Assembly: GCF_025244865.1 (NCBI RefSeq)
Contig: NZ_CP104272.1
Span: 744,001 to 808,000, forward strand
Length of the DNA stretch: 64,000 nucleotides
Source: Arthrobacter sp. zg-Y1110
GTDB taxonomy: Bacteria > Actinomycetota > Actinomycetes > Actinomycetales > Micrococcaceae
Direction: 5' to 3'
The translations under genes and the position numbers were made by a program. The notes beneath the pieces were generated by a model. The model did no database searches and was not told the DNA's origin. It was given only the letters and a program-made list of their open reading frames with translations. Shown piece by piece: positions 1 through 64,000 of this stretch (the stretch's first letter is position 1; each line of letters begins with the position of its first letter).

Positions 1-401
1 GGCTTCGTGTTGCGCTGCACCAGTTCCACCAGGGCAGGGGAGGCGAACCCCGCACCCATCCCGGCCAGCAGCACGGCCGCGGCAAAGAACCCCGTGGACG
101 TCGCCGCGGCGATACCGGCCGAGCCGAGTGCCGCCGTAGAACCGGCCAGAATCGTCATCAGCCGCGGACGCCGCGGCGCGTAGGCGAACCCCAGCCCGGC
201 CGACACGCAGTAGATCACCGAGGCACCGGAGGAGAGCAGTCCGCCGACGGCCGGAGTCAGCTTAAACGAGGCGGAAAAGGCGGGCAGGAACAGGCCGTAG
301 CCCAGCCGCGCCAGGCCGTAGGTCGCGGCGATAAGTGTCACCGCGGCGACCGCGAAGAGCGGGCCGGCGGTCGGAGCGGAAGGCTGTAACGGTCGTTTCA
401 T
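1..401 (-). CDS. MFS transporter, N-terminal part (gene runs off the window)
   Basis: The 133 visible codons give hydrophobic segments typical of the first four helices of a major facilitator permease, with a short basic N-terminus (MKRPLQPSAP) and a loop ending in RPRLM between helices 2 and 3. It looks like the YbfB/YjiJ group of small-molecule exporters, but the substrate cannot be told. The ATG at 399-401 is 27 bases from the start of the divergent TetR gene, so export controlled by that repressor is the natural reading. The 3' end lies outside the window, so length and completeness cannot be judged. Confidence 0.8.
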   Translation of the reverse strand, partial: MKRPLQPSAPTAGPLFAVAAVTLIAATYGLARLGYGLFLPAFSASFKLTPAVGGLLSSGASVIYCVSAGLGFAYAPRRPRLMTILAGSTAALGSAGIAAATSTGFFAAAVLLAGMGAGFASPALVELVQRNTK

Positions 402-404
402 TGA

Positions 405-414
405 AACGTACGTT
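405..414. promoter_or_regulatory. Perfect palindrome, candidate TetR operator
   Basis: AACGTACGTT is a perfect 10-base palindrome in the 26-base gap between the divergent MFS and TetR starts. Any promoter for either gene must overlap it. TetR repressors of this arrangement usually bind such a site to control both genes. Binding is inferred. Confidence 0.55.
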
Positions 415-427
415 ATATGCTGGCCGC

Positions 428-1018
428 ATGGTTCTACAACCCAGTGCACGGAACCGGCTGCTCGACGCCGCCGAGGAACTCGCCTTCACGCAGGGCGTCG
501 CGGCGACACCGGTGGACCGGATCCTGCAGCGCGCCAACGTTGCCCCGGCGACCCTCTACGCGCACTTCGGCAACAAGGAGGGCCTGATTGCGGAGGCGCT
601 GCGCCGCCGGCTGCAGAACTGGGACGCGGCCTGGCAACGGGAAATCGACGCCGCCGCCACGGACCGGGACCGGCTCCTGGCGGTCTTTCCGGCCCTGACC
701 AGCTACCGGTCGGGCGCGTCCGCCGCGCGCTGGTGTGCCGCGCTTGGCGTCGCTGCCGAAACCGTTGACCCGGGCCAGCAACTCGCTGAAACCCTGTCGC
801 AGGATACGCAGCTGCTCACCGACCGCTTCCGCGAACTTGCGGTGCCCGTCGTCGGATCGGACGACGCCGACGCGCTGGCGGCCCACTTACTGCTGATCTT
901 CACCGGCGTGCTGGGCATGCTGCTCCGCGGGGCCTCGCCGGCAGAAGCGGCGGCCACAGGCCGCGCCACCGCGGGCTTCGTTATCGACGGGTTCGGGTCC
1001 TCCCACCCGGCCCCGTAG
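428..1018 (+). CDS. TetR/AcrR-family transcriptional regulator
   Basis: A 196-residue protein of normal TetR length. Residues 7-55 form the DNA-binding domain, with the usual TetR signature around ATLYAHFGNKEGLIAEAL. The C-terminal helices (about 60-190) would bind an unknown ligand. I chose the ATG at 428 because the conserved domain begins a few residues later. The longer frame back to 335 would run through the palindrome and the start of the divergent MFS gene. Its likely target is that transporter. Its 3' end overlaps the convergent gene at 981-1517 by 38 bases. Confidence 0.9.
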   Translation: MVLQPSARNRLLDAAEELAFTQGVAATPVDRILQRANVAPATLYAHFGNKEGLIAEALRRRLQNWDAAWQREIDAAATDRDRLLAVFPALTSYRSGASAARWCAALGVAAETVDPGQQLAETLSQDTQLLTDRFRELAVPVVGSDDADALAAHLLLIFTGVLGMLLRGASPAEAAATGRATAGFVIDGFGSSHPAP

Positions 1019-1517
1019 TCCCCGACGACGGCCGCGAAGTCCCGGACGACGACGGCGGCGGCCGTTTGCAGGTCGAGGCTTCACCCGGGCTGAGGTACTG
1101 GACGTCGCGGCGGCCGTCCGTGAGGATCCGCAGGTCCTCGTCCAGGTTTCGCCGTAACTCCATCAGCGCGAACTGGTAGCTCCCCGGATCTGCGGCAACA
1201 TCGCGCAGGTAGCGGTTGCTGGCGGCGGACATCCGCATCAATACCTCGGTGGCACCGGATCCGGGTGTGAGATGCGCGAGCGTCTCCATGACGTTTTCGC
1301 GCAGATCTTGCACGGCGGACCGGTGCCGGGCTTCCATCGGTCCGCCCTGTGCCGGCTGCGGATCGATGGGGGCCAGCGTCCGTTTCAGGTGCAGGTAGGT
1401 GACCAGCTCGTTGAGCGCCCGGGACTCGTGCCGCCGGTCCAGGCTCCGCTTGGTTAGCCAGCCTGCACCGAAGCCGATCAGCAGGATGGGCCAGAGAACG
1501 TTCCAGATCCACTCCAT
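981..1517 (-). CDS. Membrane-anchored protein of unknown function
   Basis: 178 residues. Residues 2-20 form a single hydrophobic segment (WIWNVLWPILLIGFGAGWL), followed by a basic stretch and a mostly helical soluble part, consistent with an N-terminally anchored cytoplasmic domain. The last 30 or so residues are a Ser/Pro/Arg-rich tail that overlaps the tetR gene on the other strand, so this tail may be under weak constraint. The start has a good ribosome binding site (GGAGG, about 5 bases upstream). I recognise no family. Confidence 0.65.
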   Translation of the reverse strand: MEWIWNVLWPILLIGFGAGWLTKRSLDRRHESRALNELVTYLHLKRTLAPIDPQPAQGGPMEARHRSAVQDLRENVMETLAHLTPGSGATEVLMRMSAASNRYLRDVAADPGSYQFALMELRRNLDEDLRILTDGRRDVQYLSPGEASTCKRPPPSSSGTSRPSSGTTGPGGRTRTRR

Positions 1518-1697
1518 CGCAACCTCCAGGGGACGTGCAGAGAGGCTACGGCCCTGTTCGGGCGTCGGCTAGAGAACCGACGTCGGACCGGACTACTTGG
1601 TGTCCGTTCCGTCTGGTAATTGCTCCTCCGCAAGTCCTGTAGCCTTTGGGTCGATGCATTCGCATACATATTCAACTGTCTTGTCCATGGGGGACCT

Positions 1698-2513
1698 ATG
1701 CCTGTTTTGCCCGCCCGCCGCACCGCGTCAACGATGACCCGCCGCACCGCATCTTCCGCCCGCTCCCGGGCGCTCACCCTTGGCGCGCTGGCGCTCAGCA
1801 CCGTCGTCGTCCTGTCCGGTTGCGGCGGCGGCGACGCCGAACCCGCTGCCGCCACTCCGTCGCCGACCAAGACCACCTCGTCACCGACACCAACGCCGAC
1901 GCCGACTGCGACGCAGATCGCCAATAAGGCCTGCAAGACGGCCGGTGCCACCCAGACGCAGAAGCAGGCCGGAACAGCCACCCCCACACCCTCGGCGTCG
2001 GCATCCACCAAATCCGCCAAGGCCACGCCCTCGTCGTCCCCGTCGACGACAACGGCTTCGCCGTCAGCCACGCCGTCAGCCACGCCGACGTCCCAGTCCG
2101 TGGTTTATGTCTGCACCGAAAATGACAACGGCTTGCTCGTCTGGATGGACGAGGACAGTTCCATCAAGCTGATTGCCGAGCGCCAGGAAGCTGCGGACAA
2201 GCAAGCGGCAGAAGAAGCCGCGGCAGCCGAACAGCAGCGCCTTGATGACGAGGCAGCCGCGGAGACCCAGCGTGTGGCCGACGAGCAGGCGGCAGCGGCG
2301 GAAGCGCAGCGGGTCGCGGACGAACAGGCCCGCCAGCAGATTGCTCCCGCCCCCGTGGTCCCGGCACCGGCACCGCCCGCGCCGCTGGCCAACGTCTACT
2401 ACGCCAACTGCACGGAGGCCCGTAAAGCCGGAGGCGCTCCCGTCTACGCCGGGGGACCCGGGTACGGACCTCACCTGGACCGCGACGGCGACGGCGTCGG
2501 TTGCGAGCGCTGA
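1698..2513 (+). CDS. Secreted lipoprotein with C-terminal excalibur domain
   Basis: 271 residues. A basic N-terminus and hydrophobic segment end in a lipobox (LSGC, Cys42), so it should be lipid-anchored outside the membrane. A Thr/Pro/Ser-rich linker follows, then a module with YVCTENDNGLLVWMD, an Ala/Glu/Gln-rich coiled coil (about 160-220), and a C-terminal excalibur domain ending DRDGDGVGCER, a DxDxDGxxC calcium-type loop found on actinobacterial surface proteins. I chose ATG 1698, just after GGGGGA. An upstream in-frame start at 1620 would place a long non-signal sequence before the signal peptide, and ATG 1734 is a possible shorter start. Confidence 0.8.
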   Translation: MPVLPARRTASTMTRRTASSARSRALTLGALALSTVVVLSGCGGGDAEPAAATPSPTKTTSSPTPTPTPTATQIANKACKTAGATQTQKQAGTATPTPSASASTKSAKATPSSSPSTTTASPSATPSATPTSQSVVYVCTENDNGLLVWMDEDSSIKLIAERQEAADKQAAEEAAAAEQQRLDDEAAAETQRVADEQAAAAEAQRVADEQARQQIAPAPVVPAPAPPAPLANVYYANCTEARKAGGAPVYAGGPGYGPHLDRDGDGVGCER

Positions 2514-2540
2514 CAACCAGTTTCCGGAAGCAGTAGAAGT

Positions 2541-2575
2541 TGCCCTTGGACCCGCCTAGCGTGGTTCCAAGGGCA
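2541..2575 (+). terminator. Hairpin after the excalibur gene
   Basis: TGCCCTTGGA and TCCAAGGGCA form a perfect 10-base stem around a 15-base loop, 28 bases after the stop codon. There is no T-run after it, which is common for GC-rich actinobacterial hairpins. Confidence 0.5.
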
Positions 2576-2688
2576 GCATCCTTTAACGGCTCCGGTATCC
2601 GGACCGGTCAGGGTTGTTGCCGCATCAGAAGCCGGCCGCGGTCCGCGGATCGGGGGAGACCGGCCCGGTTCCACAGCGCTGAGGCATC

Positions 2689-3891
2689 ATGTCGCACGAA
2701 TCAACACCGGCAGCAGCTCGCTTCGATGCGTCCGTGCCGCAGCGAAGTCCCGGTCTCGGAAATCCCCGCTCAGCCTGGTTAGTCCTCGGCCTGGCGGCCG
2801 GGTTGCTCTGGGTTGCGGCACTGCAGGGGAGTCTCGGCGTCATCGTGTGGCTGCTCGCCACCGGATCGCTGTTGGTGCTCACAGCGCTGTACGCGCTGGG
2901 CTTCCGACGCCGCAGCTGGGCCAATCTGGACACGCTTGAACAGCGGAAGTTCGCCCTGTCGCTCGGGGCCGTGGTGCTGGTGGTCGGTATGGTCGCAGGA
3001 GTCGTCTCGACGCCCGATCCCGTTCCAAGTTCACTTTCCGCGGATGCCGAAGGCCTTCGGCCGCGACCCGATCTTTTCGCCCTGCCGACGACGACGCCGC
3101 CGCCTGGGTCCGTGCTGAACCTGCCGCTCCCGTCGGGTTTGGAGGGCGCCATCGACGATTCGACAGACGAGCCGGGCGACGTTGCCGTACTTGCGGATGC
3201 TTTGGTGCAGGAGCCGGTTCGGCAGGTGTCCCTTCGAAACAGTCCGTGTTTCACCGAGGGGGAAGCGCGTACGGAACGTCAGGTTGAGTACCGCTGCACG
3301 CGCAATCCGGCCGGGGATCTCGTGTGGCTGGACAGTGCATCCGCGTCCCAGCAGCAGGCCGAGCAAGAGGAAAAGGCACGCCAGGCCGAAGCGGAAAGGG
3401 CGCGCCAGGCGGAGGTGGACCAGCGGGAACAGGCACAGCAACGGGCAGCCGAAGAACGCGCACGTGCTGAGGAAGCTGCCCGGAGCCCCCAGCCACTGCC
3501 TCAGCAGCCACCGGTGAATCCGCCGGGCAATTCGGCGCAGCCCCCGCCGGTTGAACCGCCTGTTGGACCGCCGACCGACCCGGGCGAGCCGCCTACGGAG
3601 CCACCGAGGGAGCCGCCGACGGAACCTCCCACCGAACCCCCGACCTCCCCGCCGAGTCCGGACCCGACGGCGCCGCCCCCGGCACCGCCCACACCGCCGG
3701 GACCGCCTGAGCCGCCTGAGCCGGGGACGCCGGACCCGGATATTCCGGTCATTCCGCCGGAATTCCCGTTCCCGCCCGATCCGCCGTCACCGCCGCGGCC
3801 AACCCCGCCGTCGTCGTCGTTCGCTCCGCCGTCAGACGCACCGGACTCAACCGAGGCGGCCATCGAAGCAGTACTGCCGGCCGCCCGGTAA
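2689..3891 (+). CDS. Membrane protein with coiled coil and proline-rich C-terminus
   Basis: 400 residues. Hydrophobic segments lie at about 28-65 and 85-105. An external part follows, with a module ending YRCTRNPAGDLVWLDSA, then a Gln/Glu/Ala coiled coil (about 220-265) and a long tail of PPTEPPTEPP-type repeats (about 265-390). The YxCTxNxxGxLVWxD module and following coiled coil match the excalibur lipoprotein immediately upstream, so the two genes share a surface module. Proline-rich tails of this kind usually span or contact the peptidoglycan layer; that role is inference. GAGG lies 4 bases before the ATG. Confidence 0.75.
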   Translation: MSHESTPAAARFDASVPQRSPGLGNPRSAWLVLGLAAGLLWVAALQGSLGVIVWLLATGSLLVLTALYALGFRRRSWANLDTLEQRKFALSLGAVVLVVGMVAGVVSTPDPVPSSLSADAEGLRPRPDLFALPTTTPPPGSVLNLPLPSGLEGAIDDSTDEPGDVAVLADALVQEPVRQVSLRNSPCFTEGEARTERQVEYRCTRNPAGDLVWLDSASASQQQAEQEEKARQAEAERARQAEVDQREQAQQRAAEERARAEEAARSPQPLPQQPPVNPPGNSAQPPPVEPPVGPPTDPGEPPTEPPREPPTEPPTEPPTSPPSPDPTAPPPAPPTPPGPPEPPEPGTPDPDIPVIPPEFPFPPDPPSPPRPTPPSSSFAPPSDAPDSTEAAIEAVLPAAR

Positions 3892-3902
3892 ACCTGTGCC
3901 GT

Positions 3903-5132
3903 CTACCGGAACGCGGCAATCCCCGTGATGTGCTGGCCCAAGATCAGGGTGTGCACTTCGTCGGTGCCCTCGTAGGTCCGCACCGATTCGAGGTTGTTCG
4001 CATGCCGCAGCGGTGAATAGTCCAAGGTGATGCCGTTGCCGCCCAGGATGGCGCGGGCGTCCCGGCAGATCGCGATCGCTTCGCGCACATTGTTCAGCTT
4101 GCCCACGGAAATCTGCACCGGTTCCAGTGTGCCCGCATCCTTGAGCCGCCCGGTATGGATGGCCAGCAGCACGCCCTTGGAGATTTCCAGCAGCATGTTC
4201 ACCAGCTTCTCCTGGGTGATCTGGTAGGCGGCCAGCGGCTTGTCGAACTGCAGCCGTTCCAGCGAGTACTTCAACGCCTCCTCGTAGCTGTCCCGGGCAG
4301 CGCCCATCGAACCCCAGAGGATCCCGTAGCGGGCCTCGTTCAGGCATGAGAACGGCCCGCGCAGGCCCTTGGCACCGGGGAGCAGCGCGGAGTCGGGCAG
4401 CCGGACATCCTCCAGGAAGACATCGCACTGGATGGAGGCACGCATGGAGAGTTTCGGTTCGATCGGGACGGCGGAGAAACCCGGGGTGTCCGTGGGGACG
4501 AGGAAGCCGCGGACGCCGTCGCCGGTCTGCGCCCAGATCACCGCGACGTCGGCAATGGAGGCCAGCCCGATCCACCGCTTGGCGCCGTTCAGGACCCAGC
4601 CGTCGCCGTCGTGCACGGCATGCGTGCTCATGCTCGACGGGTCGGAACCGGCGGTGGGTTCGGTCAGGCCAAAGCAGCCGATCAGTTCGCCCCGGGCCAT
4701 GCCCGGCAGGTACCGGTTCTTCTGTTCCTCCGAGCCCCATTTATGGATGGCGGTCATGGCCAGCGAGCCCTGCACGGAGACGAAGGTGCGCAGGCCCGAA
4801 TCGCCCGCCTCCAGTTCCATCGCGGCGATCCCGTACTCGACGGCGGAGCGCCCGGGGCAGCCGTAGCCCTCCAGATGCATGCCGAGCACGCCGAGGTCGC
4901 CCAGTTCCCGGACGATCTCCACCGGGAAGACCGCGTCCTCGTACCAGTCCTTGATGTTCGGCCGGATGCGCTCGTCCACGAAGGCCCGGACCTTGGCGCG
5001 TAAGGCCAGTTCCTCCTCGGTGAGGAGTCCGTCCAGGCCGAGGACGTCCGACGCCGAGCGGAGGGCCTCGAGGTCCGGCGCGGCGGGGGCGGGGGAGGCC
5101 GGGGCGGTAGACGGCGTCGTGGGCGTGCTCAT
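3903..5132 (-). CDS. gcdH: Acyl-CoA dehydrogenase, glutaryl-CoA dehydrogenase type
   Basis: 409 residues, full length for the family. An FAD/substrate-binding region is marked by CFGLTEPTAGSDPSSM, and the C-terminal helical domain ends in RTYEGTDEVHTLILG. In that motif the Glu lies where glutaryl-CoA dehydrogenases carry the catalytic base, and the following ITGIAAF ending is typical of GCDH. The enzyme would oxidise and decarboxylate glutaryl-CoA to crotonyl-CoA in lysine or aromatic breakdown, passing electrons to ETF. The divergent thiolase fits the same catabolism. The first 20 residues are Ala/Pro/Ser-rich and probably not part of the fold. The exact acyl substrate is inferred from the motif. 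Confidence 0.85.
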   Translation of the reverse strand: MSTPTTPSTAPASPAPAAPDLEALRSASDVLGLDGLLTEEELALRAKVRAFVDERIRPNIKDWYEDAVFPVEIVRELGDLGVLGMHLEGYGCPGRSAVEYGIAAMELEAGDSGLRTFVSVQGSLAMTAIHKWGSEEQKNRYLPGMARGELIGCFGLTEPTAGSDPSSMSTHAVHDGDGWVLNGAKRWIGLASIADVAVIWAQTGDGVRGFLVPTDTPGFSAVPIEPKLSMRASIQCDVFLEDVRLPDSALLPGAKGLRGPFSCLNEARYGILWGSMGAARDSYEEALKYSLERLQFDKPLAAYQITQEKLVNMLLEISKGVLLAIHTGRLKDAGTLEPVQISVGKLNNVREAIAICRDARAILGGNGITLDYSPLRHANNLESVRTYEGTDEVHTLILGQHITGIAAFR

Positions 5133-5210
5133 GGTTCCTCCTGCGGCCGCAGCGCTGCGGCCCGAACTTGGTGTCTCACCGGGATCGGCGGCGTGTTGTC
5201 CAAGTCACAT

Positions 5211-5236
5211 TACTATTTCGGCCGCAGTACTATTTC
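5211..5236. promoter_or_regulatory. Direct repeat in the gcdH/thiolase gap
   Basis: TACTATTTC occurs at 5211-5219 and again at 5228-5236, just before the thiolase ATG at 5241 and upstream of the divergent gcdH start. Two 9-base AT-rich copies in a GC-rich gap suggest either a regulator site or core promoter elements. The function is not known. Confidence 0.35.
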
Positions 5237-5240
5237 CAGC

Positions 5241-6425
5241 ATGACTGAGGCTTATCTGGTGTCCGGCGTCCGCACTCCCGTCGGCCGCTACGGCGGTGCC
5301 CTCTCGGGCGTCCGCCCCGACGATCTCGCGGCCCTGGTGCTTTCCGAGGCGGTGGCCCGTGCAGGGGTGAACCCGGCCGACGTCGACGAGGTACTGCTGG
5401 GTAACACGAACCAGGCCGGCGAGGACAACCGGAACGTGGCACGGATGGCGGCCCTGCTCGCCGGGTTCCCCGACACCGTGCCGGCGATGACGGTGAACCG
5501 GCTCTGTGCCTCCGGGCTCAGCGCGATCATCACGGCCTCGCAGATGATTAAGTCTGGTGCCGTGGACATTGTGGTGGCCGGGGGAGTGGAGTCGATGTCG
5601 CGGGCGCCGTGGGTGCTGGCGAAACCGGAGAAGGCCTTCGCGAAGCCGGGGGAGCTGGCCGATTCCGCGATCGGCGCCCGGTTCACCAATCCTCGGTTCT
5701 ACGACCTGCCCGGAACCACCTACTCCATGCCCGAAACCGCCGAGGAGCTGGCCGCCCGGGACGGGATCTCCCGCGAGGATTCCGACGCCTTCGCGCTGCG
5801 CTCGCATCAGCGCGCTCTCGCGGCAATTGACGAGGGGCGGTTCGCGGACGAGATCGTGCCGGTGGAGACGAAAAAGGGCGTGGTGAAGACCGACGAGGGG
5901 CCACGCCGGGAAACCAGCATCGAGGCGCTGGCGAAGCTGCGGCCCATCGTGCGGTCCGACGGCGTTGTGACCGCCGGGAACTCGAGCTCGCTGAACGACG
6001 GCGCGTCCGCCGTCGTCGTCGCCAGCGCCGACGCCGTCCGCCGGCTCGGGTTAAACGCCCGGGCCCGGATTGTCGACGGCGCTTCCGCCGGCGTGGCGCC
6101 CGCCGTGATGGGCATCGGGCCGGTCCCTGCGACGCAGAAGGTGCTGGACCGGGCCGGCTGGTCGCTTGGCGACATCGAGGCCGTGGAGCTGAACGAGGCT
6201 TTCGCTGCGCAGTCGCTGGCGTGCATACGCGCCCTGAACCTGGACGAGTCCATTGTGAACCGCGACGGCGGGGCCATTGCCCTCGGGCATGCGCTGGGGT
6301 CGTCCGGGTCCCGGCTTACCGTGACGATGCTGAACCGGATGGAACGTGAGGGTGCTTCGAAGGGGCTGGTGACTATGTGTGTGGGGCTGGGCCAGGGTGT
6401 GTCGATGCTGCTGGAGCGGGTGTAG
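5241..6425 (+). CDS. Thiolase (acetyl-CoA C-acyltransferase)
   Basis: 394 residues, normal for degradative thiolases. The nucleophile is Cys89 in NRLCASGLSA. The C-terminal motifs NEAFAAQSLA, GGAIALGHALGSSGSR (with the catalytic His) and TMCVGLGQG (second catalytic Cys) are all intact. It cleaves 3-ketoacyl-CoA with CoA to acetyl-CoA. The N-terminal VSGVRTPVGRYGGAL resembles beta-ketoadipyl-CoA thiolases (PcaF), so that substrate is possible, but FadA-type or acetoacetyl-CoA activity cannot be excluded. The ATG at 5241 begins at the conserved N-terminus. The longer frame from 5193 would read through the promoter region. Confidence 0.88.
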   Translation: MTEAYLVSGVRTPVGRYGGALSGVRPDDLAALVLSEAVARAGVNPADVDEVLLGNTNQAGEDNRNVARMAALLAGFPDTVPAMTVNRLCASGLSAIITASQMIKSGAVDIVVAGGVESMSRAPWVLAKPEKAFAKPGELADSAIGARFTNPRFYDLPGTTYSMPETAEELAARDGISREDSDAFALRSHQRALAAIDEGRFADEIVPVETKKGVVKTDEGPRRETSIEALAKLRPIVRSDGVVTAGNSSSLNDGASAVVVASADAVRRLGLNARARIVDGASAGVAPAVMGIGPVPATQKVLDRAGWSLGDIEAVELNEAFAAQSLACIRALNLDESIVNRDGGAIALGHALGSSGSRLTVTMLNRMEREGASKGLVTMCVGLGQGVSMLLERV

Positions 6426-6433
6426 GCGCTTAC

Positions 6434-6562
6434 CTACAAATCAGCGAGCCTGGCGAGCAGCTCGGCATCGTGCTTGAGGACGAAGGCGAGCCCGGCGTCG
6501 ATTTCACGCTCGCGCTCGTCTCGATCGTCGTTGTCCTGGGGGTCCTGATGCTGCTCAGTCAT
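6434..6562 (-). CDS. Small acidic protein, 42 residues
   Basis: An open frame on the minus strand reads MTEQHQDPQDNDDRDERERE, then a hydrophobic-helical end (AFVLKHDAELLARLADL). The composition, with an acidic disordered head and amphipathic helical tail, looks like a real small protein. It sits tail-to-tail with the thiolase, 8 bases away. The ribosome binding site is weak (GTAGAG). No family recognised. Confidence 0.5.
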   Translation of the reverse strand: MTEQHQDPQDNDDRDEREREIDAGLAFVLKHDAELLARLADL

Positions 6563-6697
6563 GCGAGCACTCTACCGCCTGCCTGGACCGTATATGGCGG
6601 TCTGGATTCCTGCCGTCGGCCAAACCGGTTTCTAAGATCCGCATACTTCTACGGGATAGGCTTTGGCAGATAATCGGTCCGTACATATGGGGGAAGA

Positions 6698-7300
6698 ATG
6701 CACAAGGGAAGTATTGCCGGGCTGCTGCTTATCGGTTCTCTGGGATTAGCTGGATGCTCATCCGAAGCAGCCAAACAACCCGTTTCCGCAGCTTCCCCGA
6801 GCGTATCGGCGTCGGCCAAGACCACCCCGGCCCCGTCCTCCACCGGGACAGCGTCCCCGGCCACGACACCGGCGCCTGCCCCGAAAACGTCCGCTCCCGC
6901 CGCCGACGCTGCGCTGCCGGTGACCGCGATAACCGTTGCCCAACGTCTGCAGGCAGTTGTACCGACCATCACATCCGTCATTGAAGTGACGGAAGCCAAT
7001 GATTCAACCGGGTCTATCGGCCAGCCCGGCAAGTACACGTCTGCTGCGTGGATTGCCGACACCGGTGCTGCCGCGACTGAGAACAGCGTCGTGGGCGGAG
7101 CCGTGGTGGAGGTATTTGCGAGCGAAGTAGAAGCCCAGGCCCGCTTGTCCGCCCTGCAGCAGCACATCGCGCTGGGCCCGGCCTTCAACGCTGAGTACCA
7201 CTATCTGCAGGGAACGGTGCTCCTAAGGGTGTCGGGAGCACTAACTCCCGAACAGGCGGCTCTCTACGAGCAGGCCTTCGCCGGCGCCACTCTCGAATAA
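6698..7300 (+). CDS. Secreted lipoprotein of unknown function
   Basis: 200 residues. A signal peptide with lipobox LAGC (Cys20) is followed by an Ala/Ser/Pro/Thr-rich linker to about residue 75, then a soluble domain of about 120 residues with alternating strands and helices (for example GGAVVEVFASEVEAQARL). The shape suggests a small alpha/beta sensor or binding domain, but I do not recognise it. A strong GGGGGA site precedes the ATG. A decayed copy of its first 40 or so bases lies at 7845-7887, so this gene and the one after it were once duplicated together. Confidence 0.75.
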   Translation: MHKGSIAGLLLIGSLGLAGCSSEAAKQPVSAASPSVSASAKTTPAPSSTGTASPATTPAPAPKTSAPAADAALPVTAITVAQRLQAVVPTITSVIEVTEANDSTGSIGQPGKYTSAAWIADTGAAATENSVVGGAVVEVFASEVEAQARLSALQQHIALGPAFNAEYHYLQGTVLLRVSGALTPEQAALYEQAFAGATLE

Positions 7301-7320
7301 ACCAGTCTCAAATAAACCAG
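7291..7320 (+). repeat. Two tandem 15-base repeats at a gene end
   Basis: TCTCGAATAAACCAG and TCTCAAATAAACCAG lie head to tail with one mismatch. The first copy contains the stop codon of the lipoprotein gene. A third partial copy (GCTCAAACAAGG) follows and leads into the ribosome binding site of the next gene. Confidence 0.7.
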
Positions 7321-7341
7321 GCTCAAACAAGGGGCATCGCC

Positions 7342-7779
7342 ATGGGGTTGTTCAGCACGAAACCGATAGTGGAAAAGAAGGAACAGTGGACCTCGGCCCA
7401 GCCGCCGCAGGCCGTCCTGGACGCGTTGGCCTCGGCCTTCTCGGCCCACGGAGAGGACGTCCGGCGGGAAAAGTCCTCGCTGGAGGTGCATATTGGGTCA
7501 AACGCGTTGTACCGGACGTGGGGCAACATGACCGCTGAAGGCCGTGCGAATTTGCCGGTCGCCTTGACCTTCACTGCGTCCGAATCCGGAACCGGTGCTG
7601 CCATCGAAGTGCATGCGTTCGACACCTTCGGTTTCCGGATCGGCAGCGGAAAGTCCTTCGGTGTCCCCGAGACGTTCAACCGGCGGCTGGAGGAATTCCT
7701 CAGCTATGCAGCAGGGGTGATCGGCATCGACCGGCCCGTCAGCGGGCCTGTGCCTTCTCCGCCCCGCTTCAACTTCTAG
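7342..7779 (+). CDS. Uncharacterised protein, first of two tandem paralogs
   Basis: 145 residues with no signal peptide or membrane segment. It begins MGLFSTKPIVEKKEQW and is about 60 per cent identical by eye to the product of 7925-8359, including GEDVRR, RLEEFLSYAAGV and the proline-rich end. It is likely a cytoplasmic or membrane-associated alpha/beta protein. It is probably co-transcribed with the upstream lipoprotein (41-base gap). No family recognised. Confidence 0.75.
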   Translation: MGLFSTKPIVEKKEQWTSAQPPQAVLDALASAFSAHGEDVRREKSSLEVHIGSNALYRTWGNMTAEGRANLPVALTFTASESGTGAAIEVHAFDTFGFRIGSGKSFGVPETFNRRLEEFLSYAAGVIGIDRPVSGPVPSPPRFNF

Positions 7780-7844
7780 GCGTTTCATATGTCCGGCAGG
7801 GGTGGTCGAGGTAGCGTTGCCGATGATATCCGGCATAGCGGTCA

Positions 7845-7887
7845 GAAAGCCCGAGGCAAGTATTTCCGGACTGCTCGTAATCGGCTG
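7845..7887 (+). pseudogene. Remnant of a duplicated lipoprotein gene start
   Basis: Aligned without gaps to 6696-6738, about 30 of 43 bases are the same, including AAGTATT, CCGG, CTGCT and ATCGG. The start codon ATG has become AAG, and the rest of the gene is missing. The sequence then runs into CAACCAGTCACAAACAAAGG, which matches the end of the first lipoprotein gene. The second copy of the lipoprotein therefore appears to have been deleted internally after duplication of a lipoprotein-plus-partner unit. Confidence 0.6.
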
Positions 7888-7924
7888 ATCTTGGTTCAAC
7901 CAGTCACAAACAAAGGGGTTTATT

Positions 7925-8359
7925 GTGGGGCTGTTCAGCGCTGCACCGATTGTGGAGAAGAGGGAACAATGGACCACGGGGCAACCGCCGCATGCGGTTA
8001 TGGCTGCGCTGACGGGTGCCTTCACATCCCATGGTGAGGACGTCCGCCGGGACGAGTCCCGGCTGGTTGTGCACGTCGGCTCGTACTGGACGTACCGGAT
8101 GCTGGGCACCTTCTTCGCCGCAGGCCGTGCCAGCGTGCCGCTGACCCTGGCGTTCAGCATCTCCCCGTCCGGCTCCGGGACGGCCATCGACGTCCACGGC
8201 TACGATACGTACGGGTTCCGGATGGGCAACGGAACCCTCTTCGACGTCCCGGTGTTGTTTAACTACCGGTTGGAGGAATTCCTCAGCTATGCAGCGGGGG
8301 TGGTGGGCATTCGCCGGCCCGTTTCAGGTGCCGTTCCCGTCCCGCCGTTCCACCTTTAG
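7925..8359 (+). CDS. Uncharacterised protein, second of two tandem paralogs
   Basis: 144 residues, starting at a GTG after an AAAGGGG ribosome binding site. It begins (reading GTG as Met) MGLFSAAPIVEKREQW and follows its neighbour at 7342-7779 along its whole length, with conserved GEDVRR, DTYGFRMGNG and RLEEFLSYAAGV. Conservation of the whole fold suggests both copies are functional. Its stop overlaps the convergent HAD gene by 4 bases. No known family. Confidence 0.75.
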   Translation: MGLFSAAPIVEKREQWTTGQPPHAVMAALTGAFTSHGEDVRRDESRLVVHVGSYWTYRMLGTFFAAGRASVPLTLAFSISPSGSGTAIDVHGYDTYGFRMGNGTLFDVPVLFNYRLEEFLSYAAGVVGIRRPVSGAVPVPPFHL

Positions 8360-9162
8360 GCCCGCACCAGTCCCAGCATCCGCCGGACAATTTCTTCCCC
8401 GGCCAGGATCCCGCGCGCCTCGGTGACCTGCAGATGCGGCTCGAAGTAGCCGGCGTCGTCCAGTTCACCGTGTGCGGGACGGAACGCGATGTCGGCGCAC
8501 TCCAGCATGGGCCGGTCCAGCAGGGAATCCCCGGCCGCGATGATGCGGTCCGCACCGATCCGGCGGGCAACCTCGGCCACGGCCTGCTGCTTGGTGACAG
8601 GTGTGGGCACGCAGTAGAGCTTGCGGCCCTGCAGCGACACGGTCCAGCCGCGTGCATCGCACCAGTCCTCCAGAGCCAGCAGGAACTCGCCGGGGAGGGC
8701 ATCCCGGTCCACAATCGCGTACGCGAACAGGTCCTCAGCCGAACGAAGCTTCAGAATCCATTCATGGAACTCAGGACGGCCCAGGTAAGCCTCGATCTCG
8801 CCCAGCGGCGCGCACCCGGACGTGACGAGGCCACGCACGGAGGCCTCCCAGTCGGCGTCGGGTTCTCCATGGTGCAGGATGACGCCGCCGTTGGTGGTGA
8901 CGGCGTATTCCGGCGTAGGCCCGGGCAACTGGATGCGGCGGTACTGGGCCACGGTCCGCGTGGTGACGGGGACAAACACGGAGATCTCCGCGGCGGAGAC
9001 GAGCAGCGCCTCGGCGGCACGGGTCATGAAGGACAGCGGCTTACCCTCATAGACTTCGGCCACCACCATGGCCGGAGCCAGGGCGTCCTCGGTGTTCAGG
9101 AACAGGGCATTCGCGGAGTAGATCAGGGTGCGGTCCAGGTCGGACGCGAGCATCGTCTTCAC
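8356..9162 (-). CDS. HAD-superfamily phosphatase of the Ter module
   Basis: 268 residues starting at a GTG that overlaps the stop of the upstream gene (GTGA). HAD motif I is ASDLDRTLIYS, motif II is the Thr in VPVTTRT, the motif III Lys is in VTKQQA, and motif IV is AAGDSLLDRPML, so all catalytic residues are present. The cap insertion is of the Cof/sucrose-phosphatase type (HAD-IIB). In Ter gene clusters such phosphatases are proposed to work on a nucleoside-like metabolite made by the neighbouring phosphoribosyltransferases. This is the last gene of the minus-strand operon. Longer starts would overlap the preceding gene in another frame. Confidence 0.85.
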   Translation of the reverse strand: MKTMLASDLDRTLIYSANALFLNTEDALAPAMVVAEVYEGKPLSFMTRAAEALLVSAAEISVFVPVTTRTVAQYRRIQLPGPTPEYAVTTNGGVILHHGEPDADWEASVRGLVTSGCAPLGEIEAYLGRPEFHEWILKLRSAEDLFAYAIVDRDALPGEFLLALEDWCDARGWTVSLQGRKLYCVPTPVTKQQAVAEVARRIGADRIIAAGDSLLDRPMLECADIAFRPAHGELDDAGYFEPHLQVTEARGILAGEEIVRRMLGLVRA

Positions 9163-11921
9163 GCGTCGGCCCCCGGAACGGCTGCAGCGGCACCGGCGGC
9201 AGCAACCGCCCGGCCGTCCGCGCCCACGGCGCCGGCGGTGAACCGGGGGTGGATCAGGCCCACGCAGCTGAACGGCAGGTCCGGCACCTCCTCCACGGGT
9301 ACGCCGCGCTGTTCGGCCAGCAGCAGCACGTGCGCCACGTCCTCCAGCGCCCCGGGATGGACCAGCACCTTCCACGGCACCCGGCGCAGCAGCACGCGGG
9401 TGGTCTCGCCGACGCCGGGCTTCACCAGGTTCACGTTGTAGATGCCGTATGCCTCGCTCAGGCCCTCCACTGCCTGCCAGCCCACCCAGGTGGGGGTCCG
9501 GTCCGCAGTTGCGAGCGACACCGCAGCAGCCTCCGCTTCGTGGCGTACGTCGTCGAAGTGCCGTTCGATCGCCGCCAGGAAATCCCGGGACACATCGGCG
9601 CCGGCGAGATGGGCGTAGAACTTCGCGCCGTGGAAATCCTCCGGCGCAATCAGGTCCTTGTTGAAGACCGTGCGGGACACCAGCCCGGAGACGGTCGAGT
9701 TCAGGCAGGCCGACGGAATCAGGTAATCCTCCCGTGTGCCGAACAGCTCCACGGAATGGCCGGGGTCGGCCAGCACCGCAAGCTCGGAGGAGAACCGTAC
9801 GCCGTCGGTTGCTTCGAACTTATCCAGCGCCGCGGTCAGCTCCCGCGTGATGGCGCCCTTGCCGGTCCAGCCGTCCACGAACAGGATCCGCTCGGGGGAG
9901 TAGGTCCGCGCCAGGTAACGCAGCGCCGTTTCATCCATTCCCACGCCGCGCACAATGCTCATGGTGTAGTGCGGCAGGTCCAGCCCGTGCATCCGCTGCG
10001 CCCAACGGCGCATGAGGATTCCGATGGGCGTCCCGGCCCGGGCGAGCGAGACCAGCACCGGCTCGGGGTTCCGGGCGGCCAGCGCCAGTTCGGTCACGGT
10101 GCCGACAGCGGACGCGACCCGGGGCGCGGAACGGCGCAGGGCCTCCTCATACAGGTCCTGGTACTGCGCCGAGGGCAGGTACTCCATCGGCAGCGACTCG
10201 GCGTAGTTCGCCCCGCCGGACTGGATGGCGGCCTCCCGCTCGGCGGTGGGGGCCTCCAGCTTGGCGTCGCGCAGGTCCTTCAGCAGCCAGGTCACGTCTT
10301 CGGGCGCGTAGGACCCGAACTCCGGGCCCGTCAGCGGCACGGCCGCAGCAACGGAACCGGTCCAGTCCTCGGGTGCGGGGACATCGGCCGGCAACAGTAC
10401 GACGACGACGGCGCCGGTCACCGTGCGCAGCGCCTCGGTCACGCTGCCCGGGCCGGTGATGGATGCAGGGTCGGTGCCGGGTTCGGGCAGGAGCACAATG
10501 CTGTCGAAGCCGGTGTTCGAGGCGTTGCCGTCGACGGCTCGGCGGGGTCCGACGTTGTAAGCGTGCCGCGGGCCGGGACCGTCCTCGGTGACATCGTGGC
10601 TGGCGAAGTCCACGGCATTGGCAATGGCGTAGTCCGGCCGGTCAATCGGCACGATGGGGGAGCGGGTGGTGGTGGAGAACCGGACCGAGGCGGCCGGCAG
10701 GGCCTCGGCCACGGCGTTGGCGATGGTCAGCGGCACGTGGATGAATTCCTCGCAGCCCAGGACCAGCACCGATTCCGCCGAAGCGGGCAGCGCGGCGGAG
10801 ATGCGGGAGGCAACGAATGCCAGGCTCTCAGCCGAGACTGCTCCGGGCAGGGCATCCGGCAGGGTGCCGAGGTATTCGGAGGAGATGCCGGCACGGTTGC
10901 CGAAGCGGTCACTGCGCAGGCTGCGTGCGGCACTGGAGTAATCCAGCACGGTCACGGTGCCGGGTTCGGAAACGGCAGCGGACAACGCGGCCGGCTCAGC
11001 GCCGGCCGGCTCAGTGCCGGCCGGCTCGTGGGTGGACAGCCCGCCGATCAGTTCCTCGGCCCGGGCCAGGATGTCCTCGCCAAGTTCGATGCTGCCGGTC
11101 CCCAGCGCGACCACGCGGATGGTGCAGCCCAGCGCGTCCGCCAGCTCGTCGAAGCGGGCACGGTCCGCGTCGGAACGCAGGTCGATCAGCGAGGCCACCA
11201 CGTAGAGCGGATGCGGTGCGGCGGCATGCAGTTCGGTGATGGTGTTGATGACTGTTGCGCCGGTGCTGAGCTCGTCGTCGACCAGCACCACGGGGGCGGG
11301 GCTGTTCAGCAGGGCGGGATCCACGGGCAGCAGCCGGTGCGAGGTGGCGTGTGAATGGGCTTCCTCGAAGGCGCCGTACGCCACCGCACCCTCCGGTGCG
11401 TGCCGGGTGGAATGGATGTAGTAGGAGCCCAGCATGTCGGCGACGAGCCGGCCCAGACCGGTGGCGGTCTCCGCGTAGCCGATGGTCACCACTTCGGGAT
11501 GGGAGACGGGCAGGTCCCAGAGCCGTTCGCGGGCATACTGCAGCCGGGTGCGCGGTGGGCGGGGCGCGGCGTGCCGGCCGCCGTCGTCGTTCGCCCGCCT
11601 GGACCCGGCCGTACCGTCGCCGTCCTCGAGCACCGCCGAAAGGTCGGCTGCGACGCCGCGCAGCACGGCGTCGTCCACCTTGCTGCCGAGTGCCGCTCCG
11701 GCCAGTGCGCCGAGCAGCTCTCCGGCCGCCAGGACGAGCGCCGGTTCGGTGGGTACATGTTTGGCCAGCACGCGGGACACGAGCAGGTGCGCGCGGCGGG
11801 GGTTGCGGCGCAATGCCAGTCCCACCAGGTCCTCTACCGGCAACAGTGCTGCAGGATCAGAGGTGATCCGCACTCCCAGGGCCTCGTTCACAAATCCGCC
11901 GGTCCAGGGGTGGTGCTTCAA
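9159..11921 (-). CDS. Fused Ter-type phosphoribosyltransferases (PRTase-TRSP + StiP/PELOTA)
   Basis: 920 residues from a TTG that overlaps the upstream stop codon (TTGA). The family's N-terminal WTGGFVNEALGVR lies just inside this start. Domain 1 (about 1-290) is a phosphoribosyltransferase with EEAHSHATSH and PRPP loop VVLVDDELSTGATVINTI (211-228). The TRSP domain (about 320-510) shows its namesake motif at 419-422. Domain 3 (about 535-800) is the StiP/ComF-like phosphoribosyltransferase, with NYAESLPMEYLPS, VSLARAGTPIGIL and PRPP loop FVDGWTGKGA (681-690). The C-terminus (about 845-895) looks like a PELOTA-type RNA-binding domain. These parts are often encoded by separate genes. They are proposed to make a nucleoside-like stress metabolite. 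A frame extending upstream to 12629 is only the shadow of the lyase gene. Confidence 0.87.
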   Translation of the reverse strand: MKHHPWTGGFVNEALGVRITSDPAALLPVEDLVGLALRRNPRRAHLLVSRVLAKHVPTEPALVLAAGELLGALAGAALGSKVDDAVLRGVAADLSAVLEDGDGTAGSRRANDDGGRHAAPRPPRTRLQYARERLWDLPVSHPEVVTIGYAETATGLGRLVADMLGSYYIHSTRHAPEGAVAYGAFEEAHSHATSHRLLPVDPALLNSPAPVVLVDDELSTGATVINTITELHAAAPHPLYVVASLIDLRSDADRARFDELADALGCTIRVVALGTGSIELGEDILARAEELIGGLSTHEPAGTEPAGAEPAALSAAVSEPGTVTVLDYSSAARSLRSDRFGNRAGISSEYLGTLPDALPGAVSAESLAFVASRISAALPASAESVLVLGCEEFIHVPLTIANAVAEALPAASVRFSTTTRSPIVPIDRPDYAIANAVDFASHDVTEDGPGPRHAYNVGPRRAVDGNASNTGFDSIVLLPEPGTDPASITGPGSVTEALRTVTGAVVVVLLPADVPAPEDWTGSVAAAVPLTGPEFGSYAPEDVTWLLKDLRDAKLEAPTAEREAAIQSGGANYAESLPMEYLPSAQYQDLYEEALRRSAPRVASAVGTVTELALAARNPEPVLVSLARAGTPIGILMRRWAQRMHGLDLPHYTMSIVRGVGMDETALRYLARTYSPERILFVDGWTGKGAITRELTAALDKFEATDGVRFSSELAVLADPGHSVELFGTREDYLIPSACLNSTVSGLVSRTVFNKDLIAPEDFHGAKFYAHLAGADVSRDFLAAIERHFDDVRHEAEAAAVSLATADRTPTWVGWQAVEGLSEAYGIYNVNLVKPGVGETTRVLLRRVPWKVLVHPGALEDVAHVLLLAEQRGVPVEEVPDLPFSCVGLIHPRFTAGAVGADGRAVAAAGAAAAVPGADA

Positions 11922-13108
11922 TTCATGCTCGCTTCCAGAAGGTCTACATAGGTGATGTCGGGGGCTGCGACGCCGAAGGCAGCGGCCCGGACGAGGGTGG
12001 AAGCTGCCCACGCCTGATGCGGTTTCATTTCGTTCATCTTGTTGCGGTAGGGCGACGCCGCGGCGCCGCCCCCGGCCTCGCCGGAGATGTGGAGGGCATC
12101 CAGGTACGCCTCGTGGCTGATCACGGACATGGCATGGACCAGGGGAACGTGCGAGGGGTGGATGACGGTCTTGCCGAGCAGTCCGTTGGCCTGGTCCAGT
12201 TCGATTTCGCGGATCAGTCCGTCCAGGTTTGCCGTCAGCAGCCGCTGGCGCAGGCCCAGCTCGTCGGCGTCCGCGAAGGGGGAGGACCGAAGCATCGGAC
12301 GCAGCAGCCGCTCGCCGGAGCTGTAGTGTTCCCAGACCGGGCCGCTGATGACAAAGCCCCCCGGCCTGCCGAGCATGTTGACGATGTCCCCGATCACCGC
12401 GGAGACCACCTTGACGTCGTAAATGGTGAGGTCCCGGGAACGGCGCAGCCCGTAGGCGCTGGACATGTCCGTGGCGCCGATCCGTACGGACAGGATGTCC
12501 GGCCGGTTCGCTTCCAGCACCTCGAAGATGCCGCCGAGGGTATGCGTGCGGGTCTCGGCGTGGATCATCAGCGGTGACTCGAGGATCGGCATGATCCGCA
12601 GCGGCCGGGCACCGGGATCGGCGGCCCACCGGGCGTCGTTCACGGTGTGTAGGGCGTCGAGGAAGCGCTGGGCAGTGCCGGAGGTGTTCTCGAACTTCGG
12701 AATCACGAACCCGGTGAGGACGTCCAGCGTTTGTCCGCCGCGCTCGGCAAGGCTCAGCAGCTGTTCGGGCGTGCGGACCCGGATGAAGAGCATCAGGTCT
12801 TCGGGGTCGCCGGCTTTCCGGATGCCGGCAGCGTGCAGTTCGGCGAGGGCTTCCACCACGTTGGTCTCTGCGGCCGGCACCTCGGCGTCGGCAATGGAAT
12901 CCTCCAGGCAGATGACCATGCTGACGGCCCCGCGGGCAGCCTGTTTGCGGATGTCCTTGACCAGGTCCGGCCGGGTTGCGGGGCAGTAAAGCGTGGCTCC
13001 GAGCGCGGTCGCCAGCAGGCGGGCGTCGGAATCGAGGGTCAGTTCCTGCGGTGCGAGGTGGAACAGGCGGGCAGTTTCCCGCTCGCTGAGGTAGGAGAAA
13101 TGGCGCAC
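11918..13108 (-). CDS. HpcH/HpaI (CitE-like) aldolase/lyase of the Ter module
   Basis: 396 residues with a TIM-barrel CitE-like fold. VICLEDSIAD carries a likely metal/substrate acid, and RIMPILESPLMI and SVRIGATDMSSAYGL match later barrel motifs. It is longer than citrate lyase beta subunits (about 290), as expected for the Ter-associated carbon-carbon lyase group. It is probably translated together with the fused phosphoribosyltransferase (4-base overlap) and would act in the same metabolite pathway. The substrate is unknown. Confidence 0.85.
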   Translation of the reverse strand: MRHFSYLSERETARLFHLAPQELTLDSDARLLATALGATLYCPATRPDLVKDIRKQAARGAVSMVICLEDSIADAEVPAAETNVVEALAELHAAGIRKAGDPEDLMLFIRVRTPEQLLSLAERGGQTLDVLTGFVIPKFENTSGTAQRFLDALHTVNDARWAADPGARPLRIMPILESPLMIHAETRTHTLGGIFEVLEANRPDILSVRIGATDMSSAYGLRRSRDLTIYDVKVVSAVIGDIVNMLGRPGGFVISGPVWEHYSSGERLLRPMLRSSPFADADELGLRQRLLTANLDGLIREIELDQANGLLGKTVIHPSHVPLVHAMSVISHEAYLDALHISGEAGGGAAASPYRNKMNEMKPHQAWAASTLVRAAAFGVAAPDITYVDLLEASMN

Positions 13109-13111
13109 CGG

Positions 13112-14026
13112 TTACCGCCCCTGGTAGGGGAGGCGGGTGGTCATGGTGAAGCCGAAGGCCTCCCAGATGGCTTTGAACTCCATGCCGTACGGCAGTTCCT
13201 CGGCCCGGAGTTCAAGCACGTCGTCAATGCGGATCACGGAGAGCGCGTAATAGCTGCGGTGGCCGGCTTGCGCCGGGATGGTCACCGATTTGCCGTTGTA
13301 GACCCCCACGCTCATGGGCTGTTTCGGCTTCGGGAAGAACAGTGCCCGGCGCAGCATTCGAACATGGCGCAGCGGGACCAGCGCGAGGTCATCTTCATAG
13401 CCGACCAGCGGCCGGTTGCCCGGAGCCTGGACCTGGACGCCGTCCAGGTCTTCGGGCCGGAACTCGCCGGCGGAAATGGAACCGGTGCTGTATCCCGGGC
13501 CTTCCCACACCGCACGCACGGTGCCGGCAACCACGAGGCTGCCCACGGCGGATTCCATGGGGGTCAGGCGTACTACCGGGTTCTGCCGGTCCAGGCTGCG
13601 CAGCTCGCCCATGCCCGGTGCAGGGAAGAGCCTGTTGTGCAGGGGTTCCACCCGTACCGGTTCGGAAGTGCGGGAGGACGACGTCGGCCGTGGCGCTGCG
13701 GGGGCAGCGGCACGGCTGCTGGCCGCCTCCGCCTTGGGGGACAGGCCCAGCGAAAGCGAGGGGGAGACCGACGGTGCGGGCTGCTGCCGCGGCGGCGGAG
13801 ACAGCGAAAGGGACCCCGGAGCCGGAGCCGGACTAGCCGGGGTGGCCGGCCGGGCGGCGGGCGCGGAAGTTCGCGGCGCGGAAGTGCTCGGCGCTGCGGC
13901 CGGTGCCGGCGTCGTTCGGGGTGCGGGGGCAGCCTGGGGCGGCACCGGAGCCGCAGCGCGCGGCTTGACCCGGCGGCTCAGGAAGGGAAGGTCGGTGCGG
14001 ACGGCCGACGAGCGGTTGACGGCCAT
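13112..14026 (-). CDS. Ter-operon protein with Ala/Pro-rich N-terminus, unknown function
   Basis: 304 residues. Residues 1-125 are a low-complexity Ala/Pro/Ser linker. From about 130 to 304 there is a compact domain with many strands (for example GSLVVAGTVRAVWEGPGY and YYALSVIRIDDVLELRAEEL). A linker ahead of a folded domain is common in Ter-cluster proteins, whose N-terminal part is often a TerD domain, but none is visible here. It sits between a TerD gene and the lyase gene with gaps of 3 bases, so it is surely part of the operon. Function unknown. Confidence 0.7.
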   Translation of the reverse strand: MAVNRSSAVRTDLPFLSRRVKPRAAAPVPPQAAPAPRTTPAPAAAPSTSAPRTSAPAARPATPASPAPAPGSLSLSPPPRQQPAPSVSPSLSLGLSPKAEAASSRAAAPAAPRPTSSSRTSEPVRVEPLHNRLFPAPGMGELRSLDRQNPVVRLTPMESAVGSLVVAGTVRAVWEGPGYSTGSISAGEFRPEDLDGVQVQAPGNRPLVGYEDDLALVPLRHVRMLRRALFFPKPKQPMSVGVYNGKSVTIPAQAGHRSYYALSVIRIDDVLELRAEELPYGMEFKAIWEAFGFTMTTRLPYQGR

Positions 14027-14029
14027 CGC

Positions 14030-14581
14030 CTAGAGATCGAATCCGAAGTCGGCAGCCAGTCCGCGCAGGCCGGTGGTGTACCCCTGGCCCAGGGCGCGGA
14101 ACTTCCAGTCGGCGCGGTGCCGGTACAGCTCGCCGAACATCATGGCGGTGATGCTGTCCCGGTTCGCCGAGGGCAGGTCGAACCGGACCAGTTCCCCGCC
14201 GTTGGGCCGTGCCACCCGGATGTAGGCGCTGCGCACGGCGGCGAAGGTGCCGGGTCCGCGCATCTCCGGGTCGGCGTAGACAGCGAAGACAATCTTGGAG
14301 ACCGCATCCGGCACCCGGGACAGGTCGACGTCGATCTGCTCGGTGTCGTCGTCGCCCTCGAACACGACGGAACCCTCCGGGCTGGCGATCTGGTTGAAGA
14401 AGACCAGGTGCTCGTCGGAGAGGACCCGGCCGTCGGAGCCGCACAGCAGGGTCAGCGGAACGAGTTCGGCTGCGGGCCCGCGGCTGGGGATCACGTCCCA
14501 GCCCAGTCCCACCAGGACGGAGCTGAGGCCGGGGTTTTCGGCGGTGAGGGCGGCGTTGGCGCCGGCTACCAGGGTTCCCAT
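14030..14581 (-). CDS. Divergent TerD-family protein
   Basis: 183 residues with the TerD fold: VLVGLGWD near the N-terminus, FFNQ in the middle, and FRALGQGYTTGLRGLAADFG at the end. The usual calcium-site pattern GDNxTGxGxGDDE of the other three TerD copies is reduced here to EGDDDTEQIDVDL, so calcium binding may be weaker or altered. It starts at the base where the preceding gene ends (1-base overlap). Likely a cytoplasmic stress protein acting with TerC at the membrane. Confidence 0.87.
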   Translation of the reverse strand: MGTLVAGANAALTAENPGLSSVLVGLGWDVIPSRGPAAELVPLTLLCGSDGRVLSDEHLVFFNQIASPEGSVVFEGDDDTEQIDVDLSRVPDAVSKIVFAVYADPEMRGPGTFAAVRSAYIRVARPNGGELVRFDLPSANRDSITAMMFGELYRHRADWKFRALGQGYTTGLRGLAADFGFDL

Positions 14582-15096
14582 CAGCGGTCCCCGAAGGTCA
14601 GGGAGGAGGGGGAGAACTTGTCATCGAGGAACCGTCCGTGGGTGGACAGCTCGGCAATGGCGCCGGTGCGGACCTGGTTCTCCAGGTCCCGGGCAATGCC
14701 TTCCAGGATGGTGAGTTGGTCAACGAGCAATGTGGTGGCCTCTGAACTCTCGGTCCGCTCCCGGTCGCTGAGGGCCACGTAGGCACGCAGGGGAGTAGGG
14801 AGGTAATTGGTAATGATGGCGTTGAGCAGCACGCGCTGCTCGGTGGAGGCGCCGTGGCTGCCCACGTATTCCACCAAAGGCGCCAGGATGTCGTCGATCT
14901 GCCGGACCATGGAGGACACCAGGGTCGGCAGGGCGGCGCCGGCCCTGCGCACGGCCCTGCGCAGGTTTTCCAGGGACTTCACGGTCTCCTGGTGTTCGGC
15001 GTCAGGGCCCGACGGCGTGGCCGCGGACAGCGCCGGTGGCGGTTCCGGCTCCGGCGAGTTGCCGAAGAGGGAACCGAAGAACCTGCCTACTGCCAT
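14581..15096 (-). CDS. Ter-operon helical protein of unknown function
   Basis: 171 residues, predicted almost wholly helical after a short Pro/Ala-rich start (MAVGRFFGSLFG). The patterns SLENLRRAVRRAG and LLVDQLTILEGIARDLENQ suggest a coiled coil or helical bundle. The N-terminal FFGSLFG might touch the membrane. It lies between telA and a TerD gene. Position suggests a partner of TelA or TerD, but I recognise no family. Confidence 0.7.
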   Translation of the reverse strand: MAVGRFFGSLFGNSPEPEPPPALSAATPSGPDAEHQETVKSLENLRRAVRRAGAALPTLVSSMVRQIDDILAPLVEYVGSHGASTEQRVLLNAIITNYLPTPLRAYVALSDRERTESSEATTLLVDQLTILEGIARDLENQVRTGAIAELSTHGRFLDDKFSPSSLTFGDR

Positions 15097-15134
15097 GGCC
15101 GGCTCCTACCCACCGGTGCTGTCCTGCCCGGCAT

Positions 15135-16328
15135 TTAGCGGGACTCGCTCTGGCGGGAGCGCTCGAGGTACGGCTTGGCCTGCGTGATGGTGGATTCCAG
15201 GGACTTCACGGTCCCTTCCATGTTGCGGGCTGCTTCCGAACGGAACGTGTCGATCGCGTCCATGGTCTGGTACACGTTGTCGAACGCCTTCTGCAGGGTT
15301 TCCACGCTCACGCCGGAGCTGGAGGCCTGCTGGTGGATCCGGGCGGTCTGGTCCTTGAGCATTTCGCTGGTGCTCAGGATCATGTTGTTCGTGGTGGTGT
15401 TCACCGCGTCGATCTGGTCCAGCACCATCTTCTGGTTGGCCAGGGCCTGGGCCACGATCACTGCGGTGCGCAGCGCGGAAATGGTGGTGGTGCGTGCCCG
15501 CTCCACGCCCTTGATCAGTTCCACGTTGTTCTTGCGGATCAGGTCCATGGCGAGGTATCCCTGCACGGACACGGCCAGCTGGGTGAGGATGTCCTGGCGG
15601 CGCTGGCGGATGGGGAAGAGCACATCCGCTTCCAGGGCGTTGGCCTGCTCAATCTGCCCGGAGTTCTTGAGCTTGTCCACCTTTTCGACGCAGGCCGCAT
15701 CCAGGGACTCGGCGAGCACGGAGTATTCGCTCAGGGTCTGCATGGTCTTCCACAGCTCCACCTTTTCCCCGGCGAGGGAGGCGTTGTCCTTGAGCAGTTC
15801 ATCCTGGCCGGCCATCAGGGCCTTGATGATCTTGTCCAGCTGGACCTGCGCGGACTCGTACTTCTGGAAGTACTTGGCCAGCTTGTTGCCGCCGGGGATG
15901 ATGCCGAGGATCTTGCGTCCGGTGCCCAGGTTCGCCTGGTTCGGGGTGAGGTCCTCGACGGTGCTGCGCAGGTCGCCCAGGGTGACGGCGACCTTCTTCT
16001 GTGCGTCATTGCCGGACTTCTTCGCCCCGGCCACGGAGGTGGAGGAACGGTCCAGCAGACGGGTGGAGTATCCGGCGGACTGCACCATTTCCGCACCGGC
16101 CAGCTTGTTGATGGAATCCACCTGGGCGGTGAACTCCGGGCTGCGGGCGTCCAGCTTGGAGACTTCCTCCATGAAGGACTTGGCCTGGGCGGCGATTTCG
16201 ACGCGGCGTTCCTCCGGCACCGGAACCATGCCCGGAGCGCTCTCGGGAGCGACCGGAGCGGGCGGTTCCGGAGCTTTCAGCACCAGGGCGGCTTCGGTGG
16301 CGTCCGGGGGAGTCAACGGTGTGGTCAT
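15135..16328 (-). CDS. telA: TelA-family toxic anion resistance protein
   Basis: 397 residues from the ATG at 16328 (an AAAAGG site lies upstream), the usual TelA/KlaA length. The body is long helices with family motifs such as LGIIPGGNKLAKYFQKYESAQ (about 145-165) and a helical end with SSGVSVETLQKAFDNVYQTM. TelA proteins are cytoplasmic or membrane-associated and occur with TerC/TerD in stress clusters; their biochemical role is still unclear. A 30-odd-residue disordered Pro/Ala head precedes the domain. A hairpin at 16363-16399 separates it from the TerD gene upstream. Confidence 0.88.
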   Translation of the reverse strand: MTTPLTPPDATEAALVLKAPEPPAPVAPESAPGMVPVPEERRVEIAAQAKSFMEEVSKLDARSPEFTAQVDSINKLAGAEMVQSAGYSTRLLDRSSTSVAGAKKSGNDAQKKVAVTLGDLRSTVEDLTPNQANLGTGRKILGIIPGGNKLAKYFQKYESAQVQLDKIIKALMAGQDELLKDNASLAGEKVELWKTMQTLSEYSVLAESLDAACVEKVDKLKNSGQIEQANALEADVLFPIRQRRQDILTQLAVSVQGYLAMDLIRKNNVELIKGVERARTTTISALRTAVIVAQALANQKMVLDQIDAVNTTTNNMILSTSEMLKDQTARIHQQASSSGVSVETLQKAFDNVYQTMDAIDTFRSEAARNMEGTVKSLESTITQAKPYLERSRQSESR

Positions 16329-16362
16329 GGTCCAGCCTTTTCTTGTGAGCTGCGTATACGGA

Positions 16363-16399
16363 TGCGGGGAGTGTCCCGGCCTGCGGAACACTCCCCGCA
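16363..16399 (-). terminator. Hairpin between a terD gene and telA
   Basis: TGCGGGGAGTGT and ACACTCCCCGCA form a perfect 12-base stem with a 13-base loop, lying in the gap before telA. With no T-run and genes in the same direction on both sides, it may be a partial terminator or an RNA-processing site that lowers expression of telA and the biosynthetic genes relative to the terC/terD genes. Confidence 0.5.
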
Positions 16400-16421
16400 G
16401 GGTGTAACTGAAAAAGCGAGT

Positions 16422-17003
16422 CTAGCTGAGCTGCACGCCGAAATCGGTGGCGATGCCGGCCAGGCCGGTGGCGTAGCCCTGGCCGACGGCCTTGAACTTC
16501 CACTCGCCGTTGTTGCGGTACACCTCGGCGAAGATCATGGAGGTCTCCGGCGCGGCGTCCTCGCTCAGATCGAAGCGGACAATTTCGCTGTCGTTGTCCT
16601 GGTTGATGACGCGGCAGTACGCTCCGCGGACCTGGCCGAAGTTCTGGTTACGAGCCTCCGCCTGGTCGATGGAAACGACAATGACCACGCGGTCGACGTC
16701 GGCGGCCATCTGCGTCAGGTCGATCAGGATCTGCTCGTCATCACCTTCGCCGGCGCCGGAACGGTTGTCGCCCAGGTGGGTGACGGAGCCGTCCTTGGCA
16801 GCGGGCTGGTTGTAGAAGATGAAGTCGTCGGAGGAGCGCACCTTGCCGTTGGCTGCGATCATCAGCGCCGAGGCATCCAGGTCGAAGGGTTCACCCGTGG
16901 TGGTGCGCGGGTCCCAGCCCAGGCCGACTACGGCTTTCTGGAGTCCGGGATCGGTTTTGGTGAGGGAAAGGTTGTTGCCCTTGGTGAGGGTCAGTCCTGC
17001 CAT
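16422..17003 (-). CDS. terD: TerD-family calcium-binding stress protein (copy 3)
   Basis: 193 residues from ATG 17003, which follows AAGGAG. The family signature is complete: LTLTKGNNLSLTK at the start, AVVGLGWDPR, DLDASALM, the calcium loop GDNRSGAGEGDDEQILIDL, and the end GQGYATGLAGIATDFGVQL. It is about 75 per cent identical by eye to the next copy at 17032-17613, pointing to a tandem duplication. TerD proteins bind calcium and are linked to resistance to tellurite, colicins and phage. Confidence 0.93.
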   Translation of the reverse strand: MAGLTLTKGNNLSLTKTDPGLQKAVVGLGWDPRTTTGEPFDLDASALMIAANGKVRSSDDFIFYNQPAAKDGSVTHLGDNRSGAGEGDDEQILIDLTQMAADVDRVVIVVSIDQAEARNQNFGQVRGAYCRVINQDNDSEIVRFDLSEDAAPETSMIFAEVYRNNGEWKFKAVGQGYATGLAGIATDFGVQLS

Positions 17004-17031
17004 GCTGTTCAGCTCCTTGTAGACGTGGGGA

Positions 17032-17613
17032 TTAGTCGAGGGCGATGCCGAAGTCGGTGGCAACCCCGTACAGCCCGGACGCGTAGCCCTGGCCGATGGC
17101 GCGGAACTTCCACTCTCCGCGGTTGCGGTAAATCTCGGCGAAAATCATGCAGGTTTCCGCTGCGGCGTCCTCACTGAGGTCGTAGCGGACCACCTCTGCG
17201 TCGGTGTCCTGGTTGACCACCCGGCAGTACGCATCGCGCACCTGCCCGAAGTTCTGGTGCCGCGCTTCGGCCTGGTCGATGGAGACCACAATGACCACGC
17301 GGTCGACGTCGTCGGTCAGGATGCTGAGGTCAATCAGGATCTGCTCGTCGTCGCCGTCGCCCTGGCCGGTGCGGTTATCGCCCAGGTGGACCACCGAGCC
17401 GTCCTTGGCGGACAGCTGGTTGTAGAAAATGAAGTCGTCCTGGGAGCGCACCTTGCCGTCGGCTCCGAGCAGCAGTGCGGAGGCGTCCAGATCGAACGGA
17501 TCTCCGCTGGTGGTGCGCGGATCCCAGCCCAGGCCGATCAGGGCCCGTTCCAGGCCCGGGTCAGCCTTGGTGAGGGAAAGGTTGCTTCCTTTGGAAAGTG
17601 TCAGGCCGGACAA
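17032..17613 (-). CDS. terD: TerD-family calcium-binding stress protein (copy 2)
   Basis: 193 residues, starting at a TTG six bases after AAGGAG. It has LTLSKGSNLSLTK, ALIGLGWDPR, DLDASALLL, the calcium loop GDNRTGQGDGDDEQILIDL and the usual C-terminus GQGYASGLYGVATDFG. It is nearly colinear with the gene at 16422-17003. The 28-base gap between them also keeps similar spacing, in line with a recent duplication. Part of the Ter operon. Confidence 0.93.
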   Translation of the reverse strand: MSGLTLSKGSNLSLTKADPGLERALIGLGWDPRTTSGDPFDLDASALLLGADGKVRSQDDFIFYNQLSAKDGSVVHLGDNRTGQGDGDDEQILIDLSILTDDVDRVVIVVSIDQAEARHQNFGQVRDAYCRVVNQDTDAEVVRYDLSEDAAAETCMIFAEIYRNRGEWKFRAIGQGYASGLYGVATDFGIALD

Positions 17614-17641
17614 GGTGCTCTCCTTACGGACGGGCGGGTGG

Positions 17642-18232
17642 TTAGAGCGAGCGGGCTGCGGTGGGAATCAGGTCCATTACGGTACGGCCCTGGGCGCGTT
17701 CGCCGATGGCCTTGAAGCTCCAGCCGGAACCTTCGCGGCCCACCTTGGCCATAACCATGGCCGTGTGGGTGCCGGCGTCGGTCAGCTGGTAGCGGGCGAT
17801 TTCCGGGCTGCCGGGCGTGGAGTCGTCGATCAGGCGGCAGAAGGCGTTCTGCACCTGGTCGAAGGTCTGCCGGCTGTAGCTGGAGATCACGAACACGATG
17901 TTCTGCACAGCGGGGGAGACGGCTGCCAGGTTCACCAGGATGACCTCGTCGTCGCCCTCGCCGGCGCCGGTGAGGTTGTCGCCGGTGTGCTTGGTGGAGC
18001 CGTCCTTGCTGGCGAGCTGGCCGTACCAGACCTGGTCAACAGCGTTGCCGTTGGCGTCGAAGAAAATGGCCGAGGCATCGAGGTCCACTTCCGCGGTCTT
18101 CTTGCCGCCGAACAGGCCGCGCTTGACCGGGGCAGCGGAATCCCAGCCCAGTCCCAGTCGGGTCTTGCTCAGCGCTCCGCCGTCCTTCTTCGTCAGTGAC
18201 AGCGACTGACCTTTTTCCAGGCTCAGGCCCAT
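17642..18232 (-). CDS. TerD-family protein (copy 1, TerZ-like)
   Basis: 196 residues with LSLEKGQSLSLTKKDG at the start, LGLGWD, DLDASAIFF, the calcium loop GDNLTGAGEGDDEVILVNL and IGERAQGRTVMDLIPTAARSL at the end. A small insertion (KRGLFGGKK, about residues 36-44) and the different C-terminus set it apart from the other copies and make it nearer the TerZ/TerX side of the family. It starts 12 bases after terC stops, the first TerD copy in the operon. Confidence 0.9.
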   Translation of the reverse strand: MGLSLEKGQSLSLTKKDGGALSKTRLGLGWDSAAPVKRGLFGGKKTAEVDLDASAIFFDANGNAVDQVWYGQLASKDGSTKHTGDNLTGAGEGDDEVILVNLAAVSPAVQNIVFVISSYSRQTFDQVQNAFCRLIDDSTPGSPEIARYQLTDAGTHTAMVMAKVGREGSGWSFKAIGERAQGRTVMDLIPTAARSL

Positions 18233-18244
18233 GATTCTCCCTCG

Positions 18245-19357
18245 TTAGTTTGTGTAGACAGGATCTTTTGATGCACCGGCGGACTTCGCTGCGCGCTTGT
18301 TGCGCACAATCGAGGAGGTCAGCGACGCGAGGATGAAGACCACGCCGATCAGGCCGGTGATGACCTCGTTGATTTCGATCTCGATGGTGAGCAGGAGGAT
18401 GGTCGCCAAGGCGCCGATGGCCCAGTGGGCACCGTGGTCCAGGTAAACGAACTCGTCCAGGGTGCCCTGCTTCACGAGGAACACGGTCAGGGACCGGACG
18501 AAGATCGCACCGATGAGGCCAAGGCCCAGGGCAATGATGATCGGGTCCGAGGTGATGGCGAAGGCGCCGATGACGCCGTCGAAGGAGAAGGACGCGTCAA
18601 TGACTTCCAGGTAGAGGAAGAGCATGAAGGCGGCCTTGCCGGTGGCCTTCACCAGGGCGCCGTTGCCGGACTTCGGGGCACGTGCCTCGACGTCGTCGGC
18701 ATCGAAGTCCCCGTCGCCGTCGACGTCGAACATGTCACCCAGGCCGGTAACCAGCAGGTAGGTGATCAGGCCGGCGGCGCCGGCAACGAAGACGTCAGTG
18801 GTGTGGGAGGGGTCCGAGAGGGCACCGGCGGCCAGCAGGGCACCGAGGCCGACGATCAGGGAGGCGCCGTTGATCTTGCCGACCTTGGCGAACGGGGTTT
18901 CCAGCCAGCGCAGCCAGCGGATGTCGCGGTCTTCGAACATGAAGTCCAGGAAGATCATCAGCAGGAACAGGCCGCCGAAGGAGGCGATCTGCGGGTGGGC
19001 TTCATGCAGGAGGTAGCCGTAGCTGCCGGGCTCGTCCGGATCGCCCTTTTCGAGGGCCAGCTGCAGGGCTTCGATCGGGTTGATGCTGGCGGTGACGCCC
19101 ACAATCACCAGCGGGAAGACGATGCGCATACCAACGACGGCGATGAGGATGCCCACGGTGAGGAACATCTTCTGCCAGAAGGGGCTCATTTTTTCGAGGA
19201 TGCGCGCGTTGACCACGGCATTATCGAAGCTAAGGCTGATTTCGAGAACGCCCAGGATGGCGCAGAGGATGAGTGCCTCTACCCCGCCGTAGAAGAACGC
19301 CGTTACCAGCGCGGCGGCCGTTATTACAAACGACCAACCGAAAGTTTTGAAAAACAC
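18245..19357 (-). CDS. terC: TerC/DUF475 integral membrane protein
   Basis: 370 residues, starting at GTG 19357. About nine membrane helices. Two conserved acidic motifs lie within membrane segments, EISLSFDNAVVNARIL (about 39-54) and EVIDASFSFDGVIGAF, as expected of TerC proteins, which are thought to export or sense metal ions. In a loop at 211-222, DVDGDGDFDADD has every coordinating position of an EF-hand loop, a striking feature in an operon of calcium-binding TerD proteins. First gene of the operon. An AAGGAG lies about 13 bases upstream, slightly far. Confidence 0.9.
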   Translation of the reverse strand: MFFKTFGWSFVITAAALVTAFFYGGVEALILCAILGVLEISLSFDNAVVNARILEKMSPFWQKMFLTVGILIAVVGMRIVFPLVIVGVTASINPIEALQLALEKGDPDEPGSYGYLLHEAHPQIASFGGLFLLMIFLDFMFEDRDIRWLRWLETPFAKVGKINGASLIVGLGALLAAGALSDPSHTTDVFVAGAAGLITYLLVTGLGDMFDVDGDGDFDADDVEARAPKSGNGALVKATGKAAFMLFLYLEVIDASFSFDGVIGAFAITSDPIIIALGLGLIGAIFVRSLTVFLVKQGTLDEFVYLDHGAHWAIGALATILLLTIEIEINEVITGLIGVVFILASLTSSIVRNKRAAKSAGASKDPVYTN

Positions 19358-19668
19358 TCTGCTTGCAGCTCCTTCAGTTCCTGCGCGCAGCCGGTGGGGG
19401 CGGAAAGGGCAAAAACTAGGTAGAGGATGGCTTCATCCGAATCGAATTAGGCTTCAGTATGTCGCACCCCGGACACCGCGGGCAACTACCGGCGGTGACG
19501 TTCGCGGAGAGGGTAGAGCCAGGGGAGTGCAGGGCGCCAGAGCGGCGGCCGACTGCGGCAGTGGGTTGAGTCCCTTGACGAGGCGGCGGCGATTGGGCGG
19601 CGGCCCTCGTGGTCTGAAAGAATAATGGAAAGCCTGCTTACTCAGGCACCCGTTTGAAGGAGGACTGC
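19358..19668. promoter_or_regulatory. Divergent control region of the ter operon and an LRV gene
   Basis: 311 bases without a gene. It should hold the ter promoter on the minus strand and a promoter for 19669 on the plus strand. GGCTTCA occurs at 19429-19435 and 19450-19456, exactly 21 bases apart (two helical turns), in the least GC-rich part of the region. I see no clean -35/-10 pair, so the promoters are not placed. The stretch 19480-19610 is GC-rich and shows no structure I can interpret. Confidence 0.4.
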
Positions 19669-19977
19669 ATGCAGGACGAAAAGTTTGGGAACGGAAATCC
19701 GGAACCGGTTATGAACATTCCGGCAGCAGACGTCGTCAACGGCGGAGCATCCGCCGCTCCGCCCGCGCAGGTGGACCCCGCCGAGGTTGCCATCCTTGCC
19801 GAGGCCGAAGATCCGGGTACCGACCCGCTCCGGCTGCAGGAACTGGCCACCGACTATCCGCTGGCCCGCCCCGCGGTGGCCGCCAACCCCGCTGCCGGCC
19901 CGGAGCTGCTTTCCTGGCTCGGCGCACTTGGCGACGCCGGCGTGAACGAAGCACTGGCGCGCCGCGGCGGCCGCTAG
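19669..19977 (+). CDS. Small protein with variant leucine-rich domain
   Basis: 102 residues from ATG 19669, which follows AAGGAGG. The first 40 residues are flexible. The rest (LRLQELATDYPLARPAVAAN ... LLSWLGALGDAGVNEALARR) is a variant leucine-rich repeat unit of helical turns. The same unit ends the membrane protein at 25807-27969. No signal peptide is seen, so it is likely cytoplasmic. Function unknown; such modules usually bind proteins. Confidence 0.75.
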   Translation: MQDEKFGNGNPEPVMNIPAADVVNGGASAAPPAQVDPAEVAILAEAEDPGTDPLRLQELATDYPLARPAVAANPAAGPELLSWLGALGDAGVNEALARRGGR

Positions 19978-19991
19978 CCTCCACTCCACCG

Positions 19992-20032
19992 GGAACGTCC
20001 CGCTGCACGAAGTCGATGCGGCGGGACGTTCC
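19992..20032. terminator. Bidirectional hairpin between convergent genes
   Basis: GGAACGTCCCGC and GCGGGACGTTCC pair over 12 bases with a 17-base loop. It lies between the stop codons of the plus-strand LRV gene and minus-strand rskA, so it can end both transcripts. A short GTTT follows on the plus strand. Confidence 0.7.
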
Positions 20033-20047
20033 GTTTAAAGGGCAAGC

Positions 20048-20806
20048 CTAGATCTCGGCGACGGCCACCAGCGGCAACGTAGGCGTGGAGGACCCGCCCG
20101 CAGGCTCAACCGTCAGGGCCACGGCTCCGGCCTTGGCGACGTCGCCGCTGAGCCAGACGCTGACGTCCCCTCCGGAAAAGTGCGTATCCGGAATGGGAGT
20201 CTCGCCCTCGAGCAGCCAGAGCTGGTACTCCCGTCCCTCGCCGGGATCGGGCAGGGTGTCCGCGACGAACAAGGCGGCATCCTCCTCCCGCGAAACAACC
20301 AGGGTGGCCGCTTGGCCGTTGACGTCGACGCGCTGCGTGGCGACATCCGGTGCGGCCAGCAGCCGGGTTTCCCGGTCCTGTTCCTGAGCTGCCTGCTGTT
20401 CCTGCTCGCGCTGCTCCGACTGGACCCCCAGGTTCCAGCCGGCCAGGCCGATTCCGGGGAGCAGGACGGCAGCCGCTGCGGCGGCCAGGAGCCGACGCCC
20501 GCGCCGTCGTCGTCGTTCGTCCAGGGAGACGATGACGGCGGCCGGCCCCGTCCGGGGGCCAGGCAGCGGCTGGGTGCCGTGGATGGAAGACAGCACGGAG
20601 CTGCGCAGGGCAGGCGGGGGAGTCTGGGCCGTCTCCGCAGCAAGGCCGGCGGTGACTTCGGCATATTCGGCGACCTCCGCCTGGCAGCGGGGGCAGTCCG
20701 CCAGATGCTGTTCGAATTCTTCGCGCTCGGCCGGCTCCAGGGCGTCCACGGCATACAGCGGGGCGAGCTCATGGAGGTGCCCGGCGTTCTGGCTGTGCTG
20801 GTTCAT
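20048..20806 (-). CDS. rskA: Anti-sigma factor RskA
   Basis: 252 residues. The N-terminal anti-sigma domain carries the zinc-type motif His34-x3-Cys38-x2-Cys41 (HLADCPRC). One membrane helix lies at about 104-125 after a run of Arg, and the outside domain (about 135-252) has the RskA C-terminal pattern, including EYQLWLLEG. It should hold SigK at the membrane until a signal triggers proteolysis. It overlaps sigK by 4 bases (ATGA), the usual coupled pair. Confidence 0.93.
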   Translation of the reverse strand: MNQHSQNAGHLHELAPLYAVDALEPAEREEFEQHLADCPRCQAEVAEYAEVTAGLAAETAQTPPPALRSSVLSSIHGTQPLPGPRTGPAAVIVSLDERRRRRGRRLLAAAAAAVLLPGIGLAGWNLGVQSEQREQEQQAAQEQDRETRLLAAPDVATQRVDVNGQAATLVVSREEDAALFVADTLPDPGEGREYQLWLLEGETPIPDTHFSGGDVSVWLSGDVAKAGAVALTVEPAGGSSTPTLPLVAVAEI

Positions 20807-21420
20807 GACTGTCCCCCCAATGCCGAGCGAAGCTTCTTCAACCCGTCACGGATCCGTGCTTTGGCTGTGCCCAACGGGATATCCAGGCGCAGGGCAACCT
20901 CCTGATAGGTGAATCCCTGGTAGTAGGCCAAGGCAACGGCTTCGCGTTGGAGCGGGGTGAGGGTGCTCAACCCGTTCTGCACCTCGTGGGTTTTCATCCC
21001 CTGCTCCACTTCCTGCCATGTCTGGTCCACTGGCGTTCCCGTCCGTTGGTCCTCATAGGTCTGTTCCCGCTCCCGTTCACGGGCCACCTGGCGCACCCGG
21101 TCCACTGCCCTGCGGTGGGCAAGGGTGCATAACCATGCCAGCACTGTCCCGCGCGTCGGGTCGAAACGTGCGGACTGCTGCCAGGCCATCAGATAGACCT
21201 CCTGGACAACTTCGGCCGCGATTTCCGGAGACCTGGTCACCCGTACCGCCAGCCCGTACACCTTGGCAGAGGTGGCGTCATACAGGGCCGCGAAACTGGT
21301 TTCGTCACCTTCGCCGCAGCGGCGCACCAGATCGGCGAGCCCGACCCCTCGGTCCTCCTGCCGGTCTTCCGGTGCAGGCCGAGCAGTGAAATCCGTCGGG
21401 CCGGTTCCCGAGTCAGTCAT
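20803..21420 (-). CDS. sigK: ECF sigma factor SigK
   Basis: 205 residues from ATG 21420, which has GGGAG about 5 bases upstream. Region 2 includes EVVQEVYLMAWQQSARFDP, and region 4 is a helix-turn-helix around YQGFTYQEVALRLDIPLGTA. This matches the SigK group, which directs envelope and secreted-protein genes under control of RskA. A longer in-frame start at 21501 has a poor ribosome site. A SigK-like promoter 120 bases upstream on the same strand suggests autoregulation. Confidence 0.92.
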   Translation of the reverse strand: MTDSGTGPTDFTARPAPEDRQEDRGVGLADLVRRCGEGDETSFAALYDATSAKVYGLAVRVTRSPEIAAEVVQEVYLMAWQQSARFDPTRGTVLAWLCTLAHRRAVDRVRQVAREREREQTYEDQRTGTPVDQTWQEVEQGMKTHEVQNGLSTLTPLQREAVALAYYQGFTYQEVALRLDIPLGTAKARIRDGLKKLRSALGGQS

Positions 21421-21540
21421 GGGCTCCCACAGGTCATCCCTTCGACGACGGCCCCCGGCCGCGGCAACGGACGGGGAGATGTTCGCTGAGAACACTGTCA
21501 TACTTTCGCACCGCGCAGATACCGAGTCTCCATACCCAGT

Positions 21541-21567
21541 GTTCGCAGCGGGGCCGCCGATGGATGG
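21541..21567 (-). promoter_or_regulatory. Candidate SigK promoter for sigK-rskA
   Basis: On the minus strand, CCATCC (21562-21567), a 15-base spacer and GCGAAC (21541-21546) resemble the CCATCC/CCGAAT-type promoter reported for mycobacterial SigK. It faces sigK and would make the operon self-activating. Confidence 0.6.
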
Positions 21568-21630
21568 GTGATCCCCTCATCTCCCGGGACAAGTAGCCCG
21601 CGCCGATTTCAAAGTAATTTGCCTCACGAC

Positions 21631-21657
21631 CCATCCGGGAACGGATCGGCTCCGAAC
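21631..21657 (+). promoter_or_regulatory. Candidate SigK promoter for the CHRD-sortase genes
   Basis: CCATCC (21631-21636), a 15-base spacer and CCGAAC (21652-21657) lie 66 bases before the CHRD gene. Hexamers and spacer match the divergent site at 21541-21567, which argues that both are real and read by the same sigma factor. Confidence 0.65.
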
Positions 21658-21722
21658 CTTCCATGTCTAACGACCGATGCACGCACCTCGATGTGCACAC
21701 CGACACGACGAAGGAACCGATC

Positions 21723-22496
21723 ATGAACAAGAAGATGCGCCTGCTTGCCGTTCCCACCCTGGCCCTGGGTGCGCTGGCCCTTTCGACGGGTCCCGCCATG
21801 GCCCATGGCGAAGACTCCTGGTCGAGCCAGGCCACGCTGAACACCATGAATAATTCCGGCACCACCGGACAGGCCATGGTGGACGTCCACGGCACCGAGG
21901 CCAAGGTAACGGTCAACGTCTCCGGTGCGGCGGAGACCTTCATGGACGGTCCCTTCCCGCACGCCCAGCACATCCACATCGCCGCCCAGGGTGTCTGCCC
22001 GGGTCCCGACGCCGACACCGACGGCGACGGCGTCGTCAACACCACCGAGGGACACCCGTTCTACGGCCACATCGGCAACTCGCTTACCACCGAGGGTGAC
22101 ACCAGTGCGGACTCCGCACTGGCCGTCGATCGTTTCCCGGGCGGATCCGCGTACACCTACGAGCGCACCTTCGAACTGACTCCCGAGACCGCAGCATCCC
22201 TGAAGGACGGGTCCGCGGTAGTGGTAGTCCATGGAGTGGATCCCGCGTTGATGCCCGCCGCCGCAGCGGAGAAGATGTCCGACCTCGACGAGACGCTGCC
22301 TGCCGCAGCGACCCTTCCCGCGGCCTGCGGCACCCTTACCGGTTCGCAGATGGATGCGATGCCCGAAGGCGGAGCTGACACCGGGGTGGAGGCAGCAGCC
22401 GGCAACGGCAACTCCGCCGGAATTGCCGTAGCCGGCGCCGGTGTCCTGGCCCTGGCCGGTGGGGCGATGGCTATCCGCCGTCGTGCCAACGCCTAA
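21723..22496 (+). CDS. Secreted CHRD-type surface protein with sorting-like tail
   Basis: 257 residues from ATG 21723. A signal peptide ends near ALSTGPAMA (about residue 27). A CHRD-like domain follows, with HAQHIHIAAQG and later VVVVHGVDPALMP. A loop DADTDGDGVVNTTEG (97-110) looks like a calcium-binding thrombospondin-type loop. The end is a cell-wall-sorting layout: PEGGADTG (214-221), a hydrophobic helix (232-250) and RRR, but without a true LPxTG. The class F sortase 29 bases downstream is the obvious partner. A SigK-like promoter precedes it. Confidence 0.85.
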   Translation: MNKKMRLLAVPTLALGALALSTGPAMAHGEDSWSSQATLNTMNNSGTTGQAMVDVHGTEAKVTVNVSGAAETFMDGPFPHAQHIHIAAQGVCPGPDADTDGDGVVNTTEGHPFYGHIGNSLTTEGDTSADSALAVDRFPGGSAYTYERTFELTPETAASLKDGSAVVVVHGVDPALMPAAAAEKMSDLDETLPAAATLPAACGTLTGSQMDAMPEGGADTGVEAAAGNGNSAGIAVAGAGVLALAGGAMAIRRRANA

Positions 22497-22525
22497 GACT
22501 GACCGTAGCTGAAGCGTCGATTCCC

Positions 22526-23182
22526 ATGACGGCATCCCGCCCCGGCCGCCGCGCAGGACTGATGTCCTGCGCGGCGGCCGCGCTTCTCCTGCTCTCCGGA
22601 TGCAGCGGCACGGCCGCGCCGGAGACCGGAGCACCGACAACCACCACAACGACGGCGGCTGCCCCGGCTGCCACGGCCGCCGCGTCAAGCCAGCCTGCAG
22701 CCCCGCAGGCTGACGCTCCTCCGGTGCTTTCCCCCTCCGCGCCGGTGTCCTTATCTATCCCGGCCACCGGCACCGAATCCCGGCTCCTGCATCTTGGACT
22801 GCGGGAGGACGGTTCCCTCGAGGTTCCGCCGGAGCCTCCCGGTTCGCCGGCGAGCTGGTACACGGGCTCGCCCACCCCGGGGGAACGCGGCCCCGCCGTG
22901 CTGCTGGGGCATGTCAACGCCACCGGCGGCGGCGAGGGAGTCTTTGCCGGCCTGCGGAACCTGTCGCCCGGCGACCGGCTCGAAATTGCCCGGGAAGACG
23001 GGAGCACTGCGGTCTTCTCGGTAGACCGGGGAGAGCAATACGGCAAGGACGAGTTTCCTACGCTCGCGGTGTACGGCAATACCGCCGGTGCAGAGCTGCG
23101 CCTGATCACCTGCGACGGTTTCGACCCTGCCACCGGAACCTTCGACGACAACTACGTTGTCTACGCCAGTCTCAGCCGGTGA
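22526..23182 (+). CDS. Class F sortase, lipobox at the N-terminus
   Basis: 218 residues. The sortase core is at about 75-218, with catalytic His129 in VLLGHVN, Cys196 in LRLITCDG and a nearby Arg192. The short domain without extra modules fits actinobacterial class F. The N-terminus has a hydrophobic stretch ending LLLSGC (Cys26), a plausible lipobox, so it may be held by lipid rather than a membrane helix. A Thr/Ala/Pro linker joins this to the core. It should join secreted proteins, such as the CHRD protein upstream, to the wall. Confidence 0.9.
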   Translation: MTASRPGRRAGLMSCAAAALLLLSGCSGTAAPETGAPTTTTTTAAAPAATAAASSQPAAPQADAPPVLSPSAPVSLSIPATGTESRLLHLGLREDGSLEVPPEPPGSPASWYTGSPTPGERGPAVLLGHVNATGGGEGVFAGLRNLSPGDRLEIAREDGSTAVFSVDRGEQYGKDEFPTLAVYGNTAGAELRLITCDGFDPATGTFDDNYVVYASLSR

Positions 23183-23297
23183 ACCTGCCCCCAGCCTGAC
23201 CCCAGCCCGTGCTAGGGTCTAGTGCCGTACGTATCTGTTGGCTCGGGGGGACCATCACTTACTCCTTCCGGGTCCTTGCTGACATCCTGGGGGAGTC

Positions 23298-25721
23298 TTG
23301 AAACACTGCACGTCCTGCGGCGCTGAACTGCAGCCGCATTGGAAATTCTGTACCAACTGCCAGGCACCTCAGCCGGCACAGTCGGGCGGCGAAAGCACCG
23401 CACCTCAAGGCACCGAAGCCGATGCGGCCTCGAATTCCGGAACGCACCGCGCTGACTCCCCGCAGGCAGCATCCCCGCAGGCAGCCTCCCCTCAGACCGA
23501 CGACTCCCAGAGCCCGGCCCAGGCCGAGCAGCCGACGCAGCGCTTCGAGCCGGCTCCGGTTCAGACTCCGGCCCCGGCCGAGCAGCCGACGCAGCGCTTC
23601 GGGCAGGCCCCGTCCCAGCAGCACAGCGAACAGCAGGCCGCAGCTATGCGCGCTCCGGGTGCGCCGACTTCCGTGTTCGACCCACCTTTTGTCTCGCAAG
23701 CTGCGGCCCAGTCCGGATCCGGCCAGCCAGGCTACACCGGCCCCGCCGGCTCAGGTCCCCACTCAGGTGGTCCCAACGACGGCGGCCCCACTGGTCCGCA
23801 GGGGCCCGCCGGACCGGGCGCGCCGTCGTCGGGCGGCAAGAAGCCTTCCCGCAAGCTGACGATCATCCTGGTCTCCGTGCTGGCACTCCTGGTCATCCTG
23901 GGGCTGGCCGCGTTCTTCATCGTGCAGAACATGGTCCGCGGAGGTGCCGGGTCCGCCGAAGGCGCTGCCGACAAGGTGGTGGAGGCCATCGAGTCCAAGG
24001 ACATCATTGGGCTGGCTACCATGGTGCCGCCGGAGGAACGCGAACCGCTCCAGCGCATCCAGGAGCAGCTTGAGGACAAGGCCGAGGAATTCCGGTTGGA
24101 GGAAGCGATCAACAAGGTCTCTGACGAAGACTCGGAGATTGACGACGACCTGACTTTCGACGGCATGGACATCACCTTTGAGGGTGTGGATCCCAAGGTC
24201 ACCGAGATCGATGACCACACCGCCCTGATTGAGTACACCTCCGGCGAAGCACGTTTCCAGATAGATCCGGCGAAAACTACCGGAACCATCCGCTCCGCGA
24301 TCGAGGCCGGAGATCTTGAGGACGAGGAAAAGATCGACGAAACCGTCCAGCTTAACGAACTCGGACCGGACGGCTCGCCCCTGACCCTGCTGGCCACCGA
24401 ACGCGACGGCCGCTGGTACGTGAGCCCGATGTACAGCATTGTCGAAATGATCAACGAGAGTGAAGGCTTTGACCGCGGCAGCGTTCCCGAATCGGCGGGC
24501 GGCAGCGACAGCCCGGCAGCAGCAGCGCAGGCGGCAGTAGAGGCGGTGCCGGAGGCGGTTTCCGAAGGAAGCCTGGAGCCGCTCGCCGGCACACTGTCCA
24601 TCCATGAGGGCAGCATGCTCTACCTGTACCCGGACCTGTTCGATGACCTGATGGCCGGCGCCAGTGGGGAAGAGCTGAACATCAGCGACGTGCGGTTCAC
24701 GGATGGTGACAAGGACGGCGACCGTGCCGTCGCCGTCGTCGAGAACATCACTGTTGAAAGCGAATACGGCGACAAGATCACCCTGACCAGCGATTGCATC
24801 GAGGGCGAGCGGGAGTCCGACAGCATCTGCTTCGGCGAGTCCGGCTACTCCATTGAGCCCTCCGTGGAGATGCTGGGCGGTGCGAAGATCATGAGCCTGA
24901 CCACCATCGAGGAGGACGGCAAGTGGCGGGTGAGCCTGGGGCACACCGTCGCGGATTGGATCATCAACTGGACCGATTCCCTGACCCGTGAGCAGGCCCT
25001 GGCTATGCTGCAGCTCGCGAATACCGAGGACGCCACCGGAGATATCAGCGTGGACGAATCCACCGAGGTGGAGTTCAACTCGGCCGGCTTCGCGGTCCTC
25101 AACCTGACGGTGGACGAGGAAATGGCCCTGGAAGCAGAAGACGGCGACTTCGGCGACATGCTGGTTTACTCCGAGGATGGCAAGGAGCAGATCGCGGACC
25201 TGGGATGGGGCGATGAGGTCGAGGCGGGCAACTACAAGCTCGTGGTCTTTGCCGGCCCGGAATGGCAGGAAGAGTTCGCCGAAAAGGGCAAGGACTTCGA
25301 GTACTCCGCCGACCTGACCCTGGTTGAGGGGAAGGGCTACGACTTCTCGGATTCCTCTTCGGATGATTCGGATTACTCTGACGAGTCACTGCCTTCCGGT
25401 TCGTACATCAGCAGCGATTACGGCGTGCTCTCCACCGGGGCCTCGTCAGAGTCCGCGAAGAGCCACACCCTCTCGGGCACCGACGCCGAAGCCGACCTGG
25501 AGATCAGCGCCCTCGGCTCGACGACTTCCAAGATCGTCATCGGGATCACGCTGGACGGCAAGGAAGAGAAAGTTGAAATCCCGGCAGGGGAGCGGACCGA
25601 ATACTCCATCGCTTACCCCAACGACGGCAAGGACCACGAGCTGAAAGTCCAGATACTGTCTGCCACTCCGGAGACCGACTTCGCTCTTGTGAGCTACACG
25701 GTCGCGGTCAAGACGAAGTAG
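23298..25721 (+). CDS. Zinc-ribbon membrane protein with large external region
   Basis: 807 residues from a TTG after GGGGGAG. An N-terminal zinc ribbon (Cys4, Cys7, Cys18, Cys21) is followed by a Gln/Pro/Ala-rich linker to about 180, one membrane helix (187-210), and an acidic external part of some 590 residues. That part has two similar domains (about 215-390 and 400-560; both end near a GKWRVS/GRWYVS-type strand followed by a helix) and a beta-rich end. The layout recalls TcaA/YvbJ-type proteins that sense envelope stress. Function unproven. Confidence 0.75.
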   Translation: MKHCTSCGAELQPHWKFCTNCQAPQPAQSGGESTAPQGTEADAASNSGTHRADSPQAASPQAASPQTDDSQSPAQAEQPTQRFEPAPVQTPAPAEQPTQRFGQAPSQQHSEQQAAAMRAPGAPTSVFDPPFVSQAAAQSGSGQPGYTGPAGSGPHSGGPNDGGPTGPQGPAGPGAPSSGGKKPSRKLTIILVSVLALLVILGLAAFFIVQNMVRGGAGSAEGAADKVVEAIESKDIIGLATMVPPEEREPLQRIQEQLEDKAEEFRLEEAINKVSDEDSEIDDDLTFDGMDITFEGVDPKVTEIDDHTALIEYTSGEARFQIDPAKTTGTIRSAIEAGDLEDEEKIDETVQLNELGPDGSPLTLLATERDGRWYVSPMYSIVEMINESEGFDRGSVPESAGGSDSPAAAAQAAVEAVPEAVSEGSLEPLAGTLSIHEGSMLYLYPDLFDDLMAGASGEELNISDVRFTDGDKDGDRAVAVVENITVESEYGDKITLTSDCIEGERESDSICFGESGYSIEPSVEMLGGAKIMSLTTIEEDGKWRVSLGHTVADWIINWTDSLTREQALAMLQLANTEDATGDISVDESTEVEFNSAGFAVLNLTVDEEMALEAEDGDFGDMLVYSEDGKEQIADLGWGDEVEAGNYKLVVFAGPEWQEEFAEKGKDFEYSADLTLVEGKGYDFSDSSSDDSDYSDESLPSGSYISSDYGVLSTGASSESAKSHTLSGTDAEADLEISALGSTTSKIVIGITLDGKEEKVEIPAGERTEYSIAYPNDGKDHELKVQILSATPETDFALVSYTVAVKTK

Positions 25722-25726
25722 CAGAC

Positions 25727-25756
25727 ACCCGGCGGCAGGTCAGCCTGCCGCCGGGT
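25727..25756 (+). terminator. Hairpin after the zinc-ribbon gene
   Basis: ACCCGGCGGCAGG and CCTGCCGCCGGGT form a perfect 13-base stem with a 4-base loop, starting 5 bases after the stop codon. No T-run follows. Likely a terminator or mRNA 3'-end stabiliser. Confidence 0.75.
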
Positions 25757-25806
25757 ATGCCGGATCGCCGGCGTCATCAATATTTTGAAGATCCAAGGAA
25801 GGCGTT

Positions 25807-27969
25807 ATGAAATTCTGTCCCGAGTGTGGGAAACAACAAGAACCGGGGGGCCGGTTCTGTGCGGAGTGCGGGTATGCCATAGGTGCCGCGCCCGCTTCTG
25901 CAGCCTCCGCGCCGGGTACGGAACCTGCCGCCGAACCCGCAACACCAACCACCGGATCGGTGGAAGACCGGCAGCTCGCCGCAGTCGGGGCAGGCCAGCC
26001 CGGCCAGGCCTACGGCCAAGGTGGGTATGGTCAGCCGACTCAGCAGCGTCAAGAGCAGCAGTATCCGGGTAACCCCGGCTACGGCCAGGCCCAGGCGCAG
26101 GCTTCCTCCGGCACCAAGCGTCCGTCACCCTTCGCCGGGGTTCCGATCAGCGACTACGTCCGGGACGGCATCGCGTTCCTGGCCCTGTTCGCCTCGCTTT
26201 TCATGACCTGGACCTTCAGTACGAGTAGCTACGACGACGCCACCAAAGCGGGTGCCCGCGTTGACGTACTCCTTATTACGCTCCTGAGCATCCTGTCCCT
26301 GGGCATCAGCTACCTGTGGCGTGGCGGCGTCTTCGGCCCGACAGTCGGCTACCGGAAAGTCCAGGACATCCGTCTTCTGGCCAACCTCCCGTACGTCATC
26401 CTGGTGCTGGTGTACTTCGTCCTGAGCCTGGTATCAGGCTTCGGCGACGACAGCTACCGCTACCTGGGCGGCGCCGTCGCCTTCGGACTTGCCGGTGCCC
26501 TTCTCGCGGCACAGCCCCGGAACGGCGAAATAGCTCCGGGCGACGTCGATCATGCCCGCCACCGGCGCTGGCTGTTCGTCATGCTGGGCATTGTGGGCTT
26601 TGCCGCCGTCGTCACCTTTGTGCAGATCATCCTGTTTGTTATGGACGCGCTGGACTACTACACAGGCGCGGACGGCTGGCTGTTCCTGATAGCACAAGTC
26701 CTTGCCGCGCTCCTTTCAGTGGGAGTCCTGGGACTTGTCGCGCTGAAGGTCTTCGGCGGCTCCGACGCCTGGCGCTTTGCCGGTGCGGCACTTGGTGCGG
26801 GCGCTGCTTTCCTCGCCGTGCTCGGACTCATGGGTGTGGATTCCCTTACGGAGGGCTTCTTCCCGGGAGTTGCCGGGTTCTCCACCTTCTTCTGGATGGC
26901 CTTCGGTGCTGCGGTTTCCGCTCCGTCCGTCGCCCGCACCACGCACCGGACCGCAGTTGCCCCCGCGGACCGGCTCACGGCCCTCCGCCCCGTGGTGCTG
27001 CTAACCCTGATCCTGGCGTCGGCCCTCGCCCTCTTCATGGTGGTCGGACTGGTGCAGACCCTGGTGGAGGACCACGACGGCGTCGCCACTTGGTCCGTTG
27101 GCCTGGTCCTCGCGTTGCTGCTGGTGGCCGCCACCATAGTGGTCCGGAAGCTTGCCGCCCGCGATGAGCGGTCCGCCTTCGTGATGGGCAGCGTCTATGC
27201 GGGTGCCCTGTTTGTCCTGTCGCTGATCCTTATGATCCTTTTCGAAGTCCAGGACTTGGACTCTTCGACGACGAGCGCCGCACCGTTGCCGGTCGGAACG
27301 GTCACGACCCTGATCATGCTGCTCACCTGGGTTATGCCGTTCGTGGTTCTGGCCGTACTTTGGCTGGACAAGGCTGCGCGGGCACACTTCAAGACGCTGC
27401 CGGCTTCCGGAAACACGGGCACCGGTTTCGCCTTCGAAGGGGCTCCGGCCCGTGCACAGGTTCCCGCCATTCCGACGCCGGCCACTTTCGTTGGGGCGCA
27501 GCAACACCAGGTTCCGCAGCAGGGCCAGCCCGCCGGCCAGCCCGTTCAGCAGCAGGTTCCGGTTCAGCAGCCGGTTCAGCCGCAGCAGCAGGCTCCAGTT
27601 CAGGCGCCCGTTCAGCCGCAGCAGCAGGTTCCGGTTCAGCCCCAGCACACAGCGCCCGTCCAGGAACCGGCTCCGGCCCAGGAACCCGTGCAGACCGCGG
27701 CAACGGAGTCGCCGGACCAGGCTACGGACCAGGACGAAGAAGTGTCCGAGGACACCGTTCGGCGTACGCCGGCCGCTGACCCGGATGCCGCGCTCTTGGC
27801 CGAAGCTGCCGATCCGGCCACACCCCTGGTCCGGCTCCAGGAGCTGGCTACCCACCCGCGGGCCCGGGTAGTCGTGGCAGCCAACCCGTCCACCTACCCG
27901 GCACTGCTGACCTGGCTGAGCCAGCTCGGAGATCCGGCCGTGAACGAGGCGCTGGGCCGCCGTCGGTAA
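25807..27969 (+). CDS. Zinc-ribbon polytopic membrane protein with LRV tail
   Basis: 720 residues. An N-terminal zinc ribbon (Cys4, Cys7, Cys18, Cys21) is followed by a Gln/Gly/Ala-rich linker to about 110 and roughly twelve membrane helices (about 118-525). Next come a cytoplasmic Gln/Pro/Val-rich linker with repeated VQPQQQ units (about 560-630) and a C-terminal variant leucine-rich domain (LVRLQELATHPRARVVVAAN ... LLTWLSQLGDPAVNEALGRR), which matches the small protein at 19669-19977. It shares its zinc ribbon with the gene upstream. Role unknown; a sensor or scaffold is a guess. Confidence 0.75.
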   Translation: MKFCPECGKQQEPGGRFCAECGYAIGAAPASAASAPGTEPAAEPATPTTGSVEDRQLAAVGAGQPGQAYGQGGYGQPTQQRQEQQYPGNPGYGQAQAQASSGTKRPSPFAGVPISDYVRDGIAFLALFASLFMTWTFSTSSYDDATKAGARVDVLLITLLSILSLGISYLWRGGVFGPTVGYRKVQDIRLLANLPYVILVLVYFVLSLVSGFGDDSYRYLGGAVAFGLAGALLAAQPRNGEIAPGDVDHARHRRWLFVMLGIVGFAAVVTFVQIILFVMDALDYYTGADGWLFLIAQVLAALLSVGVLGLVALKVFGGSDAWRFAGAALGAGAAFLAVLGLMGVDSLTEGFFPGVAGFSTFFWMAFGAAVSAPSVARTTHRTAVAPADRLTALRPVVLLTLILASALALFMVVGLVQTLVEDHDGVATWSVGLVLALLLVAATIVVRKLAARDERSAFVMGSVYAGALFVLSLILMILFEVQDLDSSTTSAAPLPVGTVTTLIMLLTWVMPFVVLAVLWLDKAARAHFKTLPASGNTGTGFAFEGAPARAQVPAIPTPATFVGAQQHQVPQQGQPAGQPVQQQVPVQQPVQPQQQAPVQAPVQPQQQVPVQPQHTAPVQEPAPAQEPVQTAATESPDQATDQDEEVSEDTVRRTPAADPDAALLAEAADPATPLVRLQELATHPRARVVVAANPSTYPALLTWLSQLGDPAVNEALGRRR

Positions 27970-27994
27970 CCGGCCCTAAGTAATAGGTATGAAG

Positions 27995-28047
27995 CGGCGG
28001 CCGACGTCGTTGGTACGGGTTATCACCGCCAACGACGCCGGCCGCCG
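27995..28047 (+). terminator. Long hairpin terminator
   Basis: A 19-base stem with one A-C mismatch (27995-28013 pairing with 28029-28047) and a 15-base loop lies 26 bases after the stop of the preceding gene. TTTAA follows a few bases later. It is probably the end of the preceding transcript. Confidence 0.75.
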
Positions 28048-28087
28048 GCCTTTAACTTCCACCCGCTCAAGGATTCAGGGGGCGCTC

Positions 28088-29155
28088 ATGAAAAACTCCG
28101 CATGCGCCGGCGCGAGGCGGCGTGCAGCAGCCGGCATCGCGGGGGCCGCAATACTGCTCTCCGGGTGCTCGACCGCCCCTGCCGCCGGACCGCCGTCGGA
28201 CAGCACGACGACGACGGCAGCGGCCAGCCCCGATCCGACCTCGACCTCGAGCCCAAGCCCAACCCCAACGCCGGAACCGCCCCGCCCCTCAGGCTGGCTC
28301 GAGGAGATTACCGGCGACGTCGGACGCCTGGCCATCCTCGGCGACTCCTTCGCTGCGGGGGAGGGGGCCGACGATTACCAGCCTGCAGTGTCGGGGGTCC
28401 GGGATTCCTGCCACCGCAGCCTCCACCCGGCCGCTGCGGAACTGTTTGCTCCACAGAACATTGCCAACCTGGCGTGTTCCCGGGCCACCACGGGGCACCT
28501 GACCGCGCAGCAACGGCTGGCAGTAACGGATTCCGGAGCCGGACCGAATACCGACCCGGGTACGGTCCCGGCACAACTGGAGCAGCTGCGCGGCTTCGAA
28601 CCGACCCTGGTGGTGCTCTCGGTGGGCGGCAACAACCTCGACTTCGCCGGAATCCTGCAGGCCTGCCTGCTGGAAACCACTCCCTGCAGCGACGACCCGC
28701 AACTGGCCGCCCACGCGGCAGAGCAGCTGTCCGCCCTCGAGGCGGACCTCGTGGACGCCTACGCGGGCGTGGCGGCCGCGGTCTCCGCTCCGGTGCTGGT
28801 GCTTCCGTACCCCCAGCTTTTTGATGAGCCCGACGGCGACTGCGGCCGGCTCAGCACCGCGGAACAACGCTTCGGCCGGGACCTCATCAATGACTTGAAC
28901 GCCGTCATCCGGTCCGCCGTGGACAGCTCCTCCGCGCCGAACATCTACTACGTGGACGCCGTCGAACAGGCACTGGCCGGACACGGCGCCTGCAGCCCGG
29001 AACCGTTTGTCCATGCCGCGGATGTCTCCGGTCTGCTGAAGGCCGCCGATTCGTTTACCGCCAACCAGGAGCTGCTGCACCCCACCTCTGCGGGCTACCG
29101 TGCCATGACCGCGGAGCTGGTCCATTGGGCTGCAGAGCACCCCGTGCCGCAGTGA
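28088..29155 (+). CDS. SGNH-hydrolase lipoprotein (secreted esterase/lipase)
   Basis: 355 residues from ATG 28088. Signal peptide with lipobox LLSGC (Cys27), then a Thr/Ser/Pro linker to about 75. The SGNH blocks are present: GDSFAAGEGA (nucleophile Ser), the Gly in LACSRATTGH, LSVGGNNLDF, and the catalytic His in LLHPTSAGY. The acidic partner is Glu (ELLH) where Asp is common, although several secreted actinobacterial members work without it. Four Cys outside the lipobox could form disulphides. It should hydrolyse ester bonds outside the cell; the substrate is not known. Starts further upstream overlap the hairpin. Confidence 0.87.
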   Translation: MKNSACAGARRRAAAGIAGAAILLSGCSTAPAAGPPSDSTTTTAAASPDPTSTSSPSPTPTPEPPRPSGWLEEITGDVGRLAILGDSFAAGEGADDYQPAVSGVRDSCHRSLHPAAAELFAPQNIANLACSRATTGHLTAQQRLAVTDSGAGPNTDPGTVPAQLEQLRGFEPTLVVLSVGGNNLDFAGILQACLLETTPCSDDPQLAAHAAEQLSALEADLVDAYAGVAAAVSAPVLVLPYPQLFDEPDGDCGRLSTAEQRFGRDLINDLNAVIRSAVDSSSAPNIYYVDAVEQALAGHGACSPEPFVHAADVSGLLKAADSFTANQELLHPTSAGYRAMTAELVHWAAEHPVPQ

Positions 29156-29240
29156 GCCGCATCACGGCAAAGCCCGGCGGCTGCGTAATACTAGGACTGC
29201 CGGCAAGGACGCCGGCCCGCAACGAGAGGACGGGCGCACC

Positions 29241-30047
29241 GTGACGGAACCCCCGCAGCAGACCCAGGCATTCGCAGGATTTTCCACGCTCCGGGTGACC
29301 GAGGGAGCGGACCGGGTCCACGTCCAGCTGCACCGGCCCGAGGTCCGCAACGCCATTGACGCGGCCATGGTGAAGGAACTGCATGCAGTCTGCGCCGAAC
29401 TGGAGCGGCAGCCGCGGGTCCTGATCCTCTCCGGCACCGAGGCCGGCGGAAAGGGGATCTTCGCCTCCGGGGCGGACATCACCGAGCTGCGCGAACGCCG
29501 CCGCGACGACGCCCTGGCCGGCATCAACTCCGGCCTCTTCACCCGGATAGCCGCGCTGCCGCTGCCGGTCATCGCCGCACTGGACGGATTTGCGCTGGGC
29601 GGCGGAGCGGAACTGGCCTACGCCGCGGACTTCCGGCTGGGCACACCACGGCTGAAGATCGGCCAGCCCGAAGCAGGGCTGGGAATCATGGCGGCTGCCG
29701 GAGCCACCTGGCGGCTGAAGGAGCTGGTGGGCGAGCCGCTGGCCAAGGACATGCTGCTGGCCGGACGGATCCTGTCCGGGGAGGAAGCACTGGCTGTCCG
29801 GCTGATCACCGAACTCCACCACCCCGCCGGCCTGCTGGCCGCCGCCCACGCGCTCGCGGACCGCATCACCGCCTCCGATCCGCTGGCCCTGCGCCTGACC
29901 AAAGCTGCCTTCGCCGCCCCGCGTGACGCGCATCCGCTGATCGACAACCTCGCCCAGGGAATCCTCTTTGAATCCGAGGCGAAGTTGAACCGCATGCAGG
30001 CCTTCCTCGACCGCAAGGAGAATTCCCGTGGCCTTCGAGAGCGCTGA
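29241..30047 (+). CDS. Enoyl-CoA hydratase/isomerase family protein
   Basis: 268 residues of crotonase fold. The oxyanion-hole pair is in FASGADI and GFALGGGAELAYA, and the catalytic-type Glu lies in KIGQPEAGLGIM. Hydratases usually carry a second Glu in the first of these regions; here only Ala/Gly are seen, so isomerase or another crotonase activity is possible. It overlaps the 3-hydroxyacyl-CoA dehydrogenase gene by 20 bases, so the pair probably performs consecutive steps of beta-oxidation or ring-product degradation. Confidence 0.85.
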   Translation: MTEPPQQTQAFAGFSTLRVTEGADRVHVQLHRPEVRNAIDAAMVKELHAVCAELERQPRVLILSGTEAGGKGIFASGADITELRERRRDDALAGINSGLFTRIAALPLPVIAALDGFALGGGAELAYAADFRLGTPRLKIGQPEAGLGIMAAAGATWRLKELVGEPLAKDMLLAGRILSGEEALAVRLITELHHPAGLLAAAHALADRITASDPLALRLTKAAFAAPRDAHPLIDNLAQGILFESEAKLNRMQAFLDRKENSRGLRER

Positions 30048-30900
30048 CATCGGCACCGTCCCGGCACGGGTAGGGGTGCTGGGCGGCGGACGCATGGGAG
30101 CGGGTATAGCCCACGCCTTCCTTCTCGCCGGAGCGGACGTGGTGGTGGTCGAACGGGACCGGGAAGCCGCCGACGCCGCCCGCACCCGGGTCACCGGGTC
30201 TCTCGGCAAAAGCGTGGAACGCGGGGACACGGATGAAAGCGCCCAAGAGCTCGCTGAGCGTGCCGCCTTCGCCGTGGATTATGGACAGTTTGCGGGCTGC
30301 GGCCTGGTGGTGGAAGCGGTGCCGGAGGACTACGCGCTGAAGTCCGCGGCCCTGCGCGCTGTGGAGGAACAGCTCGACGACGGCGCCTGGCTGGCGACCA
30401 ACACGTCCTCGCTGTCCGTGGACCGGCTGGCTGCGGGTTTGAAGCGGCCGGAGAACTTCTGCGGCCTGCACTTCTTCAATCCCGTGCCGGCTTCCCGCTT
30501 GGTGGAACTGGTCCTCGGCGACCGTACATCGGAGCAGCTGGCCGCCAGCGCACGGGAATGGATCGAAGCCCTGGGCAAGGCCGCCGTCGTCGTCCGCGAT
30601 GCGCCCGGTTTTGCGTCCTCCAGGCTCGGCGTCGCCATTGCCCTGGAAGCCATGCGGATGGTCGAGGAGGGGGTGGCATCCGCCGAGGACATCGACGCCG
30701 CCATGACGCTGGGCTACCGCCATCCCACCGGCCCGCTGCGCACTACGGACCTGGTGGGACTGGACGTCCGGCTGGGCATTGCCGAGTACCTGCACTCGAC
30801 ACTGGGGGACCGCTTCGCGCCGCCGCAGATCCTCCGCGACAAGGTGGCCCGCGGCGAACTCGGACGGAAGACAGGGCAGGGCTTCTTCAGCTACGAATAG
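30028..30900 (+). CDS. 3-hydroxyacyl-CoA dehydrogenase
   Basis: 290 residues from a GTG after AAGGAG. The NAD-binding loop is GVLGGGRMGAGIAHAFL. The family signature is HFFNPVPASRLVELV (His of the catalytic pair), followed by DAPGFASSRL, and the C-terminal domain ends GRKTGQGFFSY. All are intact and the length is normal for a stand-alone enzyme. It oxidises 3-hydroxyacyl-CoA to the keto form; short-chain hydroxybutyryl-CoA is possible. The last 14 bases overlap the convergent nucleoside hydrolase gene. Confidence 0.9.
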   Translation: MAFESADIGTVPARVGVLGGGRMGAGIAHAFLLAGADVVVVERDREAADAARTRVTGSLGKSVERGDTDESAQELAERAAFAVDYGQFAGCGLVVEAVPEDYALKSAALRAVEEQLDDGAWLATNTSSLSVDRLAAGLKRPENFCGLHFFNPVPASRLVELVLGDRTSEQLAASAREWIEALGKAAVVVRDAPGFASSRLGVAIALEAMRMVEEGVASAEDIDAAMTLGYRHPTGPLRTTDLVGLDVRLGIAEYLHSTLGDRFAPPQILRDKVARGELGRKTGQGFFSYE

Positions 30901-31930
30901 CCTCGCCCGGAGCCACCGTGTCCAGGAAAGTCCGGACCATGGCGGGGTGGTCCAGCGCCATGGCCACCGAAATCACCGGTGCCGGTGCGAGCAGCCCGTG
31001 CACCGCGTCCTCGCCGGCGATCCTCCGCCGGTCCACCAGGGTTTGCCCGCGGCTGTGCCCGGCAAGCTCCACCCGCACCGGGTAATCCTCGAGGACCACG
31101 GTTTCCGGTGCGGCGATCAGGCAGGCGGCACCGGCGTCGCCGATGGTCATGGGCTCGAGGGTGCCGTCGTTGGCGCTCACCGTGGGAAGCGGCTCCGCGC
31201 CCAGGACGCCTCCGGCCGCCCGGGTCCGCGCTCCCAAAGCCAGCAGGGAGCCCACGAGCCGGGCACCGGGATCCGTGGAGGCTTCCAGCAACAGGTACTG
31301 CGGCGCATCGAGGGTCGCCACCATAAAGACGTCCAGCCCGTACATGGTCACGGGCACGCCGCTCTCCAGCACCACGGCCAGCGCCTCCGGATCATGCCAG
31401 GCATTGAACTCGGCATGCGAGGTGGCATTGCCCATCCCGGCCGATCCGCCCATAAACACAATCCGCTCCAGCTTCCGGGCCGTGAGCGGGTAGGCACGCA
31501 GGAACACCGCCAGGTTGGTCAGCGGGCCGATGCCCAGCAGGGTCACCGGTTCCGGAGACTCTTCGATGGTGCGGTGCAGCAGTTCGACGGCGGCCAGGGG
31601 CGAAGCCGATGCACTGGCGGCCGGCAGCTGCAGCCCGCCGATCCCGTTGGCGCCGTGGAAGGCGTGTGCGTTGCGGGGCTCGTTGATCAGCGGCCGCTCC
31701 GCCCCGCGGGCCACCGGAACGTCCGGCCGGCCGGCAAGGTCCAGCACGTCCAGGGTATTGCGCAGTACCTGGTCGACGTCGGTGTTCCCGGCCACGCAGG
31801 TCACTGCGCGCAGGTCGATGCGCGGGCTGCGGGCCAGGAAGGTCAGGGCCAGGGCATCGTCCACGCCGGTGTCGACGTCGGCAATCACCGGGATGCGGCG
31901 CGATTGATCGGGGGAGGAAGAAGAATGCAC
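30887..31930 (-). CDS. Nucleoside hydrolase
   Basis: 347 residues. The calcium-site motif is DVDTGVDDALAL (Asp20, Asp24, Asp25), with FMGGSAGMGNATSHAEFNAW later, where Asn and Glu bind the ribose, and a C-terminal Asp in TIGDAGAACLI. It splits ribonucleosides to base plus ribose; the preferred base cannot be read from sequence. Divergent from the FAD oxidoreductase gene, with a palindrome between them. Confidence 0.9.
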   Translation of the reverse strand: MHSSSSPDQSRRIPVIADVDTGVDDALALTFLARSPRIDLRAVTCVAGNTDVDQVLRNTLDVLDLAGRPDVPVARGAERPLINEPRNAHAFHGANGIGGLQLPAASASASPLAAVELLHRTIEESPEPVTLLGIGPLTNLAVFLRAYPLTARKLERIVFMGGSAGMGNATSHAEFNAWHDPEALAVVLESGVPVTMYGLDVFMVATLDAPQYLLLEASTDPGARLVGSLLALGARTRAAGGVLGAEPLPTVSANDGTLEPMTIGDAGAACLIAAPETVVLEDYPVRVELAGHSRGQTLVDRRRIAGEDAVHGLLAPAPVISVAMALDHPAMVRTFLDTVAPGEAIRS

Positions 31931-31960
31931 GGCGCCGTCTTTCGCTTAACCTGCTGGAAA

Positions 31961-31976
31961 TTACCTGACAAGGTAA
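31961..31976. promoter_or_regulatory. Inverted repeat between nucleoside hydrolase and oxidoreductase
   Basis: TTACCT-GACA-AGGTAA is a perfect 6-base inverted repeat around 4 bases, in an 88-base gap between divergent genes. Its size and AT content suit a dimeric repressor. No regulator gene lies next to it, so the binding protein is unknown. Confidence 0.45.
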
Positions 31977-32018
31977 CCAGAGAATTAAACCCTGCGGTAC
32001 TTCAAGAAGGGGAAAGGC

Positions 32019-33164
32019 ATGCCGAACACGCTTCCGCCGGATACCGTCGCCGTCCTGGGCGGCGGAGTGCTGGGACTTTCCACTGCGGTGCAGCTGCTGC
32101 GCGGCGGCGCGGACGTGCTGCTGGTGACGGAAGCGGAAGTGGGCAGCGGAGCCTCCGGGCGCTCACTGTCCTGGCTGAACGCCGGCGGGAGTTACGGCGA
32201 AGATTACTACCGGCTGCGGATGGCGGGTATCGACCGGTACCGGACCCTGCTGGCGCAGAATCCCGGCATCGACTGGCTTGCCTTCGACGGCGGCCTGTAC
32301 TGGGACGATGACCCGTTCGTTGTCGTTGAGCGGCACAACGAACAGACCCGGCAGGGCTACGAGGCCCGGATGCTGGAACGCGATGACGTTCCAGGCATGG
32401 TGCCCGGCGTGGACCCGGGGGTGCTGCCCCACCGGGTGCTGGTCAACCCGGGTGAAGGCTGGGTGTCGCTGCCGCACCTGGTCCGGTACCTGGCCGAGGA
32501 GTTCACGATGCGCGGCGGCACGATGATCGAACACACCGGAATGTGCACTCTTACCCGCGGCGCCGGGTCCGACGGCGGCATCAGGGCACGCGGGATCCGC
32601 ACCGCCGGCGGGGAAGAATACGCGGCCGACGCCGTCGTCGTCGCCTGCGGAGCCGGCACGCCCGCAGTGCTGGCCGAGGCCGGCGTCCACCTGCCCGATG
32701 CCTCCGACCCGGCCATGCTGGTGATCAGCGAACCGGTGGACCACGGACTGCGGGCCGTGCTGAACACGCCGCGGATTTCGCTTCGCCCGCACCCCGGTGG
32801 GCGGCTCGCGATGGATTCCACCTGGTACCTGGACCGCGTGCAGCGCCGGGAGGACGGCAGCTGGAGCGTGGATTCCGAGGTGCCGGCCGAGTTGGCGGCG
32901 GAGGCGAGCCGGGTGCTGGCCGGGCATCCGGAGGTGGTGCCGCAGAGCCGGCAGCCGGGGTTGAAACCGGTGCCGGGGGACGGTGAACCGGTGCTCGGCG
33001 AGCTTGCCGCGCTGTCCGGCTGCTGGACCGCCTTCACGCACTCGGGGGCCACACTGGGCCTGATCGCAGGGGAGTTGGTGGCCGCGGAAATCCGCACCGG
33101 CCGCCGGCATCCGCTGCTGGAACCGTTCCGGCCCGAGCGGTTCAGTTTCGGCTGGGACTCCTAA
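32019..33164 (+). CDS. FAD-dependent oxidoreductase (DAO family)
   Basis: 381 residues. The FAD-binding motif is VAVLGGGVLGLSTAVQLLRG (11-30), followed by GSGASGRSLSWLNAG where DAO enzymes hold the flavin. The C-terminal end WTAFTHSGATLGLIAGELVA closes the FAD site. It is of the glycine/D-amino-acid oxidase or sarcosine-oxidase type. The substrate is not evident. Its divergent neighbour is a nucleoside hydrolase; a shared role is only suggested by the spacing. Confidence 0.85.
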   Translation: MPNTLPPDTVAVLGGGVLGLSTAVQLLRGGADVLLVTEAEVGSGASGRSLSWLNAGGSYGEDYYRLRMAGIDRYRTLLAQNPGIDWLAFDGGLYWDDDPFVVVERHNEQTRQGYEARMLERDDVPGMVPGVDPGVLPHRVLVNPGEGWVSLPHLVRYLAEEFTMRGGTMIEHTGMCTLTRGAGSDGGIRARGIRTAGGEEYAADAVVVACGAGTPAVLAEAGVHLPDASDPAMLVISEPVDHGLRAVLNTPRISLRPHPGGRLAMDSTWYLDRVQRREDGSWSVDSEVPAELAAEASRVLAGHPEVVPQSRQPGLKPVPGDGEPVLGELAALSGCWTAFTHSGATLGLIAGELVAAEIRTGRRHPLLEPFRPERFSFGWDS

Positions 33165-33192
33165 GCCGGAAGGTTACTAAGCCGGCCGGTTC

Positions 33193-34380
33193 CTAGGCCG
33201 GGCGCGGCGCGGCCAGCACCGGAGCGAAGGCCAGCTCCGCGGCGCCGACCAGCAGCAGTTCCGAACGCAGCGCCGCCCGGCGCAGCTGTACCCGCCGGCC
33301 CAGGCCCGCGACCGCCTCGGCGGCAACGGCGTCGGTCAGCCGCTGGGGATTGGAAGCGAACAGGGTGCCGAGGAAACCGCCCAGGACAATCGTGTCCGGG
33401 TTGAAGATGTTCACGAAGTTCGTCAGCGCCACTGCCAGCTGATCCAGCTGCCGGTCCGCCTCGGCGCGCACTGCTGCGGTCTGCTGTTCGGCCATCGCCG
33501 CGTCCAGTGTGTCCTGGTCCGCGCGGTCCAGGCCCAGCACCTCCAGCAGGCCGGCCAGGTTCACTTCCGTTTCCAGGCAGCCGCGGCGGCCGCAGTGGCA
33601 CCGCTCGCCGTCGCTGCGGACCAGCGTGTGCCCGAGCTCGCCCGCGTAGCCGTCCGCCCCTCGCAGCGGCCTGCCGGCGACGATGATCCCGCCGCCGATC
33701 CCGCTCGCGCTGCCGTTGAGGTACACGGCATTGTCGGTGTCGACGGCGGCACCGAAGAGACTCTCGGCCACCGAACCCAGGGTGGCGTCGTTGCCGGCGA
33801 AGACCGGCAGGTCCAGCGCCTCGGCCAGGGGAGCGGCCAGCGGCTCGTTCCGCCAACCCAGGTGCGGTGCCAGCAGCACCTGGCCGTCGGAGGTGCGGGT
33901 GAGCCCGGGAACGGCCACGCCGACCCCGGCAATCCGGTCCATTCCGGCCAGGTCCGGAGCCATCCCGGCCAGCACGGCGCGGGTGATGCTTACCGTCTCG
34001 GCCACGCTCGGCCGCGAAACTGTGTCGTGGCGGACCCGGCGGTGCACCCGCCCGCCCAGCCCCACCAGGCCGACGGTCACGGCGTCGACGTCGGGATGGA
34101 CCACTATGGCGGCCACCCGCTCGTTGGGGTGGACCAGCGGGCTGGGCCGGCCGACCCGTCCAGCGGGCGGATCGGTCTCGTAAGCCAGCCCCATGCCGGC
34201 CAGTTCGCCGACCAGGGCGCCGATGGTGGAGCGGTTGAAGCCGGTAAGCCGGGTCAGGTCCGCGCGGGAGAGCTGCCCGTTCCGGTGCAGCAGGGTCAGG
34301 ATGCGGGAGAGGTTGGTGGACCGCAGGTTATCGGTGCCGCGGCCTGCCGGTGCAGGGGCGCTGATAATGCCGCTTTCCAC
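33193..34380 (-). CDS. xylR: ROK-family transcriptional repressor (XylR type)
   Basis: 395 residues. The N-terminal winged helix-turn-helix is at about 20-70 (LSRADLTRLTGFNRSTIGAL), and the ROK sugar-kinase-like domain follows, with GVGVAVPGL, GYAGELGHTLV and the zinc motif CHCGRRGCLE. The catalytic Asp of active kinases is replaced in this group by its ligand role. I chose GTG 34380 because it has AGAGG upstream; an in-frame ATG at 34410 is directly against GGAGG. It is divergent from xylA and most likely senses xylose. The very long frame upstream is antisense to xylA. Confidence 0.87.
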   Translation of the reverse strand: MESGIISAPAPAGRGTDNLRSTNLSRILTLLHRNGQLSRADLTRLTGFNRSTIGALVGELAGMGLAYETDPPAGRVGRPSPLVHPNERVAAIVVHPDVDAVTVGLVGLGGRVHRRVRHDTVSRPSVAETVSITRAVLAGMAPDLAGMDRIAGVGVAVPGLTRTSDGQVLLAPHLGWRNEPLAAPLAEALDLPVFAGNDATLGSVAESLFGAAVDTDNAVYLNGSASGIGGGIIVAGRPLRGADGYAGELGHTLVRSDGERCHCGRRGCLETEVNLAGLLEVLGLDRADQDTLDAAMAEQQTAAVRAEADRQLDQLAVALTNFVNIFNPDTIVLGGFLGTLFASNPQRLTDAVAAEAVAGLGRRVQLRRAALRSELLLVGAAELAFAPVLAAPRPA

Positions 34381-34515
34381 GTCTTGGTTTCCTCTCCGGT
34401 TACTGGTCATCCTCCAGCCTACCTGTCGTCGCCGCGGTTTGGTTGGGGTCGGCAACAAAGTGCCTCCGAGAGGTCCCACCGCGTGAGGGACGGAAGCTTT
34501 TTCGTCCGGGAACCA

Positions 34516-34559
34516 TTGACACGGGAGAGCCACCCGAATATGTTGTTGCTTCCAACTAA
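34516..34559 (+). promoter_or_regulatory. xylA promoter with overlapping XylR-type operator
   Basis: TTGACA (34516-34521), 17 bases, then TATGTT (34539-34544) form a near-consensus housekeeping promoter. From 34542 to 34559 the minus strand reads TTAGTTGGAAGCAACAAC, like the TTAGTT...AACAAA half-sites of ROK XylR boxes. It covers the -10 and start point, so the ROK protein would block transcription. Confidence 0.7.
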
Positions 34560-34578
34560 TACTTGATCTGGAGCTATC

Positions 34579-35766
34579 GTGACAATGACGCCATCGCCTT
34601 CCGACCGCTTTACCTTCGGCCTCTGGACCATCGGCTGGACCGGAACCGACCCCTTCGGCACACCGACGCGGGCCGCATTGGATCCCATCAAGGGCATGCA
34701 TAAGCTCGCTGAACTGGGCGCCTACGGGGTGACCTTCCACGACAATGACCTGGTTCCCTTCGACGCCACGGCGCAGGAGCGGGACATCATCATCAAGAAC
34801 TTCACCAATGCCCTGGCCGAAACCGGCCTCAAGGCACCCATGGTGACCACCAACCTGTTCACGCACCCGGTGTTCAAGGACGGCGGCTTCACCTCCAATG
34901 ACCGCTCCGTCCGCCGCTTCGCACTGCGCAAGGTGCTGCGGAACATCGACCTCGCGGCGGAGCTCGGCGCGGAAACCTTCGTGATGTGGGGCGGCCGCGA
35001 AGGCAGCGAATACGACGGTTCCAAGGACTTCTCCGCAGCCTTTGACCGCATGCGTGAAGGCATCGACACAGCTGCCGGCTACATCAAGGAAAAGGGCTAC
35101 GGGCTGCGCATCGCCATCGAGCCCAAGCCCAACGAACCGCGCGGCGACATCTTCCTGCCGACCATCGGCCACGGCCTGGCATTCATTGCCCAGCTCGAGC
35201 ACGGCGACATTGTCGGACTGAACCCGGAGACCGGGCACGAGCAGATGGCCGGGCTGAACTTCACCCACGGCATCGCCCAGGCCCTGTGGTCCGGCAAGCT
35301 GTTCCACATTGACCTCAACGGCCAGAAGTCCATCAAGTTCGACCAGGACCTCGTCTTCGGACACGGCGACCTCACCAGCGCCTTCTTCACCGTGGACCTG
35401 CTGGAGAACGGTTTCCCCAACGGCGGACCGCGCTACGAAGGTCCGCGCCACTTCGACTACAAACCGTCCCGCACCGAGGGCTACGAGGGTGTCTGGGAAT
35501 CCGCCAAGGCCAACATGGACATGTACCTGCTGCTCAAGGAACGTGCCCTGGCCTTCCGCGCTGATCCCGAGGTGCAGGAAGCCATGCAGTACGCCGGCAT
35601 CACCGAGCTGGCACAGCCCACGCTGGCTGCCGGTGAATCCGTCACGGACCTGCTTTCCGACGCCGCGTCCTTCGAGGACTTCAACGCCGACGCCGCCGCG
35701 GACCGCGACTTCGGGTTCGTGAAGCTGAACCAGCTTGCGCTGGAACACCTGATGGGTGCCCGCTAG
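34579..35766 (+). CDS. xylA: Xylose isomerase
   Basis: 395 residues, beginning at GTG 34579 after GGAG. It is the actinobacterial short type (class I). [15 protein letters not shown], the catalytic-His region [26 protein letters not shown], the metal Glu in [25 protein letters not shown], and [20 protein letters not shown] with the second metal group are all present. It turns D-xylose into D-xylulose in the cytoplasm. It is the first gene of the xylose operon and is followed by a kinase and a mutarotase. Confidence 0.96.
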
Positions 35767-35802
35767 GCTACCTGCGCACGACGCGCAAACCATCACCGAA
35801 TC

Positions 35803-35839
35803 GTGCTGCCGCCGGGCCCTGGGGGACCGGCGGCAGCAC
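35803..35839 (+). terminator. Perfect hairpin between xylA and xylB
   Basis: GTGCTGCCGCCGG and CCGGCGGCAGCAC form a 13-base stem with an 11-base loop. Because both genes run the same way, this may reduce read-through so that xylA is expressed more than xylB, or protect the xylA mRNA end. Confidence 0.75.
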
Positions 35840-35856
35840 CCGTTGAAAGGCTCGAC

Positions 35857-37278
35857 ATGCCACTCGTTGCCGGAGTCGACAGCTCCACCCAGTCCTGCAA
35901 GGTAGTCATCCGCGATGCCCAGACCGGCGCGCTGCTGCGCGAAGGCACGGCCCGCCACCCGGCTGGTACCGAGGTGGACCCGGAAGCGTGGTGGGCGGCG
36001 TTCCGAGAGGCAGCTGCGGCTGCCGGGGGACTGGACGACGTCGCCGCTGTCTCGGTAGGCGGGCAGCAGCACGGCATGGTCTGCCTGGACGAAACCGGTG
36101 CCGTGGTCCGCCCGGCCCTGCTCTGGAACGATGTCCGCTCCGCCGCCGCCGCGGACAAGCTCATTGCCGACGCCGGACCCGACGGCGCCCGGTACTGGGC
36201 CGACACCACGGGCTCCGTGCCGGTGGCCTCGTTCACTGCGACGAAACTGCGCTGGCTGGCCGAAAACGAGCCGGAAAACGCTGCCCGCACCGCCGCCGTT
36301 TGTCTGCCGCACGACTGGCTGAGCTGGCGCCTGGCCGGTTACGGGCCGGGCAGCGGCGCGGAAGGGCTGGCCGCCCTGACCACCGACCGGTCCGACGCCT
36401 CCGGCACCGGCTACTGGTCCCCGTCCACCGGCGAGTACCTCCCCGAAATCCTGGAGCAGACCCTCGGCCACGTGCCGCAGCTGCCCCGCGTCCTGGGCCC
36501 GCTCGAAGCGGGCGCCCGCACCCCCGCCGGCGCGCTGATCGGACCCGGCGCCGGTGACAACGCCGCTGCCGGACTGGGTGTCGCGGCCGGGGTGGGGGAC
36601 GTGGTGGTCTCCATCGGCACCTCAGGCACCGTGTTCGCCGTCGCCGACAATCCGACGTCGGACGCCACCGGACTTGTGGCCGGCTTTGCCGATGCCACCG
36701 GCCACTTCCTCCCGCTGACCGCCACCCTGAACGCCTCCCGCGTCCTGGACGCCACCGCTGCCATGCTCGGGGTGGAACTGAACGAACTGACGCGGCTGGC
36801 CCTCTCCGCTCCGGCCGGTGCCGACGGCCTGATGATGGTGCCCTACTTCGAAGGGGAACGCACCCCCAACCGGCCGGACGCCACCGGGTCCCTGCACGGC
36901 ATGACGCTGCGGAACTTCACTCCCGCCAATCTGGCCCGGTCCGCCGTCGAGGCCGTGGCCTGCTCCCTCGCGGACGGCTTCGCGGCGCTGAAGAACACGG
37001 GAGTGTCCGCGCAGCGCGTGATCCTGGTGGGCGGAGCTGCCCGGTCCGAGGCGATCCAGCAGGTCATCGCCGCTGTCTTCGAGCTTCCCGTCACCGTCCC
37101 GCGGCCGGGGGAGTACGTGGCCGACGGCGCCGCCCGGCAGGCCGCAGCCATCCTCACGGGCGCGTGGCCCGCGTGGAACGACGGCGCGTCCGTGGTGGTC
37201 ACGGCCGATCCCACGCCTGGGGTGCTGCAGCGTTACCGGCAGGCGGCGGGAAGCCCTGCGCTGCCGGCTGCCGGATAG
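35857..37278 (+). CDS. xylB: Xylulokinase
   Basis: 473 residues from ATG 35857, following GAAAGG. FGGY-kinase N-terminal [15 protein letters not shown] (phosphate-binding), [11 protein letters not shown] and catalytic Asp region, and the C-terminal ATP site with [23 protein letters not shown] and [14 protein letters not shown]. It makes xylulose 5-phosphate from xylulose and ATP, completing the step after xylA. Longer starts would overlap the hairpin. Confidence 0.94.
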
Positions 37279-37288
37279 GATCGGGCCC

Positions 37289-38206
37289 ATGACTTCCTCT
37301 TTCGGCCCCAACGGCCATCCCGTTTCCCTGGCCGCCGGGGATTACCGGGCCACCATCCTGCCGGTGGGCGCCACGCTCTCCGGGCTGACCTTCAGCGGCC
37401 GGGACGTGGTGCTGCCGCTTGCGGAAGACGAAATTCCGCAGGCCTTCACCGGCAAGGTGCTGATGCCCTGGCCCAACCGGATTGTCGGCGGCCGCTACAC
37501 CTTCGACGGCACCGAGTACCAGGTGCCGGTCAACGAGCCCGAGACCGGCATGGCCCTGCACGGACTGGTTGCCTGGGATGCCTGGGACGTTGTCGAAACC
37601 TCGCCCGAGCGCGTGGTCCTGAAGCACCGGCTGATGGGACAGCCCGGCTATCCTTTCCAGCTGGAATTGCAGGCGGTCTATGCGCTTGAGGCCGAAACCG
37701 GGCTAAGTGTGGAATTGTCTGCCGCCAATGCGGGCACGTCGTCGGCACCGTACGGCGTTTCCGCCCACCCCTACCTCACTGCCGGCCGGGTGCCGGTGGA
37801 CCGCTGTGTGCTGGACGTTCCCGCCGCGCGGGTCCTCGGCGGTCCGGAGCAGTCCGGGAGCCCCCTGGACCTGAGCGAACTGCGGGACACCGAGGGAACC
37901 GTGCTCGCCTTCAACGCTCCGGAACCGATCGGCGCCCGCACTGCGGACCATGCCTTCACCGGCCTGCCCGACGGCGACTGGCAGGTAACGCTCACAGATC
38001 CGGAGACCGGCTTCGGTGCTGTCCTGTCCGCCACCGGCAAGGAGGCGCCGTGGCTGCAGGTCTATTCCGGCGAGAAGATGGACCGGCTGGGCGTGGGCGT
38101 AGAGCCAATGACCTGCCCGCCGGATGCCTTCAACTCCGGGGAGGGACTCATTGTGCTGGCGCCCGGCGAGGAGCACCGGCTGGCTTACCGGATCGCGGGG
38201 GCGTAA
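37289..38206 (+). CDS. Aldose 1-epimerase (mutarotase)
   Basis: 305 residues of the galactose-mutarotase fold. Catalytic His are in GMALHGLV and GVSAHPYLT, and the general-base Glu lies in GVEPMTCPPDAFNSGEGL. It interconverts alpha and beta anomers of an aldose. Placed 10 bases after xylB it probably acts on xylose, speeding supply of the anomer XylA uses; other aldoses remain possible. Confidence 0.9.
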   Translation: MTSSFGPNGHPVSLAAGDYRATILPVGATLSGLTFSGRDVVLPLAEDEIPQAFTGKVLMPWPNRIVGGRYTFDGTEYQVPVNEPETGMALHGLVAWDAWDVVETSPERVVLKHRLMGQPGYPFQLELQAVYALEAETGLSVELSAANAGTSSAPYGVSAHPYLTAGRVPVDRCVLDVPAARVLGGPEQSGSPLDLSELRDTEGTVLAFNAPEPIGARTADHAFTGLPDGDWQVTLTDPETGFGAVLSATGKEAPWLQVYSGEKMDRLGVGVEPMTCPPDAFNSGEGLIVLAPGEEHRLAYRIAGA

Positions 38207-38255
38207 GCGGTCGCGGCTCTGTTGTCCTGCCGGCACCCGGCCTAAGCTTCCAGGC

Positions 38256-38693
38256 ATGACCCAGGACCCAGTCCAGTCCAATCCGGACCACTACAAGGTG
38301 GTATTCGAAAACGAGCGGGTGCGTGTGCTCGAGTACCGGGATACGCCGGGGCACATCAGTAAACCGCACCGGCATCCGGACAGCGTGATGCTGACCGCCA
38401 GTCCGTTTCACCGGCGGCTGCACACGAGCGGCGGGCCTGATGGTCCGGGTGGTCCGGGACCGGGTGGCCCGACACCGGGCGGACCGGGACCGGGCGGACC
38501 GGGCGGACCGACACCCGCTCCCGGCGGCGGAATGGACGTGGAACTGCCCGCCGGTGCCGTCCGTTGGCTTCCGGCCCAGGAGCACTACGGCGAAAACACT
38601 GGAGAGACGGAAACCCACGTGTTTTTCGTGGAACTCAAAGAGCCGAACCCGTCGGGCGCGGCGCCGGGCGGGCCGGGGCCGGCCGGCCCCTGA
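38256..38693 (+). CDS. Small cupin-type protein with Gly-Pro insert
   Basis: 145 residues from ATG 38256. The first half has cupin motif 1 (HISKPHRHPDSVML) and a strand pattern; the second ends GETETHVFFVELKEP. Between them (about 63-95) is an insert made of GGP and GPGGP units, encoded by near-tandem GC repeats, and the tail is GAAPGGPGPAGP. A cupin barrel could tolerate such a loop. Two His plus acidic residues could bind a metal. Function unknown. Confidence 0.7.
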   Translation: MTQDPVQSNPDHYKVVFENERVRVLEYRDTPGHISKPHRHPDSVMLTASPFHRRLHTSGGPDGPGGPGPGGPTPGGPGPGGPGGPTPAPGGGMDVELPAGAVRWLPAQEHYGENTGETETHVFFVELKEPNPSGAAPGGPGPAGP

Positions 38694-38724
38694 CCTGCTC
38701 TTTCAGCCGCTGTAGACTTCCCGG

Positions 38725-39285
38725 ATGCTGATCCTGGAAACGCCCCGGCTGACCCTGCGCCCTTACACTTCCGAAGACGCGGACTTTGTCCTGGACCTGT
38801 ACTCCCGCATGGAGGTGCAGCGTTTTCTGGGCGCCAACCCTAAGACGATGCAGGACCGGGCCGAGGCGCTCACCCTGATCGAGGCATGGGCCCGCCGAGA
38901 CGACGGAACCTGCGGCATCTGGGCGGTGCAGGAGAAGACGGTGCAGGAGAAGACGGTGCAGGACCAGGACGCCGGGAACCTAACCGGAACCCTGCTGCTG
39001 AAGCCCATCCCGGCATCGGGCCCTGAGCGGAAGCCCTCGGGCGACATCGAGATCGGTTGGCACTTCCACCCCGACAGCTGGGGCAAGGGATACGCGTCGG
39101 AGGCTGGTGCCGCCGTCCTGCAGCACGGTTTCAAGCACGGCCTGCCGCGCGTTGTGGCCGTCACCAACCCTGCCAACACGGCATCGATGCGGGTCTGCGG
39201 GAAGATCGGGTTGCAGCACCAGAGCAGCACGGACCGGTACTACAACACCGTCTGCGAACTGTTCACCGCCGAGAACCCGAACTAA
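38725..39285 (+). CDS. GNAT-family N-acetyltransferase (RimJ/RimL type)
   Basis: 186 residues. It begins LETPRLTLRPYTSEDADFV, as in RimJ/RimL and related enzymes, and has the acetyl-CoA loop WHFHPDSWGKGYASEAG and the C-terminal NTASMRVCGKIGL. A loop near residues 72-84 contains a double VQEKT copied by two perfect 15-base DNA repeats. It acetylates an amino group; the substrate is not known. The last 4 bases overlap the convergent esterase gene. Confidence 0.87.
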   Translation: MLILETPRLTLRPYTSEDADFVLDLYSRMEVQRFLGANPKTMQDRAEALTLIEAWARRDDGTCGIWAVQEKTVQEKTVQDQDAGNLTGTLLLKPIPASGPERKPSGDIEIGWHFHPDSWGKGYASEAGAAVLQHGFKHGLPRVVAVTNPANTASMRVCGKIGLQHQSSTDRYYNTVCELFTAENPN

Positions 39286-40274
39286 CCCGCCAGCTGCTTC
39301 TGCAGGAACGCCAGCGCGGCGACGTCGTCCTCGATGGCCCCGGCCTCGTGCCCGTTGAACGGCCACACCGTCAGTTCCTTCGGACCGGCGTAGTTGTTGT
39401 ACGCGGCGTAGACCGTGGACGGGGGAGTGATGGTGTCCATCAGCGCCACCGAGAACAGTGCAGGGGCGGTTGAGCGCGGAACCAGGTTCACGGCGTCGAA
39501 ATAGGCCAGTGTCTCCATCACCGTCTCCGCCTGCCCACGCTGGACCGCAAGGTAGTCACGGATCTCGCGGTACGGATAGGAATCGGTGACGGTCACGGCC
39601 CGCGGGAGATCGGACAGGAAAGGGACGAACGCGACGACGGCGGCCACGTCCGGGCAGAGCGCCGACGCCGCGAGGGCCAGCGCCCCGCCCTGGCTCTGTC
39701 CCAGCACGGCCACCCGCGCCGGATCCACCTGCACCGACGACACCTCCGACAGGGAGCGCATCGCCTCCACCGCGCGGACCGCGTCGGTGAACAGCCGCCG
39801 GTAGTAATAGGTGTGCGGGTCGAGCACGCCGCGGGTCATCACGCCCGGGACCTGCGGTCCGGCGCTGCCGGCGGCGTCGGGCGTGGTGCCCTTGCTCCAG
39901 CCGGCTCCCTGCCCGCGGGTATCCATCTGCAGGTGCGCGAACCCGGCCGAGGCCCAGAACAGATTCTCGTGCGCATCCCCGCGTCCGCCGCCGTAACCGA
40001 CAAACTGCACGACGCCGGGCAGCGGACCGTCGCCGCCGATGCTCCGGGCCGGCAGCCGCAGCCAGGCCCGGATGGGTTCACCGCCGAAACCCGGAAACAC
40101 CACATCGTAGAGCTCCACGGTCCGCAGCCCGCTGGGGTAGGGGGTGACCTCCACCGCCAGCGGATGCTGCCGTGCCTCGTCCAGGGTGTCCGCCCAGAAC
40201 CGGTCCAGGTCCTCCGGGGCACGGGTGCTGCCTCGATAGGCGGCAAGCTGGTCGGCGGGCAGGTCGGAGTACAT
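39282..40274 (-). CDS. Acetyl xylan esterase / CE7 carbohydrate deacetylase
   Basis: 330 residues, typical of CE7. The family signature RGQGAGWSKG, nucleophile Ser194 in LGQSQGGALA, a catalytic Asp in VALMDTITPPS and the final His in FNGHEAG are all present. It removes acetyl groups from short xylo-oligosaccharides, or from cephalosporin C as a side reaction. There is no signal peptide, so it acts on imported oligomers. It is the last gene of the importer-glycosidase operon. Confidence 0.9.
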   Translation of the reverse strand: MYSDLPADQLAAYRGSTRAPEDLDRFWADTLDEARQHPLAVEVTPYPSGLRTVELYDVVFPGFGGEPIRAWLRLPARSIGGDGPLPGVVQFVGYGGGRGDAHENLFWASAGFAHLQMDTRGQGAGWSKGTTPDAAGSAGPQVPGVMTRGVLDPHTYYYRRLFTDAVRAVEAMRSLSEVSSVQVDPARVAVLGQSQGGALALAASALCPDVAAVVAFVPFLSDLPRAVTVTDSYPYREIRDYLAVQRGQAETVMETLAYFDAVNLVPRSTAPALFSVALMDTITPPSTVYAAYNNYAGPKELTVWPFNGHEAGAIEDDVAALAFLQKQLAG

Positions 40275-40309
40275 GCGGTTTTATGCTCCCGGGTTGAAGG
40301 TAAAGGTGC

Positions 40310-42673
40310 TCAGCCCAGCGGTGCCACGTCCGCCGGGCAGTGCAGCCGCCGGGTGTGGTCCACTACCCGCACGGTTCCGGTCAGGCTAACACCGGCCGTA
40401 CCGCGGATATCGGCACTCGACGCCCCGAGCCGCAGCTCCAGGTCCCCGGGCTCCACAATGCGCTGCCCGTCCCGCCCGGTGAAGGACGCGGCGTCGGCCG
40501 GAACCGTAAACCGCACCTTCGCCGCTTCTCCCGCACGCAGCGGGACCCGAGCGAACCCGGCCAGCCGCTGCACCGGGCGCACTACCGAGGCCACCGGATC
40601 GTGCAGGTAGAGCTGGACGATCTCGACGCCGTCGCGCTCGCCGGTGTTGGCTACGGTCACGGAAACGGACGTTTCGCCGTCGACCCCGAACTCCGCCGGA
40701 CCGTCCAGGGCGACGTTCGACCACTCGAAGCTGCTGTAGCCCAGCCCGTGGCCGAATGCGAAGGCAGGTGTCGGGTCGATGCTGGACACGTCGCTCATCT
40801 GCGCGAGCGGAGCGGCCAGATAGGTGGACGGCTGCGCACCGGGGGACGCCGGAACGCTGACCGGCAGCCGGCCGCTGGGATTCACCCTGCCGCTCAGCAC
40901 ACCGGCGATTGCCGGTCCGCCCTCTTCGCCGGGGAAAAACGCGTGCACAATGGCGGCGGCTTCCGTAGCGGCGCGGCCCAGGGCATAGGGGCGTCCGGTC
41001 AGCAGCACCAGCACCACGGGTTTGCCGGTGTCCAGCAGTTCATTGAGCAGCTGCTGCTGCACTCCGGGCAGGACCAGCGACTCGGTATCGCAGCCCTCGC
41101 CGCTGGTGCCGCGGCCGAACAGCCCGGACCGGTCACCCAGCACGGCCACGACGACGTCGGCCTCCCGGGCGGCGGACAACGCGTCGGCGAATCCGTCTGT
41201 CTCAGGTCCGTCCACGCTGCAGCCTGCGGTCACGGTCATCGCGCTGTCGGGGAATTCGCCGCGCAGCGATGCCGCCATGGTGGGCAGCTCGATTCCCGCT
41301 GCCACCTCCGGGTGCTGCACACCCACGTGGGCGGGGAAGGAGTAGCAGCCGAGGAACGCCATCGGGTTGTCGGCATTGGGTCCGACGACGGCGATGCGGC
41401 CCGGCGCTGCCAGCGGCAGGATTCCGTTGTTGGCGGTGAGGATCAATGCCTGCTCGGCGACCTCGGCCGCCAGGGACCGGTTCTCCGGCCGGTCCAGGTC
41501 CACCGAACCCAGCACGCCGGACGAGTCCGTGAGGTCCATACCAGCCAGGGCCGAGGGCACCGCGGACCAGTCCGGGTCCAGCAGCCCGAGTTCGACCTTC
41601 TGCGTCAGCACCCGCAGCAGCGCGGTGTCGATGACCGCTTCATCCAGCCGTCCGGACTCCACTTCTTCGATGAGATGCTCGCCGAAGGCATCCACGGTGG
41701 GAAGTTCCACGTCTACGCCGGCGGTCAGCGCCGCCGCAGCCGCCTCGCCGAGCGAACCGGCCACCCGGTGCAGTTCCTTGAGGAAGCTGATCCCGAAGTA
41801 GTCGGCCACCACCGTGCCGTCGAAACCCCACGTCTCGCGGAGCAGGCCGGTGAGCAGCGAGCGGTCCGCAGCGGAGGGGACGCCGTCGACGTCGGTATAG
41901 GCGTGCATCACGGAGCGCACCCCGGATTCCCGCACGGCCATTTCGAAAGGCACCAGCAGGACGTCCGCGCGTTCGCGCATACCTACGGAGACCGGGGCCA
42001 GGTTGCGGCCCGCCTTGGAGGCTGAGTAACCAACGAAGTGCTTCAGCGTCGCCACCACTCCCGCACCTTCGAGGCCGCGGATGTAGGCGGAAGCGATGCT
42101 GCCCACCAGATAGGGGTCTTCGCCGATGGTCTCCTCCACCCGGCCCCAGCGGGCGTCGCGGACGACGTCGAGCACTGGTGCGAGGCCCTGATGCACGCCG
42201 ACCGAGCGCATGTCGGTGCCGATGGCCGCACCGATCCGGCCGATCAGTTCCGGGTTGAACGTGGCGCCCCAGGAGAGCGGCACCGGGTACGCCGTTGCGC
42301 CCCAGGCCGCGAACCCGGCCAGGCATTCCTCATGCGCCATGGCCGGGATGCCGAACCGGTTGGACTCGGCGATCCGCTGCTGCGTGCGCATCAAGGACAG
42401 GGCGCCCATGCCGGCGTCGACCGGCAGGGTGCCGAACGGCCGGGTGAGCTGGCCCAGCCCGTTCGGCAGGAGATTCTCCAGCGGCACCGGTTTCTTCATG
42501 TCGTGCTGGTGGGGTGCCACCTGGCCGCCTTCGCTGGAGGCGCCCACCCAGACGCCGAAGAGCTGGGCGACCTTTTCCTGCAGCGTCATCTGTTCCGCCA
42601 GCCGGGCGGCGCGCTCGCGGGCGGTCAGCGACGTGTCCCGCCAGGGGAGGTGCTGAACTGTTGTTTCTGTCAT
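40310..42673 (-). CDS. Glycoside hydrolase family 3, probable beta-xylosidase/glucosidase
   Basis: 787 residues. The GH3 N-terminal barrel has LKHFVGYSASKAGRN and the nucleophile Asp291 in GTVVADYFGISF. The second domain holds the acid/base Glu region GTSGEGCDTESLVLPG, and a fibronectin-III-like end starts near GLGYSSFEW. No signal peptide, so cytoplasmic. In this operon with an acetyl xylan esterase and next to xylose genes, beta-xylosidase is the best guess, but beta-glucosidase is equally possible from sequence alone. A short 2-base gap separates it from the permease. Confidence 0.9.
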   Translation of the reverse strand: MTETTVQHLPWRDTSLTARERAARLAEQMTLQEKVAQLFGVWVGASSEGGQVAPHQHDMKKPVPLENLLPNGLGQLTRPFGTLPVDAGMGALSLMRTQQRIAESNRFGIPAMAHEECLAGFAAWGATAYPVPLSWGATFNPELIGRIGAAIGTDMRSVGVHQGLAPVLDVVRDARWGRVEETIGEDPYLVGSIASAYIRGLEGAGVVATLKHFVGYSASKAGRNLAPVSVGMRERADVLLVPFEMAVRESGVRSVMHAYTDVDGVPSAADRSLLTGLLRETWGFDGTVVADYFGISFLKELHRVAGSLGEAAAAALTAGVDVELPTVDAFGEHLIEEVESGRLDEAVIDTALLRVLTQKVELGLLDPDWSAVPSALAGMDLTDSSGVLGSVDLDRPENRSLAAEVAEQALILTANNGILPLAAPGRIAVVGPNADNPMAFLGCYSFPAHVGVQHPEVAAGIELPTMAASLRGEFPDSAMTVTAGCSVDGPETDGFADALSAAREADVVVAVLGDRSGLFGRGTSGEGCDTESLVLPGVQQQLLNELLDTGKPVVLVLLTGRPYALGRAATEAAAIVHAFFPGEEGGPAIAGVLSGRVNPSGRLPVSVPASPGAQPSTYLAAPLAQMSDVSSIDPTPAFAFGHGLGYSSFEWSNVALDGPAEFGVDGETSVSVTVANTGERDGVEIVQLYLHDPVASVVRPVQRLAGFARVPLRAGEAAKVRFTVPADAASFTGRDGQRIVEPGDLELRLGASSADIRGTAGVSLTGTVRVVDHTRRLHCPADVAPLG

Positions 42674-42675
42674 GT

Positions 42676-43494
42676 CTACTTTCCGCCAACGCCCATAAGG
42701 CCCTGGACCAGTGCGCGGCGCGCAAAGAGGTACACCAGCAGGACGGGAATCATGGAGAGCATCACCGCGGCGAGGATGCCCGGCACATTGATGCCGTACT
42801 GGGTTTGGAAGTTGAAGAGGCCAAGCGTGATCACCTTGGTGGATTCCGACTGGGTCAGGATCAGCGGCAGCAGGAACCCGTTCCAGCCCTGCAGTGCTGC
42901 GAACACCGCAATCGTGGACAGGCCGCCCTTGGACAGCGGCAGCACCAGGCGCAGGAAGGTGCGTGTGGTGGACGCTCCGTCTACCGACATCGCCTCGTAG
43001 AGTTCCGGCGTGATGTCCCGCATGGTCCCGGAAAGGATCAGCGTGCAGATCGGCAGCGCGAAGGCGGCGGTCGGCAGGATGATGCCCAGCAGGGTGTCAT
43101 ACAGGCCCACCGAGTTGATCAGGTAGAACATCGGCACAATCACTGCCTGGACCGGAATAGCCAGCCCGAGCAGGAAGAACCGGAAGATCAACGTGGTGGA
43201 GCGGGACTGGCTGCGCACAATGGCGTAGGACAACGGCGGCACCACCAGCAGGACAATGCCCACCACGCCGGCCGTGACAATGAAGGTGTTCAGGAAGTAC
43301 TTGCCGAACCCGCTGTCAAAAACCATCAGGAAGTTTTCGAAGGTCAGGCTGGTGGGTACGGACAGCGGGCCGTTCGCGCTGAATTCGGGGCGGGTCTGCA
43401 CGCTGGCGGCAATCATGACGTACAGCGGCAGGGCAACGATCAGGAGCCAGACGGTGACGGCAGCTCCGGCAATGTAATTGGGGCGGGTACGCAT
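42676..43494 (-). CDS. Sugar ABC transporter permease, MalG type
   Basis: 272 residues with about six membrane helices. The EAA loop that touches the ATPase is seen as YEAMSVDGASTTRTFLRLVL. It starts on the last base of the partner permease gene (1-base overlap). Together they import an oligosaccharide bound by the lipoprotein at 44465-45772. No ATPase gene is next to it. Confidence 0.92.
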   Translation of the reverse strand: MRTRPNYIAGAAVTVWLLIVALPLYVMIAASVQTRPEFSANGPLSVPTSLTFENFLMVFDSGFGKYFLNTFIVTAGVVGIVLLVVPPLSYAIVRSQSRSTTLIFRFFLLGLAIPVQAVIVPMFYLINSVGLYDTLLGIILPTAAFALPICTLILSGTMRDITPELYEAMSVDGASTTRTFLRLVLPLSKGGLSTIAVFAALQGWNGFLLPLILTQSESTKVITLGLFNFQTQYGINVPGILAAVMLSMIPVLLVYLFARRALVQGLMGVGGK

Positions 43495-44444
43495 CAGACT
43501 CCCTCCATGGTGCTGCGCATTTTGTCGTAGCCGGAGGCCTTCACCATGATCAGCGAGACGGCGGTGGCCACGACCACCAGGACCAGGGCGATGGCGGAGC
43601 CCATGCCGAAGTTGTAGCGGCGGAAGGCTTCCTCATACATGTAGAAGGCGGTGATGGTGGTGTCCGTTCCGGGTCCGCCGTCGGTGAGGATCAGCACCGT
43701 CTCGAAGGTGGTCAGGCCGCCGACCACCATCAGGATCACGGAGGTGATGATGCTGTTGCGCATTTGCGGCAGCGTGATGGAGAAGAACTGGCGTGCCCGT
43801 CCGGCGCCGTCGATTTCCGCGGCCTGGTACAGCACCGGCGGAACGGATTTGGCAGCGCCCTGGTAGATCAGCGTGTGGAAGGGGGTGAACTGCCACATGC
43901 CTACGAAGATGATCACGCCGATGGCGGTGGACTGGTTGCCGAAGAGGTTGCCGTCCCCGAACAGCCACTTGAGCTGTGCCGGAACCCCGAAGTTCGGATC
44001 CAGCAGGGCCCGCCACAGTACGGAGATGGCCGCGGAGGAGAGCAGCAGGGGGAGGAAGAAGATGGCGCTGAGCACGGCGCGGTTACGCTGCGGTCCTGCT
44101 GCCCAGACACCCAGCAGAATGCTCACCGGAGTCTGGGTGGCAACACCAAGCACAATGAACAGCACACTGAGCCACAGGCTCTTGAGCATTACCGAATCCC
44201 CGGCAAGGGTTTCCCAGTTCTCCATGCCGACAAACTTCGGGTCGCCCAGCCCCGTCCAGGTCATAAAGGACAGAACGACGACGGCGATCAGCGGTACAAC
44301 GGCGAACAGCAGGAAAAAGACGGTGGCGGGCAGGGTCCAGGCGACACCCGGACGGTTCAGCCGGGCCCGGCCGGCCCGCACCGGACGACCCTTGGCGGGG
44401 TTGTCCGGTGCGGCCGGGGGCCGAGGTGGAAGCAGAGTGGTCAT
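43494..44444 (-). CDS. Sugar ABC transporter permease, MalF type
   Basis: 316 residues. A 30-residue Pro/Arg-rich N-terminus is followed by six to seven membrane helices. The EAA loop is YQAAEIDGAGRARQFFSITL, followed by helices ending near RYNFGMGSAIALVL. It forms the pore with the MalG-type partner and lies directly after the binding-protein gene with a 20-base gap. Confidence 0.92.
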   Translation of the reverse strand: MTTLLPPRPPAAPDNPAKGRPVRAGRARLNRPGVAWTLPATVFFLLFAVVPLIAVVVLSFMTWTGLGDPKFVGMENWETLAGDSVMLKSLWLSVLFIVLGVATQTPVSILLGVWAAGPQRNRAVLSAIFFLPLLLSSAAISVLWRALLDPNFGVPAQLKWLFGDGNLFGNQSTAIGVIIFVGMWQFTPFHTLIYQGAAKSVPPVLYQAAEIDGAGRARQFFSITLPQMRNSIITSVILMVVGGLTTFETVLILTDGGPGTDTTITAFYMYEEAFRRYNFGMGSAIALVLVVVATAVSLIMVKASGYDKMRSTMEGV

Positions 44445-44464
44445 GGTCTCGGCAATCGGTCCGG

Positions 44465-45772
44465 CTATTTCTTCAACGACTGCATGGCTTCAATGAAGCC
44501 GTCTTCGTCGATGCCTCCTGCGAAGAAGTCGGCAACAGCGCTGTGGATGGTGGGTGTTGCGGCCGGCGGGTAGGCCTGGTCCCAGGACAGCTGGAAGTTA
44601 GGCGCATCCTGCACCAGCCCGAACTGGAAGCGGGCGTAGTCCGGGTTGGTGGCCTGGTCCAGGAACTGTTCGGTGCTGGTAGTCGTGGGCAGGTTGCCGA
44701 TGGCCATCTGCTCCTGAACGAACTCGTCCGAGTACATCAGCTTCAGGAAGTCACGTGCGGCCTCGGGATAGCGGGTGTCCTTGAGGACGGAGTAGTAGTT
44801 GTTGGTGTTGCCGACCAGGTTGGCAGGATCTCCCTTGCCGCCCTCGATCTCGGGGAATTCGCTCCAGCCCAGGCCGCTCGCTGCGAACTCGGGGTTGACG
44901 TCCTGGATGGTGGAGTACTCCCAGGAGCCCATGAGCTCGAAGCCTGCCTGGCCGCTGGAGAGCAGGGTGTGGGAGCCGCCGTCGGTGAACTTCACGGACT
45001 GGAAGTTGGTGCCGAAGGCCCCGGTGTCCACCAGTTCACGCAGCATGCCCAGCGATTCCCGGCTTTCTTCGGAATCCCAGACGTCGGTGTCGCCGTCTAT
45101 GGCGGACTGGAAGAGTTCCGGCCCGGCTACGCGGTCATAGACGTAGGAGAACCACATCTGGGTGGGCCATTCGTCGCCGCCGCCGAGGGCGATCGGGGTC
45201 TTGCCTGCAGCCTTGAGCTTCTCGACGGCGTCGAGCAGTTCGTCCCAGGTCTGCGGTGCTTCCTCGATGCCTGCCGAGGCGAGCACTTCCTTGTTGTGGA
45301 AGAGCATTACGGGCTGGGTGCCGCGCATCGGCACTCCGTACGGGGTGTCGTCCACCGTGGCGACGTCGAACACCGAGGGAAGGAAGGCGTCCTTCAGCTT
45401 CGGATCCTCCTCGATGAAGTCATCCAGCGGCATCAGCAGGTCTGCGTCCACGAAGTCGGAGATGCTGCCTCCGCCCCAGTTGAAGAAGATGTCCGGTGCT
45501 GCGTCGGTGCTCATGACCGTCTGCAGCTTCTGCTGGTATTCGGCACCGGGGATGGTGTCCAGCACCACCTTCACGTCGGAGGTCTCATTGAAGCGTTCGA
45601 CCATAGCGGATTCGACGTCGTTGCTCGCGTCTCCGTAAACGAGGACATGGATCTCATTTTCGGGACGGTCCGAGGCAGCGGAGTCGCCGCCTCCACAGCC
45701 GGCCAGGGTGAGGCCGAGCGCCAGTATGCCGGCGGTGGCCAGGACCGGGGTCCGGGACGAGGGTTTGTTCAT
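44465..45772 (-). CDS. Sugar ABC transporter substrate-binding lipoprotein
   Basis: 435 residues. A signal peptide with lipobox LAGC (Cys26) is followed by an extracellular solute-binding family 1 fold, with PDIFFNWGGGSI and PYGVPMRGTQPVMLFHNKEV as typical strand-helix blocks. It captures an oligosaccharide outside the cell; the GH3 enzyme and xylan esterase in the same operon suggest acetylated xylo-oligosaccharides. A GGAAGG site lies upstream, and LacI-type operators cover its promoter region. Confidence 0.93.
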   Translation of the reverse strand: MNKPSSRTPVLATAGILALGLTLAGCGGGDSAASDRPENEIHVLVYGDASNDVESAMVERFNETSDVKVVLDTIPGAEYQQKLQTVMSTDAAPDIFFNWGGGSISDFVDADLLMPLDDFIEEDPKLKDAFLPSVFDVATVDDTPYGVPMRGTQPVMLFHNKEVLASAGIEEAPQTWDELLDAVEKLKAAGKTPIALGGGDEWPTQMWFSYVYDRVAGPELFQSAIDGDTDVWDSEESRESLGMLRELVDTGAFGTNFQSVKFTDGGSHTLLSSGQAGFELMGSWEYSTIQDVNPEFAASGLGWSEFPEIEGGKGDPANLVGNTNNYYSVLKDTRYPEAARDFLKLMYSDEFVQEQMAIGNLPTTTSTEQFLDQATNPDYARFQFGLVQDAPNFQLSWDQAYPPAATPTIHSAVADFFAGGIDEDGFIEAMQSLKK

Positions 45773-45785
45773 CGTTGAACACCTT

Positions 45786-45817
45786 CCGAAAGTTTCGGTA
45801 TATTGGTCGAAAGTTAC
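45786..45817. promoter_or_regulatory. LacI-type operators of the xyloside importer operon
   Basis: CCGAAAGTTTCGG (45786-45798) is a perfect 6-1-6 inverted repeat. A second partial copy containing CGAAAGTT starts 21 bases later (45808-45815), and a third lies inside the lacI gene at 45991-45998. The first two lie between the divergent binding-protein and lacI starts. Confidence 0.75.
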
Positions 45818-45911
45818 TAGACGCCGTCAGCATAAGATGTGCGTAATGTGATGCGCAACACTTTTCGATAAACTGTTGTCCGCGCTGGCTCGAACACCCG
45901 AAGGACTACCC

Positions 45912-46937
45912 ATGCAGTCATCACTGCCGCAGCACCCGGTCACGCTGGCAGACCTGGCCTCCGAAGCCGAGGTTTCACTCTCGACAGTTTCGAAAGTTCT
46001 CAACGGCAGAACAGACGTTTCGCGGAAAACGCGGGCGAAAGTCGAGGCGTTGCTGGAGGAGCACGGCTATCGCCGTAAAGGCGGGGCCAAGTCGCGGCTG
46101 CTGGAACTGGTGTTCCACGAACTCGAAAGCGCCTGGGCACTGGAGATTATCCGCGGCGTGGAGAACATTGCCCGGGAGAAGGGCCTGAGCGTGGTCCTGA
46201 CGGAGAGCGGAACCCGGCACGCGCCGTCGCCCGAGTGGGTGGAAGGGGTCATCGCCCGGCGGCCCGTCGGCGTCGTTCTGGTCTTTTCCGACCTGGCGCA
46301 GGACTCGCGTCGGCAGCTTGAAGCGCGGTCCATTCCGTTTGTGATCATCGATCCGGCGGGGGATCCGGCTCCGGATGTGCCGTCCGTGGGGTCGGCAAAC
46401 TGGTCCGGGGGCATGATGGCCACCCGCCACCTGATCGAGCTGGGGCACACCCGGATTGCTGCGATCACGGGGCCGGAGGACATGATGTGTTCGCTGGCGC
46501 GGATTGACGGCTACCGATCTGCGCTGAACAACGCCGCGCTGCCGCTTGACCGGGATCTGATCAGGTACGGAAACTTCCACGTTGACGGCGGCCGGGATCA
46601 CGCGCTGGAGCTGCTGTCGCTTCCGGACCGGCCTACTGCCATCTTTGCCGGCAGCGACCTGCAGGCGCTGGGCGTGCTCGACGCCGCCCGGCAGCTGGGC
46701 ATTAGTGTCCCGGACGAACTGTCGATTGTCGGGTATGACGATCTACAGGTTGCGCAGTGGTCCAGTCCTGCGCTGACCACCGTGCACCAGCCGCTGATCG
46801 AGATGGCCGAGGAAGCTGCCCGGATGGCGGTCCGGTTGTTCGAGGGGGAGCGTCCGAACAACCTGCGTCTGGATCTGGCCACGTCGTTGGTGGTGCGGCA
46901 GAGCACTGCCCGGGTGCCTGCGGCCGTCAGTTCATAG
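45912..46937 (+). CDS. LacI-family transcriptional regulator
   Basis: 341 residues from ATG 45912. The N-terminal LADLASEAEVSLSTVSKVL is the DNA-reading helix-turn-helix with hinge, followed by a periplasmic-binding-type ligand domain (DGYRSALN, GSDLQALGVLDAARQLG, SIVGYDDLQVAQWSSP). It is divergent from the binding-protein gene whose operators carry its likely target CGAAAGTT, and so should repress the importer until an oligosaccharide is present. A CGAAAGTT in its own coding sequence hints at looping or autocontrol. Confidence 0.92.
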   Translation: MQSSLPQHPVTLADLASEAEVSLSTVSKVLNGRTDVSRKTRAKVEALLEEHGYRRKGGAKSRLLELVFHELESAWALEIIRGVENIAREKGLSVVLTESGTRHAPSPEWVEGVIARRPVGVVLVFSDLAQDSRRQLEARSIPFVIIDPAGDPAPDVPSVGSANWSGGMMATRHLIELGHTRIAAITGPEDMMCSLARIDGYRSALNNAALPLDRDLIRYGNFHVDGGRDHALELLSLPDRPTAIFAGSDLQALGVLDAARQLGISVPDELSIVGYDDLQVAQWSSPALTTVHQPLIEMAEEAARMAVRLFEGERPNNLRLDLATSLVVRQSTARVPAAVSS

Positions 46938-46993
46938 GCAGCGTTCGGTTTCGGTTGTGGCCCGAGGTGCCCGGGTTGCCCACTGCTGCCGGC

Positions 46994-47103
46994 GTGAGCC
47001 CGGTGAGTCCGTCCGCGGTGAGCCCGCGACGCCGCGAGCCGTGAGCCCTGACCCTGTGACCCTGTGACGCCGTGAGCCCGTGAGCCCGTGAGCCCGTGAG
47101 CCC
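46994..47103. repeat. Octamer GTGAGCCC repeat cluster
   Basis: Four perfect tandem copies of GTGAGCCC lie at 47072-47103. Degenerate copies (GTGAGTCC, GTGAGCCC) occur from 46994. It fills most of the gap between lacI and the convergent DUF222 gene. Possible simple-sequence expansion; it does not appear to code for protein. Confidence 0.8.
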
Positions 47104-47151
47104 GGGCCGACACACGGACTTCCGGTCCTTGTGCCCCGCTTTCCATTCCGC

Positions 47152-49011
47152 TCAAAACGGCGGCGCAGCCTGGTAGGCGCTATGTTCATGGTCTGTCTGC
47201 GCATGATCCTTCCTCAGACCGGGTGGCGGCTGCTTAGGATCCGTCCGCGGGTCCGTCGGCTGCTGAGAAACCAAATCGAGAAACGGCTCGGTCCGATAAA
47301 CCCGGCCGGTAGGTGAAGTCCACTCGATCACCCCGGGTGTTGGCTGGCAGGCCTTCCAGAACCCGAGGGTCTTGAACCGGTGATGCCGGCGGCAGAGGTG
47401 TTCCAGGTTTCCGTGGTCTGTGGGTCCGCCTCGTGCCCAGTCGACGGTGTGGTCAATGTCCGCATTGGCGGTACTGACCCGGCAGCCGGGGAACCTGCAC
47501 GTTCCGTCCCGTGCGCGAAGCCAGCGTTTTAGCCCGGCCGGGACCTTTCGGCGTCTCCCGACCCCTAAAATCTCCCCGGTTTGTGGGTCCTGGGCCAGTC
47601 CGGTCAAACCTGCAGCATTCCTAGCCAGTCTCCGGGCTTCTTCGGCGCTGATGGGACCGTAACCGTGCAGCTCTGCGGGTTCGTCGTCGGCTCCGAAGAG
47701 TGTTTCGGCGCTGATCAGGACCATTATTTCCGCCCGCGGGACGATTTCCTCGACCGGGCCGGTTGGGCGCAGGGCAGTACCCTCCGGGACGTCACCCAAG
47801 CCGGTTCGTTCCTCGTCTGGAGTGGCTGCATCAGTGTCAGTGTCAGTGTCATTGCCGATGCGCCCGGTGCCGCGTCGGACTTCTGTCGCGTCTCGGGTTC
47901 CGGCCACATCCGGGGTTCCGGGCGCGGTGAAGATACCCCGGCTGCCGCCCATGAGCAGCTGGGCCAGAATATCCGCACGCAGCTGGTCTGTGGTCCGGGA
48001 ATCTCCTCCCGCCTGCTCACCCCGCGCCGCAGTGCTGAGAGCGGTATAGATCTGCTGCGCTTCCGCAGCACGCAGATAGGCCGACAGGCAGGACATGCCG
48101 TCCTCTTCCCGGTCCAGGGTGACTTTGCGCTGTTCGAAAGCACTCACGTGCCGCTTGCTTATGGTCTCCGGGAACGTCTTTTCGCGCAGCCGCCGGGCCT
48201 TAGCTGAGAACTGCGTCCGCGTCTGACCCTCCGCAGCCTTCAGCAGGTCCGCTTCGAACCCGGGGAGTTTCTCCGCAGGAACGTTTTGGCAGTGTTCCAG
48301 GACCACCTGCGCATGCTGGTAGGAGAAGCGGCCCTCTTCCAGCCCGGCCAGGGTGGCGGTATGGGTGCCGCACAGCTGCCCGGCTTCGCTCAGCAGCCGC
48401 TGGCCGGTCACCTGCGGAACATTCAGGATGGCGGCGCATTCCGAAGCCGCAAGACTGAACGCGATCCCGGGTTTATCCCGCTCCGACGGATCGAAGAAGC
48501 TGTCCCGGAAGATTTGCTCCATCCGGTGCACCAGACGAGCCTCCAGCGCCTGCGTCCACGCGAGCAGGTGCGCCATCCGGCGGAGAGCCTCTCCGACCAT
48601 GTGCTCGTCGAACGATTCAAGGTTCTGCAGCGCCAAGGTCCCGGTGAAACCGTCAGGGTAATCACCGACAGGACTCGGGGTGGTGGGGGAGGGAGCGGTG
48701 TTGGGGTCGGCGGGGTTGGCAGAGGTGGGATCGGCGGCGGGACCAGTGGCGGCCGAGCGAGCGGAAGACCCAGCAGATCCCATAGACCCGGCAGATCCCA
48801 TAAACCCAGTAGATGCAGCAGCGCCAGTCGGGCCGTCGTCGGCCTCCGCAGCGGACTTGTCACCGTCGTAGGGGGAGACAGGGTCCGCCCTAAATACAGA
48901 CAAACTGACCGGGGAGCACGGCGCATCCGCTTCGCCAGCGTGCCCCTCCGGCTGCTGGTCTTTAGTGCCTGGCTCTCCGTTTGTCGGTTCGGTATTCCCG
49001 AGCTGATCCAT
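47152..49011 (-). CDS. DUF222/HNH endonuclease-domain protein (13E12 type)
   Basis: 619 residues. The N-terminal 120 residues are Ser/Gly/Pro-rich and repetitive. DUF222 follows (about 135-380), then a low-complexity stretch and an HNH domain with CRFPGC, DIDHTVDWARGG and CRRHHRFKTLGFW, the latter holding the usual metal His and Cys. Such proteins are multicopy in actinobacteria and relate to the mycobacterial 13E12 repeat family. Their activity is not established. The start ATG is at the first Met of the frame; a shorter start within the disordered head is possible. Confidence 0.85.
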   Translation of the reverse strand: MDQLGNTEPTNGEPGTKDQQPEGHAGEADAPCSPVSLSVFRADPVSPYDGDKSAAEADDGPTGAAASTGFMGSAGSMGSAGSSARSAATGPAADPTSANPADPNTAPSPTTPSPVGDYPDGFTGTLALQNLESFDEHMVGEALRRMAHLLAWTQALEARLVHRMEQIFRDSFFDPSERDKPGIAFSLAASECAAILNVPQVTGQRLLSEAGQLCGTHTATLAGLEEGRFSYQHAQVVLEHCQNVPAEKLPGFEADLLKAAEGQTRTQFSAKARRLREKTFPETISKRHVSAFEQRKVTLDREEDGMSCLSAYLRAAEAQQIYTALSTAARGEQAGGDSRTTDQLRADILAQLLMGGSRGIFTAPGTPDVAGTRDATEVRRGTGRIGNDTDTDTDAATPDEERTGLGDVPEGTALRPTGPVEEIVPRAEIMVLISAETLFGADDEPAELHGYGPISAEEARRLARNAAGLTGLAQDPQTGEILGVGRRRKVPAGLKRWLRARDGTCRFPGCRVSTANADIDHTVDWARGGPTDHGNLEHLCRRHHRFKTLGFWKACQPTPGVIEWTSPTGRVYRTEPFLDLVSQQPTDPRTDPKQPPPGLRKDHAQTDHEHSAYQAAPPF

Positions 49012-49256
49012 ACCTCAGGATTTCATCCGGCACTGACATTTCCGGGCCCAAACCAGCCCCTAAATGGCCTCCCCGGAAATCAAAAATACCTGTCTTTTCT
49101 GCAGCACTACCTAGCCCGGGAACCTGGCTCCGGAAGGGACCGCCGGGGGAGCCCCCAATGCCTCGGCACCGATATCTCAGCACCCAGGTTCGACGGCCCA
49201 CCTGATCATCGCTAAGGTCAGCGGGACCGATACACCGGAGAGAGAGCCGCCCAGCT

Positions 49257-49562
49257 ATGCCGCAAAGTGTTGAAGACGTCCGCGATGAAATCCTTTCGGC
49301 CGCTTCTGCCGTCCGAGCCGCAGCGAGAGTGGACGACGACGAGTGGCGGAGTGGGGTGGCAAACCGGATTGAGCACATGTTTGCCGGCATTACTGAGGTT
49401 TCCGACCTGCGGGAGAGAGCCGCTGACTGCCTGCGCCTGTATGGAGGGATGGGCTCCTTTGCGGACGTCGGCACCGAGGCCATGGCTGGCGCGGTCAACA
49501 AGCTGCGCGTGCCTTTGGTCCGTGCGCGCACTTTCGCGTTAGACCAGACAGGCCCGCGCTGA
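49257..49562 (+). CDS. Uncharacterised small protein
   Basis: 101 residues, acidic at the start and mostly helical, with DDDEWRSGVANRIEHMFAGI and a Leu/Ala-rich end. No signal or membrane segment. It stands alone between the DUF222 gene and the VOC gene. No known family; the helical make-up suggests a protein-binding role, which is a guess. GAGAG lies upstream of the ATG. Confidence 0.6.
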   Translation: MPQSVEDVRDEILSAASAVRAAARVDDDEWRSGVANRIEHMFAGITEVSDLRERAADCLRLYGGMGSFADVGTEAMAGAVNKLRVPLVRARTFALDQTGPR

Positions 49563-49608
49563 GCCTGTCGGACCACCCGGCGACCCGGCGACCCTGCACC
49601 CGGCGGGC

Positions 49609-49998
49609 TCAGCCCGCAGGCGGTGAAAGGATTTCCACCCGGTTCCCGAAGGGGTCCCTGCAATGGAACCGCTCGTAACCCTCGAAGGTGTACCGGTCAG
49701 TCCAGGAGACCTCGAAGCCATGCAGCGAGAGCCTGGCCCCCAGTTCCTCCAGTGCATTCGCAGAATCCAGCAGCAGGGCAGGGTGCGCCTTCCTGGCAGG
49801 AACAAAGGGGGAGTCCACTCCCAGATGAATCTCCGCGACGACGGCGTCGCCGTCGAACGCCCGGAACCAGCAGCCACCCCGGCCGGCGAGCGACGGCGGC
49901 TTGCCCACCTCAGTCAGTCCCAGTGCCTCACCGTAAAACCGCCGGGCCTGGTCCTCCCCGCCTGTGGGTATTGAAACCTGTACATGGTGCAGCCGCAT
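49609..49998 (-). CDS. VOC-family (glyoxalase-like) protein
   Basis: 129 residues, one glyoxalase/bleomycin-resistance fold (two beta-alpha-beta-beta-beta units). It begins LHHVQVSIP, has a central strand AEIHLGVDS and ends with CRDPFGNRVEIL, the typical metal Glu position. ATG 49998 follows GGGGGG; longer starts add no recognisable fold. Function could be a dioxygenase, isomerase or binding protein. Confidence 0.85.
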   Translation of the reverse strand: MRLHHVQVSIPTGGEDQARRFYGEALGLTEVGKPPSLAGRGGCWFRAFDGDAVVAEIHLGVDSPFVPARKAHPALLLDSANALEELGARLSLHGFEVSWTDRYTFEGYERFHCRDPFGNRVEILSPPAG

Positions 49999-50153
49999 GA
50001 ATCCCCCCGAGTCCCGACTGATTGCAGTAACGAACCGAATTGTGCCAGAAGGTGCCGTTGACCGGCTCCGGGGCGGGTTCCAGACTGGGAGCAGCACGTT
50101 CGCTGTCCGCCACCGAGCCACCGCCACCGAGCCCCCGACCGAAGGCGCTTCCC

Positions 50154-51056
50154 ATGGACCAGAACTTCCTGAACTACCCGGACTGGCAGGCCACCGCCGA
50201 TACCCTGCACCTCTACCTTCAGGTGGCGGGCAAGGTAAAACTGGAGCGCAGCTACCCCGAACCGGAATGGGGCCACGTGCGGATGCCCCTCACCGTCCAG
50301 GGCATCGGAACCGGCATCATGCCGGGACCCGATACGAACTTCGAGATTTACTTCAACCTGCACCAGCATCATGTGGACGTGCAGAACACCAATCACATCC
50401 GCACCCGGATCGAACTCAGCGACGGCCTCAGCGTGGCGGACTTCTACCGTCAGCTGATGGGGGCGCTGGAATTCATCGGGGCGCCCACGGCCATCAACAC
50501 CGACCCCCAGGAATTCTACGATCCGGTGCCTTTCGACGCCGACACCAAGCACTCCACCTATGACAAGCAGGCGGTGGAGCTCTTCCTGGACAACCTGCAC
50601 TTCGCGCATCGAAGTCTTGGACAGTTTCTCGGGCCGGTGCGTGGAAAGGTCTTCGCGCCGTCGTACTGGTTCGGCACCATGGACCTTTCCGGAACAATCT
50701 TCAGCGGACAGTCGGAGCCGTACCCCGGAAACGGAGTGATTGCCGTGAACTGCTTTGATGAGCGGTTCTGCGAGTTCGGGTTCTGGCCTGGCGACCCGTC
50801 CTCCACGGAACCCGCGTTTTACGTGATGCCCTATCCCTTCCTCTCCAACATCGGCAGTTACGGCACCATGCTGGCTCCGGCAAAGGCAGAATTCCTCACT
50901 AAGTCCAGCGAATTCATCCTCACGCTCAAGGACGCCTTCTCCTATGACGATCCACAGCAGGCCGTGGTGGACTTCTGCCGCACGAGCTTCGACATCCTGC
51001 AGCGGCTGGATCCGTGGGACGACATCGACTGGATCACCGAACCGCTGACCTACTGA
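50154..51056 (+). CDS. DUF5996-family protein
   Basis: 300 residues from ATG 50154, following GAAGG. The opening YPDWQATADTLHLYLQVAGK and YWFGTMDLSGTIF, later FYVMPYPFLSNIG, fit the DUF5996 family. No membrane segment. Its role is unknown. It stands between a VOC gene and a GntR gene of the tricarballylate cluster but is probably unrelated. Confidence 0.8.
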   Translation: MDQNFLNYPDWQATADTLHLYLQVAGKVKLERSYPEPEWGHVRMPLTVQGIGTGIMPGPDTNFEIYFNLHQHHVDVQNTNHIRTRIELSDGLSVADFYRQLMGALEFIGAPTAINTDPQEFYDPVPFDADTKHSTYDKQAVELFLDNLHFAHRSLGQFLGPVRGKVFAPSYWFGTMDLSGTIFSGQSEPYPGNGVIAVNCFDERFCEFGFWPGDPSSTEPAFYVMPYPFLSNIGSYGTMLAPAKAEFLTKSSEFILTLKDAFSYDDPQQAVVDFCRTSFDILQRLDPWDDIDWITEPLTY

Positions 51057-51068
51057 TGGTTGGGCCGG

Positions 51069-51752
51069 CTAGCGGGTGAACGGCGGCAGCGGCTGCCGAA
51101 GCGCACCCTCGCGCAGGAGCTTCAGCCGGATCTGCCGCGCGGTTTCCATGTGATCGCGGGCGATGCGGCGGGCGGCCTCCACGTCCTGGCTGTCGATGGC
51201 GCGGATCAACGCGGCGTGCTCGTCGAGAGCAACGTCCCAGCGCGAGTCCACGGACAGTGTGGACTGCGGCGCATGGACCAGGTGTGTGCTGAGCCGTTCC
51301 AGCAGGTCGGTCAGCACGGGATTGTGGGCGCACTCCCAGACCGCGGCATGGAATTCCAGGTTGGTGGTTATCCGGGTTGCATCGTCGGGATCCGTAAGCC
51401 GGCGGTCCCGCTCCAGCAAGGCTTCCAACCGCATCAGGTCCGTGAATTGGCGGGCCCGTGCCGCCTGTCCGGCTGCTTCTTCCTCGAGCAGGATGCGCAT
51501 GTCGTAGATCTGGATGACCTGGGCAGGTTCAATCCGGGTCACCTGCAGGCCGCGGGCAGCTCGTTCGAGCAGCCGTTCCTGGAGCAGGCGGGAGAGCGCC
51601 TCCCGGATGGGTGTCCGGGAGACGCCGAATCGTTCGGCCAGGTTTACTTCCCGCATCGCCGTGCCGGGCCGGTGCACGCCGGAGAGGATCTCACTGCGCA
51701 GAGTTGCGAAGATCGACTCGCCGTCCATGCGTGCTGATGCTGCTTGCGCCAC
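51069..51752 (-). CDS. GntR-family (FCD) transcriptional regulator
   Basis: 227 residues. The N-terminal winged helix has LAERFGVSRTPIREALSRL; the C-terminal FCD domain carries the metal/acid-binding His and Asp pattern around EFHAAVWECAHN and HAALIRAIDSQD. It is read in the same direction as the TcuA-like gene and likely controls it and the divergent tct genes by binding TGTATACA-type sites. Its effector is probably a carboxylic acid. Confidence 0.9.
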   Translation of the reverse strand: MAQAASARMDGESIFATLRSEILSGVHRPGTAMREVNLAERFGVSRTPIREALSRLLQERLLERAARGLQVTRIEPAQVIQIYDMRILLEEEAAGQAARARQFTDLMRLEALLERDRRLTDPDDATRITTNLEFHAAVWECAHNPVLTDLLERLSTHLVHAPQSTLSVDSRWDVALDEHAALIRAIDSQDVEAARRIARDHMETARQIRLKLLREGALRQPLPPFTR

Positions 51753-51813
51753 TTAGTGTCCTAGGAAATGATGCGGAAAACTGCCGAATTGTCGGTCCCC
51801 ACAATACGGGAGC

Positions 51814-53292
51814 TCAGGCCAGGGAGCCTGCCCTGCGGCCGAAGACGCAGCCTGCCGCCAAGCCGGAACCGCCGGGATAGTTAACGCTGAACAGCCCGCC
51901 CAGCATCTCGCCGGCCGCGTATAGCCCCGGTATATGGTTGCCGTCCACGTCGAGCGCGCGGCCGTGCGTATCGCCCTTGACCCCGCCGAAAGTAAACGTG
52001 ATGCCGCAGGTGACGCCGTAGGCATAGAACGGGCCGGTTTCCAGGGGAACCGCCCAGTTGCTCTTCACCGGCTCTGTCTGGGCGGAACGGCCGTCCAGGA
52101 CGTTGGGGTCAAAGTCGACGCCGCGATCCACCGAGGCGTTGAACGCGGTGACGGTCTTCTCCAGGGCCTCGGGGTCGATGCCGATTTTCGCCGCGAGTTC
52201 GGCAATGCTGTCCGCGGTTTCCACGGAGACGCCGGGCATGTCGTATTCCTCGGTCCGCAGCATGGGCCGCAGCGTGGCGTCGAAAATCTGCCAGGCGACC
52301 GAGCCCGGCTGGCGGAGGATTTCCCGTCCGTATTTGGCATAGGTGTAGTTGCGGAAATCTGCACCCTCATCCAGGAAGCGCTCGCCGTCACGGTTGACGA
52401 TGATCCCCAACGGATAGCTCTGCCGCGTAAGGCGGTTGGTCAGCTCGCGGTTGCTCTCATTGTTCTCGGTGAAGGCATCCCACTGCACGCTGTGGCAGGT
52501 GTTCCAGTCGCCGCCGCGTGCAGCACCCGCTTCCAAGGCCGCGAGAATCATGTCTCCGGTGTTGCAGGGAGTGCCGCGCACCTTGGCGTTTTCCCACCCC
52601 TCGCCGAGGTGTTCCCGGCGCAGTTCGGGGCTGGATTCGAAGCCGCCGGCGGTGAGGATCACCGATTCGGCCGAGATCTCGTATTCGCCCTCGGGACCGG
52701 AAACAACGACGCCGGTGACCCGGCCGCCGTCGAGCACCAGCCGGGTCGCCGGGCTGCCGTAGCGGATGTCGACGCCGTGCTCCAAGGCCACGCGGGTGTG
52801 GTCCGCCATCATGCCCTCGCCGCCGCCCACATTGCCGACATGCAGCCCGCCCCAGAACAGGTAGCTTCCATCGGGCCGCTGGTAGGCCTGGCGCTCGTAC
52901 ATCAGCCGGTACTTCAAGCCCAGGCTGTTCAGCCAACGCAGCGTGGACTGGCTTTCGGCAATAAGCACCTCGGTGAGCCCGGGATCATTGCGTCCTTCGG
53001 TGACCTTGGCCAGATCTGAGGCGTAGTTCTCCGCCGTGTACGGCGGAACCACGGTGGAGGCATGCCGGTCATCGGGTTCGACCAGCCCGGCCAGGTCCTC
53101 CAATCCGCCGTGGACAATCCGGGTGGCGCCGGCCGTGTAGAAGCTGTTGCCGCCGGAAAGCTCCTGAGTTCCCTTTTCCAGCAGGATGACCGAACGGCCC
53201 CTTTCAGCTGCGGCATGGGCGGCGGTAAAGCCGGCATTGCCGCCGCCCACTACTACGACATCAGTGCGGACGGGACCAGGTTTCTCTGCCAT
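51814..53292 (-). CDS. tcuA: FAD-dependent tricarballylate dehydrogenase (TcuA-like)
   Basis: 492 residues. FAD loop DVVVVGGGNAGFTAAHAAAE (11-30), GGNSFYTAGATR, and a fumarate-reductase-like substrate domain. The final GLYAAGEMLGGLFSVNYPGG closes the FAD site. It resembles TcuA, which oxidises tricarballylate to cis-aconitate in the cytoplasm, and the divergent TctCBA genes would import such tricarboxylates. No TcuB-type electron-transfer gene is adjacent, so the electron route is unclear and another dicarboxylate or tricarboxylate is possible. Confidence 0.85.
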   Translation of the reverse strand: MAEKPGPVRTDVVVVGGGNAGFTAAHAAAERGRSVILLEKGTQELSGGNSFYTAGATRIVHGGLEDLAGLVEPDDRHASTVVPPYTAENYASDLAKVTEGRNDPGLTEVLIAESQSTLRWLNSLGLKYRLMYERQAYQRPDGSYLFWGGLHVGNVGGGEGMMADHTRVALEHGVDIRYGSPATRLVLDGGRVTGVVVSGPEGEYEISAESVILTAGGFESSPELRREHLGEGWENAKVRGTPCNTGDMILAALEAGAARGGDWNTCHSVQWDAFTENNESNRELTNRLTRQSYPLGIIVNRDGERFLDEGADFRNYTYAKYGREILRQPGSVAWQIFDATLRPMLRTEEYDMPGVSVETADSIAELAAKIGIDPEALEKTVTAFNASVDRGVDFDPNVLDGRSAQTEPVKSNWAVPLETGPFYAYGVTCGITFTFGGVKGDTHGRALDVDGNHIPGLYAAGEMLGGLFSVNYPGGSGLAAGCVFGRRAGSLA

Positions 53293-53312
53293 CTCTATGC
53301 TCCTGTGATTCG

Positions 53313-53474
53313 GTGTATACGAGTGTATACAGTGCTCCGTGGAATGGCCACGAGTCTACGAGAGTTCAGCACTTCGTCAAATAACCGGACCCTAATTCGT
53401 ATTGTGACTTCGCGATGACGGGGCCTATTGTGGTGAGCTACGTCACTTCCGGTATATGTATTTGAGTGTGTACA
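53313..53474. promoter_or_regulatory. GntR-type operator sites between tcuA and tctC
   Basis: GTGTATAC occurs at 53313-53320 and 53323-53330, the second inside the palindrome TGTATACA (53324-53331), and a variant TGTGTACA lies at 53467-53474. The first pair is next to the tcuA start and the last is 38 bases before tctC. They suit an FCD-type GntR dimer. Confidence 0.6.
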
Positions 53475-53511
53475 AACGTCTCCACCACAACGAAGTAATG
53501 GAACGGGAAAC

Positions 53512-54492
53512 ATGAAAAAATCTCTCCGTACGGGAGCGTTTGCCCTCGTGGTCGCCGTGGTCACCCTTCTGGCGTTCTTCAATGCAGCTGCGTCCGGCGG
53601 GACCGCCACGGCTCGCAGCAAACTCACGCTCATCGCGCCGGCCGCCCCCGGCGGCGGCTGGGACGGGTTCGCCCGGGAAGCCCAGCAGGCCCTGCGCAGC
53701 AACGGGGTGGTGAATAACCCGCAGGTAGTCAACGTCCCCGGAGCCGGCGGCACCATCGGCCTCAGCCAGTTCGTCCAGACCCCAGGACGGGAGGACGCAC
53801 TCCTGGTCACCGGCGGCGTCATGGTGGGAGCCATCGAACTGGCGGACAACCCGGAGTCGATGGCCGACGTCGTGCCGATTGCCCGCCTCGCTGACGATTA
53901 CGCGGCGCTTGTGGTTCCGGCGGACTCCGAGTTCCAGACACTCGACGATTTCCTGACGGCGTGGAAGGCGGATCCGGGAGCCAATTCGATCGGCGGCGGC
54001 TCTCTCGGCTCCATCGACCATCTGCTCAGCGGGCTGCTCGCACAGAAGATCGGCATGGATCCGAGCACGGTGAACTACGTGGCCTACTCCGGCGGCGGCG
54101 AGGCGCTGACCTCCCTGCTTTCCCACACCACGGCCGTCGGCATGTCCGGGTACAACGAGGTGGCAGACCAGATAGAGTCCGGCACCCTGCGTGCGCTGGC
54201 CATCTCCTCCGCGGAACGCCTCGACGGGGTGGACGTGCCCACCTTTGTGGAGCAGGGGGTGGATGTGTCCATGTCCAACTGGCGCGGCGTCGTTGCAGCT
54301 CCCGGGATTTCGGAAGAGGCGAAGGCGGAGTTCATTTCCATCGTCACGGAAATGCGCGAATCCGATGATTGGAAGGACACTCTGGAACGCAACAGCTGGA
54401 CGGACAGCTTCGCCACAGGGGAAGAATTCGAAGCCTTTATCGAAGAAGAAGTCTCCACGGCCCAATCAATTGTTAAGGAGCTCGGACTATGA
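53512..54492 (+). CDS. tctC: Tripartite tricarboxylate transporter binding protein TctC
   Basis: 326 residues. A hydrophobic signal (about 8-28, no lipobox) and the Bug/TctC fold with LIAPAAPGGGWDGFAREAQ, VVNVPGAGGTIGL and NYVAYSGGGEALTSLL, the carboxylate-binding loops. It binds a tricarboxylate outside the cell and hands it to TctAB. First gene of a tctCBA operon, overlapping tctB by 4 bases. Confidence 0.92.
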   Translation: MKKSLRTGAFALVVAVVTLLAFFNAAASGGTATARSKLTLIAPAAPGGGWDGFAREAQQALRSNGVVNNPQVVNVPGAGGTIGLSQFVQTPGREDALLVTGGVMVGAIELADNPESMADVVPIARLADDYAALVVPADSEFQTLDDFLTAWKADPGANSIGGGSLGSIDHLLSGLLAQKIGMDPSTVNYVAYSGGGEALTSLLSHTTAVGMSGYNEVADQIESGTLRALAISSAERLDGVDVPTFVEQGVDVSMSNWRGVVAAPGISEEAKAEFISIVTEMRESDDWKDTLERNSWTDSFATGEEFEAFIEEEVSTAQSIVKELGL

Positions 54493-55115
54493 GTCTTGCC
54501 CAGGACAAGCCGGCTCCGCTGCAGCGGACGGCGCCGCCGCGGAGCCCCGCCCTCGAAGGGCGCAGCGAACTGATCGTGGTGGCGGTTCTCTACGCCCTCG
54601 CCGTTTTCCTCACCGTCGGCACTGTCTCCATGAATGTGCAGGGCAGCGCAGTACCGGGACCGCAGTTCTTCCCGGTGCTGGTCTGCATCGCCCTCTACGT
54701 GGTGGCCACGGCGCTGGCGATCTCCGTCATCCGGCGTCCCAACATCCCGGATACCCGCATCCACCCCGGCCGCGGCAACTTCTCCGGCGCCATGCTCGAC
54801 GACCTTTCGGGCGAGCACGAGTTCTCCACCCCGCACCCCGACGCCGCGGCCTCACCCACGTGGAAAACCTACTCGGACTGGCGGACCGTGAGCCTGGTGG
54901 TGGGCGGCGTGGTGGTCTTCACCGCCGCGCTCAACATCCTGGGCTGGATCATCAGCGCCGCGTTCCTGTTCTGGGTGGTCTGCTACGCCATGGGCAGCAA
55001 ACGTCCCGGCTTTGATGTTGGCGTATCCCTGCTGTTCTCCTCCATTGTCCAGCTGGCCTTCGGCGCCGGCCTTGGCCTCAACCTGCCCTCCGGCTTCCTG
55101 GGAGGGATGTTCTGA
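54489..55115 (+). CDS. tctB: Tripartite tricarboxylate transporter small subunit TctB
   Basis: 208 residues with about four membrane helices: VVAVLYALAVFLTVGTVSM and VPGPQFFPVLVCIALYV, then a hydrophilic loop and two more helices, ending in the conserved GAGLGLNLPSGFLG. It pairs with TctA to form the sodium- or proton-coupled pore. Starts inside the end of tctC. Confidence 0.9.
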   Translation: MSLAQDKPAPLQRTAPPRSPALEGRSELIVVAVLYALAVFLTVGTVSMNVQGSAVPGPQFFPVLVCIALYVVATALAISVIRRPNIPDTRIHPGRGNFSGAMLDDLSGEHEFSTPHPDAAASPTWKTYSDWRTVSLVVGGVVVFTAALNILGWIISAAFLFWVVCYAMGSKRPGFDVGVSLLFSSIVQLAFGAGLGLNLPSGFLGGMF

Positions 55116-56653
55116 TGGATCAGCTCGGACTGCTTTTTGAAGGATTCGCGCACGCCCTGACGCCCGTTAATCTGCTCTGGGTCCTGATCGGCGCGGTGCT
55201 GGGCACGGCCGTGGGCGTGCTGCCCGGACTCGGCTCCGCCATGGCGGTGGCGCTGCTTCTGCCGGTCACCTTCTCGCTGGAACCCACTGCCGCTTTCATC
55301 ATGTTCGCCGGCATCTACTTCGGCGGGTTGTTCGGTGACTCCACGGCCGGCATCCTGCTCAACACCCCGGGCAACTCCTCGGCCATTGCCTCCACCTTCG
55401 AGGGCCACCGCATGGCTAAGAACGGCCACGCCGCCAAGGCCCTGGCCACCGCAGCCATCGGTGCCTTCATCGGCGGACTGATTGCCACGACGCTGGTGGT
55501 GTTCTTCGCACCAACGCTGGTGCGCCTCGCCACCGTCTTCGGCCCGGCAGAGTATTTCGCCTTGGCGGTCTTTGCCTTCCTGGCCATCTCGGCAGTTGTC
55601 TCCGAATCCGTAATCCGCGGGGTGGCCGCGCTGTGCATCGGCCTGGCCCTCGCGCTGGTCGGCATCGACGGGCCGAGCGGCACCGCCCGCTTCACCCTCG
55701 GCATGCCGCAGCTGTTCGACGGCATCTCCATCATCGTGATTACGGTGGGACTGCTGGCACTGGGCGAAGTGTTCCATGTGGCCTCGCGGATTCACCGTGA
55801 CCCGGTGGCCACCCGGATCCAGGCAGGGGGCAACGCCCGGATCAACTTCCGGGACTTCCGCAAGGCCCTTCCAGCCTGGCTGCGCGGCACCGCATTCGGA
55901 GCCCCTTTCGGCCTGATTCCGGCCGGCGGCGCAGAGGTGCCGACGTTCCTGGCCTACGGCACGGAAAAGCAGCTGGCCAAGCGCCGCGGAGATCCCGAGT
56001 TCGGCACCACCGGTTCCATCAAGGGACTGGCCGCACCGGAAGCGGCATCGAATGCCACGGCAGGAACCGCCATGGGTGCGCTGCTGGCGCTGGGCCTGCC
56101 GACGTCGGCCACGGCGGCAATCATGCTCGCCGCCTTCCAGCAATACGGCATGCAGCCGGGACCGCTGCTGTTCGAGCGCAGCGGAGACCTGGTCTGGGCG
56201 CTGCTGGCCTCGCTGTTCATCGGCTTGGTGATGCTCCTGATCATCAACCTCCCGTTCGCCAGCGTCTGGGCCAAGCTGCTGAGTATTCCCCGGCACTACC
56301 TCTACGCCGGGATCACGGTGTTCTCGGTGCTGGGTGTCTATGCGGTGAGCTCGTCGCTGATCGACTTGTGGCTGCTCATCGCAATCGGCCTGGTCGGCTT
56401 CATGATGCGCCGCTACAGCATTCCGCTGGCTCCGGTGCTGATCGCCGTCATCCTCGGTCCGATGGCCGAGACTGAACTGCGGCGGGCCTTGGCCGTATCC
56501 GAGGGGGACCTGGGCATTCTGGTGGGCAGCCCCATCACCATCACCCTCTACCTGGTGCTGGTTGTGGCACTGGTTGTCAGCGGCGTCCAGCACCTGCGGC
56601 ACCGGCGGGCGGACCGGCAGACGGATGAACCGACACTGGCCCCGGTGAATTAG
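55115..56653 (+). CDS. tctA: Tripartite tricarboxylate transporter large subunit TctA
   Basis: 512 residues, about twelve membrane helices. The family signature [20 protein letters not shown] near the N-terminus and [20 protein letters not shown] (about 69-88), and the second-half copy [17 protein letters not shown], are intact. It moves the tricarboxylate in with an ion. It starts on the last base of tctB (1-base overlap). Confidence 0.93.
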
Positions 56654-56677
56654 GCCGAGGGGTAAACAGTCCGGGAC

Positions 56678-56715
56678 CCAGTCGGCCGTGGTTCGAACGA
56701 ACCGCGGCCGACTGG
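56678..56715 (+). terminator. Strong inverted repeat after tctA
   Basis: CCAGTCGGCCGTGGTTCG and CGAACCGCGGCCGACTGG pair over 18 bases with one G-U wobble and almost no loop. It ends the tctCBA operon before the deoxyribose operon. No T-run. Confidence 0.75.
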
Positions 56716-56804
56716 ATCTGCGGCTGGTTCCGCAGCATACTGCCGGAGATGGAAGAATCACCTGTGAGCAACCTCATTGGCGAGGGTGTGACAAGGGGGA
56801 AACA

Positions 56805-57758
56805 ATGGATGCGCGGGATGAACAGGCGCTTGACGCGGTCAAGCTCTATTACGGAACCGGACTGTCGCAGAGCGAGGTTGCCCAGCGGCTGGGGCTGTCG
56901 CGTCCCACTGTTTCCAAGCTCATCCAGCACGGCAAGGACCGAGGGTACGTCTCCATCCAGATCCATGACCCGCGGGAGCAGGAATCCTCACTGGCTACGG
57001 AGCTGTGCAACGCCTTCGGCCTCTCCGACGTCCGCCTCGCCGTCGTGCCGGAAAACGGACCCGACCTGGTGGGGGAGCTCGGCAAGGTAGGCGCGGCGCT
57101 GCTGGCCGAGAACGTCGACGACGGCGATTCGGTGGGCGTCACCTGGGGCTCCACCATGTACGCCGTGGCACGTAACCTTCAGCGTCAGGAACGCCGCGGG
57201 GTGGAAATCATTCAGCTCAAAGGCGGGGTTTCCTACACCACCCGGGCCACCAATGACTTCGAGACCATCACCCTGTTCTGCAATGCCTTCGGTGCGTTTG
57301 CCCGGACCCTGCCGCTGCCGGTGATTTTCGACAGCGTAGAGGTCAAGCGGCTCGTGGAGGAGGAGGAGCACATCCGGCGGGTCATCGACATGGGCCGGGA
57401 GTCCGACGTCGCCGTCTTCACCGTGGGTGCAATCCGCCCGGACGCCATGCTGTTCAACCTTGGCTACCTCAGCGAGACGGAGGAGGCAGGCATTGCCGCG
57501 CACGCGGTGGGGGATATCTGCTCCCGCTTTTTCGACGACGACGGGAACCCCTGCGTCCCGCAGCTGGACGAGCGGACGGTCGGAATCACGCTGCAGGACC
57601 TGCGCAGGGTGCCCACCCGCCTCATGGTCGCCGGCGGCGAGCACAAGGCGACGGCTATCGAAGCCGCGCTGCGTGCCGGATATGCGACGCATCTGGTGAT
57701 CGATCAGGACACCGCCCGGCAGGTATTGCGGATGACCCGCCGGCGAGCCGCTTCCTAG
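56805..57758 (+). CDS. deoR: SorC/DeoR-type transcriptional regulator
   Basis: 317 residues from ATG 56805 after AAGGGGGA. The N-terminal HTH LSQSEVAQRLGLSRPTVSKL is of the SorC type, and the sugar-binding domain has GVTWGSTMYAVARNL, the ligand loop common to SorC and Bacillus DeoR. Placed just before deoC and the rest of the deoxyribose operon, it probably represses them until deoxyribose 5-phosphate appears. An alternative earlier Met (56749) reads in another frame. Confidence 0.88.
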   Translation: MDARDEQALDAVKLYYGTGLSQSEVAQRLGLSRPTVSKLIQHGKDRGYVSIQIHDPREQESSLATELCNAFGLSDVRLAVVPENGPDLVGELGKVGAALLAENVDDGDSVGVTWGSTMYAVARNLQRQERRGVEIIQLKGGVSYTTRATNDFETITLFCNAFGAFARTLPLPVIFDSVEVKRLVEEEEHIRRVIDMGRESDVAVFTVGAIRPDAMLFNLGYLSETEEAGIAAHAVGDICSRFFDDDGNPCVPQLDERTVGITLQDLRRVPTRLMVAGGEHKATAIEAALRAGYATHLVIDQDTARQVLRMTRRRAAS

Positions 57759-57775
57759 CAGTAACAGCGGAAACT

Positions 57776-57820
57776 ATGTCAATAGTTGGTTTGACATGTG
57801 TTCCGAGCCACTTCTACAGT
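57776..57820 (+). promoter_or_regulatory. Promoter and operator of the deoxyribose operon
   Basis: ATGTCAA (57776-57782) and TTGACAT (57791-57797) form a perfect inverted repeat around 8 bases. TTGACA (57791-57796) is also a consensus -35 box, with TACAGT (57815-57820) 18 bases on. The regulator would cover the -35 box. Confidence 0.75.
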
Positions 57821-57849
57821 GAGTGAAAACCCTCAATGAGGAGGCTCAC

Positions 57850-58506
57850 ATGTCGAAGATTTCGCAGCTCATCGATCACACCCTGCTTGCCCCGACGGCA
57901 ACAGCCACGCAGATCGACACCCTGGTCCAGGAGGCCGTTGAACACGGGTTCAAGACGGTTTGCGTCAACCCGGCCTGGGTCAGCCGGGCCCGCCGTGCCG
58001 TAGAAGGAACCCCGGTCGGTGTGTGCACCGTTGTCGGCTTCCCGCTCGGCGCGTCCACCACGGCCGTAAAGGTTTTCGAAACCACCGATGCCGTCACCAA
58101 CGGTGCGCACGAGGTGGACATGGTCATCAATATCGGCTGGGCACTCGCCGGCCAGTGGGATGACATTGAAGCGGAAATCCGCGCCGTCGTCGACGCCGCC
58201 GGCTCCGATGCCCTGGTCAAGGTCATCCTTGAAACCTGCCTGCTGACTGCCGAACAGACAGCGGAAGCCTCGCGCCGCTCCGTCGCTGCGGGTGCGGACT
58301 TCGTGAAGACCTCCACCGGCTTCTCCAAGCACGGCGCCACCGTCGAAGCCGTGCAGCTGATGCGCAAGACAGTGGGACCCGACCTTGGCGTCAAGGCCTC
58401 CGGCGGTGTCCGCACGCCCGAGGATCTCGCCCGGATGGTGGAAGCCGGTGCCAGCCGCATCGGAGCCTCCGCCGGCGCAGCCATCCTGGCGGGGAGCACC
58501 ATCTAA
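57850..58506 (+). CDS. deoC: Deoxyribose-phosphate aldolase
   Basis: 218 residues from ATG 57850 after GAGGAGG. Schiff-base Lys153 in [10 protein letters not shown], Asp90 in EVDMVINIG and Lys182 in [10 protein letters not shown] are the catalytic set. It splits deoxyribose 5-phosphate into glyceraldehyde 3-phosphate and acetaldehyde. First enzyme gene of the operon, overlapping the permease by 1 base. Confidence 0.95.
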
Positions 58507-59852
58507 TGCTCTTCAAGACTTCAGCCGTCCAGCAGCCGGACGGCTACCTCAGCCGTATCCCGTGGTTCCAGTTCCTTCTGATCTCCCTGTGCTTCCCCCT
58601 GTGGGGCGCCGCGGCAAGCCTGAACGACATCCTCATCACGCAGTTCAAGTCCGTGTTCACCCTTTCGGACCTGGCCACCGCCTTCGTCCAGTCGGCGTTC
58701 TACGGCGGCTACTTCGTCATCGCGATTCCCGCCTCCCGCATCATCCGCCGGTTCACGTACAAGACGGGCATCCTGATCGGCCTCGGCGTCTACATCGTCG
58801 GCTGCGCGGCATTCTTCCCCGCCTCGCACATGGCCACGTACAGCATGTTCCTGGTGGCCCTGTTCGCCATCGCCATCGGCCTGAGCTTCCTGGAAACGGC
58901 CGGCAACACGTACTCCACCATGCTTGGCCCGAAGCCCACCTCCACGCTCCGGCTCAATATCTCCCAGACCTTCACGCCGCTGGGTTCCATCCTGGGCATC
59001 CTGCTGGGCAAGTACCTTGTCTTTACCGACGGCGACACCCTGGACGCGCAGATGGCCGGCATGACCATGGAGGAGAAAACGGCCTTCAGCGCCGAAATGC
59101 TGCAGCGGACCCTGCTGCCGTACCGCTACATCATCATGATCCTGGTGGTGGTCTTCATCGTGGTGGCGCTGACCAAGTTCCCGCACTGCAAGCCGCTGGG
59201 TGACCGGACGCATTTGGCCACTGCCCGTGTGGGGGAGACCCTGGCGTATCTGGCCCGCAACAAGGAATTCCTGCGCGGCATCTTCGCCCAGTTCATGTAC
59301 GTGGGTATGCAGACCGCGGTATGGTCCTTCACCATCCGGCTGGCGCTGAACCTGGATGATTCCATCAACGAACGCGATGCCACCAACTACATGGTGTTCG
59401 CCTTTGCCGCCTTCTTCCTCGGCAAGACCGTCGCCAACTTCCTGATTGCCCGCTTTGACGTAAACGCCGTACTGATGGGCTTTGCCGCCCTCGGCAGCCT
59501 GGCCCTGGTGTACGTCATGCTGGTTCCGAACATCACCGCGGTTTGGGCCGCAGTGCTGGTCTCGGGTCTATTCGGTCCCTGCTGGGCCACCATCTTCGGC
59601 CGCACGCTGGACACCATCACGGACAAGCGCCACCAGGAAACCGGCGGTGCCGTGCTGGTTATGGCCATTGTCGGCGGAGCAGTCATCCCCGTGGTCCAGG
59701 GCCTGGTCTCGGACGCAACCGGTTCCCTGCAGTTCTCCTTCGTTGTATCCCTGGTCTGCTTCGTGACGGTCCTGCTGCACTTCGGCCGTCAGCGCCGGAT
59801 AACCGGGCGCACCATCAGCACGGAAAAGGAAGCCGAGTATGTTTCGCATTAA
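58506..59852 (+). CDS. deoP: FucP/DeoP-type sugar permease (MFS)
   Basis: 448 residues, about twelve membrane helices with the fucose:proton symporter features: FVQSAFYGGYFVIAIPAS in helix 2 region, FLETAGNTYSTMLG in helix 4 and GLFGPCWATIFGRTLD in the second half. In Salmonella deoQKPX the equivalent DeoP takes up deoxyribose. Its place between deoC and a deoX-like epimerase makes the same role likely. Confidence 0.88.
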   Translation: MLFKTSAVQQPDGYLSRIPWFQFLLISLCFPLWGAAASLNDILITQFKSVFTLSDLATAFVQSAFYGGYFVIAIPASRIIRRFTYKTGILIGLGVYIVGCAAFFPASHMATYSMFLVALFAIAIGLSFLETAGNTYSTMLGPKPTSTLRLNISQTFTPLGSILGILLGKYLVFTDGDTLDAQMAGMTMEEKTAFSAEMLQRTLLPYRYIIMILVVVFIVVALTKFPHCKPLGDRTHLATARVGETLAYLARNKEFLRGIFAQFMYVGMQTAVWSFTIRLALNLDDSINERDATNYMVFAFAAFFLGKTVANFLIARFDVNAVLMGFAALGSLALVYVMLVPNITAVWAAVLVSGLFGPCWATIFGRTLDTITDKRHQETGGAVLVMAIVGGAVIPVVQGLVSDATGSLQFSFVVSLVCFVTVLLHFGRQRRITGRTISTEKEAEYVSH

Positions 59853-60861
59853 TCTGGCCCGGTCCGCCTTCTCCGCGGTTCCGGTAACCCTGGCAGAATC
59901 GGACGAATTCACGGTCACGGGTATCCGGTACCCCTCCGGCGTCGAGTCCGTCACCGTGGCCAACGCCCGCGGCCGGGTGGAAGTCCTGCCGTTCCTGGGG
60001 CAGATGGTCTGGGATGCGGAGTTCGACGGCGTGAGCCTGCGGATGGATTCGCCCTTCCGGCAGCCCTATCCCGCCACTTTGATCGAAGACACCTACGGCT
60101 GCTTCGCCTTCCACTCCGGACTGCTCGCCGCCGGTTGCCCGTCGCCGGAGGATAACCACCCGCTGCACGGGGAGTTCCCGTGTGCGGTTTTCGACGAAGC
60201 CTGGCTCGAAATCGACGCCGACTCCGTGGCCGTCTCCGGGCGCCATGAATTCGTCAAGGGATTCGGTGACCACTACGAGGCCGTTCCCGCCGTCCGCCTC
60301 CGGGCTGGTTCGGCCATGTTCGACATCGACCTGTCCGTGACCAACCTGTCCGCAGTACGCACCATGCCGCTGCAGTACATGTGCCACATGAACTACGCCT
60401 ACTCGGACGGGGCGCGGATGACGCAGTCCCTGCCCGACGGCGCGTTCAAACTGCGCGGGACCGTGCCGGCGCACGTCTTCCCGACGCCGGAGTGGACGGT
60501 CCTGAACGAGGCCATCCGCAGCGGGCAGGTCGCCGCGGACGTGCTGGATGCGGCCCAGGGGTATGACCCGGAAATCGTGTTCCTCGCTGATGACCTGCCG
60601 GCGTACGGGCAGGACCTGGAGTTCCGGCTCGAGCGCACCGACGGCATCACGTTCTGCACGCGCTTCTCCAGCACGGACTTCCCGGTGGCCACCCGGTGGC
60701 TGCTGCACAACCCGGATCAGCGGGTGGCGTCATTTGTCCTGCCCGGTACATCCCGGCCCGAAGGATTCCTCGCCGCGAAGGCAGCGGGAACGTTGATTGA
60801 ACTGGCTCCCGGAGCGTCCCGCTCCTTCCACGTCAGTACCGGCATTACAGAGGAGGCGTAA
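59839..60861 (+). CDS. deoX: DUF4432 aldose-epimerase-like protein (DeoX-like)
   Basis: 340 residues of the galactose-mutarotase-like supersandwich fold, DUF4432 branch. FLGQMVWDAEFDG, GCPSPEDNHPLHGEFP and MPLQYMCHMNYAYSDG hold His residues that probably bind sugar or catalyse. It matches DeoX in Salmonella, thought to interconvert deoxyribose anomers. It overlaps the permease by 14 bases, so is probably co-translated. Confidence 0.83.
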   Translation: MFRINLARSAFSAVPVTLAESDEFTVTGIRYPSGVESVTVANARGRVEVLPFLGQMVWDAEFDGVSLRMDSPFRQPYPATLIEDTYGCFAFHSGLLAAGCPSPEDNHPLHGEFPCAVFDEAWLEIDADSVAVSGRHEFVKGFGDHYEAVPAVRLRAGSAMFDIDLSVTNLSAVRTMPLQYMCHMNYAYSDGARMTQSLPDGAFKLRGTVPAHVFPTPEWTVLNEAIRSGQVAADVLDAAQGYDPEIVFLADDLPAYGQDLEFRLERTDGITFCTRFSSTDFPVATRWLLHNPDQRVASFVLPGTSRPEGFLAAKAAGTLIELAPGASRSFHVSTGITEEA

Positions 60862-60866
60862 GCCCG

Positions 60867-61796
60867 TTGGATATTGCAGTAATCGGCTCAAACATGGTGG
60901 ACCTGGTGTCCTATCTCAGCCGCATGCCGGACGAAGGCGAAACGGTCGAAGCTTGGGACTTCTCTATGGGCTGCGGCGGCAAGGGAGCCAACCAGGCCAT
61001 GGCTGCCGCCCGCATGGGCTCCTCGGTCCTGATGCTCACCCGGATCGGCAATGACGCGTTTGGCGAAACCACTCGCAGCAACTTCGAGGCCAACGGCATC
61101 GACACCACCTATGTCCTGGAGACCGAGGCCACCAGCGGCGTCGCGCCCATCTTCGTGGATGACAACTCACGCAACTCAATAGTCATCGCCAAGGGTGCCA
61201 ACGCCTTCCTGACACCGGGGGACATCGAGGATGCAGCCGAGGCGATCTCCCAGTGCTCCCTGATCGTGCTGCAGCTGGAGGTCAACCTCGAGACCGTTTA
61301 TGCGGCAATCGACTTCGGCAACCGGCACGGCATTCCCGTCCTGCTGAACCCCGCTCCGGCCACGCCGGAGCTGGACTTTGCCCAGGTGGCAAAGTGCGAC
61401 TACTTTGTACCCAACGAAACCGAGCTGGCCCTGCTCACCGGGATGCCGGTGGAAACCCTTGACCAGGTGCAGGCCGCGGCCGGATCCATCCTGGACCACG
61501 GCGTCAAGAACGTCATTGTGACCATGGGCTCGCGCGGGGTCCTGTGGCTCTCGGCCGCCGGCCCCGTCCTGGTTGAAGGCCGGACCGTCCCCGCCCTGGA
61601 TACAACGGGCGCCGGCGATGCGTTCATCGGCTGCTTCAGCCACTGCCTGGTGGAATCCGGAGACGTCCCCGAGTCGCTGGCCACGGCGAACGCCTACGCT
61701 GCGGATTCCGTCACCCGGCGCGGCACCCAGACCTCTTACGCCACGCGGGAGCAGTTCGAACGGAATACGGGCAGGGCACCGGGCGCCGCCGCCTGA
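60867..61796 (+). CDS. deoK: PfkB-family kinase, probable deoxyribokinase
   Basis: 309 residues from a TTG 10 bases after AGGAGG. Ribokinase-type substrate motif GCGGKGANQAMAAARMG and the ATP/anion-hole motif DTTGAGDAFIGCFSHCL with catalytic Asp. It phosphorylates a pentose; because every other gene here is for deoxyribose, deoxyribose to deoxyribose 5-phosphate for DeoC is most likely, although ribose remains possible. Last gene of the operon. Confidence 0.87.
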   Translation: MDIAVIGSNMVDLVSYLSRMPDEGETVEAWDFSMGCGGKGANQAMAAARMGSSVLMLTRIGNDAFGETTRSNFEANGIDTTYVLETEATSGVAPIFVDDNSRNSIVIAKGANAFLTPGDIEDAAEAISQCSLIVLQLEVNLETVYAAIDFGNRHGIPVLLNPAPATPELDFAQVAKCDYFVPNETELALLTGMPVETLDQVQAAAGSILDHGVKNVIVTMGSRGVLWLSAAGPVLVEGRTVPALDTTGAGDAFIGCFSHCLVESGDVPESLATANAYAADSVTRRGTQTSYATREQFERNTGRAPGAAA

Positions 61797-61815
61797 CCGG
61801 TCCGGCTTCGGCATG

Positions 61816-61872
61816 AGGCTGCTGTGACACGACTCCGACCCTGGGGGCCATTGTGTCGCAGCAGCCTTTTTT
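61816..61872 (+). terminator. Rho-independent terminator of the deoxyribose operon
   Basis: AGGCTGCTGTGACAC and GTGTCGCAGCAGCCT form a 15-base stem with one G-U pair and a 22-base loop, ending in six T. The best intrinsic terminator in the window. Confidence 0.93.
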
Positions 61873-61950
61873 GTTGCGTGCGGGGATTCACCCTTCCACT
61901 ACAATCCTTGTCCGGAATCACTTTCTGAGGCAAAAATTTTGGGGGAAATA

Positions 61951-63306
61951 ATGCCGTATAAAAAGCCGTCCGTCTTCCTGCCTGCCATGGCGCTGTCCGC
62001 AGCACTGCTGCTCAGCGGCTGCGGGGGAAGCGACTCCGACGCCGCCAACAGCAACGGCAGCGGAGGGGAATCGAAGGAAAGCGCCAAGGGGAAGAGCGAA
62101 TCGGACTTCAAGCACCTGAGTATTTTTGACGTCGAGGCGGAAGTTCCCGAGGACGTGGAGCGGGTGCCGCTCGAATTTGCCGGAAGCCCGCGTGAGGAGA
62201 TGAGCGCACACGACGGGAAACTGTTCACTTACGACAACAACTCTTTGTTTGTCGCCGACTATGCCACGGGTAAGCCTCCGGCCGGGTACCCAACCTCCGA
62301 CGGAGAAGGTTCGCAACACGCTGCCCTCTATCGGGGAATGGGATTCGTCGAGTTGTTCACCCTGCCGGTGGCAGCGGACGGTTACCTGTACTTCTCGGAC
62401 CGGTCGGTGGAGGGAGAGCCCGACGACGGCGAACAAGAACTGGCCCGCTTCGATCTGGCAACGGGCCTGCCCGAAGTGCTGGCAACCACTACCGAATTCC
62501 CGCAGATTACGGTGCACGACGGCGTCCTCTACTATCTGGCGGACGGTTTGCTCACCGCATTGGACACCGGCACCGGCAATCAGCTCTGGCAGGTGGACTG
62601 CGATGTGGAATCCGCCCTCGATGTGGTGCTGGCAGTAAGTGATAACGCCGTCGGAGTGATGCACACCTATACGTTTGATGCGTTCAACCTCGAAGACGGC
62701 GAGCAGGTTGTGGACCGCGACGCCGAGACCTTCTTCGTGGGTCTCGCTGCCGGCCCCGACGACTTCTACCTGGCTGAGCGCACCGAGGAGACCCAGAGCG
62801 ACTATTTCACCAGTGCTTCGAACCTGTACCGGATTAGCGGCAGCAGTGGTGACGAGGAGAAAATCGCCACTACCCGGGAAACGGACTCACCGGAACTGAC
62901 GAATCTGCAGATGGCCGTACATGACGGCACCATCGTGCTTAAGAGCGATTCAGAGGTCCACGCCGTAGATGAGGCTTCCGGAGAAACCCGCTGGATCGCA
63001 TCGGTCCGCGATAAGCCGTTCGATCGAGAGTTTGAGCGGGATATCCCGTACGTGGACCTTTTCGCCGCCTTCGACGCGGACACGGTGTACATCTATGCCA
63101 CCGGCGAAGCGGAACCGGATGACGAGGACACCACGAGCCGGTTGCTGGCGCTGGATATCGCCAGCGGCGAGATGCGTGCCGCCTACGACATCGATGCTCC
63201 CCGCCAGTCAGCCGGGCCGAAGATCGACGGCGGCAACCTTCTGATCCACCACGCAGGCAGCTCACAGGCGGATGATGAGGTGCTGGTCCTGCCCACGGTC
63301 CCCTAA
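61951..63306 (+). CDS. Beta-propeller (PQQ-like) lipoprotein
   Basis: 451 residues from ATG 61951 after GGGGGAA. Lipobox LLSGC (Cys24), a Ser/Gly/Asn linker, then repeated four-strand units with ending patterns such as VHDGVLYYLADGLLTALDTG, GTIVLKSDSEVHAVDEASGE and ARL-type sheets, as in PQQ-like beta-propellers. It lacks enzyme residues for PQQ binding that I could place, so it may be a scaffold or binding protein at the outer membrane surface face. Monocistronic between terminator and DUF3817 gene. Confidence 0.8.
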   Translation: MPYKKPSVFLPAMALSAALLLSGCGGSDSDAANSNGSGGESKESAKGKSESDFKHLSIFDVEAEVPEDVERVPLEFAGSPREEMSAHDGKLFTYDNNSLFVADYATGKPPAGYPTSDGEGSQHAALYRGMGFVELFTLPVAADGYLYFSDRSVEGEPDDGEQELARFDLATGLPEVLATTTEFPQITVHDGVLYYLADGLLTALDTGTGNQLWQVDCDVESALDVVLAVSDNAVGVMHTYTFDAFNLEDGEQVVDRDAETFFVGLAAGPDDFYLAERTEETQSDYFTSASNLYRISGSSGDEEKIATTRETDSPELTNLQMAVHDGTIVLKSDSEVHAVDEASGETRWIASVRDKPFDREFERDIPYVDLFAAFDADTVYIYATGEAEPDDEDTTSRLLALDIASGEMRAAYDIDAPRQSAGPKIDGGNLLIHHAGSSQADDEVLVLPTVP

Positions 63307-63388
63307 TCCTGCCAGGGAGGGGGATTCGCCTGAACCTGCGGCATGCTGACATACTGTTGGTAAACCCGAAATGAAGGCGGATCCCTCG

Positions 63389-63844
63389 ATGTCACCCCGC
63401 AAACTGTTCCGCACCCTTGCCCTGGCCGAAGCTGTGACCTGGACCCTGCTCCTGATCGGCATGTTCGCCAAGTACGTGCTGCATTTTGAAGCCCTGACGC
63501 CCATCTTCGGCGGCCTGCACGGCTTCGTCTTCCTGGCCTACGGCGTGGTCACCCTCTTTGTCTGGGCCAACCAGAAATGGCCGGCGCGCACCGGCATCCT
63601 CGGCCTGGCCACCACGGTGATCCCGTGGGCCACCATCCCCTTCGAGAAGTCGGTGGACCGACGCGGCATGTTGAAAGGCGGCTGGCGGATGGCCCCCGGC
63701 GGCGAAGAGCCCACCAACGGCGTGGACCGGATTGCCGCCCTGGTGCTGCGCCGCCCCGTCGCCGCCGGGGCCGTAGCCTTGGTTGCCGTGGCAGTGGTCT
63801 TCGGCGTCCTGCTCTACCTCGGCCCGCCCGTACAACTGGGGTAA
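63389..63844 (+). CDS. DUF3817 membrane protein
   Basis: 151 residues with about four membrane helices, including LALAEAVTWTLLLIGMFAKY and the conserved GGLHGFVFLAYGVVTLFVW. I chose ATG 63389, which has GAAGG about 11 bases upstream; ATG 63371 lacks a site. A common small actinobacterial membrane protein of unknown role. Confidence 0.85.
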   Translation: MSPRKLFRTLALAEAVTWTLLLIGMFAKYVLHFEALTPIFGGLHGFVFLAYGVVTLFVWANQKWPARTGILGLATTVIPWATIPFEKSVDRRGMLKGGWRMAPGGEEPTNGVDRIAALVLRRPVAAGAVALVAVAVVFGVLLYLGPPVQLG

Positions 63845-63863
63845 GCGTTCCGAAGGGTAAGCC

Positions 63864-64000
63864 CTAGGACTCCGTGGCCAGCGGGGCGCCCGGCTCAGCC
63901 GGGACAGCACCCGGAGCGGCACCGCGACGCAGTCGCCGCCGGCCCGGACGGTTGGAGCCGCCGCCGCGGTACGCCGTCGTCGCCGTGGCCAGAATGAGGA
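63864..64000 (-). CDS. C-terminal end of a minus-strand gene (partial)
   Basis: An open frame enters from the right edge and stops at 63864-63866. The 44 visible codons read a hydrophobic start (LILATATTAYRGG), an Arg-rich stretch (RPGRRRLRRG) and an Ala/Pro tail ending ATES. A membrane-protein C-terminus is likely; family unknown. Confidence 0.5.
   Translation of the reverse strand, partial: LILATATTAYRGGGSNRPGRRRLRRGAAPGAVPAEPGAPLATES

Follow-up and report, generated by a model that had tools for sequence, protein, structure and literature searches.

An actinomycete-type Ter stress operon in Arthrobacter sp. zg-Y1110 and a short peptide that may hold its proteins together

Results

Gene content and layout of the locus

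The window analyzed here (a 64,000-nucleotide stretch of the Arthrobacter sp. zg-Y1110 genome, NZ_CP104272.1, positions 744,001 to 808,000) carries, within its positions 8356..19357, a run of minus-strand genes in which TerC and TerD-family genes, the co-occurrence of which marks a Ter stress system, are found together. Ter genes are widespread stress genes, for which we know of no agreed function. All of the genes listed in a preliminary description of the locus, made from the sequence alone, are present, on the strand and in the order it had given, except that its count of “ten” was wrong, as its own list amounts to eleven:

19444..19488, minus strand: conserved promoter-like block upstream of terC, TTGCCC - 18 nt - CATACT
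18245..19357, minus strand: terC-type integral membrane protein of the DUF475 group; 370 aa, GTG start; Pfam DUF475 6.2e-125, TerC 5.9e-19
17642..18232, minus strand: TerD copy 1; 196 aa; Pfam TerD 160.5 bits
17032..17613, minus strand: TerD copy 2; 193 aa, TTG start; 262.8 bits in the PF02342 genome search
16422..17003, minus strand: TerD copy 3; 193 aa; Pfam TerD 267.6 bits, scored on 16422-17006
15135..16328, minus strand: TelA; 397 aa; Pfam TelA 3.1e-85
16263-16286, minus strand: LVLKAPEP in the N-terminal tail of TelA
14581..15096, minus strand: HEL, the helical TelA neighbour; 171 aa; C-terminal tail SPSSLTFGDR
14590-14604, minus strand: SLTFG in the HEL tail
14030..14581, minus strand: divergent TerD, copy 4; 183 aa; Pfam TerD 172.8 bits; acidic loop shortened in the alignment
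13112..14026, minus strand: LNK; 304 aa; linker, then a predicted TerA/TerD-superfamily domain at about residues 141-297
13745..13759, minus strand: SLSLG motif, LNK linker residues 90-94
11918..13108, minus strand: CitE/malyl-CoA-lyase-like TIM-barrel C-C bond lyase; 396 aa; Pfam C-C_Bond_Lyase 2.5e-110
9159..11921, minus strand: fused PRTase_2 - TRSP - StiP - PELOTA_1 protein; 920 aa; Pfam
11253-11291, minus strand: presumed PRPP loop VVLVDDELSTGAT of PRTase_2
9852-9881, minus strand: StiP loop FVDGWTGKGA
8356..9162, minus strand: HAD-IIB-type phosphatase; 268 aa; S6PP 21.3 bits

The packing is as tight as had been described, with intergenic distances of -4 to +38 nt and a single exception of 93 nt before TelA, and the eleven genes probably form a single transcript. 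The best starts are ATG at 16328 for TelA, ATG at 17003 for the third and TTG at 17613 for the second TerD, TTG at 11921 for the phosphoribosyltransferase (PRTase) gene, which then overlaps the lyase gene by 4 nt (GTG at 11891 being possible), and GTG at 9162, again with a 4-nt overlap, for the HAD gene. The name “terC” is right as far as the TerC family is matched (69 bits against a cut-off of 27.8), but DUF475 fits better (417 bits).

Both TTGCC and CATACT of the block upstream of terC, which lies 99-128 nt ahead of the terC start codon, are kept in 11 close Arthrobacter sequences (17 upstream regions aligned), and the block is not among the matches of a sigma-70 consensus scan. An ECF sigma factor and RskA-type anti-sigma pair (Pfam) lies upstream on the same strand, at 20048-21501, and was considered as a possible regulator of the operon, an idea that is not supported, as no promoter common to the pair and the operon was shown and a housekeeping-like block precedes terC instead. 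Directly before the operon, a small, divergently transcribed protein of about 100 aa was read by eye at about 19670-19990 on the plus strand, while an Excalibur calcium-binding-domain protein (1620-2513) and a sortase (22526-23182) are also encoded near the operon. For an empty-site comparison, two flank proteins were searched in 18 genomes of the genus, 16 of them without StiP; the thiolase matches showed 72-74% identity, vs. 89% in one StiP carrier, and the sigma matches were distant from the thiolase matches or on different contigs. Rfam and PADLOC scans returned no match.

Conservation of the gene set across actinomycetes

StiP was found in 12 of the 28 other genomes of the genus, and the gene set recurs in all 12, which speaks against a chance assemblage; the wider searches found StiP in 15 of 59 relatives (own genome counted) and in 93 of 394 genomes of the class (own genome and one match below the family cut-off included). 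Leaving out the window's own, 106 genomes bear StiP, and stretches were examined from 60 of them (14/14 from the search of relatives and 46/92 from that of the class), some being short contigs. In the maps, at least L021-L025, L027, L028, L030-L032 and L066-L072 share one gene order from TerC to HAD, while TerC and one TerD are absent from the L026 stretch. All four enzyme kinds, which in the window are clustered as PRTase_2/TRSP, StiP-PELOTA, C-C lyase and HAD (Pfam; HAD weak), occur in 13/13 Micrococcaceae stretches and in 43/47 of the other class stretches, the four incomplete ones being cut by contig ends (L079, L104, L123) or having no HAD despite sufficient room (L107). The fusion of PRTase_2-TRSP with StiP-PELOTA is likewise common and not peculiar to the genome of the window, as all 13 Micrococcaceae stretches and half (23) of the 46 others having both parts show it, and the two are separate frames in two relatives (L030 and L032). 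The latter stretch, from a record titled Sporosarcina beigongshangi, has a GC content of 66.9% and an Arthrobacter-like Ter operon under a Firmicute name, for which mislabelling or contamination is possible.

In stretches of the family f36, the enzymes have no TerD gene closer than about 10 kb, which suggested an enzyme module independent of Ter; the idea was dropped, as a genome search gave TerD in 22/22 such f36 genomes, with the TerD genes 12-19 kb from the enzymes on the same contig in those compared (G095, G128, G144, G155, G197, G226, G404).

The absence of an ATP-grasp gene

No ATP-grasp gene lies in the operon, just as the preliminary description had remarked, and a search of the organism's own genome revealed none of the Ter type, the one match of PF15632 being below cut-off and falling in a frame of 1113 residues that is taken for CarB. 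The accompanying expectation that the proposed pathway “usually includes” one agrees with gammaproteobacterial plasmids but not with actinomycetes: the comparison with other actinobacterial Ter operons that the description had suggested yielded an ATP-grasp gene in one of the 60 StiP-bearing stretches and none in the other 59. The Raoultella ATP-grasp query matched a single frame of the actinomycete stretches (L121, 47 bits), and an iterated profile run over 11,101 open frames found nothing beyond L121 and the Raoultella locus L063, which are no independent control, since both are among the sequences the profile was built from; the profile is broad, given that its second round reached CarB (L005) at 1e-8. 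At the level of whole genomes, the Raoultella protein has a match in 42 of the 394 from the class, the window's own genome not among them, and in 23 of the 93 StiP genomes (tables compared by eye). Of these, only G130 (the source of L121) shows the match within 10 kb of StiP, the remaining ones being far from StiP or on another contig; where contigs are broken, e.g., in G125, G244 and G381, the distance may be shorter. Searches of plasmid records with the window's PRTase protein and with the Raoultella ATP-grasp gave 2,566 and 2,502 matching records, respectively, counted as separate sets, and ATP-grasp looks like a regular part of gammaproteobacterial plasmid systems. The lack of the gene is genuine and a lineage trait, characteristic of the class, and, being the rule in actinomycetes, leaves no gap in the operon of the window; the actinomycete module is not defined by ATP-grasp, and any ligation may be carried out by a distant ATP-grasp or a different ligase elsewhere in the genome.

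The enzymes

The family placement anticipated by the preliminary description holds for the lyase and the PRTase parts, which fall in Ter-specific Pfam families, and only weakly for HAD. In the 920-residue protein, Pfam places PRTase_2 at 32-276 (1.4e-59), TRSP at 366-487 (1.8e-23), StiP at 536-785 (2.2e-101) and PELOTA_1 at 812-891 (6.4e-34), all above cut-off. The PRTase_2 loop with its DD pair, VVLVDDELSTGAT, which we take to be the PRPP loop of a type I PRTase, was found in 58/60 loci; the exact StiP loop is absent from 11 of 61 StiP proteins, all from the stretches of one family. The predicted structure of StiP combines a phosphoribosyltransferase fold with an L7Ae/L30e-like domain, at a mean pLDDT of 62.5 and with PLP enzymes at a TM of about 0.2 as the first Foldseek rows; this model runs counter to its “cysteine protease” name. 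PRTase and L7Ae readings of StiP-PELOTA are already in print (accessible parts of PMC7824862 and PMC5571608), while a full-text literature search covering few subscription papers returned no paper on StiP biochemistry.

In a PDB sequence search, the PRTase protein had no match, and the lyase reached no more than 16.9 bits, with malyl-CoA lyase. The HAD protein scores 21.3 bits against the S6PP cut-off of 20.3 (Pfam), stays below the cut-offs of the NCBIfam HAD-IIB subfamilies, has trehalose phosphatases as the closest solved chains (8.2e-9) and, judged by these similarities, is probably a HAD-IIB-type enzyme; GDSxxD is missing from 8 of 59 such proteins.

The name “cysteine protease StiP”, which is used by Pfam and by plasmid records, would make the fused protein a stress protease with merely incidental neighbours, and a cysteine in SACLNSTVSGL is indeed invariant in 13 aligned sequences and, under a looser pattern, occurs in 58 of 61 loci; as the predicted fold is that of a PRTase, the loop is of the PRPP type and StiP co-occurs with the lyase, a second PRTase and HAD, we regard this as highly improbable.

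Decidedly unlikely in our estimate, though less so, is that the enzyme set modifies RNA (e.g., a tRNA base) by a PRTase-type base exchange guided by the PELOTA/L7Ae part, for which it counts that base exchange on RNA is known in other enzymes and that the motif of the L7Ae/L30e-like domain in the StiP half is kept in 60/60 loci. A kink-turn RNA has also been modelled on PELOTA_1 of an E. coli homologue (accessible part of PMC5571608), but a separate lyase and phosphatase suit a soluble small molecule better, and a tRNA scan of the window found no tRNA gene.

HEL and LNK

Both of the genes that had been called unknown can now be characterized further, HEL as a recurrent neighbour of TelA (a HEL-like frame adjoins TelA in 23 of 27 TelA loci) and LNK as TerA/TerD-like. 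No Pfam family is matched by more than one of 11 HEL members, whereas a profile of its own matches 50 of 394 class genomes; that HEL might belong to the XpaC family, presumed from its position beside TelA, found no match for the 11 members at E up to 10, in a search that filters out the majority of weak hits. The window's own genome holds another HEL-like match (E 4.9e-9) at G000:C1:260218-260679, about 0.5 Mb from the operon, with no second TelA match.

What had been described as a “linker-domain unknown” (13112-14026) appears to be a divergent TerA/TerD-type protein. LNK has no Pfam match, and its Pro/Ala-rich linker, which carries SLSLG, is modelled with low confidence by AlphaFold2; its domain shows a TerD-type beta-sandwich (AlphaFold2 and VIA-align), and profile comparisons connect LNK to TerA (86.5%, E 4.6e-6) and TerA to TerD (92.2%, E 5.9e-7; pairwise E-values), TerA having been tested as a bridge after weak matches had pointed there. 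A direct LNK-TerD profile match was not significant in three comparisons, and with Foldseek by itself LNK had no match at E ≤0.001. On the strength of the model and the profile links, LNK is predicted to consist of a disordered linker followed by a domain that is a very divergent member of the TerA/TerD superfamily.

A shared SLxLG-type peptide

The pattern [SGATN]LxLG occurs 24 times in 17 distinct LNK linkers, vs. 0.3 expected from residue shuffling, which ignores kinship, so that this and the following enrichment figures are not probabilities. Each of the 17 linkers has at least one copy and the maximum is five (the LNK frames L067, L073 and L077, having no anchor, were excluded). A filter for at least two copies in a Pro/Ala-rich context retained 3 of 11,101 open frames, all of them LNK, and misses L031, an LNK with three copies. 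A strict pattern is found in 18 of 24 distinct HEL tails, vs. 0.87 expected, and, among 19 HEL loci obtained later (all f36), in 3 of 9 distinct tails, vs. 0.15 expected, the other six being RRSDLD or RRSDLDx(x). TelA of f36 frequently starts with MS[DN][SA]L[DN]LG, and SLDLG-like linker copies are present in 5 of the 19 f36 TerD frames next to HEL (three each in L172, L175 and L179, two in L170 and one in L174). Of 43 distinct TelA tails, 23 contain the motif within the first 20 residues (3.0 expected), 31 a second motif, LxLxxPxP (5.4 expected), and 35 either of them (8.0 expected), with two tails without methionine left out and the tail of L104, which is cut short, scored as a miss. The TelA of the window carries the second motif only (LVLKAPEP). 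In L104, a distant locus, all three proteins have the motif: TelA SDLDLGSS, HEL SDLDL and LNK ASLDLGS and VSLDLSA.

TelA-HEL pairs with the tails SNPLDLS and [GD]GFDFG are also present at another locus in L157-L160, from genomes of the genus without StiP, where no TerD match was found in the roughly 4-kb stretch. The peptide is therefore not restricted to loci with the enzyme module.

These motifs might simply be separate features (end caps, degradation tags or low-complexity drift), a quite plausible reading to which we give somewhat less than an even chance: the HEL copy is C-terminal, a place where tags occur, the LNK and HEL patterns were defined after part of the data had been seen and on related sequences, for which shuffling overstates significance, the strict pattern is missed by six of the nine later HEL tails, SLDLG-like linker copies occur in only five of the 19 TerD frames next to HEL and the window's TelA lacks the first motif. 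Against it, the placement is varied (TelA N-terminus, HEL C-terminus, inside LNK and some TerD-linker frames), up to five copies are retained in fast-changing linkers and the motif recurs in the loci fetched later as well as throughout L104. The SLxLG-type peptide may instead be a docking peptide that holds Ter proteins together, and the alignment, in which TerD starts with GLTLxKG, would suggest docking of a strand type. Rather more doubtful is the idea, offered tentatively, of a common docking code, in which a strand-like peptide of TelA, HEL and TerA/TerD-linker proteins would fit one shared groove, combined with an un-ligated actinomycete metabolite; the groove is perhaps the edge of a TerD-family sheet, and multivalent linkers would perhaps build a TelA-TerD layer under the membrane. 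No published report of the motif was returned by the full-text search, with its small share of subscription papers, and the shared peptide is the part not found in print within the literature searched.

Discussion

The eleven-gene set is a genuine, conserved and already described kind of operon in its actinomycete form, i.e., with no ATP-grasp, fused PRTases, a TelA-HEL pair and a cryptic, putatively TerA-like protein. Gammaproteobacterial plasmid Ter systems (L063 of Raoultella, NZ_MZ753459; Klebsiella, accessible part of PMC8115787) share with the window TerC, TerD copies, PRTase_2-TRSP, StiP-PELOTA, the HpcH/CitE-like lyase and a HAD-type protein, but they have ATP-grasp, separate PRTase genes, two divergent gene runs, TerB, TerA, TerW and DUF4236 (L063, which contains ATP-grasp, PRTase, HAD-type protein, StiP and lyase, has no TelA match), whereas the window has a single gene run, fused PRTases, the TelA-HEL pair, LNK and no ATP-grasp. 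In the stretch of the Rhizobium plasmid locus L064, PRTase_2, StiP and HAD-like frames are present, and both ATP-grasp and the lyase are missing. Streptomyces-type clusters (L029 of Streptomyces cellostaticus; L086-L096 of the family f37) resemble the window in the lyase, the fused PRTase_2-StiP-PELOTA, HAD, TerC, TerD and the absence of ATP-grasp from the stretch, but they are without TelA-HEL in the stretch and have a TerA-like gene in place of LNK. The TelA-HEL-TerD clusters of f36 and L104, in turn, have TelA followed by HEL and TerD-type proteins, with an SLDLG-type motif, as in the window, while the enzyme genes of f36 are not fused and are located away from the TelA-HEL locus, and TerD-with-extension frames stand where Arthrobacter has TerD4 and LNK.

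The idea that such modules make a nucleoside-like metabolite, said to go back to Anantharaman et al. in 2012, makes the compound a hypothetical one, a published guess. We consider it likely, going by gene content, that the locus is a Ter stress operon of the actinomycete type, which is probably transcribed as a unit and carries enzymes for such a compound. TerC/DUF475 is the membrane part, and TelA, HEL, the four TerD and LNK are the proposed sub-membrane and sensor parts, next to an enzyme set of four domain kinds spread over three genes. PRTase_2, whose PRPP loop is intact, would join a base-like ring to PRPP; StiP, in which a PRTase domain with a modified loop is combined with the L7Ae-like domain, would add a second PRTase-type step or else sense or carry a nucleotide; the CitE-like lyase would form or cleave a C-C bond in the ring precursor or a side chain; and the HAD phosphatase would strip a phosphate, giving the nucleoside-like compound, which, as there is no ATP-grasp ligation, would stay an un-ligated core unless an unrelated enzyme ligates it. 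HEL, LNK and TelA would dock to one shared receptor through their SLxLG-type peptides, which about half of the examined TelA tails carry. That TerD-family proteins sense the compound or a metal, and that TelA forms a sub-membrane structure, are proposals found in the accessible part of PMC7824862.

The system is thus of a known kind, in an actinomycete variant. Its putative product would be easier to hunt in the actinomycete form, which comprises three enzyme genes without an ATP-grasp step, and the shared peptide suggests concretely, and in a way open to mutation, how TelA, its partner and the TerD-family proteins may be assembled.
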